Source: Actinomyces massiliensis 4401292 (GTDB lineage: Bacteria > Actinomycetota > Actinomycetes > Actinomycetales > Actinomycetaceae). Taken from it: a stretch of DNA of 52,168 nt. Positions 1 through 52,168 of the stretch are shown here, one piece after another. How positions within the stretch are numbered: position 1 is the stretch's first letter; each line of letters starts with the position of its first letter. The notes under the pieces are model-generated. The model was not told the DNA's origin. It saw nothing but the letters and a program-made list of their open reading frames with translations, and searched no databases. The position numbers and the translations under genes were made by a program. The stretch is from the NCBI RefSeq assembly GCF_000269805.1, contig NZ_JH711483.1:510156-562323 (forward strand), written 5' to 3'.

Positions 1-2
1 TG

Positions 3-167
3 CAGGGCTACTCGGGCGAGGGCTACGTCGATTATGCGGGTCAGGCTGAGACGCAATCCTTCTCCTTCCCGGCACAGGCATGGCCGGCGGAGCACCGTCG
101 GCCTCGCCGCGCCGACCGCAATGCCGACGCCCCCAGCGGTCCCGAGTCTGACGAGGAGCACGCATGA
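3..167 (+). CDS. 3' end of an unidentified gene (5' truncated by window edge)
   Basis: An open frame runs from the window edge to a TGA at 165-167 and encodes about 54 residues. They begin QGYSGEGYVDYAG and end in a polar, acidic tail (PSGPESDEEHA). The stop overlaps the ATGATG start of the following lipoprotein gene, which is typical of translationally coupled genes in this window. No domain is recognisable from so short a disordered-looking C-terminus, so no function is assigned. The overlap arrangement is the main argument that it is real. Confidence 0.55.
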   Translation, partial: QGYSGEGYVDYAGQAETQSFSFPAQAWPAEHRRPRRADRNADAPSGPESDEEHA

Positions 168-1174
168 TGACCAGCCGCCGAGTTTTTCTCACGTCCACCG
201 CCGCTACCGCCGTCGGCCTGACCCTAGCGGCATGCTCACAGGATCTCCCGCCGGAGCCTGCGTCCAATGGGACGCCCTCGGCCTACCCGGTTCTGGACGA
301 CGAGCGCCTCACCAAGGCGCTCGACCGGATCCAGACGGGCTTGGACGATGCCGATGCCCAGAAGAACTCCGATCTCTTGTCCGGTTACCTCACCGGGCCC
401 GCCTTGCGCGTGCGCACCGAGGAGTACGCCCTGGCCTCGGCAGCTCAGGACGACAGCAAGATCGAGCATTTCACGACCACGAGTGAGGCTGGGACTGCGG
501 GACGGGAAACAGAATTCCCGCGCGTTGCCCTGACAGTCACCGGAATCGCCGAGGGCGACGACGTTCCCTATCTGCTGGCGATGTCCCAGGACTCCGCGCG
601 GGACAACTTCGAGCTGTGGGCGTGGGTCCGGCCATTCGCAGGGGTGGAGGTCCCCGCGACCGCGACCGCGACAGTAGGCAGCGACCAAGTGGATGCCGAC
701 AGCGATGGGTTGGTCTCCACGCCGCAGGAAGTCCTGGACGCCTATGTTGATGCGTTGAACAACCCTGACGGAGACAACGGGAAGGCCTTCGCCGACGACC
801 TTCTGCGCCAGCAGCTGGCGTCGCTGCGCAGCAAGGACGTCTCCGCAGCCGGTGAGATCAAGGTGAGCGCTCGCAGCGGGTCCGACGGTTTCCGCGGATT
901 GCGCAGCTCCAACAATGGCGCGATCGTCTTCACGACACTCTCCTACGATGTCGTGTACAAGCGCACAGTCGCCAAATCCACTCTCAAGATGCTCCCGGAG
1001 GTCGCCTCCCTGCTGGGAAGCGGCCCCGAGATCACCGGTGAGGTCACATCGACCTACGACGTCATGGTGGCCTTCTCAATACCTCCTGTTGATTCCAATT
1101 CCCAGGCTGTCGTGCTGGGACGGAGCGCCGTCCTGGCCTCGGCCTCCAAAGACGACTCGCAGTCACCCGGCTAG
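164..1174 (+). CDS. Tat-type secreted lipoprotein of unknown function
   Basis: The 336-residue product begins with a twin-arginine-like motif (SRRVFLTS), a short hydrophobic stretch and a lipobox ending LAAC at about residue 24. It is therefore probably exported by Tat and lipidated on that cysteine, to sit on the outer face of the membrane. The mature part is Ala/Asp/Ser-rich with no catalytic motif I recognise. The start is ATG 164 or the adjacent ATG 167, both served by GAGGAG just upstream. It overlaps the stop of the preceding fragment, suggesting an operon. A role in cell-envelope or transport processes is possible but unsupported. Confidence 0.85.
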   Translation: MMTSRRVFLTSTAATAVGLTLAACSQDLPPEPASNGTPSAYPVLDDERLTKALDRIQTGLDDADAQKNSDLLSGYLTGPALRVRTEEYALASAAQDDSKIEHFTTTSEAGTAGRETEFPRVALTVTGIAEGDDVPYLLAMSQDSARDNFELWAWVRPFAGVEVPATATATVGSDQVDADSDGLVSTPQEVLDAYVDALNNPDGDNGKAFADDLLRQQLASLRSKDVSAAGEIKVSARSGSDGFRGLRSSNNGAIVFTTLSYDVVYKRTVAKSTLKMLPEVASLLGSGPEITGEVTSTYDVMVAFSIPPVDSNSQAVVLGRSAVLASASKDDSQSPG

Positions 1175-1261
1175 CAGCAGGGCGACTGCACCCCGTCTCC
1201 GGCTGCACCCCTTCGTATCAGTTCGACCCATTAGCGGGCTCAGCCCGGGAAAGGCTTCTCC

Positions 1262-2233
1262 ATGAGCATGTTCGGCGCCGTGGACCTGTCCACTCTCGCA
1301 TCCCGACAAGATGCTCCTACCACAGGCGGTCCGGCGAGTCCCGGAGCGTCCGCGAATCGTGCGGCCGGCCCTGCGGGCGCGGTTGCGGGCTCTGCCGGCC
1401 CTGCGGGTTCTACGGTGGCGGCACCACTGGTTGTGGATGTCGATGCCGCCTCCCTGCGCGGTGTCGCCGAGCTCTCCATGCAGGTGCCAGTGGTGATCAT
1501 CCTCCACACCGCACGCTCCCAGGCATCCGCAGAGCTCGCCGGCCAGCTCGAAGCACTGGCCCAGGAGCACGGCGGTCGATTCCAGCTGGCGCGTGTGGAT
1601 ATCGACGCAGCCCCGGAGGTCGCCCAGGCACTGCAGGCCACCAGCGTGCCCACCGTCGTTGCTCTGATCGGCGGACAACCGGTGCCCATGCTCCAGGGGG
1701 CGATCCCGGTCGACCAGTTGCGCGGGCTGCTCGACCAACTGCTCGAGCTGGCGGCGCGCAACGGTGTCACAGGGCGTCTAGCGCCGCCGGACGCGAATAC
1801 CGAGCCGGTTGAGCCCGAGGAGACCGAGGTGGAGCGTCAGGCGCGCGAGGCCATGGAGCGCGGCGACTACGCGGCTGCCGAGAAGGTCTACGACCATGCC
1901 ATCGCTCAGAGCCCGGGGGATGCCGAACTCAAAGCGGCACGGGACCAGATCCGGTTGCTGAAGCGGATGGACGGCAAGGACCCTCACGCTCTGCTGGCCG
2001 CGGCCGACGCCCCGGGAGCGAGTGTGGAGGACCAGTTGGCCGGCGCGGATGCCGCTGTGGCGCTGGGGGACATCAGTGTTGCGCTGGGCCGTGGACTCGA
2101 GGCGGTTCGTTCTCATACCGGGCAGGAGCGGGAGGACGCACGGCTGCGGCTGCTCGAACTCTTCGATGTCATCGGCTCCTCATCCCCTGAGGTGGCCCGC
2201 GCTCGCCGCCAGCTGGCCGCACTGCTCTTCTGA
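1262..2233 (+). CDS. Thioredoxin-fold/TPR co-chaperone, YbbN-like
   Basis: The protein has 323 residues in three parts. A low-complexity Ala/Gly/Pro N-terminus covers about residues 1-55. A thioredoxin-like domain covers about 60-175, including the cis-proline region TSVPTVVALIGG. A helical TPR-type C-terminal half follows (EAMERGDYAAAEKVYDHAIAQSPGD). The place where thioredoxins carry CxxC reads HTARSQAS, so both redox cysteines are missing and disulfide exchange is not expected. This is the usual architecture of the actinobacterial CnoX/YbbN-like tetratricopeptide proteins, which act as holdase or co-chaperone rather than oxidoreductase. GAAAGG seven bases before ATG 1262 supports the start. 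It lies 87 bp after the lipoprotein gene. Confidence 0.85.
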   Translation: MSMFGAVDLSTLASRQDAPTTGGPASPGASANRAAGPAGAVAGSAGPAGSTVAAPLVVDVDAASLRGVAELSMQVPVVIILHTARSQASAELAGQLEALAQEHGGRFQLARVDIDAAPEVAQALQATSVPTVVALIGGQPVPMLQGAIPVDQLRGLLDQLLELAARNGVTGRLAPPDANTEPVEPEETEVERQAREAMERGDYAAAEKVYDHAIAQSPGDAELKAARDQIRLLKRMDGKDPHALLAAADAPGASVEDQLAGADAAVALGDISVALGRGLEAVRSHTGQEREDARLRLLELFDVIGSSSPEVARARRQLAALLF

Positions 2234-2257
2234 CACCGCATCTGGACTCACCGAGAT

Positions 2258-2305
2258 ATCCGGCCCGCTGCGGTCAGCCATGAGGCTGGACGCAGCGGGC
2301 CGGAT
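2258..2305. terminator. Bidirectional terminator hairpin between ybbN-like gene and glgP
   Basis: A perfect 15-bp inverted repeat (ATCCGGCCCGCTGCG and its complement) encloses an 18-nt loop that itself pairs AGCC with GGCT. It sits between two convergent genes and probably ends transcription from both. Confidence 0.7.
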
Positions 2306-2338
2306 TCTTACCCGATGACGGGGCGGGAGGGCGGGCGA

Positions 2339-4702
2339 TCAGGCGATCGGCTGGGGCTGGATGTTCCAGACTTTGGCGTAGTCGCTGATCGTACGGTCCG
2401 ATGAGAAGCGGCCGGATCCGGTGATGTTGACCCACACCTTGCGCTGCCAGGCGCGCTGGTCCGCATAATCAGCGGCCATGCGGTCCTTCGTCTCGCGGTA
2501 GGCGGCGAAATCGCCCAGCACGTAGTAGACGTCGGCGGGCTCGTAGGAGGCCTCGAGGAGGCTGCGTCGCAGGTCGGCGAACCAGCCGAAGCCGTTGTCG
2601 TTCAAAGTGCCGTCGATGAAGGCGTCGAGAACACGCTTCAGGCCGGGGACGGTCTCGTAGGTCGCGTGCGGATCGTAGGTCTCGCGCAGAACAGGGAGCT
2701 CCTCCTCGGTGGCGCCGAAGATGTAGGCGTTGTCATCTCCCACCGAGTCCAGGATCTCCACGTTCGCGCCGTCCAGCGTGCCCAGGGTCAGGGCTCCGTT
2801 CATCATGAACTTCATGTTGGACGTGCCCGAGGCCTCCTTGCCCGCCATCGAGATCTGCTCGGAGACGTCGGCGGCCGGGATGATGTGCTCTGCGGGGGAG
2901 ACGTTGTAGTTGTGGACGAAGACGACCTTGAGCGTCTTGGAGATGACGGGGTCATTGTTGACCAGCTCGGCGATGGCGTTGATGAGCTTGATGACTCCCT
3001 TGGCCCGGATGTAGCCCGGGGCTGCCTTCGCGCCGAAGATGAAGACCCGCTTGGGCACCTGCAGCGAGGGGTCCTCCTTCATACGGAAGTACAGGTCCAG
3101 GATGTAGAGCGCGTTGAGCAGCTGGCGCTTGTACTCGTGAAGGCGCTTGATCTGGACGTCGAAGATGGCGTCGGGGTCGATCTCGACGCCCTCGCGGGCG
3201 GAGATCCAGGCGGCGAAGTCGGCCTTGTTGGAGTGCTTGATCTCGGCCAGACGATCGAGAACGGCGTTGTCCGCGGCATCGGCGTAGCCCTCAAGGAGGG
3301 ACAGGTCCTTCACCCAGGCGTCGGACCCGGTGACATCGTCCAGGAGGGCGGACAGGCGCGGATTGCACTGGCGCAGCCAGCGGCGCGGGGTGACTCCGTT
3401 GGTCTTGTTGTTGAAGCGCTCCGGCCAAATCGCATACCAGTCCTTGAGCGTGTCGCGCTTGAGGATGTCGGTGTGCAGAGCGGCGACGCCGTTGATGGCG
3501 TAAGAGGCGTAACAGGCGATCCAGGCCATGCGAACGCTGGAGCCCGAGATCGGCGCGATGTAGTCGATGACGTCCTGGCTGATTCCGCGCGAGGCCAGAT
3601 CCTCGCGGAAGCGGCGATCGATCTCCCGGACGATCTCCATAATGCGCGGGAAGAGCTGCTCGAAGATCGAGGACTCCCAGGTCTCCAGGGCTTCGGCGAG
3701 CACCGTGTGGTTGGTGTAGGCGAACGTCTTGGACACGACGGCCCAGGCGTCCTCCCACCCCAGGTGGTGCTCGTCCATGAGCAGTCGCATGAGCTCGGGG
3801 ATGGCCAGAACGGGGTGGGTGTCGTTGAGCTGAATGGAGTTGAAATCGGCGAAGCCGGTGAGGTCGTCCCCGTGGTGGGTCACGTAGTTGTCGACGATCT
3901 CCTGAAGGGAGGCCGAGCAGAAGAAGTACTGCTGGCGCACGCGCAGGACCTTGCCCTCGTAGCTGGTGTCGTTGGGGTAGAGGACGCGCGAGATGTCCGC
4001 TGTGCGCTCGCGCTCGACGATCGCATCGGTGAAGCGCTGGGAATTGAAGGCGTCGTAGTCGAACTCCTCCAGGCTTTCCGCCCGCCACAGGCGCAGCGTG
4101 TTGACGTTCTTCGTGCCGTAGCCGACGATCGGCATGTCATAGGGGACGGCGCGCACGACCAGGTCGTTGTAGCGCACCACCCGCTGCGCCTCTTCACGGC
4201 GGATGACGAAGGGATAGCCCTCCTCCATCCACGGATCCGGGTGCTCGGTCTGGAAACCGTCGGAGAAGAGCTGCTTGAACAGGCCGTAACGGTAGAGGAT
4301 GCCGTATCCGGCGACCGGGAGATCGAGAGTTGCGCAGGAATCGAGGAAACAGGCGGCGAGGCGTCCAAGGCCTCCGTTGCCCAGGGCGGCGTCGGGCTCC
4401 TGCTCGAGGATGTCGGAGAGGTTCTGACCGAAGGCGCCCACCGCCTTCTCCGCATCTTTGACCAGACCGAGGTTGGTCAGGTTGTTCAGGAGCGCGCGAC
4501 CCATGAGGAACTCGGCGGAGAAATAATGCTCCATCCTGCCGGCGCGGTACTTCTGCTCGGTCGCATGCCAATTGTCCGCAATGGCGTCGACGACGGCGGC
4601 GGACAGGCCCTGCCACACCTCCATCTGAGTCGATGCGGCGGCGGGGTGACCCGAGACTGACCGCACCTGGGACGGCACGGTCTGGACCAGGTTCTGCGTC
4701 AT
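2339..4702 (-). CDS. glgP: Glycogen/alpha-glucan phosphorylase
   Basis: This enzyme (787 residues) removes glucose from alpha-1,4-glucan ends with phosphate, releasing glucose-1-phosphate in the cytoplasm. The full length matches the classical GT35 phosphorylase family. Near the C-terminus the PLP-binding region KEASGTSNMKFMMNG is intact, including the lysine that holds the cofactor. Other family signatures are GNGGLGRLAACFLDS, near residue 100, and AEHIIPAADVSEQIS. I chose ATG 4702 because GGGAAG lies just upstream and MTQNLVQ is a normal N-terminus; an upstream in-frame start would add 35 atypical residues. It lies 3' of the glgB gene on the same strand, but a terminator and repeat array separate them, so it probably has its own promoter. 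Confidence 0.95.
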   Translation of the reverse strand: MTQNLVQTVPSQVRSVSGHPAAASTQMEVWQGLSAAVVDAIADNWHATEQKYRAGRMEHYFSAEFLMGRALLNNLTNLGLVKDAEKAVGAFGQNLSDILEQEPDAALGNGGLGRLAACFLDSCATLDLPVAGYGILYRYGLFKQLFSDGFQTEHPDPWMEEGYPFVIRREEAQRVVRYNDLVVRAVPYDMPIVGYGTKNVNTLRLWRAESLEEFDYDAFNSQRFTDAIVERERTADISRVLYPNDTSYEGKVLRVRQQYFFCSASLQEIVDNYVTHHGDDLTGFADFNSIQLNDTHPVLAIPELMRLLMDEHHLGWEDAWAVVSKTFAYTNHTVLAEALETWESSIFEQLFPRIMEIVREIDRRFREDLASRGISQDVIDYIAPISGSSVRMAWIACYASYAINGVAALHTDILKRDTLKDWYAIWPERFNNKTNGVTPRRWLRQCNPRLSALLDDVTGSDAWVKDLSLLEGYADAADNAVLDRLAEIKHSNKADFAAWISAREGVEIDPDAIFDVQIKRLHEYKRQLLNALYILDLYFRMKEDPSLQVPKRVFIFGAKAAPGYIRAKGVIKLINAIAELVNNDPVISKTLKVVFVHNYNVSPAEHIIPAADVSEQISMAGKEASGTSNMKFMMNGALTLGTLDGANVEILDSVGDDNAYIFGATEEELPVLRETYDPHATYETVPGLKRVLDAFIDGTLNDNGFGWFADLRRSLLEASYEPADVYYVLGDFAAYRETKDRMAADYADQRAWQRKVWVNITGSGRFSSDRTISDYAKVWNIQPQPIA

Positions 4703-4746
4703 CTTTCTTCCCTTGTCTGACTGCATGAGGATCCTGCTGCAGCTGA

Positions 4747-4763
4747 ACTGCAACGACTGCAAA
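4747..4763. promoter_or_regulatory. Candidate operator upstream of glgP (paired ACTGCAA)
   Basis: ACTGCAA occurs at 4747-4753 and again at 4756-4762, next to a CTGCAG palindrome, about 45-60 bp upstream of the glgP start. LacI-family regulators of maltose and glucan genes bind GCAA-rich sites, so this could be an operator. The evidence is the repeat and its position only. The rest of the 4703-4952 gap shows no gene. Confidence 0.25.
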
Positions 4764-4952
4764 GTTGTACATCGAGGGAATTGGGTCGAGCGGCGCAGGA
4801 GCACCACTGGCCGAGCTCCTTCGCGAACTCTTCGAGTCTAGCCGCCCGGCTGTGGACCCGCTCGTTGAGGCAGTGTCATTCCGGACACGGACGGACCTAA
4901 GGCTCATGTGCAGAGCGATGGTGGGGATTTTGATGCTTTGCTGACTGAACCT

Positions 4953-5064
4953 GGACCGATCTCGGGGCGGAGGTGGACCGATCTCGGGGCGGAGGTGGAC
5001 CGATCTCGGGGCGGAGGTGGACCGATCTCGGGGCGGAGGTGGACCGATCTCGGGGCGGGAAGGT
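4953..5064. repeat. 22-bp tandem repeat array, five units
   Basis: Five head-to-tail 22-bp units start at 4953, 4975, 4997, 5019 and 5041. The first four are identical (GGACCGATCTCGGGGC, then GGAGGT) and the last is slightly altered. Each unit contains the near-palindrome CCGA-TC-TCGG. The array lies between glgB and glgP, directly beside the glgB terminator. The same family recurs at 21238-21338 and, degenerate, at 13081-13144. Its function is unknown. Confidence 0.9.
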
Positions 5065-5103
5065 GAGGGGGGCGGCACCGGATGATCCGGTGCCGCCCCC
5101 CTC
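5065..5103. terminator. Strong hairpin terminator after glgB
   Basis: A 19-bp perfect GC-rich inverted repeat (GAGGGGGGCGGCACC... and its complement) with essentially no loop spacer lies 30 bp beyond the glgB stop codon. There is no U-tract on the minus strand, but the stem is very stable. It should separate glgB from glgP transcription. Confidence 0.75.
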
Positions 5104-5133
5104 AAGCCGCGTCGTCTCGGCTCCGCGTCCGCC

Positions 5134-7353
5134 TTAGTTCTGCGACGGGCGCAGGAACACCGCGCCGAGCGGGGGAACGCGCAGCCGCACCGAGGCGGGG
5201 CGTCCGTTCCACGGCAGTTCCTCGGCCTCGACATGCCCCAGGTTGTCCACCCCGGAGCCGCCGTACTCGGGAGCGTCGGTGTTGATGACCTCGTCCCAGT
5301 CGCCCGCGAAGGGTAGACCGACCCGGTAGTCCTCGTGCGGGGTGCCGGCGAAGTTGACGATGCAGACCACCAGGTCGGCGCGGCCGTCGGGGCCGGTGCC
5401 CTTGCGCAGGTAGGACAGGACGTTGTGGTCGCCGTCGCCCGCCTCGATCCACTCGAAGCCGCGGTGGGAGAAGTCATCCGCCCACAGTGCGGGGGAGTCG
5501 GTGTAGAAGCGGTTGAGGTCGCTGACCAGGTGCAGCAGGCCCTGGTGCCCCGGGTCGTCCAGGATCCACCAGTCCAGCGAGTTCTCCGCGTTCCACTCGG
5601 CGCCCTGACCGAACTCCTGGCCCATGAAGAGCAGCTGCTTGCCGGGGTGCGACCACTGGTAGGCGAACAGGGCGCGCATGCCGGCCAGCTCCTGCCAGGG
5701 GTCGCCGGGCATCTTGGACAGCAGGGAGCCCTTGCCGTGGACGACCTCGTCGTGGCTCATCGGCAGGACGAACTGCTCGGAGAAGGCGTAGACCAGCGAG
5801 AAGGTCAGCTCTCCGTGGTGGTAGCGCCGGTTGATGGGCTCCTCGTCCAGGTAGCGCAGAGTGTCGTTCATCCACCCCATGTTCCACTTCAGCCCGAAGC
5901 CGAGCCCGCCGTACTCGGTGGGGGCGGTGACGCCGGGCCATGCGGTGGACTCCTCGGCGATCATGACCGTACCGGGGTTCTTCCGGTAGGCCGTCGCCGT
6001 GGCCTCCTGGAGGAAATTGATCGCCTCGAGGTTCTCCCGGCCCCCGAACTGGTTGGGGTGCCACTGCCCTTCCTTGCGCGAGTAGTCCAGGTACAGCATC
6101 GAGGCCACCGCGTCCACGCGCAGACCATCGATGTGGAAGTCCTCCAGCCAGTACAGGGCATTGGCGACCAGGAAGTTGCGCACCTCGTTGCGGCCGAAGT
6201 TGAAGACGTAGGTGCCCCAGTCCGGGTGCTCGCCGCGCTGGGGGTCCGGGTCCTCGTAGAGCGCCGTGCCGTCGAAGCGGGCCAGCGCCCACTCGTCCTT
6301 GGGGAAGTGGGCCGGCACCCAGTCCAGGATGACCCCGATGCCCGCCTGGTGGAGCTGGTCGACCAGGTAGCGGAAGTCATCCGGAGTCCCGAAGCGCGCG
6401 GTGGGCGCGTAGTAGCCGGTCACCTGGTAGCCCCACGACCCGCCGAAGGGGTGCTCGGCGACGGGCAGGAACTCCACGTGAGTGAAGCCGGCCTCCTTGA
6501 CATAGGGGACGAGCTCCTCGGCCAGGCCGCGGTAGCCGAGCCCCTGACGCCAGGAGCCGATGTGCACCTCGTAGATGCTCATGGGGCCCGCGTGGGGGTC
6601 GGACGTGGCGCGCTTGGCCATCCAGTCGTCGTCGCCCCACTCGTGGAAGCGGTCGGTGACGACGCTCGCCGTGGCCGGGGGCACCTCGGTGGCGCGGGCC
6701 AGCGGGTCGGCCTTCTGGTGCCAGGAGCCGTCCCCGAAGCACAGCTCGAACTTGTAGCGCGCGCCGATGCCCACGCCAGGAATGAAGAGCTCCCACACGC
6801 CGGAGGAGCCCAGCGAGCGCATGGCCGAGGCGGTGCCGTCCCAGTAGTTGAAGTCGCCGACGACGCGCACGGCGCGGGCGTTGGGGGCCCATACGGCGAA
6901 GGCGACGCCTTCAACATCGCCCATGGGGCCGGAGTAGTGCTTCACATGGGCGCCCAGGACATCCCACAGGCCTTCATGGCGGCCCTCGGAGATGAGGTAG
7001 GTGTCCATATCCCCCAGGGTGGGCAGGTAGCGGTACGGGTCATCGACCGTGGTGGTCTCCTCCCCGTAGGTCACTTTGACGCGGTAGTCGGGCACGGAAT
7101 CCCCCGGCACCACGGCCACCCATACCCCTTCCTGCTCGTGCTCGGCGGGGTAGGCGCCTTCGGCGGTGACGATGGAGACAGCATCGGCCAGGTGCCGCAC
7201 CGTGCGGATAGTGACGCCCTCGTCGCCCACGTGCGCACCTAGGACTTCGTGCGGATTGTAGTAACGCGCATAGGCGACATCCGCGAGGACCCAGGGGTCG
7301 ACTTGGACGGGAGTACGGGCGGGGACGGGCTCGGGTGCAGTGACGTCGGTCAT
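5134..7353 (-). CDS. glgB: 1,4-alpha-glucan branching enzyme
   Basis: The 739-residue enzyme cuts alpha-1,4-glucan and re-attaches the fragment as an alpha-1,6 branch. An N-terminal carbohydrate-binding region (NPHEVLGAH near residue 33) and a CBM48 domain (about 145-240) precede the GH13 barrel. The catalytic residues are visible: Asp414 in LRVDAVASM, Glu467 in MIAEEST and Asp535 in [15 protein letters not shown] 7353 was chosen because GGAAGAG lies at proper spacing upstream. It lies 103 bp downstream of the maltokinase gene on the same strand. It branches the linear glucan made by GlgE, so the four genes form one biosynthetic unit. Confidence 0.96.
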
Positions 7354-7456
7354 GGTCACACTCTTCCATGTGGGAGGCCGGTGAGGGGAGACTTTGTGCA
7401 GGGATTTATCGGGACGTGTCGGGATGAGATGGTGACCTCTCCCTCGGCTCATGCTC

Positions 7457-8992
7457 TCATGTCGGGGCGGGCCCGTTGAGAAGGCGCTGCAGCCCCCGCA
7501 GGGGGATCTCGAGCCAGTCGGGGCGGTTGCGGGCCTCGTAGACCGCCTCGTAGAGGGCCTTGTCCAGCTCGAGCGCGGTCAGCAGGGTGGTCGCGACGCG
7601 CCGACCGGTTCCATCGCGCTCGGGGGATGACTCCTCGTAGGCGCTGAGATAGGCCGCGCGCACGGCGTCGAGCCAGCCGCGGTCGGCGACCCCGCCGACC
7701 GCGGCCGCGTAGTCGAAGGACCTCAGCATTCCGGCGACGTCGCGCAACGGCTGATCCGCACGGCTGCGCTCGGCCAGGGGGCGCAGCGGCTCCCCCTCGA
7801 AGTCCAGGACGAACCAGCGGCCCTCGCCGGCCTCGGGGCCCGCGACCTCGTGAAGGACCTGCCCGAGGTGGTAGTCGCCGTGGATGCGGGTGGGTGGATC
7901 GAGCCGGTCGAGTCCGGCCACCCGGGCCGGGACCTCATCGACCGCCTCATGAAGGCCGGGCAGGCGCTCGGCCAGTGCCGGGACCTCCTGGAGCGCCCAG
8001 GCGGCGCGTCGGCGCAGGGCTCGTGCCAGCTCGGCCGGCGGCTGCGGCGCGCCCGCGCCCAGGGCCGCGGCGAGGTGCCGGTGCATCTGGGCGGTGGTCG
8101 TCCCCAGATCCGCCGCCAGGGCCAGTGCCCTGGCGCGCACCGGGCCGTGCGGCCCGTCGTCATCGGCGGCCAGGGAGCAGAACAGCTCGAAGCCGTCGTC
8201 GGCGCGGGGGATGAAGGTGCAGGCCACCGCCGAGTCGGTCGAGTTGCGGGCGCCGGTGGCCGGATCGTGCCACTCGAAGGCGGACCAGGCCACCGGCGCG
8301 GGCACCCGGTCCCAGCCGTCTCCGGCCAGCGCCACCGAGACCTCCACGTCGGGGTTGCGACCCGGAGCCAGCACCCGGAAGAGCTTGACGATGAGTCCGC
8401 CCGTCGCGGCGTCCTCCGGGCCGCCCGCGTCCCGGTCGGATGCCGGGGCGGGCAGCACGACGCTGGTGTTCGACTGCTCGCCGGTGATCACCCGTAGTCG
8501 TTCGGCGCGCTGGGCGATGGCGCGCGCGCCGGTGCCGTCCAGGATGGTTCCCGCCTCCAGGACGGCCTGCGCCCAGGCCCGCCAGAAGGCGGGGTGGTGG
8601 GGGCCGTCGATGAGGGAGGTCTCGGCGCCGTCGGGCCCCGTGACGGTCAGCCCCTCGCCGCCGGGGGCCTCCCCGTCGACCCGGTAGCGGGCCAGCGCTT
8701 CGCCGGTCTCGAGCACCAGCGGCACGTGGACGAGCACGGACGGGGCCCCGGCGCGGGGAACGGCCACCAGCAGATCGCGCACACCCGGGGCCAGCTCTCG
8801 GTCGCCGATCAGGGTCAGGTCGCGGGGCTCGGGCGAGGAGCCCCCCTTGAGCGGGTACCAGCGCCGCCGCGCCATCCACGGGGCCAGCGCCGCCAGGAGC
8901 GACGCGTCGGCGGGCCAGACCGGGGCCGGGCCGGCTCCGCGCCGGACTGGTTGGGTGAGTTCAGGGGGATCAGTCGATTCGGTGGGTGTCAT
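7457..8992 (-). CDS. mak: Maltokinase
   Basis: The enzyme (511 residues; the gene is also called pep2) phosphorylates maltose to maltose-1-phosphate with ATP, supplying the GlgE substrate. The N-terminal cap carries [11 protein letters not shown] near residue 40, typical of maltokinases. The C-terminal kinase half carries [14 protein letters not shown], the catalytic aspartate loop, and [10 protein letters not shown], the metal-binding motif. The start codon ATG at 8992 overlaps the treS stop by four bases (ATGA), so translation is probably coupled and the two products made in step. In some actinobacteria TreS and Mak are fused; here they are separate. The frame stays open far upstream of the start, but that part is antisense or out of frame to treS. 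Confidence 0.93.
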
Positions 8993-10860
8993 CGTCCATT
9001 GCCTCCTTGCGTTTCGGGATCGACAGTCAACCAGTAGTAGCCGCGGGCGCCCAGCGTGAGTGTCAGGCGGCCGTCCGACCCGACCGCCGGGAACGCCGCC
9101 CCGCCCAGGACGTCGGTGGTGGTCCGGCCCGCCAGATCGGGCAGCGCGATGATCGCGCAGCGCGGGGAGTCGGCCAGGTTGGCCACGCACAGCAGGGTCT
9201 CCCCGGGCTCTCCGCTGGGGCCCTCCTCCTCGTGGCGCGTGTGGGCCAGCACGGCGTCGTCGGAGACGTCCCGCATGAGGAACTTCCCGCGCCCCAGCAC
9301 GGGGTGGGCGCGGCGCACGTGGAGCATGCGGCGGGTCCAGTGCAGCAGCGAGTCGGGTCGCCGCAGCTCGGTGGACACGGTCATGTGCCGGTAACCCGGC
9401 ACCTGGATGATCGGCAGGGTGAGCGCGCCGGGGTCGGGGGCCGAGGAGAAGCCCATGTTGGGCGACTCGTCCCACTGCATGGGCGTGCGCACCGCGTCGC
9501 GGTCCTCCAGCCAGATGTTCTCGCCCATCCCGATCTCGTCGCCGTAGTACAGGCACGGCGAGCCCGGCAGCGACAGCAGCAGCGCCATGGCGAGCTCGGT
9601 CTCGGCCCGCGAGGCGTCCAGCAGGGGCGCCAGGCGCCGGCGGATGCCGATGTTGGCGCGCATGCGGTCCTCGGGGGCGTACCACTGGTACATCATGGTG
9701 CGCTCCTCGTCGGTGACCATCTCCAGGGTCAGCTCGTCGTGGTTGCGCAGGAAGGTGCCCCACTGGCCATGGGCCGGGATGTCCGGGGTGGCTGCCAGGA
9801 CGTCGCGCACCGCCCGGGAGGACCCCTCTCTCAAGGCGTAGTAGATCCGCGGCATGACCGGGAAGTGGAAGCACATGGTGCACTCCGGGGCCTCGGGGGT
9901 GCCGAAGTACTCCACGACATCGACCGGCCACTGGTTGGCCTCCGCGAGTGTGATCGTGCCGGGGAACTCGTGGTCGAGCATCTGCCGGATCCCCGCCACG
10001 ACGGTGTGCGTGTCCGGCAGGTTCTCGCAATTCGTGCCCTCGCGCTCGGCCAGGTAGGGGACGGCGTCCAGGCGGAAGCCATCGACCCCGGTGCGGGCCC
10101 AGAAGCGGATGATGTCGTGCACGGCCTCAATGACGGCCGGGTTGTCGTAGTTGAGGTCGGGCTGGTGGGAGAAGAACCGGTGCCAGAAGAACTGGCCGCG
10201 CTCGACGTCGTAGGACCAGTTCGACTCCTCGGTGTCGATGAAGATGATCCGGGTGTTGGCGTAGCCGGAGTCGTCATCGGCCCATACGTAGAAATCACCG
10301 AAAGGACCCTCGGGGTCGCTGCGCGAGGCCTGGAACCAGGGATGGGCGTCCGAGGTGTGGTTGAGGACGATGTCGATGACGATGCGAATGCCGCGCTCAT
10401 GGGCCTGGTGCACCAGGTCGCGGAAGTCCTCCATGGTGCCGTAGCGCGGGTCGATCTCCGTGTAGTCGGAGATGTCGTAGCCTCCATCGCGCATGGGGGA
10501 GGGGTAGAAGGGCGGGATCCAGATCGCATCCACACCCAGCCATGCCAGATAGTCCAGACGGGAGGCCAGTCCCCGGAAATCGCCGACGCCGTCACCATCG
10601 GAGTCCGCGAAGGACCGCAGCAGCGCCTCGTAGAAAACGGCCGTGCGGAACCACTCCGGGTCCGGTGACAGGCCCGGTCTGGGCGGGGCCGGCAGGTCGG
10701 GGACGCCGGGGATGAACGCCGGGGGCGCGAAGGCCCGCCCCGTCATGGCGGACGCACTCGATATGCCGGCGGCGGGTGTTGCGGCGGGTGCGGGATGAAG
10801 GGCGTGATGCGCGCCGAGAGCGGAAGCGATGCCTGGTGCCGGAGTGACGGGAACGGACAC
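8989..10860 (-). CDS. treS: Maltose alpha-D-glucosyltransferase (trehalose synthase)
   Basis: This GH13 enzyme (623 residues) interconverts trehalose and maltose. The barrel starts near residue 75 (FYEALLRSFADSDGDG). Catalytic residues are Asp265 in GFRLDAVPYL, Glu307 in TLAEANQWP and Asp375 in RNHDELTLE. A Pro/Ala-rich N-terminal extension of about 65 residues is present. The start is GTG 10860, preceded by GAAAGG five bases upstream; an internal ATG at residue 39 lacks a good site. It sits 85 bp downstream of glgE and overlaps mak, so glgE-treS-mak-glgB reads as one transcription unit feeding trehalose carbon into alpha-glucan, or the reverse. Confidence 0.95.
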   Translation of the reverse strand: MSVPVTPAPGIASALGAHHALHPAPAATPAAGISSASAMTGRAFAPPAFIPGVPDLPAPPRPGLSPDPEWFRTAVFYEALLRSFADSDGDGVGDFRGLASRLDYLAWLGVDAIWIPPFYPSPMRDGGYDISDYTEIDPRYGTMEDFRDLVHQAHERGIRIVIDIVLNHTSDAHPWFQASRSDPEGPFGDFYVWADDDSGYANTRIIFIDTEESNWSYDVERGQFFWHRFFSHQPDLNYDNPAVIEAVHDIIRFWARTGVDGFRLDAVPYLAEREGTNCENLPDTHTVVAGIRQMLDHEFPGTITLAEANQWPVDVVEYFGTPEAPECTMCFHFPVMPRIYYALREGSSRAVRDVLAATPDIPAHGQWGTFLRNHDELTLEMVTDEERTMMYQWYAPEDRMRANIGIRRRLAPLLDASRAETELAMALLLSLPGSPCLYYGDEIGMGENIWLEDRDAVRTPMQWDESPNMGFSSAPDPGALTLPIIQVPGYRHMTVSTELRRPDSLLHWTRRMLHVRRAHPVLGRGKFLMRDVSDDAVLAHTRHEEEGPSGEPGETLLCVANLADSPRCAIIALPDLAGRTTTDVLGGAAFPAVGSDGRLTLTLGARGYYWLTVDPETQGGNGR

Positions 10861-10945
10861 GATGACCTTTCAAGGATGGACGGCGATCTGGGCTGTCCAG
10901 TGGCGTGCGGCCGGGGAGGCGCCATTGCCGACCACACGCCGGGAC

Positions 10946-13030
10946 TCAGAGAGGTTCGACGCGCAGGACGTGCGCGACCCGGCCTGCGAAGGGGTCGAGA
11001 CGCACATAGTTCGTGCCGCTCCACTCGTAGGCGGCGCCGGTGAGCTCGTCGGTCACCCGCAGGCAGGGGAACGAGCCGTCGGTGTCCCCGGGCAGCCCCA
11101 ATTGGACCAGGTTGAGATAGACCTCGCCCTCGCGGACGTTGCTCGGATCAAGACTGACCACGGTCAGCACGACATCGTCCTCGCCCGTGGGCGAGTGTGC
11201 GGCATCGATGCGCTTGGAGTAGGCGATGAGGGCGTCATCGCTGGTGGGGTGGAACCAGATGTCGCGCAGCTGCTGCAGGGCGGGATGCGCGGCACGGGCG
11301 GCGTTCAGGCGCGTGAGCAGATCTTCAATGCCGTTGGCGCGGGCGGCGACGAAGTCGCGCGGCTTGTACTCGTACTTCTCGTTGTCGATCTGCTCCTCGA
11401 AGCCCGGGCGCGGGGTCGACTCGGCCAGCTCATAACCGGAGTAGATCCCCCAGGTCGGGGACAGGGTGGCGGCCAGGACGGCGCGCAGCTTGAAGGCCGG
11501 CACCTTTCCATTGGTCATGAAGGGGGTGAGGATGTCGTGGGTGGTCGGCCAGAATGCGGGGCGCAGGACGTGGGCGGTGTCCTGGGAGAGCTCGACCATG
11601 TAGTCGATGAGCTCCTGCTTGGTGTTGCGCCACGCGAAGTAGGTGTAGGACTGGTGGAAGCCGATCTTGCCCAGGGTGCGCATCATGGCCGGCCGGGTGA
11701 ATGCCTCGGCCAGGAAGAGCACCTCGGGGTTGGTGGAACGGACCTCCCGGATGAGGCGCTGCCAGAAGTTCAGCGGCTTGGTGTGCGGGTTGTCCACGCG
11801 GAAGATCGTCACGCCGTGGCTGATCCAGGTGCGCACGACCTCCAGGATCGCGGTGTAGATGCCCTCGGGGTCGTTGTCGAAGTTCAGGGGGTAGATGTCC
11901 TGGTACTTCTTGGGCGGATTCTCCGCATAGGCGATCGAGCCGTCGGCCAGGACCGTGAACCATTCGGGGTGCTCACTGACCCACGGGTGGTCCGGCGAGC
12001 ACTGGAGGGCCAGGTCCAGGGCGACCTCCATGCCGAGCTCACCGGCACGGGCCACCAGGGCGTCGAAGTCGTCGAATGTGCCCAGGTCGGGGTGGATGAC
12101 ATCGTGCCCGCCATCGGGCGAGCCGATGCCGTAGGGCGAGCCCGGGTCATCCGGACGCGCATCGAGGGTGTTGTTGCGGCCCTTGCGATTGGTGGCGCCG
12201 ATGGGGGAGATCGGGGTGAGGTAGAGGACATCGAACCCCATGGCGGCGATGCGGTCGAGCCGTTCGGCGGCGGTGCGCAGAGTGCCGGTGTACCAGTTGC
12301 CCTGCTCGTCGGAGCCGCTGCCGAGTGAGCGCGGGAAGATCTCGTACCAGGATCCGGCCAGGGCGCGGCTGCGGTCCACCTGCAGTGGATAGGTGGCGGA
12401 GGGGGAGACGTGATCGCGCAGCGGCAGACGATCCAGGGCCCCGACCACGGGAGCCGCCAGGCCGGCGCTCAGGCGCTCGCCGTCGGTGAGGGCCTCGTTG
12501 CGCAGCTGCTCGGCGGCCGCCGTCAAGGCGGCCGCATCCCCGGAATCGCGACCGGGAACGGCGGCGGCGCGGTCCAGGACGCGGGCGCCCTCCTCCAGCA
12601 TGAGAGGGACGTCGATGCCCGCGGGAACCTTGATGCCGGCATCGTGGGCCCATGTGGCGTAGGGGTCGGACCAGCCCTCGACCCGCAGACCCCAATCGCC
12701 GGGGGCGTCGGCGGCCAGGCGGGCCTCGTAACGGTCCAGGCCGGGCAGGATCTCAACCATGCGCGCGCTGGGCCCGTCGGTGCCGTCGGGGCGCACGAGG
12801 ACGGCGGTGGCGCCGAAGCGATCATGGCCCTCTCGGAAGACGGTGGCCCGGATCGGGATCACCTCGCCGGGTACGGCCTTGGCCGGCCAGCGCCCGTCCT
12901 CGACGACGGGGAAGACCTCGGTCACTGGAATACGGCCGATCGGCGCGTACGGAGCCGGCTGCGGAGCGGCTGTGTCGGTGGCTGGGGCAGGGGGCTGAGG
13001 CGCGGCGTCGCGCGTGGTGTTCGCGGTCAC
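10946..13030 (-). CDS. glgE: Alpha-1,4-glucan:maltose-1-phosphate maltosyltransferase
   Basis: GlgE (694 residues, GH13_3) transfers maltosyl units from maltose-1-phosphate to the non-reducing end of alpha-1,4-glucan. A Pro/Ala-rich stretch (about residues 1-28) precedes the beta-sandwich and helical insert typical of GlgE. The barrel region has LTPISPIGATNRKG near 271. The nucleophile is Asp413 in FRVDNPHTKP and the acid/base is Glu442 in FLAEAFTRPAMM. The start is GTG at 13030, with only a weak ribosome site; ATG starts are not available nearby. It is the first gene of the minus-strand glucan cluster. No glgA or glgC is seen in this window. Confidence 0.95.
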   Translation of the reverse strand: MTANTTRDAAPQPPAPATDTAAPQPAPYAPIGRIPVTEVFPVVEDGRWPAKAVPGEVIPIRATVFREGHDRFGATAVLVRPDGTDGPSARMVEILPGLDRYEARLAADAPGDWGLRVEGWSDPYATWAHDAGIKVPAGIDVPLMLEEGARVLDRAAAVPGRDSGDAAALTAAAEQLRNEALTDGERLSAGLAAPVVGALDRLPLRDHVSPSATYPLQVDRSRALAGSWYEIFPRSLGSGSDEQGNWYTGTLRTAAERLDRIAAMGFDVLYLTPISPIGATNRKGRNNTLDARPDDPGSPYGIGSPDGGHDVIHPDLGTFDDFDALVARAGELGMEVALDLALQCSPDHPWVSEHPEWFTVLADGSIAYAENPPKKYQDIYPLNFDNDPEGIYTAILEVVRTWISHGVTIFRVDNPHTKPLNFWQRLIREVRSTNPEVLFLAEAFTRPAMMRTLGKIGFHQSYTYFAWRNTKQELIDYMVELSQDTAHVLRPAFWPTTHDILTPFMTNGKVPAFKLRAVLAATLSPTWGIYSGYELAESTPRPGFEEQIDNEKYEYKPRDFVAARANGIEDLLTRLNAARAAHPALQQLRDIWFHPTSDDALIAYSKRIDAAHSPTGEDDVVLTVVSLDPSNVREGEVYLNLVQLGLPGDTDGSFPCLRVTDELTGAAYEWSGTNYVRLDPFAGRVAHVLRVEPL

Positions 13031-13080
13031 AGGCCAAGCCTACGGGCTCCCGCCCGTTGCGTCATTTTCAGACGCGCCTG

Positions 13081-13144
13081 TCCTTCCGCCGAGATCAGTT
13101 GTATTCCATCCTGAGATCGGCCCGTATCGGGATCGGTCGGGTCG
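13081..13144. repeat. Degenerate copy of the 22-bp repeat family
   Basis: Read on the minus strand, this gap between glgE and the acetyltransferase gene holds GACCGATCC, then CCGATCTCAGG, then CTGATCTCGGCGG, the last two exactly 22 bp apart. These match the unit found at 4953-5064 and 21238-21338 with several substitutions. The call depends on period plus core similarity and is less certain than the other two arrays. Confidence 0.5.
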
Positions 13145-13164
13145 GGGCGAGTGCGTCGCGGGCG

Positions 13165-13662
13165 TCAGAGTGCGTCGAGGACGTCGAGGACGCAGTCGTA
13201 GCGCCGCCTCTCCGGCCAGCGCGGGTCCCGCGGGGCAGGATGATCGAGGAAGCCCAATGCGCGGTAGAAGCCGATCGCATCGTCATCAGTGCTCGCCCGC
13301 AGGACGGCGCGCGGGTGGCGGCGACGGATCTCCGCGATGAGCGCTCGCGCGGTACCGGTCCGCTGGTGCGTGGGGGACGTGGCGATGTACTCGATGGTCG
13401 TCGAGGGCGATGGCCGCGGCTCCTGGGGTCCTGCTTCAGGCTCTCGAACCGCCTGGCCGCCCGGAGGCGCGTAGGCGGCCAGGGCGATGGGGGTGCGACC
13501 GGCGTCGTCGTCCATTGCCGCCAGAACTGTGAGCCGGGGCAGTACCTCGCTCACGAGACGGTCCAGGGCGCCGTCATCGAAATCGGTGGCCAGACGGAGC
13601 AGCTCACGCACCTCGGGGCCTGTCAGCTCGGAGGCGGACAGGTTGCGCAGAACCGGCGGCAT
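13165..13662 (-). CDS. GNAT-family N-acetyltransferase
   Basis: The 165-residue protein has the GNAT core: a beta-strand IEYIATSP, then the acetyl-CoA pyrophosphate loop HQRTGTARALIAEI (the Q/R-x-x-G-x-G/A motif), and a C-terminal ASTDDDAIGFYRALGF segment. It would transfer an acetyl group from acetyl-CoA to an amine; the substrate cannot be read from sequence. ATG 13662 lies 11 bp after the trpS stop, so it is probably co-transcribed with trpS. The open frame continues upstream inside trpS, but that part is Arg-rich out-of-frame sequence. No clear Shine-Dalgarno precedes the ATG, so coupling to trpS termination is likely. Confidence 0.85.
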   Translation of the reverse strand: MPPVLRNLSASELTGPEVRELLRLATDFDDGALDRLVSEVLPRLTVLAAMDDDAGRTPIALAAYAPPGGQAVREPEAGPQEPRPSPSTTIEYIATSPTHQRTGTARALIAEIRRRHPRAVLRASTDDDAIGFYRALGFLDHPAPRDPRWPERRRYDCVLDVLDAL

Positions 13663-13673
13663 GGCGAGCAGGC

Positions 13674-14786
13674 TCAGTAGTCCATGTGCATGGCGGTGCG
13701 CACGTCCGCCAGGGTCCGCTCGGCCACCTCGTTGGCGCGCTCGTTCCCGCCGCGCAGGACCTGGAGCAGGTGGTCCTCGTCTGCCGCCAGCTCCGCCCGG
13801 CGGGCCCGGATGGGGGCGAAGAACTCGTTGACCGCCTCGGTGGCCACCTTCTTGAGCGTGCCCGCGCCGCCGTCGCCGATGCGATCGGCGATCTCCTCCG
13901 GCGCCCCGGCCCCGCACAGGGAGGCCAGCATGAGCAGGTTGGAGACCTCGGGGCGGGCGGCCGGGTCGTAGGTGATGACGCGATCTGAGTCCGTCTTGGC
14001 CTTCTTGAGGGCCTTGGCCGTCTCGTCCGCGCTCATGCGCAGCTCGATGGTGTTGCCGCGCGACTTGCTCATCTTCTCCCCGTCCAGGCCCAGCAGCAGG
14101 GGGGCCTCGCTCAGCAGCGCCTCAGGACGGCGGAAGACCGGGTGCTCCTTGACGGCCCGCCCGTAGCGCTTGTCGAAGCGCTGGGCGATGAGACGGGCCT
14201 GCTCCAGGTGGGGGAGCTGGTCCTTGCCCACCGGCACCAGGTTCGCCTGGCAGAAGAGGATGTCGGCCGCCTGGTGGACCGGGTAGGTCAGCAGCAGGCC
14301 GCTCATGGCGCGCCCATCGGTGGCCTCCAGCTCCGACTTCACCGTGGGGTTGCGGTGGAGCTCGGCCTCGGTCACCAGGGACAGGAAGGGCAGCATGAGC
14401 TGGTTCTGGGCCGGCACCGCCGAGTGCGTGAAGATCGTCGAGCGCTGCGGGTCCACGCCCACGGCCAGGGCGTCGGCCACCAGTGATAGGACGCGCTCGC
14501 GGATGGGGCCCACGGCGTCGCGGTCGGTGATGACCTGGTAGTCGGCCACGAGGATCCAGGTGTCCACCCCCGCGTCCTGGATCGTGGCCCAGGAGTGCAT
14601 GGTGCCGAAGTAGTGGCCCAGGTGCATGTTGCCGGTGGGGCGCACGCCGGTGAGCATCCGGTAGCGGCCCGGGTTGACGGCGATGTCCGCCTCGATCTCG
14701 GCGGATCGGGCCTTCGAGCGGGCCAGGGAGGCGTCGTCGGCGGAGTTGGCCAGGGCCTCCTCGGCCATGGAGGGGGGCTGTGTCAT
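13674..14786 (-). CDS. trpS: Tryptophanyl-tRNA synthetase
   Basis: This class I synthetase (370 residues) charges tRNA-Trp with tryptophan. The HIGH-like motif appears in RPTGNMHLGHYFG, and the KMSKS motif in LDGEKMSKSRGN, both intact. The first 35 residues or so before the catalytic core are a polar extension. ATG 14786 is preferred over GTG 14792 because AGGA sits at proper distance from the ATG and too close to the GTG. The GNAT gene follows by 11 bp. The 120 bp upstream to the hydrolase gene shows nothing definite. Confidence 0.96.
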   Translation of the reverse strand: MTQPPSMAEEALANSADDASLARSKARSAEIEADIAVNPGRYRMLTGVRPTGNMHLGHYFGTMHSWATIQDAGVDTWILVADYQVITDRDAVGPIRERVLSLVADALAVGVDPQRSTIFTHSAVPAQNQLMLPFLSLVTEAELHRNPTVKSELEATDGRAMSGLLLTYPVHQAADILFCQANLVPVGKDQLPHLEQARLIAQRFDKRYGRAVKEHPVFRRPEALLSEAPLLLGLDGEKMSKSRGNTIELRMSADETAKALKKAKTDSDRVITYDPAARPEVSNLLMLASLCGAGAPEEIADRIGDGGAGTLKKVATEAVNEFFAPIRARRAELAADEDHLLQVLRGGNERANEVAERTLADVRTAMHMDY

Positions 14787-14906
14787 GGGCACATCCTAGG
14801 TGCAGATCAAGGCGCCCCACGCCGCCCCGCCCCGCGTTCGCCCCATTCGTCCCCGAGCTCGCCCTGAGATGGGCGGGGAGGCGACGCCGAGCCGCCGCCC
14901 TGCCTC

Positions 14907-16652
14907 TCAGTCGTCGCTGGGCTGAGCGGCCAGGGCCAACTCCAGCTCGTGGTGCGCCTGGGTGATGCGCTCGGCGGTGAAGGCGTCGTCGCAGATCAGG
15001 GCGAGTCCGTCCAGGATCTCGGTGCCGTAGTGGTGCCCGTGGCCGTGGGGGACATTCGTGGCCCGTGGCAGGTCGGTGCTGACCTGGAAGAAGGTGATGT
15101 AGGGCATCCAGTGCATGGCGGGGGAGCGGTCGGCGCCCGCCGTCTCCCGCAGCCAATCGGGCTGAGGGGCGCGAATGAGCCGGGGGGACCACCACACCAC
15201 CGGATCGCTGGGGTGCTGGATGTAGAGGATGCGGCTGTCGCCCCAGGTGTCGTCCCCGACGAAGGACTGCAGTTGACTGCTGTCCTGGGCGAAGCGGACT
15301 GTCATCCCCGCCGAGTAGGTGGGGTCCGCCTCCCTGGTGCCCGGGTCGCGACGGGCGACCAGATCGTGCCACAGTCGAGAGGAGTTGGGCGGCCCCACCC
15401 AGAGGACGCCGTCGACGCTGTCCACGACGTCGCCCAGGTCGGAGAAGGCCGCCTCGCCCGCGATCACGCCGAGCGATTCCCCGTACAGCAGGAGTCGGGG
15501 GCGGTCGTCCTCGGGGAGGGTCTTCCACCAGGCGACGACGGCTCTCACCAGCGCCCTGCCCGAGGCCCGCGCCTTGTCGGTGTCGGCGATGAACTGCACG
15601 CCCGAGGGCAGGTAGGAGTACTGGGCGGCGGCGATGGCGGTGTCGCCGTCGTAGAGGAGCTCCAGGGACAGGGCCGCGATCGGGTTCACCCAGCCGGTTC
15701 CGGTGGTGGGGGCGATCATGACGGCGGAGCGCGAGGCCGCGCCGGTGCGCTTGAGCTCCTCCACCACCAGGGCGGCCCGCGCCTCGTCGGTGTCCGCGCT
15801 CTTCAGGCCCGCGTAGACGCGGATCGGCTCGACGGCCGGACGGGAGGTGATCTCCTGCAGCCCCTGGGCGCTCAGGCCGCGTCCCACGAAGCGCTTGCCG
15901 TATGCCCCCAGGGTCTCCCACGGCACCGATGAATCCGACGAGCCCGACCGCTCGGCGGCCATCGGCCGGGCTGTGTTGGGAGGGTCGGCGTCGTTGCGCA
16001 TGGAGAAGGCCGATTCCGCGCCGCTGATGATGAGGCCCGGAATCGCATGGTTGACCAGGGCGAAGATCAGGACGATCACGATGATCCAGGCCGACATGGA
16101 GCGCACCGGCATCGGCAGGCGCTGCGGCAGGTGGCGGCGCAGCCAGTCCTCCAGGCGCAGGAAGCCGCGGCCGACCATGACCAGCAGCATCCACAGACCG
16201 AATCCCACTGGGAAGACCATCAAGTACTGGGCGGGGGTGTAGGCCCGCGAATCGGTCAGTGCGGCCACCTCCTGCTGCCAATGCACCGCGCCCAGCAGGA
16301 TCCCGTTGAGCAGGAGGACCACGACCAGGCTGAGGACTATCTCCACGCGCCGCTTCCAGCGGGGCCACCACGCCGGCAGGCTCCATCCGCTGGAGGCCCA
16401 CAGGGCTCGAACCGCTGTGCGGATCCAGGTGCGCCAGTTCCAGGACAGCCAGACCCCCAGCAGGTAGCCGGTTCCCGCGCACAGCCCGCAGGCGACCCCC
16501 TGGACGAGCAGATCGCGGGGGAGCAGCGAAGGGGTCAGGGCGAGTACGAAGAAGACCGCGCCCAGCAGGAGTCCCGCCGGATCCGGGCCAAGCCGATCCC
16601 AGATGCGCTCGAGGAGAAGCGGCTTGATCGGCGATGATGTCGAGCGCGTCAC
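14907..16652 (-). CDS. Membrane-anchored alpha/beta-hydrolase
   Basis: The 581-residue protein begins with several hydrophobic helices (about residues 27-70, 105-125, 143-163 and 187-208). A C-terminal alpha/beta-hydrolase-like domain follows, with the nucleophile elbow LYGESLGVIAGEAAF. This matches the actinobacterial family in which a conserved membrane N-terminus is joined to an 'alpha/beta-hydrolase family' C-terminus. The hydrolase domain probably acts on a membrane or envelope ester, but no substrate is known. The start is GTG 16652 with GAGGA upstream. It is divergent from the ABC transporter pair, sharing a 129-bp gap that holds a possible -10 (TAGACT at 16714). Confidence 0.85.
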   Translation of the reverse strand: MTRSTSSPIKPLLLERIWDRLGPDPAGLLLGAVFFVLALTPSLLPRDLLVQGVACGLCAGTGYLLGVWLSWNWRTWIRTAVRALWASSGWSLPAWWPRWKRRVEIVLSLVVVLLLNGILLGAVHWQQEVAALTDSRAYTPAQYLMVFPVGFGLWMLLVMVGRGFLRLEDWLRRHLPQRLPMPVRSMSAWIIVIVLIFALVNHAIPGLIISGAESAFSMRNDADPPNTARPMAAERSGSSDSSVPWETLGAYGKRFVGRGLSAQGLQEITSRPAVEPIRVYAGLKSADTDEARAALVVEELKRTGAASRSAVMIAPTTGTGWVNPIAALSLELLYDGDTAIAAAQYSYLPSGVQFIADTDKARASGRALVRAVVAWWKTLPEDDRPRLLLYGESLGVIAGEAAFSDLGDVVDSVDGVLWVGPPNSSRLWHDLVARRDPGTREADPTYSAGMTVRFAQDSSQLQSFVGDDTWGDSRILYIQHPSDPVVWWSPRLIRAPQPDWLRETAGADRSPAMHWMPYITFFQVSTDLPRATNVPHGHGHHYGTEILDGLALICDDAFTAERITQAHHELELALAAQPSDD

Positions 16653-16765
16653 GGCTTGAGATCCTCAGAGGATAGACGGCTGAGGCAGTGCTGAGGCTGA
16701 GGGACTGGCGTCGTAGACTCAGGTGTCACTCCGGGAGGTCCCCGATTCGGCTCAGGGTAATCCCC

Positions 16766-16789
16766 ATGAAAAACTCGCGCCATGACTAA
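16766..16789 (+). CDS. Possible 7-codon leader ORF overlapping the ABC gene start
   Basis: ATG 16766 opens a reading frame MKNSRHD that stops with TAA at 16787-16789. It spans the ATG (16782) of the ABC ATPase gene. Overlapping frames of this kind can couple or attenuate translation, but a frame this short can arise by chance, and the ribosome site before it is weak. Confidence 0.2.
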   Translation: MKNSRHD

Positions 16790-17690
16790 GCACGTACGAC
16801 AGGGCAATGGCGACTCCCTCCCACGGACCCCCGGAGGGCCCGGCTCCCCGGGGCGCGAGGAGGGACGCCCGCCCGGCGGCGGGGGCTCCGGTCTGGTCGC
16901 GCACAGTCCGGTTGAGGACCCGGTCGTCACGGCACGCGCTTTGTCCAAGATCTTCGGTCGCGGGGAGAACGCCGTGACTGCGCTGGATGCGGTGGACGTC
17001 TCCATCGCGCGCGCCCGCTTCACCGCGATCATGGGCCCGTCGGGATCGGGCAAGTCCACCCTCATGCACTGCCTGGCCGGCCTGGAGTCCGCCACGTCCG
17101 GGACGATCACCCTGGACGGGCAGGAGATCACCTCCATGAGCCAGCGCCGCCTGACCAAACTGCGGCGCGAGCGCATCGGCTTCATCTTCCAGTCCTTCAA
17201 CCTGGTGCCCTCCCTGACGGCGGGGGAGAACATCACCCTGCCCCTGGATATCGCCCGCCGGAAGGTCGACTCCAGCCGCTTCGACCAGGTCGTCGACGCG
17301 GTGGGGCTGTCCGACCGCCTCTCCCACCGGCCCGCCGAGCTCTCCGGCGGGCAGGTCCAGCGCACGGCCTGCGCCCGCTCGCTCGTGGGGCGCCCCGCCG
17401 TCGTCTTCGCCGATGAGCCCACCGGGAACCTCGACTCCCGCGCCACCCAGCAGGTCCTGAAGGTACTGCGCTCCAGTGTCGACGACTTCGCCCAGAGCAT
17501 CGTCATGGTCACCCATGAGGCCGAGGCGGCGGCATGGGCCGACACCGTGCTCTTCCTGCGCGACGGCAGGGTCGTGGCGCAGATGGACGAGCCGGACCAG
17601 GACCGGGTGCTGGAGGCCCTGCACGACCTGGGCCGTTCAGAGGGCGGGTCCATCCCCGAGCCCACCGGCGAGCGGGAGCCGGCGCTATGA
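16782..17690 (+). CDS. ABC transporter ATP-binding protein, MacB/LolD type
   Basis: The 302-residue ATPase powers the FtsX-type permease encoded next. After a Gly/Pro-rich N-terminus of about 45 residues the ATPase domain starts at VVTARALSKIFG. It has Walker A GPSGSGKSTL near residue 85, signature LSGGQVQR, Walker B VVFADEPTGNLD and switch histidine in VTHE. The IGFIFQSFNLVPSLTAGEN segment is typical of the MacB/LolD/FtsE group. The start is uncertain because no clear ribosome site precedes ATG 16782; a start further in would still leave the domain intact. The stop overlaps the permease start (CTATGA). Confidence 0.92.
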   Translation: MTKHVRQGNGDSLPRTPGGPGSPGREEGRPPGGGGSGLVAHSPVEDPVVTARALSKIFGRGENAVTALDAVDVSIARARFTAIMGPSGSGKSTLMHCLAGLESATSGTITLDGQEITSMSQRRLTKLRRERIGFIFQSFNLVPSLTAGENITLPLDIARRKVDSSRFDQVVDAVGLSDRLSHRPAELSGGQVQRTACARSLVGRPAVVFADEPTGNLDSRATQQVLKVLRSSVDDFAQSIVMVTHEAEAAAWADTVLFLRDGRVVAQMDEPDQDRVLEALHDLGRSEGGSIPEPTGEREPAL

Positions 17691-20263
17691 TCCGGGTCGC
17701 TCTGCGCTCGGTGCGCACTCATGCCGGGCAGTTCCTGCTGACAGTCCTCGCCGTGGTCCTCGGCGTGACCTTCCTATCGGGCACCCTCGCTCTGCGCGGC
17801 GTCCTGTCCGACACCTTCAAAGCGCTGACGTCCTCCACCTTGACGGCCGACCTCTACGTGACGGGGCAGCCGTTCGAGGACACGAAGTCCAGTGGAAACA
17901 GCGGCGCCCTGTCGGAGAAGGTCGATGGCGCGCCCGCTGAGCAGATCGCGCAGATCGACGGCGTCAGCGCCGCTCATGCGGCCTCCTCACTGTCCGGGAC
18001 GCTCGTCGGAGCGGACGGCGCGCCCGTGACCTCGATCGGCGCTCCGACCGTCATCGCCCCCATCTTCCCCGATGACCCGGGGCATCGCATGGTCGCGGGT
18101 CGGGAGCCCTTCGGGGCCGAGGAGATCAGCTTGGAGTCGGACGCCTTGAAGCGCTCTGGCCTGGCCATCGGAGACCGCACGCACCTGGTCATCAACGGCA
18201 CCCCCTCGGAGGTGACGGTGGTCGGGGAATTCACCTTCGACACTTCCTTGGCCGGGGCCACGCTCGTGGGCGGCGACCCCTCCTGGGTGATGGGGATGGC
18301 CGCTCCGGACGGGAAGGTCTCCCAGATCGAGATCACCCTGGAGGACGGCGCCGATACCGCCACCGTCCGCCAGCAGATCACCGACCTGCTCCCCGACTCG
18401 GCGCGCCTGCAGACGCGCGCCGAGCGCATCGATGAGCAGAACGCCTACGTCGAGTCCATACTCGGCTATATCCAGACCTTCCTGCTCGTCTTCGTGGTCC
18501 TGGCGATGTTCGTCGGCTCGTTCATCATCATGAACACCTTCGCCATGAGTGTGCGTCAGCGCCAGAAGGAGTTCGCCCTGCTGCGAGCGGTCGGGGCCTC
18601 ACCCGGCTCCGTGTTCGGGACGGTGCTGTTCCAGGCGATCATCATCGGCATTGTCGGATCGCTCATCGGGGTCGCGGGCGGGGTCGGCCTGACCCGCCTC
18701 CTCGTCGTCGTTCTGGAGGCCTACGGCATGCCTCTGCCCGGTGGGGGAGTGCCCATGACGAGCAGCGTCATCGCCACATCCATTGTCATCGGTCTGCTGG
18801 TGACCGTCGTCGGCGCCCTCCTGCCCGCGCGCGACGCCGCCCTCACCCCGCCGGTGGAGGCCATGCGCGGCACCGCGGGGGCGCGTGAGAAGTCCCTGTG
18901 GGCGCGCGGCATCATCGGCGCCCTCCTGATGGCCGCGGGCCTGGCGGGCGTGATCGCCGCTTGGACCAATGAGGACCTGTCCCACCGGACGGTCGTGCTG
19001 GGCGCGGGAGCAGGCGCTCTCGCTCTCGGACTGCTCGTCTGCTCCCCGGTCCTCGCCCGTCAGACCATCGCGGTTCTCGCCATGCCGCTGCGCCTTCTGC
19101 GCCCCGTCGGGCGCCTGGCGGCCCGCAACCTCGCTGCGGCGCCCCGCCGGACGGCCGCGACCTCGGCCGCGCTGGTCATCGGCATGGCGCTCGTGAGCGC
19201 CGGGACGATCATCGCCTCCTCCATGCAGGCCTCGATCGGCCAGATCGTCAACGACTCCATGCGGGCCGACCTCCTGGTGCGGGCGCCCGCCACGTCGGGC
19301 CAGCTCACTCCTCTGCCCTCCGAGATGACCGAGCAGATCAATGCGCTCGACGGCGTCAAGGAGACCACCGGTTACGCCGTCTCCTCGGTCACCACCACCA
19401 TGCCGGATGAGAATCAGGACATGGGCTACATGGTCGCCATCGACCCGCAGCGCTACACCGACTTCTACGACCCGGGCGTGACCGCCGGTTCCATGGGCTC
19501 CCTCGACGACACGCATGTGGCTGCCTTCGCAGAATCCGGCCTCGAGCTGGGCGACGAGGTCACGGTCACGGGGCCGACGGGCTCGGTGAGTGCCACCGTC
19601 TCCGCGATCGCCGATTCCAAAGGGCTCACCGGTACGCTCTACGCCACGCCCGACGTCGCTGCTGCCGTGGGCTCGTGGATCATTCCGATCGCGTCCGACC
19701 CGGATGAGGTCCTGGACTCTCCGCAGGGGCTGTTCGTCACCCTGGACGACGGGGCCGACACGAGCGCCGTGCAATCAGAGATCCAGGACATCGTCAAGCC
19801 GGCGTACGTCTTCGAGGCCCTCGATGCCAGCCAGCTCTCCGACCAGACCGGCCAGATGGCCAACCGGATGCTCTCCGTGCTCTACGCACTGCTGGGCCTG
19901 TCCCTGGTCATCGCCGTCCTCGGCATCGTCAACACCCTCGTCCTGTCGGTCAGTGAGAGAACCCGGGAGATCGGGCTCATGCGCGCCGTCGGTCTGGGGC
20001 GGGCCCAGGTGGCCGGCGAGATCATGTGCGAGTCCGTCCTCACCGCCGTCTACGGTACCGTCCTGGGCGGCGCCATGGGTGTGCTGCTGGCGGGTGCGCT
20101 GCGCTCGGTCCTGGCCGACCAGGGCCTGACAGAGCTGTCCATCCCATGGCTCCAGTTGGCGATCATGCTCGCGGTCGCGATCCTCGTCGGAGTCCTCGCG
20201 GCATTGTGGCCGGCAGTGCGGGCCGTGCGAATGCCGGTCCTCAAGGCCATCGCCACCGAGTGA
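17687..20263 (+). CDS. ABC transporter permease with two FtsX domains
   Basis: The 858-residue protein has the duplicated layout of this family. TM1 (about residues 14-36) precedes a large extracellular region (about 40-255), then three helices (about 260-395). A second copy follows with LLVCSPVLARQTIAV and another extracellular domain (about 510-725), then three more helices (about 735-755, 775-805 and 823-845). The motif RTREIGLMRAVGLGRAQV before the last helices is typical of FtsX permeases. Such systems usually extrude lipids, peptides or drugs or move lipoproteins, using mechanical force; no substrate is indicated. ATG 17687 overlaps the ATPase stop and has GGAG upstream, so the two are translationally coupled. 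Confidence 0.93.
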   Translation: MIRVALRSVRTHAGQFLLTVLAVVLGVTFLSGTLALRGVLSDTFKALTSSTLTADLYVTGQPFEDTKSSGNSGALSEKVDGAPAEQIAQIDGVSAAHAASSLSGTLVGADGAPVTSIGAPTVIAPIFPDDPGHRMVAGREPFGAEEISLESDALKRSGLAIGDRTHLVINGTPSEVTVVGEFTFDTSLAGATLVGGDPSWVMGMAAPDGKVSQIEITLEDGADTATVRQQITDLLPDSARLQTRAERIDEQNAYVESILGYIQTFLLVFVVLAMFVGSFIIMNTFAMSVRQRQKEFALLRAVGASPGSVFGTVLFQAIIIGIVGSLIGVAGGVGLTRLLVVVLEAYGMPLPGGGVPMTSSVIATSIVIGLLVTVVGALLPARDAALTPPVEAMRGTAGAREKSLWARGIIGALLMAAGLAGVIAAWTNEDLSHRTVVLGAGAGALALGLLVCSPVLARQTIAVLAMPLRLLRPVGRLAARNLAAAPRRTAATSAALVIGMALVSAGTIIASSMQASIGQIVNDSMRADLLVRAPATSGQLTPLPSEMTEQINALDGVKETTGYAVSSVTTTMPDENQDMGYMVAIDPQRYTDFYDPGVTAGSMGSLDDTHVAAFAESGLELGDEVTVTGPTGSVSATVSAIADSKGLTGTLYATPDVAAAVGSWIIPIASDPDEVLDSPQGLFVTLDDGADTSAVQSEIQDIVKPAYVFEALDASQLSDQTGQMANRMLSVLYALLGLSLVIAVLGIVNTLVLSVSERTREIGLMRAVGLGRAQVAGEIMCESVLTAVYGTVLGGAMGVLLAGALRSVLADQGLTELSIPWLQLAIMLAVAILVGVLAALWPAVRAVRMPVLKAIATE

Positions 20264-20305
20264 TCGAGTGATACCGAGTGATCGCCGTTTGGAAAAGATG
20301 AGCCC

Positions 20306-21217
20306 ATGAGTGAGCGCGAGCTGATCGCCCTAGGCACCGGCAGCCTCGTGCCCACCAGGGAACGCAACCAGAGCGGCTGTTTTCTGCGCTGGGGCCCCAC
20401 CGGTATTCTCTTCGATCCCGGTGAGGGCACCCAGCGGCAGATGACTCTCGCCGGCATCTCGGCGCATCGCATTCAGATCATCTGCCTGACCCATCTTCAT
20501 GGCGATCACTGCCTGGGGCTGCCCGGGGTCCTTCAGAGGATCAGCCTGGATCAGGTGCCCCATCCGGTGACCCTCGTCTATCCGGCCAGCGGCCAGGAGT
20601 ATGTCGATCGTCTGCGCGCCGCCAGCATCTACCACGATCGGACCGACCTGCGTCTGCTGCCGGTCGAGGTCGGGGCTGAGCCGACCGAGATACTGCGGTT
20701 GTCCGGTCTCATCCTGCATGCCGCTGCCCTGGACCACCGGGTGGACGCCATCGGATATCGGGTCCAGGACGCGCCCGGTCGAGTATTCGATACCGGGGCC
20801 CTGGCTGCGCGCGGCATTGCCGGGCCCCTGGTGGGGCGACTGCACCGGGAGGGCCGGGTGAGCGTCGACGGGGTCATCACTCGCCTGGAGGAGGTCACCC
20901 GCGAACGCACTCCCGCCTCCTTCGCCCTGGTCCAGGACACCCGGCCCTGCCGGGGCGCCGAGCTGCTGGCCGACGGCGTCGATCTTCTGATGATGGAGGC
21001 GACCTACCTGTCCGATCTGGCGGGCAAGGCCCGCGAGTACGGGCACTCCACAGCTCTGGACGCCGGGCGGGTTGCTGCGGCGGCGGGCGTGCGCAGGCTA
21101 GCTCTCACGCATTTCTCCTCGCGCTACGGCTCGACCGAGCCTCACGTGGCCGAGGCGGGCAGCATGCACGACGACGTCGTCGCACTCGCCGACCTGGACC
21201 GTCTGCGGATCCGCTGA
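20306..21217 (+). CDS. rnz: Ribonuclease Z (tRNA 3'-endonuclease), metallo-beta-lactamase fold
   Basis: The 303-residue enzyme cleaves 3' trailers from pre-tRNAs. Family motifs appear in order: LGTGSLVPT near the start, FDPGEGTQRQ, the metal ligands His63, His65, Asp67 and His68 in LTHLHGDHCLGLPG, DHRVDAIGYR, the aspartate of VQDTRPC, MEATYLSD, and the last histidine in LTHFSSRY. This combination separates RNase Z from other beta-lactamase-fold hydrolases. ATG 20306 has GGAAAAG upstream. It follows the permease gene by 42 bp but is probably unrelated in function. The gap contains CGAGTGAT three times, at 20257, 20265 and 20275, the first at the permease stop. Confidence 0.92.
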   Translation: MSERELIALGTGSLVPTRERNQSGCFLRWGPTGILFDPGEGTQRQMTLAGISAHRIQIICLTHLHGDHCLGLPGVLQRISLDQVPHPVTLVYPASGQEYVDRLRAASIYHDRTDLRLLPVEVGAEPTEILRLSGLILHAAALDHRVDAIGYRVQDAPGRVFDTGALAARGIAGPLVGRLHREGRVSVDGVITRLEEVTRERTPASFALVQDTRPCRGAELLADGVDLLMMEATYLSDLAGKAREYGHSTALDAGRVAAAAGVRRLALTHFSSRYGSTEPHVAEAGSMHDDVVALADLDRLRIR

Positions 21218-21237
21218 ATTCCTGCAAGCGCCGTTCC

Positions 21238-21338
21238 GGACCGATCTCGGCGCGGATTGCGACCGATCTCGAGCCGGAACTCGACCGATCTCGGCGCGGA
21301 GTGCGACCGATCTCGATGCGGAGGTGGACCGATCTCGG
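21238..21338. repeat. 22-bp tandem repeat array, second locus
   Basis: Units start at 21238, 21260, 21282, 21304 and 21326 (the last partial), each built on GACCGATCTCG followed by a variable base and GCGGA. They are less uniform than those at 4953-5064 but keep the exact 22-bp period and the CCGATCTCG core. The array fills the gap between convergent rnz and glgX. A small hairpin (CGGTGG-TTGCCG-CCACCG, 21336-21353) at its right end may act as terminator. Confidence 0.88.
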
Positions 21339-21372
21339 TGGTTGCCGCCACCGCGGCATCCCGACCGGCGGG

Positions 21373-23694
21373 TCAGCTCGACCGGGGCTCGAGTACCTCG
21401 CCGGACATGTAGATCCGCATGCTCAACGCGTCCAGGGTCGTGGTGTCCCCGGGTCGGTCGTGCCGGCACTCGGCCGAGCGCTGGGGTCGGTCCTTCGTGG
21501 GCCTGATCACGCGGGTGCGGGCCGCTCCACGACTGACCCGGCGGGCCAGGGCGAAGGCCGAGGTGTGGGGGCGCGGAACCGCCCAGGTGGAGTCCCAAGA
21601 CAGATGCCAATCCGTGCCGTGGCCGTCAGGCAGTGTGACATCGACCTGGTCGAGCCAGCCATTGATGATCACCAGCAGGTCGTTGTCCTGAAGAGGTCCG
21701 CCGTTGCGCAGCATCTGGATCACGCGGGTCCACGGATCGTGCCAGGCGTCGGTGTCCATGGGGACGCCGTCGGCCCGGTACCAGGAGAGGTCGGGCAGCG
21801 TGTCCCCCTCCGGCGCGGAGCCGGTGGCGAAGCTCTCCGGCCGCAGGACGGGATGGGATTCGCGCAGTTCGACGAGGAAGCTGGCGGTGGCCAGCAGGTC
21901 GCGCTGCCATGGCGCCAGATCCCAGTCGTACCAGGAGATCGAGGAGTCCTGGCAGTAGGAGTTGTTGTTGCCCTCCTGGGTGCGGCCCATCTCGTCGCCG
22001 CCCAGCAGCATCGGCATGCCGGCGCTGATGAACAGGGTGCCCAGCACATTGCGGGAGGAGCGGCGCCGCAGCATCTCGATCGGGCCCCCGCCCATGCCCT
22101 CGGCCAGCGGCCCCTCGAAGCCGTGGTTCCAGGAGCGGTTGTCATCGGTGCCGTCCCGGTTGTCCTCGCCGTTGGCGAGGTTGTGCTTGTAGTCGTAGGA
22201 GACCAGATCGCGCAGGGTGAAGCCGTCATGGGCGGTGACGAAGTTGACGCTGCCCAGCGGTCCGCGCCCGCCGGGACACTCCCCGTAGCTGAACGTGTCG
22301 GCACTGCCCGACAGGCGCGTTGCCAGGTCGCGCAGATCGGAGCCCGGGCGTCCCTTGGACATCTCCGAGGCGTCGTGCAGCCAGAAGGAGCGCACCGTAC
22401 CGCGGTAGCGGTCGTTCCAGTCGTGGAAGGGCAGAGGGAAGTCACCGGTGCGCCAACCGCCCGGCCCGATGTCCCAGGGCTCGGCGATGAGCTTGACGCC
22501 GCTCAGGACCGGGTCGGTGGCCATCCCGACCAGCAGGGGGTGACGGGCGTGGAACTCTGAGGCGTTTCGTCCCAGGGTCACGGCCAGGTCGAAGCGGAAG
22601 CCGTCGATGCCGACCTCTCCGGCCCAGTAGCGCAGCGAGTCCAGCGCCAGCTGGACCGCCCGAGTGGAGCGGAAGTCCACCGTATTGCCGGTGCCCGTGA
22701 CATCGAAGTACTGGGCAGGACGATGCGGGGAGTGGAGGTAGTACTCCAGATTGCCCAGGCCGCGCAGGGACAGGCTCGGGCCATCGACGCCCGACTCGCA
22801 GGTGTGGTTGTAGACCACGTCCATGATCACTTCGAGGCCGGCCTTGTGCAGCAGTGAGACCATGCCGCGCAACTCGTCCAGAACCGCTTGGGGCCCGGCG
22901 GCCTGTGATGCGGCGGTGGCGTAGGAGGGCTCGGGTGCGAAGTAGGACAGCGTCGAATAGCCCCAGTAGTTGGTGCGCCCGCGCTTCAGGAGGAAGGCCT
23001 CGGAGAAGGCGGCGTGGATGGGCAGCAGCTCGACCGCGGTCACCCCCAGCGAGAGCAGGTGCTCGATCGCGGCGGGATGGGCCATGCCCGCGTAAGTGCC
23101 TCGCAGCTCGGGGGGCACGTCGGGCATGTCGTGGGTGAAGCCCTTGACGTGGGTCTCGTAGACGACGGTTCGGCCCTCGGGCACTTTGGGCCCGGGCACG
23201 ATGGGGAACTGCTCGCCGGTGACCACGCCGAGGGCGACATTCCCGGCGGAGTCGAGTTCCGAGGGGATGAAGGGCATGCACGTGGGGGAGAGGTCCTCGT
23301 CGACGGCGTGCGCGTACAGCTCGGGACCCAGGACCGGCTTGCCGTCCAGTGCCCGCGCGTAGGGGTCGAGCAGGAGTTTGCGGGGGTTGAACAGCAGCCC
23401 CCCGGAGGGATTCCACGGCCCGTGGGCCCGGTAGCCGTATCGCTGGCCGGCCTGCACATCGGGCACATGCGCGTCCCACACGCCGAGTCGCGGGCCGTGC
23501 AGGCCGACCCGGCGCTCTGAGACGACGGCGCCGTCCTCGTCAGTGTCGATCAGGCACAGATCGACCGCGCTCGCGTGCGGTGCGACGACGGCGAAGTCTG
23601 CCCCGTCCTCGGTCAGGGTAGCGCCCAGACGGGTGCGGTCCGATGCATTGGAGAGCGCTCGGGCGGCCGGCTGGGGCTCTGACGAGGGGGACAT
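21373..23694 (-). CDS. glgX: Glycogen debranching enzyme (isoamylase type)
   Basis: The 773-residue GH13_11 enzyme removes alpha-1,6-linked branches left after phosphorylase action. An N-terminal CBM48-like domain (about residues 20-135, YGYRAHGPWNPSGGLLFNP) precedes the barrel. Catalytic residues are Asp369 in GFRFDLA, Glu405 in LIAEPWDIGPGG and Asp490 in TAHDGFTLRDLVSY. The characteristic MDVVYNHTCES lies at 291-301. ATG 23694 gives a normal N-terminus; GGAG directly before it is too close to be ideal, so the start may lie slightly elsewhere. It stands alone on the minus strand, divergent from etfB, but complements glgP 17 kb away. Confidence 0.94.
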   Translation of the reverse strand: MSPSSEPQPAARALSNASDRTRLGATLTEDGADFAVVAPHASAVDLCLIDTDEDGAVVSERRVGLHGPRLGVWDAHVPDVQAGQRYGYRAHGPWNPSGGLLFNPRKLLLDPYARALDGKPVLGPELYAHAVDEDLSPTCMPFIPSELDSAGNVALGVVTGEQFPIVPGPKVPEGRTVVYETHVKGFTHDMPDVPPELRGTYAGMAHPAAIEHLLSLGVTAVELLPIHAAFSEAFLLKRGRTNYWGYSTLSYFAPEPSYATAASQAAGPQAVLDELRGMVSLLHKAGLEVIMDVVYNHTCESGVDGPSLSLRGLGNLEYYLHSPHRPAQYFDVTGTGNTVDFRSTRAVQLALDSLRYWAGEVGIDGFRFDLAVTLGRNASEFHARHPLLVGMATDPVLSGVKLIAEPWDIGPGGWRTGDFPLPFHDWNDRYRGTVRSFWLHDASEMSKGRPGSDLRDLATRLSGSADTFSYGECPGGRGPLGSVNFVTAHDGFTLRDLVSYDYKHNLANGEDNRDGTDDNRSWNHGFEGPLAEGMGGGPIEMLRRRSSRNVLGTLFISAGMPMLLGGDEMGRTQEGNNNSYCQDSSISWYDWDLAPWQRDLLATASFLVELRESHPVLRPESFATGSAPEGDTLPDLSWYRADGVPMDTDAWHDPWTRVIQMLRNGGPLQDNDLLVIINGWLDQVDVTLPDGHGTDWHLSWDSTWAVPRPHTSAFALARRVSRGAARTRVIRPTKDRPQRSAECRHDRPGDTTTLDALSMRIYMSGEVLEPRSS

Positions 23695-23898
23695 GGCTCC
23701 ATTGTCGAGGTACAGCCGCGCAGCGGCCACTCGAGGCAGACGTGGTACATGCCTCGTACATGCCGCTGCCCGCCTCGGGTTTCGGTTTGTGATCCGTGAC
23801 ATTTCGGGAGGTTAGGGTGAGCCCGCCTCGCCCGCTCTGGGCCGAGGAGTGCGGCAAGGCGGGGCGGGTCGAGTCGCGTGATCCAGTGCTCACTGGTG

Positions 23899-23922
23899 CG
23901 GATATCCAAATCGGATATCCAA
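23899..23922. promoter_or_regulatory. Paired CGGATATCCAA boxes before etfB
   Basis: Two identical 11-bp copies of CGGATATCCAA (23899-23909 and 23912-23922) are separated by AT. Each contains the 8-bp palindrome GGATATCC. They end 18 bp before the etfB ATG. The spacing and palindromy suggest a regulator binding site; bound protein there would cover the start region. The rest of the 246-bp glgX-etfB gap has no gene. Confidence 0.45.
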
Positions 23923-23940
23923 TATGGCAATCTTGGACGC

Positions 23941-24699
23941 ATGAAAATCGTGGTCTGCATCAAGCACGTTCCCGACGTGCAGTCGGAGCGACGCATTGAG
24001 GATGCCCGCCTCGTCCGGGGCGAGGACGATGTCCTCAACGAGCTCGACGAGAACGCCGTCGAGGCCGCCGTCAGCCTCGTCGAAGAGCTCGACGGAGAGG
24101 TCGTGGCCCTGACGATGGGGCCGGAGGACGCCGAGGACGCCATCCGTCGCGCCCTGCAGATGGGGGCCGACTCCGGGGTCGTCGTCAGTGATGACGAGCT
24201 GGTCGGGGCGGACGTGGTGGCCACCGCCCGCGTGCTGGCCGCCGCCATCGAGCGCATCGGCGACGTGGATCTGGTGGTCACCGGCATGGCCTCCCTGGAC
24301 GCCCTGACCTCCATGCTGCCGGGAGCCCTGGCCGCGGCTCTGGGCATGCCTGCCCTGACCCTGGCGAGCTCTCTGGAGGCGAGCGCCGAGGGCGTCACCA
24401 TCACCCGTACGACCGGCACGCTGAGCGAGGTCCTGTCCGCCCCGCTGCCCGCACTCGTGTCCGTGACCGACCAGGCCAACGAGCCGCGCTACCCGAACTT
24501 CGCCGCCATGCGCGCCGCCAAGAAGAAGCCCGTGGACACCTGGGACCTGGAGGATCTGGGGCTGGAGCCGCGTCCCGCCGCTGTTCGCGTCATCGACGCC
24601 GAGCAGCGGCCCGCCCGCCAGGCCGGCACCATCCGCACCGACGCCGGGGAGGCCGGGCGCGAGCTCGCCGCCTGGCTCGTGGACTCCAAGCTCGTCTGA
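23941..24699 (+). CDS. etfB: Electron transfer flavoprotein beta subunit
   Basis: The 252-residue subunit starts MKIVVCIKHVPDVQ and contains the AMP-binding region (VVTGMASLDALTSMLPGALAAALGMP, about residues 119-144). It ends in the lysine-rich RYPNFAAMRAAKKKPVDTW segment typical of EtfB. With EtfA it forms the FAD-containing heterodimer that carries electrons from dehydrogenases to the quinone pool. ATG 23941 fits the family N-terminus, although the ribosome site is weak. etfA follows after 81 bp of unusual sequence. No acyl-CoA dehydrogenase or ETF-quinone oxidoreductase is seen in the window, so the electron donor and acceptor are unknown. Confidence 0.95.
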   Translation: MKIVVCIKHVPDVQSERRIEDARLVRGEDDVLNELDENAVEAAVSLVEELDGEVVALTMGPEDAEDAIRRALQMGADSGVVVSDDELVGADVVATARVLAAAIERIGDVDLVVTGMASLDALTSMLPGALAAALGMPALTLASSLEASAEGVTITRTTGTLSEVLSAPLPALVSVTDQANEPRYPNFAAMRAAKKKPVDTWDLEDLGLEPRPAAVRVIDAEQRPARQAGTIRTDAGEAGRELAAWLVDSKLV

Positions 24700-24714
24700 G
24701 CGCGCGTTATTAAG

Positions 24715-24732
24715 ACGCATATAACGCATATA
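24715..24732. repeat. Tandem ACGCATATA in an AT-rich patch between etfB and etfA
   Basis: Two adjacent 9-bp copies of ACGCATATA (24715-24723, 24724-24732), flanked on both sides by AAGACG (24712 and 24732), form a short AT-rich patch (24707-24740) in otherwise GC-rich DNA. It directly precedes the CRISPR-like hairpin. It could hold an internal promoter or an operator; nothing proves either. Confidence 0.4.
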
Positions 24733-24742
24733 AGACGTATGG

Positions 24743-24765
24743 CCCCGCGCGTGCGGGGATGATCC
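24743..24765 (+). promoter_or_regulatory. CRISPR-repeat-like hairpin just upstream of etfA
   Basis: The plus strand reads CCCCGCG, then CGT, then GCGGGGATGATCC. The CRISPR repeat at 51.6-52.1 kb, read on its transcribed strand, has CCCCGCG, then TAA, then GCGGGGATGATCC. The match is 20 of 23, and all three differences lie at the hairpin loop. The hairpin CCCCGC/GCGGGG is thus in the etfBA mRNA in the crRNA orientation. AAGGAG (24769-24774), the etfA ribosome site, follows directly. A second small palindrome, GGGGATGATCCCC (24755-24767), overlaps it. Confidence 0.6.
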
Positions 24766-24780
24766 CCCAAGGAGAAGATC

Positions 24781-25791
24781 ATGTCTGAGGCCCTCGGGAC
24801 TCTCGATGCCCCCGTCCTCGTACTCGCCGATCTCGACGGCACTCGTCCGACCGATCCCGCCCTCGAGCTGGTCGCCGCTGCCCGGACGCTGACCGGCGGC
24901 GGTGGCGATGTCGTGGCGCTGACCCTGGGCCCGGTCGAGGCGGAGGCGTCCGCCGCCCTGGCCGCTGCGGGCGCGAACCGTCTGCTGGTCGCCGACCTGG
25001 GCGGGGAGCGGGCTCAGGCCGCGGCTGGGGCCGACGCCGTCGTCGCTGCCGTGCACGAGGTCGCTCCCGGCGCGGTCCTGGTCAGCAGCGACTACCGCGG
25101 CAAGGAGACCGCCGGCCGCGCGGCCGTCCTCCTGGATTCCGCCTGCGTCAGCGACGTCGCCGATCTGCGCGTGGTGGATGGGGCGCTGCACGCTGATCGA
25201 CTCGTGCTGTCCGGCTCCTGGTCCACCACCATGTCGGCGAATGCCCATACCGTGCACCCGCCGATCCTCGCCGTGCGCCCCGGGTCCGTCGAGGTGCCCG
25301 ATGCGTCTGTCGACGATGCTGCGCCGCTGCCGGCCGTGGCGCTGGAGGTCGCGGTGAGCCGTGAGGCGGCCGCGGTCCGGCTCGTCTCGCGCGAGAGCAC
25401 CGCGGCGGCGGCCGGACCCGATCTGGCCGGGGCGCGCACCGTCGTCGTCGGCGGGCGCGGTGTGGACGGCGACTTCGACCTCGTGCGCTCCCTGGCCGAG
25501 CCGCTGGGCGCGGCCGTCGGCGCCACCCGTGTGGCCTGCGACGAGGAGTGGATCGAGCGGTCCGCCCAGATCGGCCAGACCGGCGTCTCGATCGCCCCGC
25601 GTCTTTACATCGGCCTGGGCGTATCCGGGGCGATTCACCACACCAGTGGTATTCAGGGCGCCGGTACCATTGTGGCGGTGTGCGACGACTCCGAGGCCCC
25701 GATCTTCGAGATGGCCGACTTCGGGGTCGTGGGGGATGTGACCGAGGTCGTGCCGCAGTTGGTCGCCGAACTCGATCGGCTGCGCGGCTGA
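24781..25791 (+). CDS. etfA: Electron transfer flavoprotein alpha subunit
   Basis: The 336-residue partner of EtfB carries the FAD-binding C-terminal domain. The signature QIGQTGVSIAPRLYIGLG, followed by VSGAIHHTSGIQGA, lies at about residues 261-293. The preceding GARTVVVGGRGVDGDFDLV segment is the usual start of that domain. The N-terminal half (about 1-190) is the alternating alpha/beta domain shared with EtfB. AAGGAG six bases before ATG 24781 is a strong ribosome site, and it lies next to the CRISPR-like hairpin, which could affect its access. The gene is followed by a 10-bp-stem hairpin. Confidence 0.95.
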   Translation: MSEALGTLDAPVLVLADLDGTRPTDPALELVAAARTLTGGGGDVVALTLGPVEAEASAALAAAGANRLLVADLGGERAQAAAGADAVVAAVHEVAPGAVLVSSDYRGKETAGRAAVLLDSACVSDVADLRVVDGALHADRLVLSGSWSTTMSANAHTVHPPILAVRPGSVEVPDASVDDAAPLPAVALEVAVSREAAAVRLVSRESTAAAAGPDLAGARTVVVGGRGVDGDFDLVRSLAEPLGAAVGATRVACDEEWIERSAQIGQTGVSIAPRLYIGLGVSGAIHHTSGIQGAGTIVAVCDDSEAPIFEMADFGVVGDVTEVVPQLVAELDRLRG

Positions 25792-25804
25792 GCACCTGGC
25801 GGTT

Positions 25805-25830
25805 CAGCCGATCGCATCACCGATCGGCTG
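25805..25830 (+). terminator. Hairpin after etfA
   Basis: CAGCCGATCG (25805-25814) pairs perfectly with CGATCGGCTG (25821-25830) across a 6-nt loop, 14 bp after the etfA stop, and is followed by GTTCTC. It probably terminates or stabilises the etfBA transcript. The next gene starts 40 bp later. Confidence 0.55.
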
Positions 25831-25870
25831 GTTCTCGGCCGGCTCAACTCCGTGTCCGAAGGAGAACAAG

Positions 25871-27052
25871 ATGACTGCCAGATCCGCCGCCTCCCGCTCC
25901 GCCGCGTCCGATGCTCCTGATGCCGCCGACTCCGAGCCCGTCGAGCCCGTCGAGTCCGACGGCTCGGCGGGGGAGCTGCGCCCGCCCGCCGAGGAGCGCT
26001 GGGCCCACGAGCTCGCCGCCCTGGCCGCCGCCGATGCCGACTCCGGAGCCGAGATTCCCGCCGGCTGGCGGCTGTCACCCCGCTCGGTGCGCGCCTTCAT
26101 CGTCGGTGACGAGGCACTGGGGGTCACCCGCAAGTTCTACGGCGATGACCCCCTGGTCGACCGCGCCGTCGTCACGCTGCTGGGGCGCCAGGGACTCATG
26201 CTCGTCGGGGAGCCGGGCACCGCGAAGTCGATGCTCTCCGAACTGCTGAGCGCGGCGGTCTCGGGGATCTCGACCCTGACGATCCAGGGCTCCGCAGGCA
26301 CGACTGAGGACCACATCCGCTACTCGTGGAACTACGCGCTCCTCATCGCCGAGGGCCCCTCGCGCCGCGCCCTGGTGCCCTCCCCGGTCTACCAGGCCAT
26401 GGAGTCGGGTCGCCTGGTCCGCTTCGAGGAGATCACCCGCTGCCCACCCGAGATTCAGGACACTCTGGTGTCGGTGCTGTCCGAGAAGCAGCTCATGGTG
26501 CCCGAGCTGGGCGACGGCTTCCGCGTCTCGGCATCGCAGGGCTTCAACGTCATCGCCACCGCGAACCTGCGCGACCGCGGCGTCCACGAGATGTCCGCCG
26601 CGCTGAAGCGCCGCTTCAACTTCGAGACCGTGCGTCCTCTGACCGATCGGGCCTTCGAGGCCCAGCTCATCACCAGGGCGCTGGAGGCCGAGCTCGGTCC
26701 GCAGCGCGCCCCCATGAGTCCGGAGGTGCTCGACGTGCTGGTCACCGCCTTCGCGGACCTGCGCACCGGCTCCACCGCCTCGGGGGTCCCGGTCAAGCGC
26801 CCCGATGCGGTCATGTCCACCGCCGAGGCCGTCAACGTCGGCGTGGCCGCCTCCATGAGCGCCCGCTACCTCGGCGACGGCCGCGTTCGCGCCGCCGACA
26901 TCGCCCGGCAACTCATCGGCGTCGTCCTCAAGGGGGAGGCGGAGGATGCCCGTCGCATGAACTTCTACGTCGACTCCGTGGTGCGCGAGCGTGCCCGCAC
27001 CTCCGCGCACTGGAAGGACTTCTTCAGCGCTGCGCAGGGGTTGTGGGAGTGA
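25871..27052 (+). CDS. MoxR-type AAA+ ATPase (YehL-like)
   Basis: The 393-residue ATPase begins with an acidic, Ala/Ser-rich tail of about 40 residues. Walker A (GEPGTAKS) lies near residue 114. The Walker B position reads VRFEEIT near 185, with Glu where MoxR proteins usually have Asp (DE). Sensor 1 (NVIATANLRDR) and an arginine finger (AALKRRFNF) are intact. MoxR ATPases act as chaperone-like machines with vWA proteins, and one is encoded two genes downstream. The segment order matches E. coli YehL. GAAGGAGAA upstream of ATG 25871 is a good ribosome site. The stop overlaps the next start (GTGA), so this gene leads a coupled operon. Confidence 0.9.
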   Translation: MTARSAASRSAASDAPDAADSEPVEPVESDGSAGELRPPAEERWAHELAALAAADADSGAEIPAGWRLSPRSVRAFIVGDEALGVTRKFYGDDPLVDRAVVTLLGRQGLMLVGEPGTAKSMLSELLSAAVSGISTLTIQGSAGTTEDHIRYSWNYALLIAEGPSRRALVPSPVYQAMESGRLVRFEEITRCPPEIQDTLVSVLSEKQLMVPELGDGFRVSASQGFNVIATANLRDRGVHEMSAALKRRFNFETVRPLTDRAFEAQLITRALEAELGPQRAPMSPEVLDVLVTAFADLRTGSTASGVPVKRPDAVMSTAEAVNVGVAASMSARYLGDGRVRAADIARQLIGVVLKGEAEDARRMNFYVDSVVRERARTSAHWKDFFSAAQGLWE

Positions 27053-29640
27053 ACGTCCGCATGGCGGAAACCGGGGCTTCGGGGGCTTCAGGCGCTTCGG
27101 GGGCTTCAGACCCCGCGGCGACGGCCGTGCGATCCGGCTGCGCCCCCGTGGCGTCCGCCACCCCGCTCCCGCCCCGGCTGCGGCGCGCACTGGAGGCTCA
27201 GCGCACCTGGGCCGACCGCGGAGTCCACCTCGTCCCGATCCGCCACCACTCGCCGGCCTGCGCCCTGGCCCTGAGCGCGCTCCTGGAGCAGGTGCGGCCC
27301 GGAAGAGTCCTCATCGAGGGGCCGGCCGAGTACACACCCCTTCTGCCGGCTCTTCAAGATCCGGCCACCGTCCCCCCGATCGCGGTGCTCTCGCTGACCG
27401 GTCGCACCGCCTCCTACTACCCGCTCGCCGAGTTCTCCCCGGAATGGGTCGCCCTGCGCTGGGCCGGCGAGCACGCCGCCGAGGTCGCCTTCATCGACCG
27501 CAATCCCGGCTCGCGCGGCACTTCCGCCACTGCCGCCGGGGGAAGCGCCGCCCGCACCCTGCAGGCCGAGTACCACCTGGCCCACTCCACCACCTTGGAC
27601 GCCCTGGCCAGGCGCCTGGGCTGCCGCGACCACGACGAGGTCTGGGAGCAGCTCTTCGAGAACCGCGGCACATCCGACATCCGCGCCTGGCAGGGCTTCT
27701 TCGCCGACACCCTGGCCTGGGCGGCCCTGGCCCGTCTGGACGCCGAGCGGGAGGTCCTCGACGCGGACTCCACCCACGCTCGCGAGGCCGTCATGGCCGC
27801 GGCTCTGCGCGAGCGCCTGCCGGAGCCGGAAAGCGGTGGCAGTGGATCCGGCGCCCCGATCGTCGTCGTCACCGGGGCCTTTCACACCATGGCGCTTCTC
27901 GACGCTCTCGATTCCACTCCCGAGGCCGCCTGGCTGCCCGAGCCCGAGGCGCGGCCCGACGGGGAGAGCTGGCTCATCCGCTATGACTTCGCCCGCTTGG
28001 ACTCTCTGCGCGGTTACGGGGCCGGCATGCCCTCCCCGGGTCTGTGGCAGCGCGCCTGGCGCGCCCGCATCTCGCAGTCCTCCGGGAGGGCCGACGCGCC
28101 CACCGGCCCGCACGGCTTCGCCACCACGGTGATCCTCGACGTCGTCAACGCTTTGCGCGAGACGGGAGAGCCTCTGGGCACGGCCCAGGCGCGCGTCGCC
28201 GTCGAGCAGGCCCTGGGCCTGGCCGCGCTGCGCGGGCGCGCCTGGCCCGGACGCACCGATCTCCTGGACGCCCTGACCAGCTGCCTGGTCAAGGACGACA
28301 CCGGTCTGTCGGGCAATCTGGGGGCTGCTGTCGCCACTGTCTTCGCCGCCTCCGATCTCGGGCGAGTCCCGGCGGGCACCGCCAGTCCGCCGCTGGTGGC
28401 CGAGGTGCGCGCCAGACTCCGCGCCCTGCGCTTCACGCTCGACGATGCCGCGGAGCGCCGCGTCAGCCTGGACACGGCCCGCAAGCCCCGCCACCGCGAG
28501 CGCCGCGAGCTGCTCGCCCGCCTGCGCTTCGTCGGGGTGGGCCTGGCCCGCCAGGTCGGTGGCGCCGACCTCGTGGCCGGCACGGGCCTGGGGCAGTTCG
28601 TCGAGGAGTGGGCCTACGCCTGGACCCCCATGGTGGAGGCGTCCCTGGTGCGCGCCGCCCAGGAGGCGCCCACTGTCGACATCCTGGTCCGCCTGCGTCT
28701 GGCCGAGCGCCTGAGCGGCGAGATCGGAGCCGCCGCCCTCGCCGGGATACTCACCGAGCTCGCGCTCATGGGAATGGACGAGGCCGCGGAGCAGGTGTGC
28801 GACGCCCTCGAGGCCGCCTTGACCGACCTGAGCGATCTTGGCGAGCTCGCCGAGGTCCTGCATCGTCTGGTCGCCCTCGTGGAGGGCTCGGGGCGTCTGC
28901 GTCTGGACCGTGCCCGCCCCCGATTGCGGATCATGCTTCGCCGGGGCACTGCCGCAGTCGCCCGCCTGGTGGCCGAACTGGCCGGGCTGGCGGATGACGA
29001 GGCGGCGGAGGCGGTGGACGCGCTCGTCGCGGTGCGCGACCTGCTCGTTCGACTGGCCCGGGCCGATGACAGCGACGGGGCCAACGAATCCGACGCCCTT
29101 GGAGCGTGCGGAACCGCCGAGGTTGTTGATCCCGGACGGGAAGCCGTTCTGCGCGAGATCGACGCCCTGCGCCGTGCCCGGGCCACTGCGCCGGTGCTCG
29201 CGGGCTGCGCCACCGGCATTGCCGCGACCATCGGAACCCTGACTCGCCAGGAGGTGACCGCCGCCGTCGTCGCCCGCCTGAATCCTGGGGCGGACCCGGC
29301 CGTCCTGGCCGATTTCCTCGTGGGATTGGTGCGCACGTCGCCGGACGTGATCCTTCGCGCCCCCGATACCCTGAGAACGATCACCCGCGTTCTGACCGGC
29401 TTGGATGAATCCGGCTTCCTGGCCGTCCTGCCGGATCTGAGACGCGCCTTCACCGCCTTGCGCCCCACCGAGACCCATCGTCTGGCTGAGCAGATCGCCT
29501 CGCTGACGGGCGCCGATGCCGCCCGGATCGACGTGGTGTGGAACGTGGACTCCTCCCAGGCGGCGGTGGGGCGGCAGGTCGAGCGGGACCTCGTCGCCTC
29601 ACTGGTGCGCGACGGCCTGGAGGAGTGGGTGGGCCGATGA
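27049..29640 (+). CDS. DUF5682-type protein (YehM-like)
   Basis: The 863-residue protein follows the MoxR gene with a four-base overlap; GTG 27049 has AGGGG upstream, though ATG 27061 is possible. After a repetitive SGASGASGAS tail comes the family's N-terminal signature (VHLVPIRHHSPACALALSAL), then RVLIEGPAEYTPLL near residue 85 and a conserved VVVTGAFHTMALLDAL segment near 270. The remainder is Ala/Leu-rich and probably all helical. It resembles Pfam DUF5682 and E. coli YehM, neither with a known function. I see no enzymatic motif I could defend. The fixed order with MoxR and vWA genes suggests one complex. Confidence 0.8.
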   Translation: MNVRMAETGASGASGASGASDPAATAVRSGCAPVASATPLPPRLRRALEAQRTWADRGVHLVPIRHHSPACALALSALLEQVRPGRVLIEGPAEYTPLLPALQDPATVPPIAVLSLTGRTASYYPLAEFSPEWVALRWAGEHAAEVAFIDRNPGSRGTSATAAGGSAARTLQAEYHLAHSTTLDALARRLGCRDHDEVWEQLFENRGTSDIRAWQGFFADTLAWAALARLDAEREVLDADSTHAREAVMAAALRERLPEPESGGSGSGAPIVVVTGAFHTMALLDALDSTPEAAWLPEPEARPDGESWLIRYDFARLDSLRGYGAGMPSPGLWQRAWRARISQSSGRADAPTGPHGFATTVILDVVNALRETGEPLGTAQARVAVEQALGLAALRGRAWPGRTDLLDALTSCLVKDDTGLSGNLGAAVATVFAASDLGRVPAGTASPPLVAEVRARLRALRFTLDDAAERRVSLDTARKPRHRERRELLARLRFVGVGLARQVGGADLVAGTGLGQFVEEWAYAWTPMVEASLVRAAQEAPTVDILVRLRLAERLSGEIGAAALAGILTELALMGMDEAAEQVCDALEAALTDLSDLGELAEVLHRLVALVEGSGRLRLDRARPRLRIMLRRGTAAVARLVAELAGLADDEAAEAVDALVAVRDLLVRLARADDSDGANESDALGACGTAEVVDPGREAVLREIDALRRARATAPVLAGCATGIAATIGTLTRQEVTAAVVARLNPGADPAVLADFLVGLVRTSPDVILRAPDTLRTITRVLTGLDESGFLAVLPDLRRAFTALRPTETHRLAEQIASLTGADAARIDVVWNVDSSQAAVGRQVERDLVASLVRDGLEEWVGR

Positions 29641-30839
29641 CGACGCCCTCGGCTCCTCAGGAAGGTTCCGAGTACGGCCCGCAGGCCGATCTGGATCACG
29701 ATCTGGCCGTGCGCCGCTGGCGCATGGTCCTGGGGCGATACGCGCAGTCCGCTCTGCCCCGCCATCCCGAGGACGCCGATCTGGATGGCACGCTGGGATA
29801 CCTTTACGACCGCGAGTACACCGAGCGCGGACACCGTCTGAGCGATTCGGGGGCGGCGAATCGGGATGGAGCCGGCCGAGGCGGAGGACTGGAGGCCTCC
29901 GCGCTGCGGGCCGTCGACTGGCTGGACGGCGCCCGCCGACTGTTCCCCGCCTCCACCATCGAGCGCCTTGAGCGCGACGCCCTGACCCGCTACGGGCTCA
30001 GCGATCTGCTGGCCGACCCCGACGCGGTGGACTCCATTCGAACCAGTCCCGAGCTCGGTGCTGCCCTCCTGCGCATCAAGGGCACGATCTCACCCGCTCT
30101 GGCCGATGGGTTGCGGACACTCATCGCCCGCATTGTCGCCGACGTCCTCGAGCGTCTGCGCCGCCCCATGACCACGGCCCTGACGGGCGCGCGTCAGCGC
30201 CACCGCCGCAGCCCTCACGCCTCGGCGCGCAACTTCGACTGGCGCCGCACCATTGCCGCGAATCTGGGGCATGCGGATCCGCGGACCGGGCGCCTGCTCG
30301 TGGAGGAGGTGCGCTTCATGTCTCGACAGAGGCGCCACAACGTGGCCTGGGACATCATCATCGTGGTCGACCAATCCGCCTCCATGTCCTCCTCCCTCCT
30401 GCACAGCGCCGTCATGGCCTCGATCCTGGCCGCTCTGCCGGGCATGTCAGTGCGCCTGATCCTCTTCGACACCTCCGTGGTGGACGTCAGCCATCTGGTC
30501 CACGACCCCGTCGAGATCCTCATGACCTCCCAGCTCGGCGGCGGCACGGATATCGCCAATGCCGTCGGCTACGCCGCCGCCCAGGTCACCCAGCCCACCC
30601 GGACGGTGCTGGCGCTCGTCAGCGATTTCGAGGAGGGAGGATCGGTCTCCTCCCTTGTGACGCGGGTGCGGGGCCTGGCCGACTCGGGGGTGACCATGCT
30701 GGGGCTGGCGTCTTTGACCGACGATGGTGCGCCCTGGTTCGATCGGACGGTCGCCGACAAGCTCGCCGCAGTCGGCATGCGGATCGCGGCGATGACCCCG
30801 GACCGCTTCGCCGACTGGCTGGCGGAGGCGACCGCATGA
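29637..30839 (+). CDS. vWA-domain protein (YehP/CoxE-like)
   Basis: The 400-residue protein has a helical N-terminal half (about 1-230) and a C-terminal von Willebrand A domain. The metal-binding MIDAS site is complete: DQSAS near residue 245, the threonine of GGGTD near 301 and the aspartate of SDFEEGG near 329. vWA proteins of this type act as adaptors for MoxR ATPases, using the metal site to hold a partner. No signal peptide is present, so it acts in the cytoplasm. ATG 29637 overlaps the previous stop, and its own stop overlaps the SWIM gene start (ATGA), placing it in the middle of a translationally coupled set. Confidence 0.9.
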   Translation: MTTPSAPQEGSEYGPQADLDHDLAVRRWRMVLGRYAQSALPRHPEDADLDGTLGYLYDREYTERGHRLSDSGAANRDGAGRGGGLEASALRAVDWLDGARRLFPASTIERLERDALTRYGLSDLLADPDAVDSIRTSPELGAALLRIKGTISPALADGLRTLIARIVADVLERLRRPMTTALTGARQRHRRSPHASARNFDWRRTIAANLGHADPRTGRLLVEEVRFMSRQRRHNVAWDIIIVVDQSASMSSSLLHSAVMASILAALPGMSVRLILFDTSVVDVSHLVHDPVEILMTSQLGGGTDIANAVGYAAAQVTQPTRTVLALVSDFEEGGSVSSLVTRVRGLADSGVTMLGLASLTDDGAPWFDRTVADKLAAVGMRIAAMTPDRFADWLAEATA

Positions 30840-33067
30840 ACCGTATGAGTGGCCTGCCCGCCTGGAGCGCGGTCTACGCCGCCTTCGACGACGTCGCCCT
30901 GGAGGCCTTGGCCAATCGCGGGCTGGTGCGGCGCGGACGCGCCGAGGTCGCCGCCGGGCGCGTCGGGGTCCAGGAGGCGGGGCGACCGACCGGGAGCGCT
31001 AACGAGATGGTCGCTGAATCCGCTGAATCCGCTGAATCCGCTGAGACGCTCACCGTCGCGGTCGGGAGGCCGGCGGTCCCGGTGGTGCTGACGGCCGGTG
31101 GCCCGCAGGATGCGCGCTGCCCCTGCCCGGTCGCCGGGGTATGCGTTCATGTGGTTGCGGCCTGCCTGTGGATGCGCGAGGCCGTGGCGGCCGAGGCGTC
31201 TGCAGAGCCTGATCCCGGCGGGCCCGCTGCCGCTGTCCCCGGGACCGGCGGCGCGGCTGAGGACGAGCAGTTGGTCGGTCCTTCGGAATCCCGCGCATTC
31301 TCGGGGGAGGGCGTCGGTACAGCCGGTACAGCCGATGCGGAAGACGCTGAAGACGCAGAAAATGCAGAAGATGCAGAAGATGCAGCCAACACAGCTGCCG
31401 ATGGGGATGATGAGGATCCGGTCCTGGCGGAGGTTCTCGCCTGGGAACCGGCCGTCGTCGAGAAGGCTCTCGGTGTGGCCGCACTGCGTCGCGTCACCGC
31501 CGCGCTGGCGGGTACCGACCCGGATATCCTCGCCGCCGACACTCTGGTCACCCGCGCACCGGGGCGCCTGAGCGTCACCTGGCCGAACGCTCCCGAGGTG
31601 GTCGTCATCGCCGGCCTGGGGCCCAGGGGAATGATCGTCGCCGGCCGCCACGCCCAGGTGACTCATGCCGCCTGGCGTCTCCAGGCCGTTGTGCGTCTCT
31701 TCGCCCGGGCGGGCAGGGCCTGGCCCTGGCCGACCCGAAAGATTGTCCTGTCCGCCGATCAGCGCCGATTGCTCGCCTCCGCCGCAGACGCGGTCGAGGG
31801 CCTTATCGCCGCCGGTATCTCTCATGCCGGCCCCCGCAGTGCCGATGAGCTCGATCGCCTCGCCCAGGCCGCCCGACTCGAGGAGATCCCGCGTCTGGCC
31901 CGGCTCCTGACCTCCACTGCAGCTGCAGTACACGCGGTGGCCCGCCGCGATGATGCGATGGACGAGTCGGCCGCGCTCAGCGCCCTGGCCGCCGCCTGGT
32001 CCCTGACACGGGCGCTGGAGACGACCAGCGCCGCTCCCGACCCCGCCCTGCTCGGTCGCGCCGATGCTGAGCGGGTCCAGCCCGGCCTGCTCATGCCGTT
32101 GTCGGCCACCTGGTGGCTCGCCCCCTCGGGCAGCCGTGGTCTGACCGCCCGCTTCTGGGACGTGGAGAATTGCCGGCTGGAATCGGTCACCACGGGCCGG
32201 GCGGCCGGCACCGACCCGACTTTCCAGCGCGCTGACAACATCCCGCTGGTATGGGGAGCCTCCGTCAGGGCGCTGCTGTCCGGCCCGCTCCGCCTGACGG
32301 GGGCCACCCGCCGCACCGATGGCGCTCTCGCCCCGTCCGCCCGCACCACGGTGAGGCACTGCGGTGGTTATGACGATATCGACCTGGCTGCCATCGCCCA
32401 CGAACTCCGGGCTCTGCAACGCGGCCCCGGAGCCGCGAGCTTCGAGGCTCCGCTCCCACCAGTCAGGCTTCTGCTGCCCGATCCGTCCGGGCTGGGCAGG
32501 ATCGATCTCGATGAGATCCACCAGCAGTACGTGTGGCCGGTGTGCGACATGGCGGGCGAGGAGCATCTGCTCCGGCTGGTTCCCGACAGTACTGAGGCCG
32601 CCCTGATCGCTGCTGTCCTGACTCGCGATCTGCCCGTGGTCGCCATGACCGTGGAGGGAGATCGTCCCGCTGGGATCTATGTGCGCCGCGAGGGCGGCCT
32701 GGCTCTGCTGTCACCCTCCATCTCCTCGATCCGAGCGGGCAGGCTCGGCTTCTACCACCGTCTTGCCGAGCGTCTGGAGCGGCTGCGCGCCGAGACTGCT
32801 GCGCCGACACCGCCGCCTTCCGTCTCGGGACTGATCGAGTCCTTGTGCGAGGACCTGCACGAGGCCTTGACGGCATTGGCGGCCTCCGGGGCCCTGCGCG
32901 CGCAGGGGCGGACCGCGCATGTTCTGACCAGCCGCGCGCGTCGGGCCCGCGAACTCCAGTTGGAGACCCTGGCGGCGGCCCTGACCCGAGTCGAGGACGA
33001 GCCCGGGCCGCAGGCGATTCTGCGCGCCTGCGCCGTGGTGGATCGGATTCGGGCGCTGACGCGCTGA
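30836..33067 (+). CDS. SWIM zinc-finger protein (YehQ-like)
   Basis: The 743-residue protein carries one SWIM zinc finger, Cys95-x-Cys97-x5-Cys103-x-His105, in RCPCPVAGVCVHVVAA. SWIM fingers bind DNA, RNA or protein. The rest is a long, mostly helical region with no enzymatic motif I recognise. Two stretches, about residues 58-70 and 155-190, are low-complexity and made of 9-bp tandem repeats (SAESAESAE and AEDAEDAENAED). The ATG overlaps the vWA stop. It is the last gene of the coupled moxR-DUF5682-vWA-SWIM set and is followed by a convergent gene. The E. coli counterpart by domain is YehQ. Confidence 0.85.
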   Translation: MNRMSGLPAWSAVYAAFDDVALEALANRGLVRRGRAEVAAGRVGVQEAGRPTGSANEMVAESAESAESAETLTVAVGRPAVPVVLTAGGPQDARCPCPVAGVCVHVVAACLWMREAVAAEASAEPDPGGPAAAVPGTGGAAEDEQLVGPSESRAFSGEGVGTAGTADAEDAEDAENAEDAEDAANTAADGDDEDPVLAEVLAWEPAVVEKALGVAALRRVTAALAGTDPDILAADTLVTRAPGRLSVTWPNAPEVVVIAGLGPRGMIVAGRHAQVTHAAWRLQAVVRLFARAGRAWPWPTRKIVLSADQRRLLASAADAVEGLIAAGISHAGPRSADELDRLAQAARLEEIPRLARLLTSTAAAVHAVARRDDAMDESAALSALAAAWSLTRALETTSAAPDPALLGRADAERVQPGLLMPLSATWWLAPSGSRGLTARFWDVENCRLESVTTGRAAGTDPTFQRADNIPLVWGASVRALLSGPLRLTGATRRTDGALAPSARTTVRHCGGYDDIDLAAIAHELRALQRGPGAASFEAPLPPVRLLLPDPSGLGRIDLDEIHQQYVWPVCDMAGEEHLLRLVPDSTEAALIAAVLTRDLPVVAMTVEGDRPAGIYVRREGGLALLSPSISSIRAGRLGFYHRLAERLERLRAETAAPTPPPSVSGLIESLCEDLHEALTALAASGALRAQGRTAHVLTSRARRARELQLETLAAALTRVEDEPGPQAILRACAVVDRIRALTR
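31013..31045 (+). repeat. In-frame 9-bp repeat inside the SWIM gene
   Basis: GCTGAATCC occurs three times in tandem (31013, 31022, 31031) followed by a partial fourth copy, encoding AES repeats. Changes in copy number would keep the frame and only alter linker length. Confidence 0.8.
31337..31381 (+). repeat. Second in-frame 9-bp repeat inside the SWIM gene
   Basis: Five related 9-bp units (GCGGAAGAC, GCTGAAGAC, GCAGAAAAT, then GCAGAAGAT twice) encode AED/AEN repeats. Just upstream GGTACAGCC is also doubled (from 31316). This gives an acidic linker. Confidence 0.75.
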
Positions 33068-33144
33068 TCGGGCCGCGCACAGGCGGGCTCCCTCACTGAG
33101 TCGGCGCTGGTGCGCGGTTGTACGGGCGAGCAGTGTGCGGCGCC

Positions 33145-35475
33145 TCAGGCGATGGTGCGGCCGATGCCGATGACTTTGTAGTGGCCGCGCTCGTCGGCGT
33201 GCAGGATGAGCCAGGATGCGTAGGTCCGCCTGCCGTACTGATCCGGTTTGGGGTGCAGCCAGGGCTTGGTCGGGTCGTCCGTGGTGACCGGGCAGGCGAT
33301 CGTGCCCGCTGATACGGCTTGGCCGTTGCCGCTCATGCTGTACGGAGTCCCGTCGGGGCCGGCCAGTTCGCATCCCACGACCCTGCCGCCCGTGGGGAAC
33401 TGCACGGCTCGCACCGTGGAGGCGGGGTCCTGGCCCAGGCCGAGGTGCTGGTCGAGTTCATTGAGGACTGATTGCTCGACCAGGTCCTCGGCCGTCGCCT
33501 CGTCGTCCGAGGCGATGGCGTCGTAGGCGACCTGGACGTCCTGGGTCGCGGGTATCCGAACCGCTCCCGAGGGCAGGCGGTAGAGGACGTCGGCCACCTC
33601 GAGGGAGTCCCCGTCCCATTGGGCGGTGACCGTGGCCTCGGCGCCTCCCGCGCACGCATGGCAGGCGGTGTCGCCCGCCACTTTGATGCCGGGCACGCTG
33701 TAGATCACGGTGTTGCCCACGGAGCGCAGGTTCTCGATGACCAGGTCCGGGGTCTCGCCGATGTCGTCCTGCATCACATGGTCCACGCTCCCGATGAGCG
33801 CCTTGTCGGAGTCGTACACGGCGATCGCGTCGAAGGCCGTATTGCCTCCTCCGTAGCACCTCAGGACGGCGATCATCACCGGCGAGCCGTCGAAGACTCC
33901 CGGCTGCAGCGCTCTCATGGTGGCGCTGGGCGGCGCCGCACCCGGGGCGGTCCCGGTGGCCGTGCCGTCGACGAAAGCGGCCAGGGTCTTCCCGGTGGCC
34001 GGGTCCTGGGATCCGGCGGACTTGCAGAGGTCGGGGACCTCGAGCGTGGAGTTCTTCAGGTCCTCCTGGTCGGGCGCGGAAGCGGTGGTCGGGGCCGACG
34101 ACGGCAGAGCGGTGGCGGTGGCGGAGTTCTTGCCGAAGGACAGCAGGGACGCGGTTGAGCCGTTGAAGACCACCAGCGCGTCGCCGGAGGCGGACCAGGA
34201 GATCACCGGCCCGGCGACCCGCCACACGGTGCTGCCGTCCACGGGATCGAGGGCCACGATCCCGTCAGGGTGCGCCATGACGATCGCGCCCTGGTGGACC
34301 AGCCACCTCGGCGGATCCTGAACGCCCAGGCTGTTGAGCTCCGCGGCGCCCTGGGGCAGTGGAGAGGACCACAACAGGGTGGAGCCGTCGATCGCCGCCA
34401 TGGTCGTGCCGTCGCTGACCACCCACACCCGGCGGGTCATGGGCATGGCGATGCCGATGAGCGTACGGGGCACCTCAAGGTGGGCCGCCCACACCGGTGC
34501 GGCGCCGTTGAGCTCAAGTCCCTTCACCGTCGCTCCGTCGGCGGTGAGAACACCGTCCGGGCTCACGGCCAAGGGCGTCGGGTCGGAGGTTGAGCCGGCG
34601 TCGGAGTCGTTCAGTCGCACTGAGCGTGCCGAGCGCGCCGAAGTGGTCGAGGCAGTCGGGGCAGTCGAGGTGGTCGAGGTCGAGCTGGCGGCGGGGGAGC
34701 GGCTGCCGTCAGCCGAGGGATCGGGTGAGGCGTCCGGGGCTGAGGTCTGAGAGTCTCCGGAGGATGCCGGACCGGGGACGGAGGCCGACAATGCGCTGGG
34801 CTCGGAGGCCCGATTCACGCCGGTTGCCAGGTCGATGCTGAGCAGGTCGCCGCAGTCGAGGACGTCCTGCGCGAGGTCGCAGTTCAGCGCCTGCCCGACG
34901 AGTTCGTCCGGCACGGGAGCCTGCCATGCCGGGTAGCCCGATGCCGAGGCGAGGTCGATGCCGACCAGTGCCTCGCGGCCGTCCTGAGCGACGCGCAGTA
35001 CTCGCGTCTGCCCGGAGGCGAGGACGACGGTCTCTTCTGAGTCCTCTGAGTCCGGGGAGTCCTGGGAGTTCTTACGGCTCTCAGGACCTTCAGGGCCGAT
35101 GGGGACGGGTGTCGGGCTGTCGCCGAGGTTCGACAGGTCGAGGGCGGCCTGGACGGTCGGCGGCGTCCTGTGGGTCTGGATGCTCCTGGCGCGCACCGCT
35201 CCCCAAGCGGTGCCGCCGACGAGGGCGAGCACGATGACCACGGTGACCACGACGACGGCGCCGCCGGTGCGTCCGAACCTGCGCAACCTGTTGAGGGGGC
35301 GACGACGAACGCGCGGCGGGGGTGGCGGTGGCGGAATGGGAGGGCCCGGGGAAGCACTGGTGACGGTGGGAGTCGGCGGGGCCGGTGCTGCGGAGGGAGC
35401 GGTCTCGTCGGGCGGGGGCGGTGGCGGCTGCGATCCAGTTCCGACGGGCGCTGACGACGGAGACTCGGTGGACAT
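33145..35475 (-). CDS. Membrane-anchored beta-propeller (PQQ-like repeat) protein
   Basis: The 776-residue protein has a Pro-rich cytoplasmic N-terminus (about 1-65) with runs of proline. One transmembrane helix (about 71-93, VVVVTVVIVLALVGG) precedes an exported domain. That domain contains repeats of the PQQ/beta-propeller kind, such as TMAAIDGSTLLWSSPLP and GIVALDPVDGSTVWRVAGP. A Ser/Thr-rich acidic linker lies near 120-150 and another near 240-290. No enzyme motif is visible; such proteins often act as scaffold or sensor. It is convergent with the SWIM gene and divergent from the first DUF4132 gene, so its link with them is by position only. ATG 35475 was taken as start. Confidence 0.75.
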   Translation of the reverse strand: MSTESPSSAPVGTGSQPPPPPPDETAPSAAPAPPTPTVTSASPGPPIPPPPPPPRVRRRPLNRLRRFGRTGGAVVVVTVVIVLALVGGTAWGAVRARSIQTHRTPPTVQAALDLSNLGDSPTPVPIGPEGPESRKNSQDSPDSEDSEETVVLASGQTRVLRVAQDGREALVGIDLASASGYPAWQAPVPDELVGQALNCDLAQDVLDCGDLLSIDLATGVNRASEPSALSASVPGPASSGDSQTSAPDASPDPSADGSRSPAASSTSTTSTAPTASTTSARSARSVRLNDSDAGSTSDPTPLAVSPDGVLTADGATVKGLELNGAAPVWAAHLEVPRTLIGIAMPMTRRVWVVSDGTTMAAIDGSTLLWSSPLPQGAAELNSLGVQDPPRWLVHQGAIVMAHPDGIVALDPVDGSTVWRVAGPVISWSASGDALVVFNGSTASLLSFGKNSATATALPSSAPTTASAPDQEDLKNSTLEVPDLCKSAGSQDPATGKTLAAFVDGTATGTAPGAAPPSATMRALQPGVFDGSPVMIAVLRCYGGGNTAFDAIAVYDSDKALIGSVDHVMQDDIGETPDLVIENLRSVGNTVIYSVPGIKVAGDTACHACAGGAEATVTAQWDGDSLEVADVLYRLPSGAVRIPATQDVQVAYDAIASDDEATAEDLVEQSVLNELDQHLGLGQDPASTVRAVQFPTGGRVVGCELAGPDGTPYSMSGNGQAVSAGTIACPVTTDDPTKPWLHPKPDQYGRRTYASWLILHADERGHYKVIGIGRTIA

Positions 35476-35597
35476 GGGGCAAGCGTAAGACTGTTCCGAG
35501 GTTGCCGATGGCGGCGAGGCTCCGGTGGTCCGGTGCTCTGGTGAGCCGCCCGCCGGCGGGCTGCGGGGCGGACGTGCTCGATGCCTGGGAGCTATTT

Positions 35598-35618
35598 GGG
35601 GAGCTCTGGGGGAGCTCT
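35598..35618. promoter_or_regulatory. Paired GGGGAGCTCT boxes between divergent genes
   Basis: GGGGAGCTCT occurs at 35598-35607 and 35609-35618, one helical turn apart, each containing the palindrome GAGCTC. The 303-bp gap (35476-35778) separates the beta-propeller gene from the first DUF4132 gene and shows no ORF worth calling. A shared operator for the divergent genes is possible. Confidence 0.3.
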
Positions 35619-35778
35619 ACCCCACGGATGAAGGGCGTTCCGGACAGGTGGGAGGTTATTCTCCGATGAGTTCGATCGGCCTGATCGGGTCGAATTCATG
35701 TCGCACCCGCTCCCTACCCTTCATGGGAGCCGCCGTCGCCGGTGGCGAGTCGGCGATGACTGAAGCAAGGAGACCGCC

Positions 35779-38700
35779 ATGACCGATCCCGTTGTCCGTG
35801 AGATCCGTGACCTCGTCAATCGAGCGCTGTTGCCGCTCAAGGCGGTTGACGAGGGCCTATACACCTGCGCGGTCGGCTACGTCGTCGAGGGTACGAATCC
35901 GGAGGTTCTGCGGGCGGTCGCCTCTTTCGGAGATGATCCGGACAAGTGCCTTCTGCCCGCGAGCCCAGGTGCTTCCTCTCCTCTCTTCGAGCTGGAGGAG
36001 GAGCGGTCTGCGCGTCTTCAGGCGGTGGGCATCACGTGGACGATCGAGAAGTATGCGGGGCGCTCGATCGTCGTGCTGCGCGACTCCCTTTACCGCAGCA
36101 ATGCGGTCGGCTCTGCTCAATGGGTGCGCCTCGGTCGGCTCTTGGACGCCGTTCTTCAGACTGGAGCCAGCCGTGGCGCGCCCGTTCCCGACAGTTCCGA
36201 CAATTCTGACAAGGTGCCCGGCTGGTTCGGTGCTCTCCTGACCGATGTTGTCTGGACTATTGAGCGAGAGCGGCTTGTTGGTCTCGCCGAGCGACTGGTC
36301 GAGGAGCGACCGGCCTGGGATGCCCGACGTCTGGTGTCGCTGCTGGAGGGCGAGGGCGTGGAGGGCGCGGATATTCCTTCCATCCTCTTCCTGGCCTCCT
36401 ATTCCGACGTCACCGACAGATCATCGTGGGTGAAACATGCGGCACCCGCAGACCTGCCGGGTGTTACCGAGTATCTCACTCGGAATGCGAGTGCCCTGCC
36501 CGGTTCTCTCATGCAGGCGCTGAGCCTGGACGAGCAGCGCAATGTGCTTAGGCACATGGCGGCCAGCGCACCGTGGGCAGCTGCGGGAGCCCACCTGATT
36601 GCGGTCCTGAGTGTGGGGACTTCCAAGCAGCTGCGCCGGAAGGCGATCGACATGCTCGGCGACCTCGAGCCGGCCGTGAGAGCAGAGGGGCTCGCCCCGG
36701 TCCTGGCCAAGGCCCCGGCGTACCGCTCCTCGGAGCTGGTGGAGTTCCTGACCTCGGCCTCCGGCGGTGATGATCTGCTTGTTCAGGCTGCCGCGGTGAA
36801 TCGAAAACTGGCCGATCTGATCACCCGCACCCGGGCCCGCCATCATGCGATCAGCCCAGGAGCTGAGGAGCCGATTGAGCTGCCGCCTTTCCCGCCTCTG
36901 GAGATGGGGCCGAGCGCCGCTCCTATCAAGGCCGAGTTGCGTCCTGTCCTGGAACGCATGGCCAACCGCGCCGATGGGCGCCGGTACTCATGGATTCATG
37001 GGCAGATGAGAGAACTTCTCGAGGTCATGGATGACCTCCTGGATGTGCTGGTGTCCGTCGCCGATGGCAAGAGCGATCGGCCTCCCGTGCTCCTGAACCT
37101 GTTCAATACCTTCTGGTTCGTCCAGCATGCTCCGAGCCTCACCCTGGCGCATGCGTTGCGGCTCCACGCCGTGGAGAAGAGGGCCTGGTGCTGGCGGACG
37201 CTGGAGCACTATGCGGGGTCGCGGACCGATCCTCGGGCCATTGAGGATCTCATGGCGCGCCTGGGCTTGGCCGCCGATGCGGCTGAGCGCCTCGGCGGTT
37301 TCCACGGATACATCTTCAATGCCGTTGATCCTGAGGTGTCCTGGCCGTGGTATGCCGAGCACCTCGAAGTGCTGCGCAAATCCCTGACAGACACCGAAAC
37401 AGCCCCGCGCGCTCTGGAGATCATCGAGGCCTTCCCTCGAATTCCTACCGAACTGCTGCCCGTGATCGCTGAGATCGCCGTGGGCTCCTCAAAGGTGAAC
37501 CGTCCGCTGGCCCAGGCAGCGCTGCGCTCCCATCCACGTGTGCGCGAGCTGGCCGAGCAGGGTCTTGCCGCCAGAACCGTGGAGGGGCGGGTCTCGGCCG
37601 CCGCCTGGGTGGGCTCGTTGGGGCGGGCGGCCTCGGTGCCGGCTGTGCGCACGGCGCTGGCCAAGGAGAAGAAGGAGGTCGTGCGGGCCGCTCTGCTGAG
37701 CGCCCTGGGCCGCTGCGGCGGTGATGCCAGGGAGCTCCTGTCCCCTGAAGTGCTGGGGGCCGAGGCTGTCAAAGGCTTGACGGGCGGCATTCCGGCGTCA
37801 TTGACCTGGTTCGACATGGAGGCGCTGCCGGCCGCGACATGGGCTGACGGATCAAGGGTTGATCCGCGCATTATTCAGTGGTGGGTGGTACTGGCGGACA
37901 AGTTGAAGAACCCGTCCGGCCGCGGGCTCATCGACCTGTACCTGTCTCTCCTGGAGCCGGCGGACGCCGCTGCGCTCGCCGCGCATGTGACCCGTTCCTG
38001 GATGGTGAAGGACACTCATTTGCCGAGTGCGGCGCATCGGCGGACCTATACGAGTTCGGCCATGGCCGACAAGGGGCTGCTGGCCTTCGCGGTGCGTATG
38101 GAGGGCGGCGAGCTGGCGGGGCTGGTGCGCTCCTACATGCGGGACAATCCGAGCCGCCGGGCCCAGTTCGAGGCGCTGGTGCACGCTCTGCATGCCAACT
38201 CGAGCCCTGAGGCGCTCCAGGTGCTTCTCAGCATTGCGCGCCGCCACAAGATGTCCAGCGTTCAGCGGACCGCTGAGGCTCTGGCGCAGGAGGTGGCCGA
38301 GGAGCGGGGCTGGAGCGCGGAGGAACTGGCGGACCGGACGATCCCGACCGCAGGATTCTCCGACGACGGTCTGCTGCACGTGTCCTACGGTCCGCGTGAG
38401 TTCATGGGCCGACTCACCCCGGACTTCAGGATCGAGCTGGCCGATTCCGCCGGGAAGACTCTCAAGTCCCTGCCTGCTGCCCGTTCCGGTGAGGACGGGG
38501 ACGCGGTCAAGGCGGCGAAGAAGCAGCTGACGGCCGCGCGCAAGGAGGCCAGGGCGGTCCTGACTCTGCAGTCCGGGCGGCTGTATGAGGCCATGTGCGC
38601 CGGCCGCACCTGGCCGGTCCCAGAATGGCGCCGTCACCTGGTCTCGCACCCTCTCGTCGGCCGGCTCGTCACTCGGCTCGTGTGGCTCATGATTCCTGCC

Positions 38701-39279
38701 GATGGCGGCGAGCAGGTGGCCTTCCGCCCCGCCGAGGACGGAGCGCTCATCGGAATCGACGATGCCGAGCTCGACCTGAGCGATGACGCAGCCGTCGCCC
38801 TCGCCCACCGCACCGCCGTCAGCGCGGACCAGGCGGCGGCGTGGCAGGCGCACATGGCCGACTACGAAGTGACGCCTCTGTTCGACCAGTTGAGCGCGAC
38901 CCTCCCGAATACTGCCAGGGGGCAGAAGGTGCTCATCGACCTCCAGGGCCATGTGACAGACACCTTGACTCTCCGGGGTGCGGCAACCACACGCGGCTAC
39001 CGGCGCGGAGCCGTCATGGACGGGGGCACCTTCGACACATACATCAAGGACTTCGCCTCCGCGAACGTGACCGCGGTCTTGAGTTTCACCGGCTCCTGGG
39101 TTCCCGAGGGGAACATGGCCTGCGCCATCATCGGCCTGTCCTTCGCCTGCCAGGGTCAAGAGATTGAGCTCGCCGCCGTGCCGTCCGTGCTGCTGGCCGA
39201 GTGCTACGCCGACTACAAGGCCATGGCGGCTCTGGGGCCATTCGACCCTCAATGGCAGAAGAATGCCAGTCCGTGGTGA
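35779..39279 (+). CDS. DUF4132-domain protein, paralogue 1 (MolR/YehI-like)
   Basis: This 1166-residue cytoplasmic protein is mostly helical, with HEAT-like stretches near 600-660 (RVSAAAWVGSLGRAASVPAV). The DUF4132 region starts near residue 847 (ELADRTIPTAGFSDDGLLH) and continues through YGPREFMGRLTP, the lysine-rich AKKQLTAARKEARAV and LYEAMCAGRTW to LVGRLVTRLVWLM. AAGGAG before ATG 35779 supports the start. Two further paralogues follow. E. coli YehI and MolR share this domain; MolR was named for molybdate metabolism but its mechanism is unclear, so I give no function here. Domain identity is firm, role unknown. Confidence 0.88.
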   Translation: MTDPVVREIRDLVNRALLPLKAVDEGLYTCAVGYVVEGTNPEVLRAVASFGDDPDKCLLPASPGASSPLFELEEERSARLQAVGITWTIEKYAGRSIVVLRDSLYRSNAVGSAQWVRLGRLLDAVLQTGASRGAPVPDSSDNSDKVPGWFGALLTDVVWTIERERLVGLAERLVEERPAWDARRLVSLLEGEGVEGADIPSILFLASYSDVTDRSSWVKHAAPADLPGVTEYLTRNASALPGSLMQALSLDEQRNVLRHMAASAPWAAAGAHLIAVLSVGTSKQLRRKAIDMLGDLEPAVRAEGLAPVLAKAPAYRSSELVEFLTSASGGDDLLVQAAAVNRKLADLITRTRARHHAISPGAEEPIELPPFPPLEMGPSAAPIKAELRPVLERMANRADGRRYSWIHGQMRELLEVMDDLLDVLVSVADGKSDRPPVLLNLFNTFWFVQHAPSLTLAHALRLHAVEKRAWCWRTLEHYAGSRTDPRAIEDLMARLGLAADAAERLGGFHGYIFNAVDPEVSWPWYAEHLEVLRKSLTDTETAPRALEIIEAFPRIPTELLPVIAEIAVGSSKVNRPLAQAALRSHPRVRELAEQGLAARTVEGRVSAAAWVGSLGRAASVPAVRTALAKEKKEVVRAALLSALGRCGGDARELLSPEVLGAEAVKGLTGGIPASLTWFDMEALPAATWADGSRVDPRIIQWWVVLADKLKNPSGRGLIDLYLSLLEPADAAALAAHVTRSWMVKDTHLPSAAHRRTYTSSAMADKGLLAFAVRMEGGELAGLVRSYMRDNPSRRAQFEALVHALHANSSPEALQVLLSIARRHKMSSVQRTAEALAQEVAEERGWSAEELADRTIPTAGFSDDGLLHVSYGPREFMGRLTPDFRIELADSAGKTLKSLPAARSGEDGDAVKAAKKQLTAARKEARAVLTLQSGRLYEAMCAGRTWPVPEWRRHLVSHPLVGRLVTRLVWLMIPADGGEQVAFRPAEDGALIGIDDAELDLSDDAAVALAHRTAVSADQAAAWQAHMADYEVTPLFDQLSATLPNTARGQKVLIDLQGHVTDTLTLRGAATTRGYRRGAVMDGGTFDTYIKDFASANVTAVLSFTGSWVPEGNMACAIIGLSFACQGQEIELAAVPSVLLAECYADYKAMAALGPFDPQWQKNASPW

Positions 39280-39433
39280 GGAGACGCGCGGTGGATGTCA
39301 TGCTGAACCCCTACCGCCCCTGCGGCGATAGTCCTGAGTCCTGTGCGGCGCCCGTTCAAGCTCCGCATCCGGGAGATCGGCAGAAGGTTGGCAGGCGGAA
39401 TTAACAGATGGACAGGTGGAATGGGGAATGCAG

Positions 39434-42400
39434 ATGACTGACACGACGCCCGCCCGCGAGCTCGTCGGACGTGCGCTCCTGCCCCTGCGCGCCGTCAGCG
39501 ACGACCTGCATGCCTCCGCCGTCGCCTACGTGCTGGACAGCACCGATCCGCAGGCGCTCCCGCACATCCCGGCGCAGAGCGATGTCCGCAGACTCTTGAA
39601 CAACCCCGGCAGGATCGAACCGGACGTAGAGCTGAGCGCCCAGATGCGTCGGCGCCTGCACGCGGCCGGCGTAAGTGCTCCGGAAAGGCATGCTGGACCC
39701 GAGCCCGGGGAACCCGAGGAAGAGAGCCTTGTGCGCTCTCTGCGAGCCCTGCTCTACCTGCGTGGTTCCCTCACGCCCGAGCAGTGGGAGCGCTTCGGCC
39801 GGCTCCTCATCGCCCTCGGCGACGCTCCCAACCGGTGTGCTGCAGGTGTGCCCGAATGGCTGTGCGCGCTACTCAACGACGTCGCCGTGACCGCTGCCTA
39901 TGCCAGATACATGCTCCCGCCGGGTGAGAGCGAGAAGAGGAGCGCTCAGGAGCTGCGGGAGCGTTGGAGCCCGACGGCGGTCGCGGCTCTGTTTGAGGCC
40001 ACGGGCGCGCCCGCCGAGCAGGTTCCCGCCGTCATTCTCCTCGCCTGGATCGCCGAGGCGAATGGGGGTTACGTATATGCGTCGGCCGAGGAGCCCAAGT
40101 ACTGTCTCCCGGGCATCGAGGACTACCTGGCCGCGCACGATGGTCAGATCCCGGCCGACGCACTGACCGCACTGTCCGCCAGGGCGAGGGCGGACATCGC
40201 CAAGCGCCTGGGTGCCCACCCGCAGGCCGCTGCGGGCTGCCCACGTTTCCTGGCGATGCTGGCAGTGGATAGCGCCGCCACCGTACGGCGCGCGGCGATC
40301 ACTGTGCTCGACGAGCTGCCCGCCCGGGCGCGGGATGCTGCCCTGGTCGAGCAGCTTGCCACCACCAGAACGCCACGCCTCAAAGAGGCCGTCACCTGGC
40401 TCGCCTCGACGCCAGCGGGCGAGCGGATTCTCGAGGAGGTCGTCGCCGTCAACCCCGCAGCGGCTCGTCTGGCGCGCTCGTTGACCGAACGCCGCGACAC
40501 GCTCCTGACCAATGCGGAGTCGGATCGGGCTCCCGACGTGCCTCCCTTCGAGTCGGCTCTGGACGTGCCCTCGGCCGCGTCCGCAAAAGCAGTGCTGCGC
40601 AGGCGGATCGCTGCCAGAATCCAGGAATTGACGGGCGCCGATGCCCTCTACCTCAAGTCCCAGCGGTACGAGCTGGAGAAGATCACAGACGACATCCTCG
40701 ACCGCATTGTGGCGATCGCCGACGGCACGAGCGATGAGCCCCTGGGCATCTCCGGTGGTCACGCGATCTGGGACGAGCTGCTCACATGCCCCGAGCTGCG
40801 CCTGCTGCACCTGTGCCGGCTCCAGGCCCACGCCGACGACCCGAGCGTCACACGGCTGCTGTACGGCGATGTCGCGCGCCGCCTCGACCCGCGCACCGTC
40901 GAACAGGCTCTGCTCGAGGCGGGCATTCCCATCGGCACGGACTTCGTGCAGTGGGTGTGGCAGTGGCACGATCCCGAGCAGATCTGGGCATGGGCGGCCA
41001 CCCATCCCGACCTGGTCGGTGAGCGCCTGCGCGATACCTCCGATGCGGTCGATGCCCTGAAGGCTCTGGAGTTCTTCCCCGTCCTGCCCGCCCAGCTACT
41101 GCCGGCGGTGGCGGACGCGGCCGTGGGCGCCGCGGCCACCAACCGGCGCTTGGCGCAAAGGGTTCTGCGCACCCACCCCGGTGCGCGCGAGCTGGCGGAG
41201 CGGTCGCTGACCGGTACCGCCTCCACCCGTGAGGCCGCGGCGCAGTGGCTCGCAGATCTTGCCGACCCGGCGGCGATCCCCGCCCTGCGCAGGGCGGCCG
41301 CCAAGGAGAGGACTCCGGCGGCCCGGGCGGCAATCCTGCACGCGCTGGTGGCCTGCGGCGAGGACGCCGGCGATCTGCTGTCACCCGAGGTCTTAGGAGC
41401 CGAGGCCGCCAAAGGGCTCAGGAGCAAGCCGCCGGCTTCGCTGGACTGGTTCGACTTCGATGCCCTGCCACCACTGCGGTGGCGCGACGGGGGCGCCGTC
41501 ACCCCCGAGATCGTGCGCTGGTGGGTGATCATGGCCGACAAGCTCAAAGATCCGAGCGGTCGCGGCCTATGGGAGCTCTACCTGGACCGGCTCGAGCCCG
41601 CCGACGCCGCGGCACTTGGCTCTCACATCCTGCAGGCCTGGATCGCGCAGGACACGCGAGGCCTCAGCGAGGACGAGTGCCGCACCCGCGCCCAGACCGC
41701 GGGACGCCAGGAGTACGACGCCTGCCAGCGCTACCTCGCCAGAACGAAGGAGCCGGAGTGGCTTGTGGAGCGTGCGCGCCAGGAGGCCGCGGTTCCTCTG
41801 GAGGAGCACGTTGCTCGCGCCCTGCGCCACTACCGGGGGCTATTCGTGGGCTCCGCCATTGCCGACAAGGGACTGTTGGCTCTGACCGTGCGCATGGACG
41901 GCACTGAACTGGCGGTTGCGGTCTCCGCCTACATGCGTCAGGCGCAGCGTCCCCAAGGCGGGCACCGCGCCCAGCTCGCAGCTCTTCTGGCAGCCTTGGC
42001 GGCCAACGGGCATCCCGATGCTCTCGCCCTGCTGCAGGCCACTGCCAGCAGGCACAAGATGCGCACCATTCAGAAGACCGCTGTCGGCCTGGTCGAGCAG
42101 GTTGCGCAGTGGCGCGGCTGGAGCGCTGAGGAGCTTGCGGATCGGACCGTTCCCACCGGTGGCCTCGATCCTGACGGCCTGCTGCGCCTGAGCTACGGGG
42201 AGCGCGAGTTCACCGGGCGGCTCACTCCCGAGCTCAGGATCGTGCTGACCGATTCCTCCGGGAAGACCCTCAAGACCCTGCCCGAAGCGCGCGTATCCGA
42301 GAGCAGTCTCAACGCTGATGCGGCTAAGAAGCAGCTGCGCGCAGCGCGCAAAGACGCTAAATCGGTCCTGACCCTCCAGTCCGCCCGGTTGTATGAGGCC

Positions 42401-43138
42401 ATGTGCGGTGGACGGACCTGGACCGGTGCCGACTGGCGGACGCTGCTGCGCGGACACCCTCTGGTGGGCCGGCTCGTCACTCGGCTCGTGTGGCTCATGG
42501 CTCCTCCCGGTGGCGGCGAGCAGGTGGCTTTCCGGCCCGTCGAGGACGGAGCACTGCTGGATGCCGATGACGCCATCGTCGAGCTGAGCGATGAGGCTGT
42601 CATCCGCCTGGCTCACGGAACCCTCATGGGCAGCCGGGAAGTAGCCGCATGGCGGAGCCATCTGGCTGACTACGAGGTGGCCCCGCTGTTCGACCAGTTG
42701 ACCGCCACCGCACCCCGGGTGGAGACGGGCGTGAGTCGGCTCGACGACTTCAGCGGGCGGCAGACCACGGCCCTCGTCCTGAGGCGGGCGGCGACCGGGC
42801 GCGGCTACCGGCACGGCCAAACCGTCAGTGGCCCCTGGTTCGTGGACTACACCAAGGACTTCACCTCCCTGGGCCTGACGGCAGTCCTGGGATTCTCCGG
42901 TGCGGATCTGCCGGAAGGGGAGACTCGCTGCACCCTGGGCGGTCTGAGCTTCCGTCGCGGTCACCGCGAGACGCTTCCGGCCGAGGTGCCGCCCGCCCTG
43001 CTGGCCGAGTGCCATGCCGACTACCGCGCTGTGGCGGATGCGGCCGCGGAGGCCGACCCGAGCCGTCGTCGCAGCGATCCCAGCAATCACAGCGATCCCA
43101 GCAATCACAGCGAGCACAGCGGAAAGGTCCCCGCATGA
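39434..43138 (+). CDS. DUF4132-domain protein, paralogue 2
   Basis: This 1234-residue paralogue aligns with paralogue 1 along its whole length, starting with RALLPLRAVSDDLHASAVAYV against RALLPLKAVDEGLYTCAVGYV. I chose ATG 39434, preceded by GGGGA, because MTDTTP matches the MTD start of paralogue 1; starts at 39416 and 39428 are possible. The DUF4132 core begins near residue 898 (ELADRTVPTGGLDPDGLLR). It carries an extra segment of about 50 residues near 740-805 (CRTRAQTAGRQEYDACQRY) that the others lack. The C-terminus ends in a repetitive SDPSNHSDPSNHSEHS tail. The stop overlaps the start of paralogue 3. Its function is unknown. Confidence 0.88.
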   Translation: MTDTTPARELVGRALLPLRAVSDDLHASAVAYVLDSTDPQALPHIPAQSDVRRLLNNPGRIEPDVELSAQMRRRLHAAGVSAPERHAGPEPGEPEEESLVRSLRALLYLRGSLTPEQWERFGRLLIALGDAPNRCAAGVPEWLCALLNDVAVTAAYARYMLPPGESEKRSAQELRERWSPTAVAALFEATGAPAEQVPAVILLAWIAEANGGYVYASAEEPKYCLPGIEDYLAAHDGQIPADALTALSARARADIAKRLGAHPQAAAGCPRFLAMLAVDSAATVRRAAITVLDELPARARDAALVEQLATTRTPRLKEAVTWLASTPAGERILEEVVAVNPAAARLARSLTERRDTLLTNAESDRAPDVPPFESALDVPSAASAKAVLRRRIAARIQELTGADALYLKSQRYELEKITDDILDRIVAIADGTSDEPLGISGGHAIWDELLTCPELRLLHLCRLQAHADDPSVTRLLYGDVARRLDPRTVEQALLEAGIPIGTDFVQWVWQWHDPEQIWAWAATHPDLVGERLRDTSDAVDALKALEFFPVLPAQLLPAVADAAVGAAATNRRLAQRVLRTHPGARELAERSLTGTASTREAAAQWLADLADPAAIPALRRAAAKERTPAARAAILHALVACGEDAGDLLSPEVLGAEAAKGLRSKPPASLDWFDFDALPPLRWRDGGAVTPEIVRWWVIMADKLKDPSGRGLWELYLDRLEPADAAALGSHILQAWIAQDTRGLSEDECRTRAQTAGRQEYDACQRYLARTKEPEWLVERARQEAAVPLEEHVARALRHYRGLFVGSAIADKGLLALTVRMDGTELAVAVSAYMRQAQRPQGGHRAQLAALLAALAANGHPDALALLQATASRHKMRTIQKTAVGLVEQVAQWRGWSAEELADRTVPTGGLDPDGLLRLSYGEREFTGRLTPELRIVLTDSSGKTLKTLPEARVSESSLNADAAKKQLRAARKDAKSVLTLQSARLYEAMCGGRTWTGADWRTLLRGHPLVGRLVTRLVWLMAPPGGGEQVAFRPVEDGALLDADDAIVELSDEAVIRLAHGTLMGSREVAAWRSHLADYEVAPLFDQLTATAPRVETGVSRLDDFSGRQTTALVLRRAATGRGYRHGQTVSGPWFVDYTKDFTSLGLTAVLGFSGADLPEGETRCTLGGLSFRRGHRETLPAEVPPALLAECHADYRAVADAAAEADPSRRRSDPSNHSDPSNHSEHSGKVPA
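43073..43120 (+). repeat. 18-bp in-frame repeat at the 3' end of paralogue 2
   Basis: AGCGATCCCAGCAATCAC occurs at 43073 and again at 43091, followed by a partial copy. It encodes SDPSNH repeats in the C-terminal tail, just before the overlapping start of paralogue 3. Confidence 0.85.
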
Positions 43139-46074
43139 GCCTGTCATCCCGTCCCTGGGGCGTCACCGACCGAATGACGCGTGCCCTGGAAGCCCTGGAC
43201 GACCTGGACGACGGCCTGCGTCAGGTGGTGAGCGGCTACCTGGTGGATCCGTCGGACTCGCCCACGCCCACCATCGGGGACAGGCTCGCTCTTGTCCGCA
43301 CCGCTCAGGAGACCCTTCCGAGCGCCCCCGACCTGGTCCTGGTCCTGACTGCGCTCAGTGTCGACCGGGCGCAGGAGGTGCGCCGTGCTGCGGCTCAGGC
43401 GCTGGGCGAGGTCGGGTCCGCTGCGCCCTCCACGCCCGATATCTGCCGCCGGGGACTCCTCAACGCACTTCGAGCGAGCCCGCTGATCCGGGCCGACGAG
43501 GCGATCACCCTCCTCCTTCACTGCGACGGTGGGGAAGAGAACCTCGTCCGCCTCGGCGCCGAGCGCCCCGACCTGGTGGCGCTCGCCGACGAGCTGCGCG
43601 GGCGCGAGAGCATTCTGTCCGCGCTTGCCGAGGACGCGCCGGTCCCTCTCCCGCCCTTCACGCCCTTTCCCGTCACGAGTGCGGCGCCGGCGGCCGATGA
43701 GCTGCGCGCGGCCCTGGAGGGACGGGGCGGTGCCGGGTCGCCGAGCCGCTGGGGGCAGGAGTCGGCCATGACGTCGCAGGACATCAGTGATTCGGACCTG
43801 GACGGATTCGTCGCCGTGGCCGAGGGGCGTGCCAGTGAGCCGCCCGCATCGATACGCGCTCTCGGAGTCTGGTGGATCGCCCGTGAGGCTCCCAGCCTCG
43901 ACCTCATCCACCTCACCCGCCTGTTTGCAGCCTGTGGTGAGCGCGTGGAGCGGCACCTCCTGGAGTCTCGTTCGGGCTGTGACACCGATCCGCGCGCCGT
44001 CGTGGACGCACTGGAGCGCGGCGGGCTGCCGCTCGACCAGGCTCAGGAGACGACTGCCGATTGGGCCCTGACATGCGCTGAGCCCGAGGTTGCCTGGCCG
44101 TGGGTCCTCCAGAGCCCCGAGTCGGTTCTGGAGGCGATGGAGGACTGGTACCTGGCGAGAGCGGTGCTGCGGACCCTCGCCTACGCCCCCACGCTGCCGT
44201 CAGTGCTCCTGTCCGCCCTGGCGCAGGCGGCCGTCGGGCGCTCCGAGGGCAACCGCGTCCTCGCCCAGAGGCTGCTCGCCCGGACTCCTGTGGCCGCCGA
44301 GCTCGCCCTCCAGGCTCTGGCGAGCCCGCACGCCGCCGTGCGCAGGGCCGGCGCCGCCTGGCTGGCCGACCTGGGTGTCCCCGACGGCGTGGAGCACCTG
44401 CGCCGGGCCCGCGCCGGGGAGAAGGACCAGCTTGTGCGCGGTGACATCCTGCGCGCCCTGGTGTCCTACGGCGATGACGTCACCGACCTCGTGTCCGCCG
44501 AGGCCCTAGCGGCGCCCGGACGGCGGCCCCGCGCCCTGGCGGCACTGGCCTGGTTCCCCTTCGACGCGCTACCGGTCGTGCGGCTGACCGACGGAACCGT
44601 CCTGGACGCCGGTACCGTGCAGCGCTGGGTCCTCCTGGCCCACAACCTGAAGGACCCCGATGGGCGCGGCACGATCGCCGCCTACCTCGACTTGCTCCAA
44701 CCCGGCGACGCCCGCGAGCTGAGCGCCGTCGTCGTGGGATCCTGGATCGCCCGCAATCGGGAGGTGAAGAAGGGCGAGAGCCTGAAGACCAAGGGCCTGC
44801 TCGCCTTCGCCGCGGGGATGGACGGCCCTCGCCTCGCCGCCGATGCGAGGTCGGCCATGCGGCGCAACGCCACCTGGCGGGCCGAATCCGAGGCTGTGCT
44901 GACCGCCGTCGCCGCCAACCGGGCGCCCGAGGCCCTGCAGGTGGTGCTCGCCATGGCCGCGAGCCACCGGCTTCCCCGGGTGCGGGACTTCGCCCGGTCG
45001 CTGGCCGACGCTGCCGCCGCCGAGCGCGGCTGGAGCCCCGCCGAACTCGGCGACCGCAGCATCCCTACCGTCGGGTTCTCCGACGACGGCCTGCTGCACC
45101 TGTCCTACGGGGAACGCGAGTTCCTCGGGCGCCTGAACTCCGAGATGACCATCAGCCTGACCGACGCCGACGGGCGGCTCCGCAAGTCCCTGCCTGCACC
45201 CCGCAAGACCGAGGACCGCGAGCGCGTCGCCGAGGCCAAGGCGAGCCTGGCCACGGCGCGCAAGGAGCTGCGCGCCGTTCTGAGCGCCCAGACGCGCCGG
45301 CTGTACGAGGCCATGTGCGCTGAACGGACCTGGACGCCGGCCCGGTGGCGCGAGCTGCTGGCCGCCCATCCGATCGCCAGACATCTGGTCACCCGCCTGG
45401 TGTGGATGATTGACAGCCAACCCGATGGTGGAAGCGGGTGGCGGGGCGTTCCCGGGACCGGTGCTCCGGATAGCTCCACGGCGCATTCGAGGGTCTTCCG
45501 CCCCACTGAGGACGGCGAGCTTCTCGGAGTCGATGACATCGCCCTGGACCTGCCGGATCATGCCGTCATCCGCCTCGCTCACGCCATGCTCCTGACCGAT
45601 GCCGAGGTGACGTCCTGGCGGGATCATCTGGCCGACTACGAGGTTGAGCCCCTGTTCGATCAGTTCTCGGCTCGTGCCCCTGACGTCACTGCCGGTCAGA
45701 CCAAGGTCCGGGACGGGGAGGGGCTGCTGATCGACGCCCGTGAGCTGCGCAGGGCGGCCGAGGCCCGCGGCTATGCCCGTTCCTCGAACATCTACCGGTA
45801 CAGCACGTTCCTCAAGGACTTCCCGGACATGGGCCTGCGCAGCGTCATTGACTTCGCCGGCGCGTACGTCCCCGAAGACGAGATGACCACCACGGGCGCT
45901 CTGAGCCTGTGCCGTGGCCGACGGGAGGTGCCCCTGGACCGGGTGCCACCCGTCCTGCTGGCAGAGTGCTATGCGGATTATCGTGCTGTCACGACTGTCA
46001 TGACTGCCACGCCTGTCGCAGGTGCTGCTGCGGATGTCGGCGCGGAGGCCCCTTTGCGGGGATCGGAGTGTTAG
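43135..46074 (+). CDS. DUF4132-domain protein, paralogue 3 (shorter)
   Basis: This 979-residue paralogue is about 190-250 residues shorter than its two neighbours, lacking much of the N-terminal helical part. The first region (MTRALEALDDLDDGLRQVV) still aligns with their N-termini. The DUF4132 core begins near residue 636 (ELGDRSIPTVGFSDDGLLH) and keeps YGEREFLGRLNS, LYEAMCAERTW and HLVTRLVWMID. A Gly/Ser-rich insert (DSQPDGGSGWRGVPGTG) follows. ATG 43135 overlaps the stop of paralogue 2 and has AAAGG at seven bases, so coupled translation is likely. The three tandem copies look like an old duplication, because they have diverged well. Confidence 0.88.
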   Translation: MSLSSRPWGVTDRMTRALEALDDLDDGLRQVVSGYLVDPSDSPTPTIGDRLALVRTAQETLPSAPDLVLVLTALSVDRAQEVRRAAAQALGEVGSAAPSTPDICRRGLLNALRASPLIRADEAITLLLHCDGGEENLVRLGAERPDLVALADELRGRESILSALAEDAPVPLPPFTPFPVTSAAPAADELRAALEGRGGAGSPSRWGQESAMTSQDISDSDLDGFVAVAEGRASEPPASIRALGVWWIAREAPSLDLIHLTRLFAACGERVERHLLESRSGCDTDPRAVVDALERGGLPLDQAQETTADWALTCAEPEVAWPWVLQSPESVLEAMEDWYLARAVLRTLAYAPTLPSVLLSALAQAAVGRSEGNRVLAQRLLARTPVAAELALQALASPHAAVRRAGAAWLADLGVPDGVEHLRRARAGEKDQLVRGDILRALVSYGDDVTDLVSAEALAAPGRRPRALAALAWFPFDALPVVRLTDGTVLDAGTVQRWVLLAHNLKDPDGRGTIAAYLDLLQPGDARELSAVVVGSWIARNREVKKGESLKTKGLLAFAAGMDGPRLAADARSAMRRNATWRAESEAVLTAVAANRAPEALQVVLAMAASHRLPRVRDFARSLADAAAAERGWSPAELGDRSIPTVGFSDDGLLHLSYGEREFLGRLNSEMTISLTDADGRLRKSLPAPRKTEDRERVAEAKASLATARKELRAVLSAQTRRLYEAMCAERTWTPARWRELLAAHPIARHLVTRLVWMIDSQPDGGSGWRGVPGTGAPDSSTAHSRVFRPTEDGELLGVDDIALDLPDHAVIRLAHAMLLTDAEVTSWRDHLADYEVEPLFDQFSARAPDVTAGQTKVRDGEGLLIDARELRRAAEARGYARSSNIYRYSTFLKDFPDMGLRSVIDFAGAYVPEDEMTTTGALSLCRGRREVPLDRVPPVLLAECYADYRAVTTVMTATPVAGAAADVGAEAPLRGSEC

Positions 46075-46141
46075 CCGGATCGGTCCCGATTCGACTGCGG
46101 GAACGTCCGGTGAGCGGTCTTCACTCGCCTTTGCCTGTTTG

Positions 46142-46160
46142 CCAGGCTAGCCTTACTTCA
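46142..46160. promoter_or_regulatory. DtxR/IdeR-like iron box
   Basis: The 19 bp centred on AGGCTAGCCTTAC match 13 of 19 positions of the DtxR/IdeR consensus (TTAGGTTAGCCTAACCTAA), with an intact palindromic core AGGCTAGCCT. It ends 30 bp before the GTG of the next gene, where a repressor would block the promoter or early transcript. Confidence 0.5.
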
Positions 46161-46190
46161 ATGATCCGTGGCGACCGGGAAGGGAGAGCC

Positions 46191-47072
46191 GTGACGTACA
46201 CCAATGAGAGTCGCACGCCGCAGGCCGCCATCGCCTCACGACGCATGGCGCGTCGCCTCCTGTCCGGCGCCGGCTGCGCCTCTCTGACGGCCTATCGGCT
46301 CGATGCCGACGCCTCCGCCCAGCTCGTTCTTCACGCGCTTGATGTCACCGGGAGCATCATCGTGGCCGCTCATCCGGCGGCCGATCATCCGATGGCCGAG
46401 GTTCCATGTGAGAGCCCGATCGAGGTGCGCCTCGATGTCGCCCTCGAGGCGGCCGAGCCCGGCCTGCGCATCACCACCGCCACCGTCCACCTTCTGGGGG
46501 TGCTCACCTGGCTCGATGACATCGAGAGCGATGCCGTCCTGTCCGGCTCAGTGGCGGGGTGCCACTGTGCGATCACGGGGGAGGATCCGTTGACAGAGCT
46601 GGCCGAGCTTGCCAGTGCACCGGGCGGGCGCCTGGGCGTCATCGAGACGAGCCGGATCATGGTTCACGACGCCATGGGTGTCAGCGGGCACACCATGGAG
46701 GAAGTGCTCGATCCCGAGGCCAAGGGTGTCCGGCCCCTGCTGTGGTCCGCTTTTGAGACCTTCAGCGCGCAGGAGGAGGTCAAGGCCCTGGGAGAGGGTG
46801 CACTCGAGGTGCTGTGCGACGGCGTTGAACAGGGCAGTGTTCCCGGGATCACCTGCTCCAGGCGCCCGTCCGATGGATTGTCCGCCTCACTGTGGGGGCG
46901 GGTGCTGTGCGTGGACGTCTCTCCTCACACCGTTACGCTGCTGCGGCTGCAGCGCGAGAGCACCGACACCCTGCAGATCTTCCTCCCGGCCGGCACGACC
47001 CGCGCCCACGAGGCCGGCCGACAGCTGCGGCGCCTCGTCCAAGACGCACTGGTCGGTGGGCTCCTTCCGTGA
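46191..47072 (+). CDS. Hypothetical protein, possibly DUF2470/FMN split-barrel-like
   Basis: The 293-residue soluble protein has an N-terminal part (RRLLSGAGCASLTAYRLD, LVLHALDVTGSIIVAAHP) that resembles the pyridoxamine-oxidase-like or heme-oxygenase HugZ-like fold. A C-terminal half could be a DUF2470-type domain. The similarity is my impression from residue patterns, not a firm match. The upstream DtxR-like box would suit an iron- or heme-responsive role. GTG 46191 is preferred because AGGGAG precedes it; ATG 46161 would add ten residues and overlap the box. It begins 117 bp after paralogue 3, probably a separate unit. A terminator follows. Confidence 0.55.
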   Translation: MTYTNESRTPQAAIASRRMARRLLSGAGCASLTAYRLDADASAQLVLHALDVTGSIIVAAHPAADHPMAEVPCESPIEVRLDVALEAAEPGLRITTATVHLLGVLTWLDDIESDAVLSGSVAGCHCAITGEDPLTELAELASAPGGRLGVIETSRIMVHDAMGVSGHTMEEVLDPEAKGVRPLLWSAFETFSAQEEVKALGEGALEVLCDGVEQGSVPGITCSRRPSDGLSASLWGRVLCVDVSPHTVTLLRLQRESTDTLQIFLPAGTTRAHEAGRQLRRLVQDALVGGLLP

Positions 47073-47113
47073 GGGTCCGCGCGACTGCGGTGTAAGGGCC
47101 ATGATCATGATGT

Positions 47114-47143
47114 GATGGGGAGGCCGCTGCGGGCCTCCCCATC
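47114..47143. terminator. Bidirectional terminator
   Basis: GATGGGGAGGCC (47114-47125) pairs perfectly with GGCCTCCCCATC (47132-47143) across a 6-nt loop, between two convergent genes. Confidence 0.8.
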
Positions 47144-47221
47144 GCTGTATCCCGACCGCTGCGACGCCAGGAGTGCGACCTTGTGCCGCAGGGGTCGCGA
47201 GGGGTCGCGCTGCCAGGGCGC

Positions 47222-47503
47222 TCAGCGAGTCTCGTAGGACAGGCAGGTGGCCGTGTCCGTCCCAATGGTGACGGCGTCGGCGGTGCACATGAGGTCGGTG
47301 TTGTGGACGCATTCCAGGCGCTGGCAGGCGCCGACGTGGCCCTCGGCCACCGGCAGGCCGCCGCGGGCGTCAAGACTGACGAAGGTCGAGCAGGCCGGGG
47401 CGGCGGAGTCGCCGCCGACTGTGATGGCGAAGGCGGTGCAACCGCCATGGTTGTAGGCGCAGGCAGTGGTGGTACAGGACTTGATGGCGGTGACTGTCGA
47501 CAT
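47222..47503 (-). CDS. DUF1540-domain protein (small Cys-rich)
   Basis: The 93-residue product has two copies of a Cys-rich DUF1540-like motif, one around IKSCTTTACAYNHGGCTAFA and one around LECVHNTDLMCTADAV, with a third cysteine set at the end. The cysteines probably bind metal. The family is widespread and functionally uncharacterised. ATG 47503 has AAAGGAG at eight bases, a near-perfect ribosome site; an upstream in-frame start would give an unlikely extension. It is divergent from the gntR gene across a 457-bp gap. Confidence 0.85.
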   Translation of the reverse strand: MSTVTAIKSCTTTACAYNHGGCTAFAITVGGDSAAPACSTFVSLDARGGLPVAEGHVGACQRLECVHNTDLMCTADAVTIGTDTATCLSYETR

Positions 47504-47607
47504 GGTGGATGCTCCTTTGAGCGAGGTGCGATCACTGACGTAATTCACGGTAGGGACGGGCTGCGAGGCTGGCAACACACGCTCGTCCAGCCATATGCAT
47601 GAGGTCT

Positions 47608-47625
47608 TGAAATGGCGTTATTTCA
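47608..47625. promoter_or_regulatory. Candidate operator, 18-bp palindrome
   Basis: TGAAAT and ATTTCA are separated by GGCGTT, forming a palindrome 105 bp upstream of the DUF1540 start. It is AT-rich relative to the surroundings. It may bind a regulator of the DUF1540 gene or simply mark its promoter. Confidence 0.3.
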
Positions 47626-47848
47626 GTGAAGAAAGCGTTCTCCGTCGACGTGTGGACCGCGGTGTCCGGAGGGTGCGGGCGCGGCCTCTTACATACGTTC
47701 GGAATTCGCTTAACAGGTGAGCCGAACCTGCGTGTCGGGGCGTCGGTGCGGTGCGTCGGCGGTGGCGAAGGAGCCGGAGAAGCGGGTCCTCATTACGCCC
47801 TGACTGCCCTGCGCACCTACCGCTTGACCACCCCGATCATCTGTGTCA

Positions 47849-47870
47849 CTGTATTAATGCAGTCATACAG
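47849..47870. promoter_or_regulatory. Candidate GntR/YtrA operator
   Basis: CTGTAT (47849-47854) and ATACAG (47865-47870) form an inverted repeat with a 10-bp spacer, about 90 bp before the gntR start. A -35-like TTGACC lies at 47824. YtrA-type regulators usually control their own operon through such sites. The 47579-47960 gap holds no other gene I would call. Confidence 0.4.
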
Positions 47871-47960
47871 ACGGTCTGACGAGGCCGTCCGGCTGCGCTC
47901 ATGAGCTGTGTTTTATCCATGTCTTACCCATGTCCTATCCACCCACTCGAAGGAAGGCCT

Positions 47961-48347
47961 ATGCCGATCGACGACTCGCGTCCGATCTGGATCCAGTTGG
48001 TCGATGACTTCCGCATGCGGATCGTCACCGGCATCTGGCCCGCCGGAACCCGGATTCCCAGCGTGCGCGATCTCGCCACGCAGGCCGGAGTCAACCCCAA
48101 CACCGTTCAACGCGCCCTCGCCGAGCTCGATCGCAGCGGCCTGACCGTTGCCGAGCGCACAGCCGGGCGCTTCGTCACCGCTGATGCCGCGGTGCTCGAC
48201 GCCGTCCGACGTGAGCTCGCCGTCGGCGCCACGGACACCTTCATCGCCGCTGTCACCGCCATCGGTATGGATCTCGCTCAAGCGGGCGAGACCCTTGCCG
48301 AGCGGTGGCCGGCTTCCACCACTGACGAATCAGGAGAGCCCTCATGA
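47961..48347 (+). CDS. GntR-family transcriptional regulator, YtrA subfamily
   Basis: The 128-residue protein has the winged helix-turn-helix of GntR regulators (GTRIPSVRDLATQAGVNPNTVQRALAEL, about residues 30-57) but only a short helical C-terminus. That is the mark of the YtrA group, which sits with ABC transporter genes. GAAGGAAGG precedes ATG 47961. The stop overlaps the ABC gene start (ATGA), so it is co-transcribed with the transporter and probably represses the operon until an envelope-stress ligand is sensed. The ligand is unknown. Confidence 0.9.
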   Translation: MPIDDSRPIWIQLVDDFRMRIVTGIWPAGTRIPSVRDLATQAGVNPNTVQRALAELDRSGLTVAERTAGRFVTADAAVLDAVRRELAVGATDTFIAAVTAIGMDLAQAGETLAERWPASTTDESGEPS

Positions 48348-49120
48348 GCAGCTCGCTGACGGCGGCGCCGTCGGATGCGCAAAGCTCCGATGCACGCCTC
48401 AATACCATTCCGTCCCTGGACGGCGCCCCGCCCCTGGTGACCGTGCGCCACCTGAGCAAGACCTATCGCGGGCGTCCTGCCCTGCGCGATCTGAGCCTGT
48501 CGCTGCCCGCCGGACGCATCGTTGGCCTCATGGGCGCCAACGGCTGTGGCAAAACCACTCTGCTGAAGATTCTCGCCGGCGTCCTGGCCGACTACGAGGG
48601 TCAGGTGCGCGTCGCCGGGCATGCCCCCGGGCCGCAGTCCAAGGCGCTGGTGTCCTTCCTGCCCGACGCCGACTTCCTGGCCACCAGCCTCACCCCGCCT
48701 CGGGCGATCGCTCAGTTCTCCCGGCTCTTCGCCGATTTCGACGCCGCCAAGGCCCGCCGGCTGGTCGATTTCTTCGCTCTGCCCGCCGACCGCTCCATCA
48801 AGGAGATGAGCAAGGGCATGGGGGAGAAGCTGCGCATTGCACTGATGATGAGTCGTCGCGCCCGGGTCTACCTGCTCGACGAGCCCATCTCCGGTGTGGA
48901 CCCGGCCGCCCGCGAGATCGTCCTCGACGGCGTCCTGCGCGACTTCGAATCGGATTCCCTCATGATCATCTCCACTCACCTCATCGCTGACGTCGAGCCG
49001 ATCGTCGACTCCGTCGTCTTCCTCAAGGACGGTCGCCTGCTCCTGGCCGGCGATGCCGACGATCTGCGTCAGACCCATTCCACGAGCCTGGACGCCCTGT
49101 TCCGGAAGGAGTACCGCTGA
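48344..49120 (+). CDS. ABC transporter ATP-binding protein, YtrB-like
   Basis: The 258-residue ATPase has Walker A GANGCGKTT (about residue 65), Walker B VYLLDEPISGVDP and switch histidine ISTHL. The signature reads MSKGMGEKLR, the loose form common in YtrB and related exporters. The first 30 residues are a polar extension. ATG 48344 overlaps the gntR stop, and its stop overlaps the permease start (TGATG), so all three genes are coupled. Confidence 0.92.
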   Translation: MSSSLTAAPSDAQSSDARLNTIPSLDGAPPLVTVRHLSKTYRGRPALRDLSLSLPAGRIVGLMGANGCGKTTLLKILAGVLADYEGQVRVAGHAPGPQSKALVSFLPDADFLATSLTPPRAIAQFSRLFADFDAAKARRLVDFFALPADRSIKEMSKGMGEKLRIALMMSRRARVYLLDEPISGVDPAAREIVLDGVLRDFESDSLMIISTHLIADVEPIVDSVVFLKDGRLLLAGDADDLRQTHSTSLDALFRKEYR

Positions 49121-49941
49121 TGCTTCGCACGCTCTTCATTGAGGAGGCCCGCACCCAGTTGGCGCGCAATGCCGCTGTGACAGGGGCTTGCTGCCTTATT
49201 CTGCTCGGGTTCCTCGGCATGTGGTGGCTGCTGACCGACGTGCCGGCACTGGCCGGCCTCATGCAGGTGGCATCCATGGTGGTGATCATCGCGATACCGG
49301 TCGTCGTCATGGTTCAGGTCGCCGTCGAGTACTGGCAGTCCATGTACGGGCAGCGCGGTTACCTCACCATGGCCGTCCCGGTTCGCGGACGGGTGCACTT
49401 CGCGGCCAAGGCCCTTTACGCCTGCGTAGTGGTGCTGGTCGAGGGCGTGATCTGCCTGGGCGGTCTCATCGCCTGGTTCGCCGTGTTCGCGCACAGCATC
49501 GACTCCACCACCAGCGACGTCCTCCGGCCGGTGCTCTGGGCCATTGAGACGGCCGGAGCGGGCAAGACGACCCTGTTCATCCTGCTGGTCCTCATCGGGC
49601 TCTTCTCGCTTGTCATCGAGGTCGGTGCCGTGATGAGTATCGGTGGGCAGGGCCGTTTCAACCACCTCGGGTTCGGGGCGCCCATGGTCGGGCTCGTCCT
49701 GCTCTACGCGGTCAATCAGGTGCTTGCCCTGATTGCCGTTCTCTTCGTGCCGCTCAGCATGGATGTCACCACCGGCGATTTCACGAGCCAGATGATGTGG
49801 CCGCAGTTCCTTGAGGCGCTTCGAACCGGCGCCCAGCCGTCGGTGATCGGTGTCGGGTCCGTGGCCATCGGGCCGGTGCTGGCGGGAGTGCTGACCTGGT
49901 GGGCGGTGCGCGCGATCGAGCAGCACACCTCCCTGCGCTGA
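49120..49941 (+). CDS. ABC-2-type transporter permease
   Basis: The 273-residue protein is almost wholly hydrophobic, with six predicted helices (about residues 22-40, 48-72, 90-120, 148-172, 185-210 and 243-265). There is no conserved loop motif I recognise. Its place after gntR and the ATPase identifies it as the membrane subunit. The substrate is unknown; YtrABC-like systems are often induced by cell-wall antibiotics. ATG 49120 overlaps the ATPase stop. Confidence 0.85.
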   Translation: MLRTLFIEEARTQLARNAAVTGACCLILLGFLGMWWLLTDVPALAGLMQVASMVVIIAIPVVVMVQVAVEYWQSMYGQRGYLTMAVPVRGRVHFAAKALYACVVVLVEGVICLGGLIAWFAVFAHSIDSTTSDVLRPVLWAIETAGAGKTTLFILLVLIGLFSLVIEVGAVMSIGGQGRFNHLGFGAPMVGLVLLYAVNQVLALIAVLFVPLSMDVTTGDFTSQMMWPQFLEALRTGAQPSVIGVGSVAIGPVLAGVLTWWAVRAIEQHTSLR

Positions 49942-49951
49942 GGCGGGGGGC

Positions 49952-50005
49952 GTGATGCGCCGGTCCGGCATCGGTTCTTCTGCTGATGCCGGACCGGCGC
50001 ATCAC
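49952..50005. terminator. Long bidirectional terminator
   Basis: A 21-bp perfect inverted repeat (arms at 49952-49972 and 49985-50005, starting GTGATGCGCCGG) with a 12-nt loop lies between the convergent permease and mnmA genes. Confidence 0.88.
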
Positions 50006-50082
50006 CCGTGCGGCTGCGCCTATCCTTCGCGCTGGCAGGCAGGGGATCGTCGGCTGAACACTCTTGTCTTGCGACGCGCAGC

Positions 50083-51204
50083 TCAGGCCACGGTGGCCTG
50101 AGCAAGGACTCGGTCGCCGGAGTCGCCGCCGTAGACGACGACGGACTGGCCGGCCGCCAAGCCGCGTAGAGGTTGATGCAGCCGCGCCTGCAGCGTCCCG
50201 GTACCGGGGGTGACGACGACGTCGGCGGGCACGGGGCGGCCATGGGCGCGCACCTGCACGGTCACGTCCGGCCAGCCGACCTCGCCGTCGTCGAGCGGGG
50301 CGGGCTCGGCCAGGAGGATCAGGCCGTCGCCGTCAATGCTTCTGCGCTTGAGCAGTTCTTCGGGGCCGACGACGACTTCATTGGTGGCGGGTCGGGTCTC
50401 GATGACGTAGCGGGGCCGTCCGTCGGGGGCCGGGCGGGTCAGGCCCAGGCCCTTGCGCTGGCCGACTGTGAAGCCGAAGTAGCCGTCGTGGGTTCCGAGG
50501 ACGTCGCCGTCGGGGGAGACCAGGGCTCCTTCGTGAACGCCGAGACTGCGGGTGAGGAATCCGCGGGTGTCGCCGTCGGCGACGAAGCAGATGTCGTAGG
50601 AGTCGGGCTTGGAGGCCACCGGGAGGCCGCGGCGCTCGGCTTCGGCGCGTACATCCGCCTTGGAGGGGGCGTCGCCGAGAGGGAAGAGGGCCCGGGACAG
50701 GCCCTCGCGGCCGGAGACCGCCAGGACGTAGGACTGATCCTTGGCCGCGTCGGCCGCACGGCGCAGCGTCAGGCCGGTGGTCTCGCCGGGGCGGCTGGAG
50801 GCGGCGCCGCCGGTCAGGCGGGCGTAGTGGCCGGTGGCGACGGCGTCGAAGCCGAGGGCCAGGCCGCGCTCCAGGAGGGCGTCGAACTTGACCCGCTCGT
50901 TGCAGCGCACGCAGGGGTTGGGGGTGCGACCGGCGCGGTATTCGTCGAGGAAGTCGGCGACGACGCGCTCCTCGAACTGCTCGGACAAGTCCCACACGTA
51001 GAAGGGAATGCCGAGGATTTCGGCGGCCCAGCGGGCATCGGCGGAGTCCTCAATGGAGCAGCAGCCGCGCGAGCCCGAGCGTGTCTGGGCGCGATTGCGG
51101 GTGAGGGCCATGTGCACCCCGACGACGTCGTGTCCGGCGTCCACGGCGCGCGCAGCGGCGACGGCGGAGTCCACTCCGCCGGACAGTGCCGCGAGCACGC
51201 GCAT
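50083..51204 (-). CDS. mnmA: tRNA-specific 2-thiouridylase
   Basis: The 373-residue enzyme thiolates uridine 34 of tRNA-Lys, Glu and Gln. The PP-loop ATP motif SGGVDSAVA is at residues 8-16. The two catalytic cysteines are present, Cys98 in NPCVRCN and Cys206 in [10 protein letters not shown]. The C-terminal barrel ends in the normal family fashion. ATG 51204 has AGGAG upstream. Promoter-like TTGACC lies about 80 bp before the start on the minus strand, in a patch where GACTAC occurs twice (51228-51280 region). Confidence 0.96.
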
Positions 51205-51498
51205 GGGGGCTCCTGTGGTTCTGGGATGGGTAGTTGGGTAGATGGCGCACGCAGACTACCGCGATGTAGGTGACTACGGTCAAAAGGAGGTGCGGGGTCT
51301 GGGGAGAAGGGTAAATGTTGCCGTGTAATCACGGTGAGCAGATCAATAGATGTTTCGGTTTTTAATTTTGAGGGTTATTCATGTTTTTATTTGTGGGGGG
51401 TGTTAGGTATTCATAGATATATTTCTTCTTCTGAGAAAGTCGTCTTCTGTTCGGGTAGGATTAATGGCCGAGTATGCGAAACTTGCGGCATGCCGATC
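51205..51498. other. Non-coding stretch, becoming strongly AT-rich
   Basis: The first 90 bases hold the mnmA promoter region. From about 51310 the base composition falls to around 40% GC, against roughly 70% elsewhere. A small hairpin (CCGTG-TAAT-CACGG, 51321-51334) is visible. Open frames here, including an 83-codon frame from GTG 51334 that runs into the CRISPR repeat, look accidental, although that frame encodes a CxxC motif (CETCGMP). I call no gene. Confidence 0.6.
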
Positions 51499-51526
51499 GA
51501 ATCATCCCATGCGAGTTGGGGTAAAT
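51499..51526 (-). repeat. Decayed CRISPR repeat one period before the array
   Basis: This 28-nt stretch begins GAATCATCCCATG and ends TTGGGGTAAAT, matching the array repeat at 17 of 28 positions without gaps. It starts exactly 61 bp before the first recognisable repeat at 51560, the same period as the array. It is therefore most likely an eroded trailer-end repeat with a 33-nt former spacer at 51527-51559. Confidence 0.55.
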
Positions 51527-51559
51527 CGCTGATACAGATATGTCCACTCACCCTCATGC

Positions 51560-52168
51560 AGATCATCCCCGCTACGCGGGGCTAACACGTCCGTCGTCTG
51601 CGGGTGTCCACACCGGAGCGGATCATCCCCGCTTACGCGGGGCTAACTCGGCGGCGATCAGGTCCACCAGCTCAGGCTTGGGATCATCCCCGCTTACGCG
51701 GGGTTAACGCCGTAGGCCATGGTTTTCTCCTCTGTCGGCCAGGATCATCCCCGCTTACGCGGGGTTAACCTCCGCCTCCGCGGCAGCGCGGGCAGCCCGC
51801 TCGGATCATCCCCGCTTACGCGGGGTTAACACTCCTGCGCCGGAGGAGCTTCATGAGGACGCAGGATCATCCCCGCTTACGCGGGGTTAACATCAAACAG
51901 TCCCAACCCAAGCAAAAGACACAGGGATCATCCCCGCTTACGCGGGGTTAACGTTCCAGTGCGGGTTGTGTGAAAAACGGATAGAGGATCATCCCCGCTT
52001 ACGCGGGGTTAACCTCGTGTGTGGCGTAAACGGGCCAGACTGCGTCGGATCATCCCCGCTTACGCGGGGTTAACGACGGGCCGGACTCAGTCCGGTGGGA
52101 AGCGGAGGGATCATCCCCGCTTACGCGGGGTTAACCCATTGTCTAGCACCTCCAGGGTCACCGAAGCC
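51560..52168 (-). CRISPR. Type I-E CRISPR array, trailer end, 10 repeats, continues past the window
   Basis: Ten repeats begin at 51560, 51620, 51681, 51742, 51803, 51864, 51925, 51986, 52047 and 52108, with 33-nt spacers and a 61-bp period. On the plus strand a repeat begins GGATCATCCCCGC and ends GCGGGGTTAAC (28 nt). On the minus strand it begins GTTAACCCCGC and ends GCGGGGATGATCC, the usual type I-E form, so transcription should run leftwards. The first repeat has one base deleted and two substitutions, and the second has one substitution, as expected at the trailer end. The window ends exactly at the end of the tenth spacer, so leader and cas genes should lie to the right. Spacers are all different. 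Confidence 0.95.

Follow-up and report, generated by a model that had tools for sequence, protein, structure and literature searches.

CRISPR repeats outside arrays are already known as RNA parts of toxin-antitoxin pairs and as phage RNA anti-CRISPRs. The CreA RNAs of CreTA pairs are described as derivatives of ectopic repeats (PMC9458426, PMC8501985). For the solitary repeat units called Racrs, Cas6f is reported to bind and process a solitary repeat in vivo, with the RNA upstream of the cut causing inhibition (PMC10651486). Cas proteins of some type I and type II systems have also been reported to target endogenous mRNAs (PMC8667911), and published work on related topics concerns CRISPR-Cas and OmpR in Salmonella Typhi (PMC8039139) and a small RNA between CRISPR and zinc transport (PMC8155600). 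In a literature search covering titles and the starts of abstracts, we recognised no report of Cas6 acting on host mRNA via repeat-like hairpins.

Here, we describe a repeat-like element between etfB and etfA of Actinomyces massiliensis 4401292, analyzed within a 52,168-nucleotide stretch of its genome (the window). We favor, with somewhat better than even confidence, the explanation that it is a solitary ectopic type I-E repeat, or the decayed remnant of one, stranded in crRNA sense in the etfB-etfA leader of two species. The features concerned are as follows, where R1 is the covariance model of type I-E repeats described below and the beta and alpha names of the two etf genes rest on gene order and on the label given in an earlier, sequence-only reading.

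23941 to 24699, plus strand: etfB, electron transfer flavoprotein beta subunit (PF01012, E 2.7e-37)
24743 to 24758, plus strand: CRISPR-repeat-like stem-loop CCCCGC-GCGT-GCGGGG, with a stem identical to that of the array repeats (R1 33.2 bits including flanks)
24759 to 24765, plus strand: ATGATCC, equal by sequence identity to the 3′ part of the repeat (the crRNA 5′ handle)
24769 to 24774, plus strand: Shine-Dalgarno sequence of etfA, AAGGAG, by direct reading
24781 to 25791, plus strand: etfA, electron transfer flavoprotein alpha subunit (PF00766, E 2.6e-27; PF01012, E 5.7e-19)
50083 to 51204, minus strand: mnmA (NF001138, E 7.7e-110)
51560 to 52135, minus strand: type I-E CRISPR array, crRNA sense on the minus strand, continuing past the window end towards cas2

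The element at 24743–24765 (the etf site) reads CCCCGCGCGTGCGGGGATGATCC and is sited between etfB and etfA. The crRNA-sense repeat of the array, GTTAACCCCGCGTAAGCGGGGATGATCC, runs on the minus strand from 51560 on, with a degenerate copy at 51560–51586. The two agree at 20 of 23 positions: stem and ATGATCC tail are exact, and the three mismatches all fall within the tetraloop. The 13-base 3′ part, GCGGGGATGATCC, is identical in both, and the 6-bp stem is intact. This likeness had been described in the sequence-only reading and is borne out here; the positions it gave are also correct, such that a Cas6e-type cut would fall after 24758, ahead of the etfA ribosome site. Among the 5 bases 5′ of the stem, 0–1 agree with the repeat, and over the full 28 bases the site agrees with the repeats compared at 21–23 positions.

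As sequence and structure, the etf site qualifies as a type I-E repeat (stem CCCCGC/GCGGGG, four-base loop, ATGATCC tail). It does not form a CRISPR array of at least two repeats with ~32-base spacers, as it is single, with no second repeat nearby, none at ~60 bases and no mini-array in the etfB-etfA gap. Rfam families gave no matches up to E 1 in 24500–25000. Immediately 5′ of the hairpin lies an AT-rich stretch (24706–24740) in which ACGCATATAA occurs twice (24715–24724 and 24724–24733); this stretch is absent in A. israelii, the second species considered below, and may contain an etfA promoter. Elsewhere in the window, two intergenic tandem arrays of 22-bp units (4952–5058 and 21228–21338) have the common core GACCGATCTCG.

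Elsewhere in positions 1–51500 of the window, ungapped matches to the 23-mer reached at most 16/23 on the plus strand and 17/23 on the minus strand. Scanning 67.4 Mb of simulated order-3 Markov sequence for the 23-mer and for its complement gave no place at 20/23 or above and two each at 19 or above. GCGGGGATGATCC occurs 13 times in the 3.37 Mb genome, 12 times in arrays and once at the etf site. We also built the covariance model R1 from 20 distinct type I-E array repeats of the genus and family, leaving the etf site out. These repeats were chosen by exact stem and tail, so the model holds no variation in either; they comprise 13 different tetraloops on one shared stem. On the genome, R1 placed the etf site at 33.2 bits with an E-value of 1.6e-5, such values being rough by the tool's own statement, and the best further non-array site at 19.2 bits (E 0.2). 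Twelve array repeats scored 42.2–45.8 bits, and one degenerate array repeat scored 27.7, below the etf site. Across 49 genomes of the genus, in a run whose stricter filters lose weak matches, 12 had weak matches only (best E from 0.0037 to 0.76) and 6 had none at E ≤ 1; therefore, the null of R1 behaves. Genome G047 was kept out of the 12, as its 77 R1 matches (best E 0.0012) resemble an array of a variant repeat.

Both loops also occur in genuine repeats. Among the array repeats of another Actinomyces genome, G033, one copy has GCGT, the loop of the etf site, and two have GCAT, the loop found at the A. israelii site; the 23-mer of the etf site is identical to one of these repeats. At this locus (L252), a single type I-E array holds ACGC, GTGT, GCAC, GCAT and GCGT among the tetraloops counted, with stem and tail constant. 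Of 394 genomes searched across the class, 5 gave the degenerate 23-mer CCCCGCGCRTGCGGGGATGAYCS, this one included; in the four others, the five loci inspected (one match each) were all in arrays or beside degenerate repeats. The likeness of the etf site to a CRISPR repeat is real and above chance. The sequence-only reading had allowed for a coincidence of a GC-rich hairpin, and the R1 E-value and the zero simulated places at 20/23 point to a repeat-like element instead.

We weighed these results against an ordinary intercistronic mRNA hairpin without CRISPR ancestry, reached by convergence on a GC stem. All-GC 6-bp stems with four-base loops number 8 in positions 1–51500 of the window, and CCCCGC-N4-GCGGGG palindromes outside arrays number 3 in the genome, the etf site being included in both counts. 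The other two palindromes seem, by eye, to lie inside reading frames (one mraY-like, one ABC-ATPase-like) and are without the tail; given three palindromes read either way, our arithmetic puts the chance of the exact ATGATCC tail at ~1e-4 to 1e-3. Conserved hairpins also turn up in other gaps when the two species are compared, and the AAGATCATG context occurs also in relatives without the hairpin, as an ordinary hairpin would allow. The same reading could draw on the predicted fold, where the AUGAUC part of the tail pairs with GAUCAU at the etfA start. However, both carriers' loops are attested among array repeats, and convergence would have to overcome the genome-wide E of 1.6e-5 and the empty simulation on both strands. 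We judge an ordinary hairpin to be quite improbable.

In the predicted fold of the source-genome leader, the hairpin forms and the AUGAUC/GAUCAU pairing lies over the etfA start. Compared with shuffled sequences, leader stability is not clearly higher (z 0.07 for 71 bases and −1.39 for 106 bases). The 70-base leader of A. israelii has a different predicted minimum-energy fold, without the hairpin, and by inspection one base of the AUGAUC/GAUCAU pairing is altered there. We claim no start-codon switch from these predicted folds.

We found etfA in all 49 genomes of the genus, preceded in every one by the end of etfB. All 49 etfB-etfA gaps were inspected by eye, that of G003 up to a few bases before the start codon, and the hairpin is present in two: the source genome and A. 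israelii DSM 43320 (G013). Genus-wide conservation of the hairpin was rejected on this count. I-E genes and repeats were detected in four relatives (G009, G031, G029 and G008) that have no hairpin; among them are the genomes that come next in EtfA similarity, G009 (A. gerencseriae) and G031 (oral taxon 448). A tree of EtfA sequences, covering 22 of the 49 genomes, did not separate the two carriers and G009 clearly, and is compatible with one gain or later loss for the two carriers.

The A. israelii copy, TGAAACCCCGCGCATGCGGGGATGACCG, keeps the stem at 12/12, has another loop and retains 5/7 of the tail. Three of the 5 bases 5′ of its stem agree with its own repeat (AAA kept), such that the outer parts retained differ between the two copies: the tail at 7/7 in the source genome, the AAA before the stem in A. 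israelii. The source-genome copy matches its own repeat at 21/28 and the A. israelii repeat at 22/28, and the A. israelii copy matches its own repeat at 22/28 and the source-genome repeat at 21/28. As own-repeat matches are not clearly better than cross-matches, neither loop nor flanks track the array of the same genome; the stem, being identical between both arrays, is uninformative for covariation. Covariation of the hairpin with each genome's repeat, the check proposed in the sequence-only reading, thus fails at 21–22/28 both ways in two genomes, and in neither does the hairpin follow the resident repeat as in a co-evolving, Cas6e-controlled mRNA. Decay of the handle in A. israelii means that the two copies have no crRNA-like 5′ end in common; what they share is the stem and the G|A junction at the predicted cut. 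The leader between the genes measures 81 bases in the source genome and 62 in A. israelii. Five other gaps between the two species show aligned-base identities of 0.70–0.79, a figure flattered by gapped alignment and including one poor alignment of the five; an unchanged 12-base stem is therefore mildly unexpected (~3% by our arithmetic).

The genes cas3, cse1, cse2, cas7, cas5, cas6e, cas1 and cas2 adjoin the array in the source genome, and A. israelii has the same full I-E set. Cas6e matches TIGR01907 with E-values of 1.6e-16 in the source genome and 7.5e-15 in A. israelii, the best stretch being the C-terminal part. In a full-length alignment of the two carriers and four relatives (six species), Cas6e is alike throughout, with a common glycine-rich G[IL]GRSKAYGCGL near the end. 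Judged by sequence alone, both carriers have a resident, intact Cas6e. The predicted cut between 24758 and 24759 is modeled on the Cas6e action described in PMC5965380. Since the loop varies among genuine repeats, even in one array (G033), the etf site is a plausible Cas6e substrate. Known Cas6e cutting and the processing of a solitary repeat by Cas6f likewise make the etfBA message, which we infer to be co-transcribed, a plausible one. Cas6e probably cleaves the etf site after 24758.

The site could be functional, with Cas6e cutting or capping the etfBA mRNA and so setting etfA output or etfB stability, or with the mRNA titrating Cas6e. A 12/12 stem and a G|A junction, the features expected to count for Cas6e, kept in leaders of 81 and 62 bases would suit this explanation, as would a full-length Cas6e in both carriers and the Cas6f precedent, in which a solitary repeat is reportedly processed in vivo and inhibition comes from the RNA 5′ of the cut (PMC10651486). 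However, the hairpin is confined to 2 of 49 genomes and is absent in relatives with I-E genes, the copies do not track their own genome's repeat, the A. israelii handle has decayed and the predicted A. israelii fold lacks the hairpin. Stem retention at a chance of ~3% argues only weakly for constraint. We regard a functional site as unlikely. A captured repeat that places Cas6e and the etfBA message under mutual control, with Cas6e cutting and capping the mRNA and strongly expressed etfBA soaking up Cas6e, is in our estimate distinctly unlikely. Control of etfBA, or of Cas6e through the mRNA, may have been selected for; our comparisons, which for covariation cover two genomes, do not support it. 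The tie between electron-transfer metabolism and CRISPR activity suggested in the sequence-only reading sits poorly with the 2/49 distribution, the I-E-bearing relatives without the hairpin and the lack of repeat tracking; a relic repeat, which that reading also named, is the better fit.

A solitary repeat stranded in the leader would probably have come as a stray copy out of the CRISPR locus; in several relatives that locus lies a few kb from etfBA. The order etfBA, mnmA, array and cas2 onward is found in G029, G008 and G031, with 3–6 kb between etfA and the array, and mnmA lies between etfBA and the array in the source genome and the four relatives examined. This distance is not small everywhere, being ~0.1 Mb in G033, ~0.15 Mb in G045, ~0.4 Mb in G048 and ~1.5 Mb in G032 for the arrays listed. 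Furthermore, the etf copy is inverted relative to the array, and no donor event is visible. The distance from etfA to mnmA is ~24 kb in the source genome and ~19 kb in A. israelii, filled with other genes.

Repeats outside cas loci do occur in the genus, as there are stray cores in A. israelii C49 and C67 and in G018 C76. In C49 (locus L165, ~4857–4990) and G018 C76 (locus L166, ~4675), stray 23-base cores have other hairpins around them at a spacing of 60–61 bases. No cas genes were found near either in the 10 kb examined, and both loci look like relic CRISPR arrays. The etf site does not sit among such spaced hairpins, which counts against the origin proposed here, as do the lack of a second repeat, the mismatched bases 5′ of its stem and the hairpin-free predicted fold in A. 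israelii. A. israelii C67 (L172, 3928–3955) holds a lone repeat-like intergenic hairpin (R1 31.4 bits) with no cas gene in 8 kb. In G025 (L170, 12624–12651), a lone copy of that genome's array repeat, exact in stem and tail, lies ~8.5 kb from a three-repeat array. In A. israelii C11 (L164, 4148–4176), a HAD-IIB hydrolase gene carries another repeat-like hairpin, CCCCGCGCGAGCGGGGACGACCC, in its leader; comparison of the 130 bases upstream of the start in 30 of the 49 genus genomes showed it in A. israelii alone and not in the other 29. We also considered, and rejected, the idea that repeat hairpins ahead of ribosome sites form a class: a pattern with GGAG within 30 bases matched in 34 of 200 family genomes, and, among the matches listed, these sites appear to be array repeats with spacers, the etf site excepted.

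If the etf site is a captured repeat of this kind, its loop and flanks would have drifted after capture, with the GC stem retained. Resident Cas6e, when present, would be expected to bind the stem-loop of the etfBA transcript and cut it after 24758, then remain bound to the 3′ end of the upstream etfB RNA, leaving an etfA message that keeps its ribosome site on a 22-base leader. In our view, any effect would be a mild by-product, with two messages separated and the etfB end protected, and not a selected switch.

Comparison with CreTA raises one further explanation, in which the RNA 3′ of the repeat would guide Cascade to a target. Published CreA RNAs have one or two degenerate ectopic repeats as their source (PMC9458426, PMC8501985), and the etf site could be such a source. 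However, the etfA ribosome site and start make up the 33 bases 3′ of the tail, and scanning the window and cas region with these bases gave, beyond the site itself, 3 seed-type matches (15–17/33), as against 10 for the reversed control. A CreA pseudo-spacer is expected to match a promoter in part, beside a PAM, and the regions scanned held no good target of this sort. The handle, moreover, is lost in A. israelii. A CreA-like guide is very improbable. In general, the etf site resembles CreTA ectopic repeats in being repeat-like, degenerate and outside an array, with a cognate Cas6 in the genome, and one-repeat forms are described among them (PMC9458426, PMC8501985). Unlike CreTA, it lies in a protein-coding leader, with no second repeat and no guide-target pair in the window or cas region. 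The stray cores of A. israelii C49 and G018 C76 share the stem and ATGATCC tail of the etf site and, like it, lie outside a cas locus, but they belong to what resemble relic arrays, while the etf site is alone.

If a core metabolic operon has a lone repeat in its leader and the cell has its own Cas6e, this would show that stray repeats can expose ordinary genes to the crRNA-processing enzyme. The etf site offers a simple natural substrate for asking how frequently Cas6 cuts host messages, and even if only a relic, it illustrates the seeding of such sites. Like the Racrs and solitary repeat units, it is a single intergenic repeat mimic of the resident CRISPR subtype (PMC10651486). Racrs are described on phages, prophages and plasmids (PMC10651486), whereas the etf site, though lone and intergenic, lies within the etfB-etfA operon, a chromosomal operon found genus-wide. 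Were mutual control between Cas6e and the etfBA message true, the site would be a host-encoded, metabolism-linked counterpart of phage RNA anti-CRISPRs.
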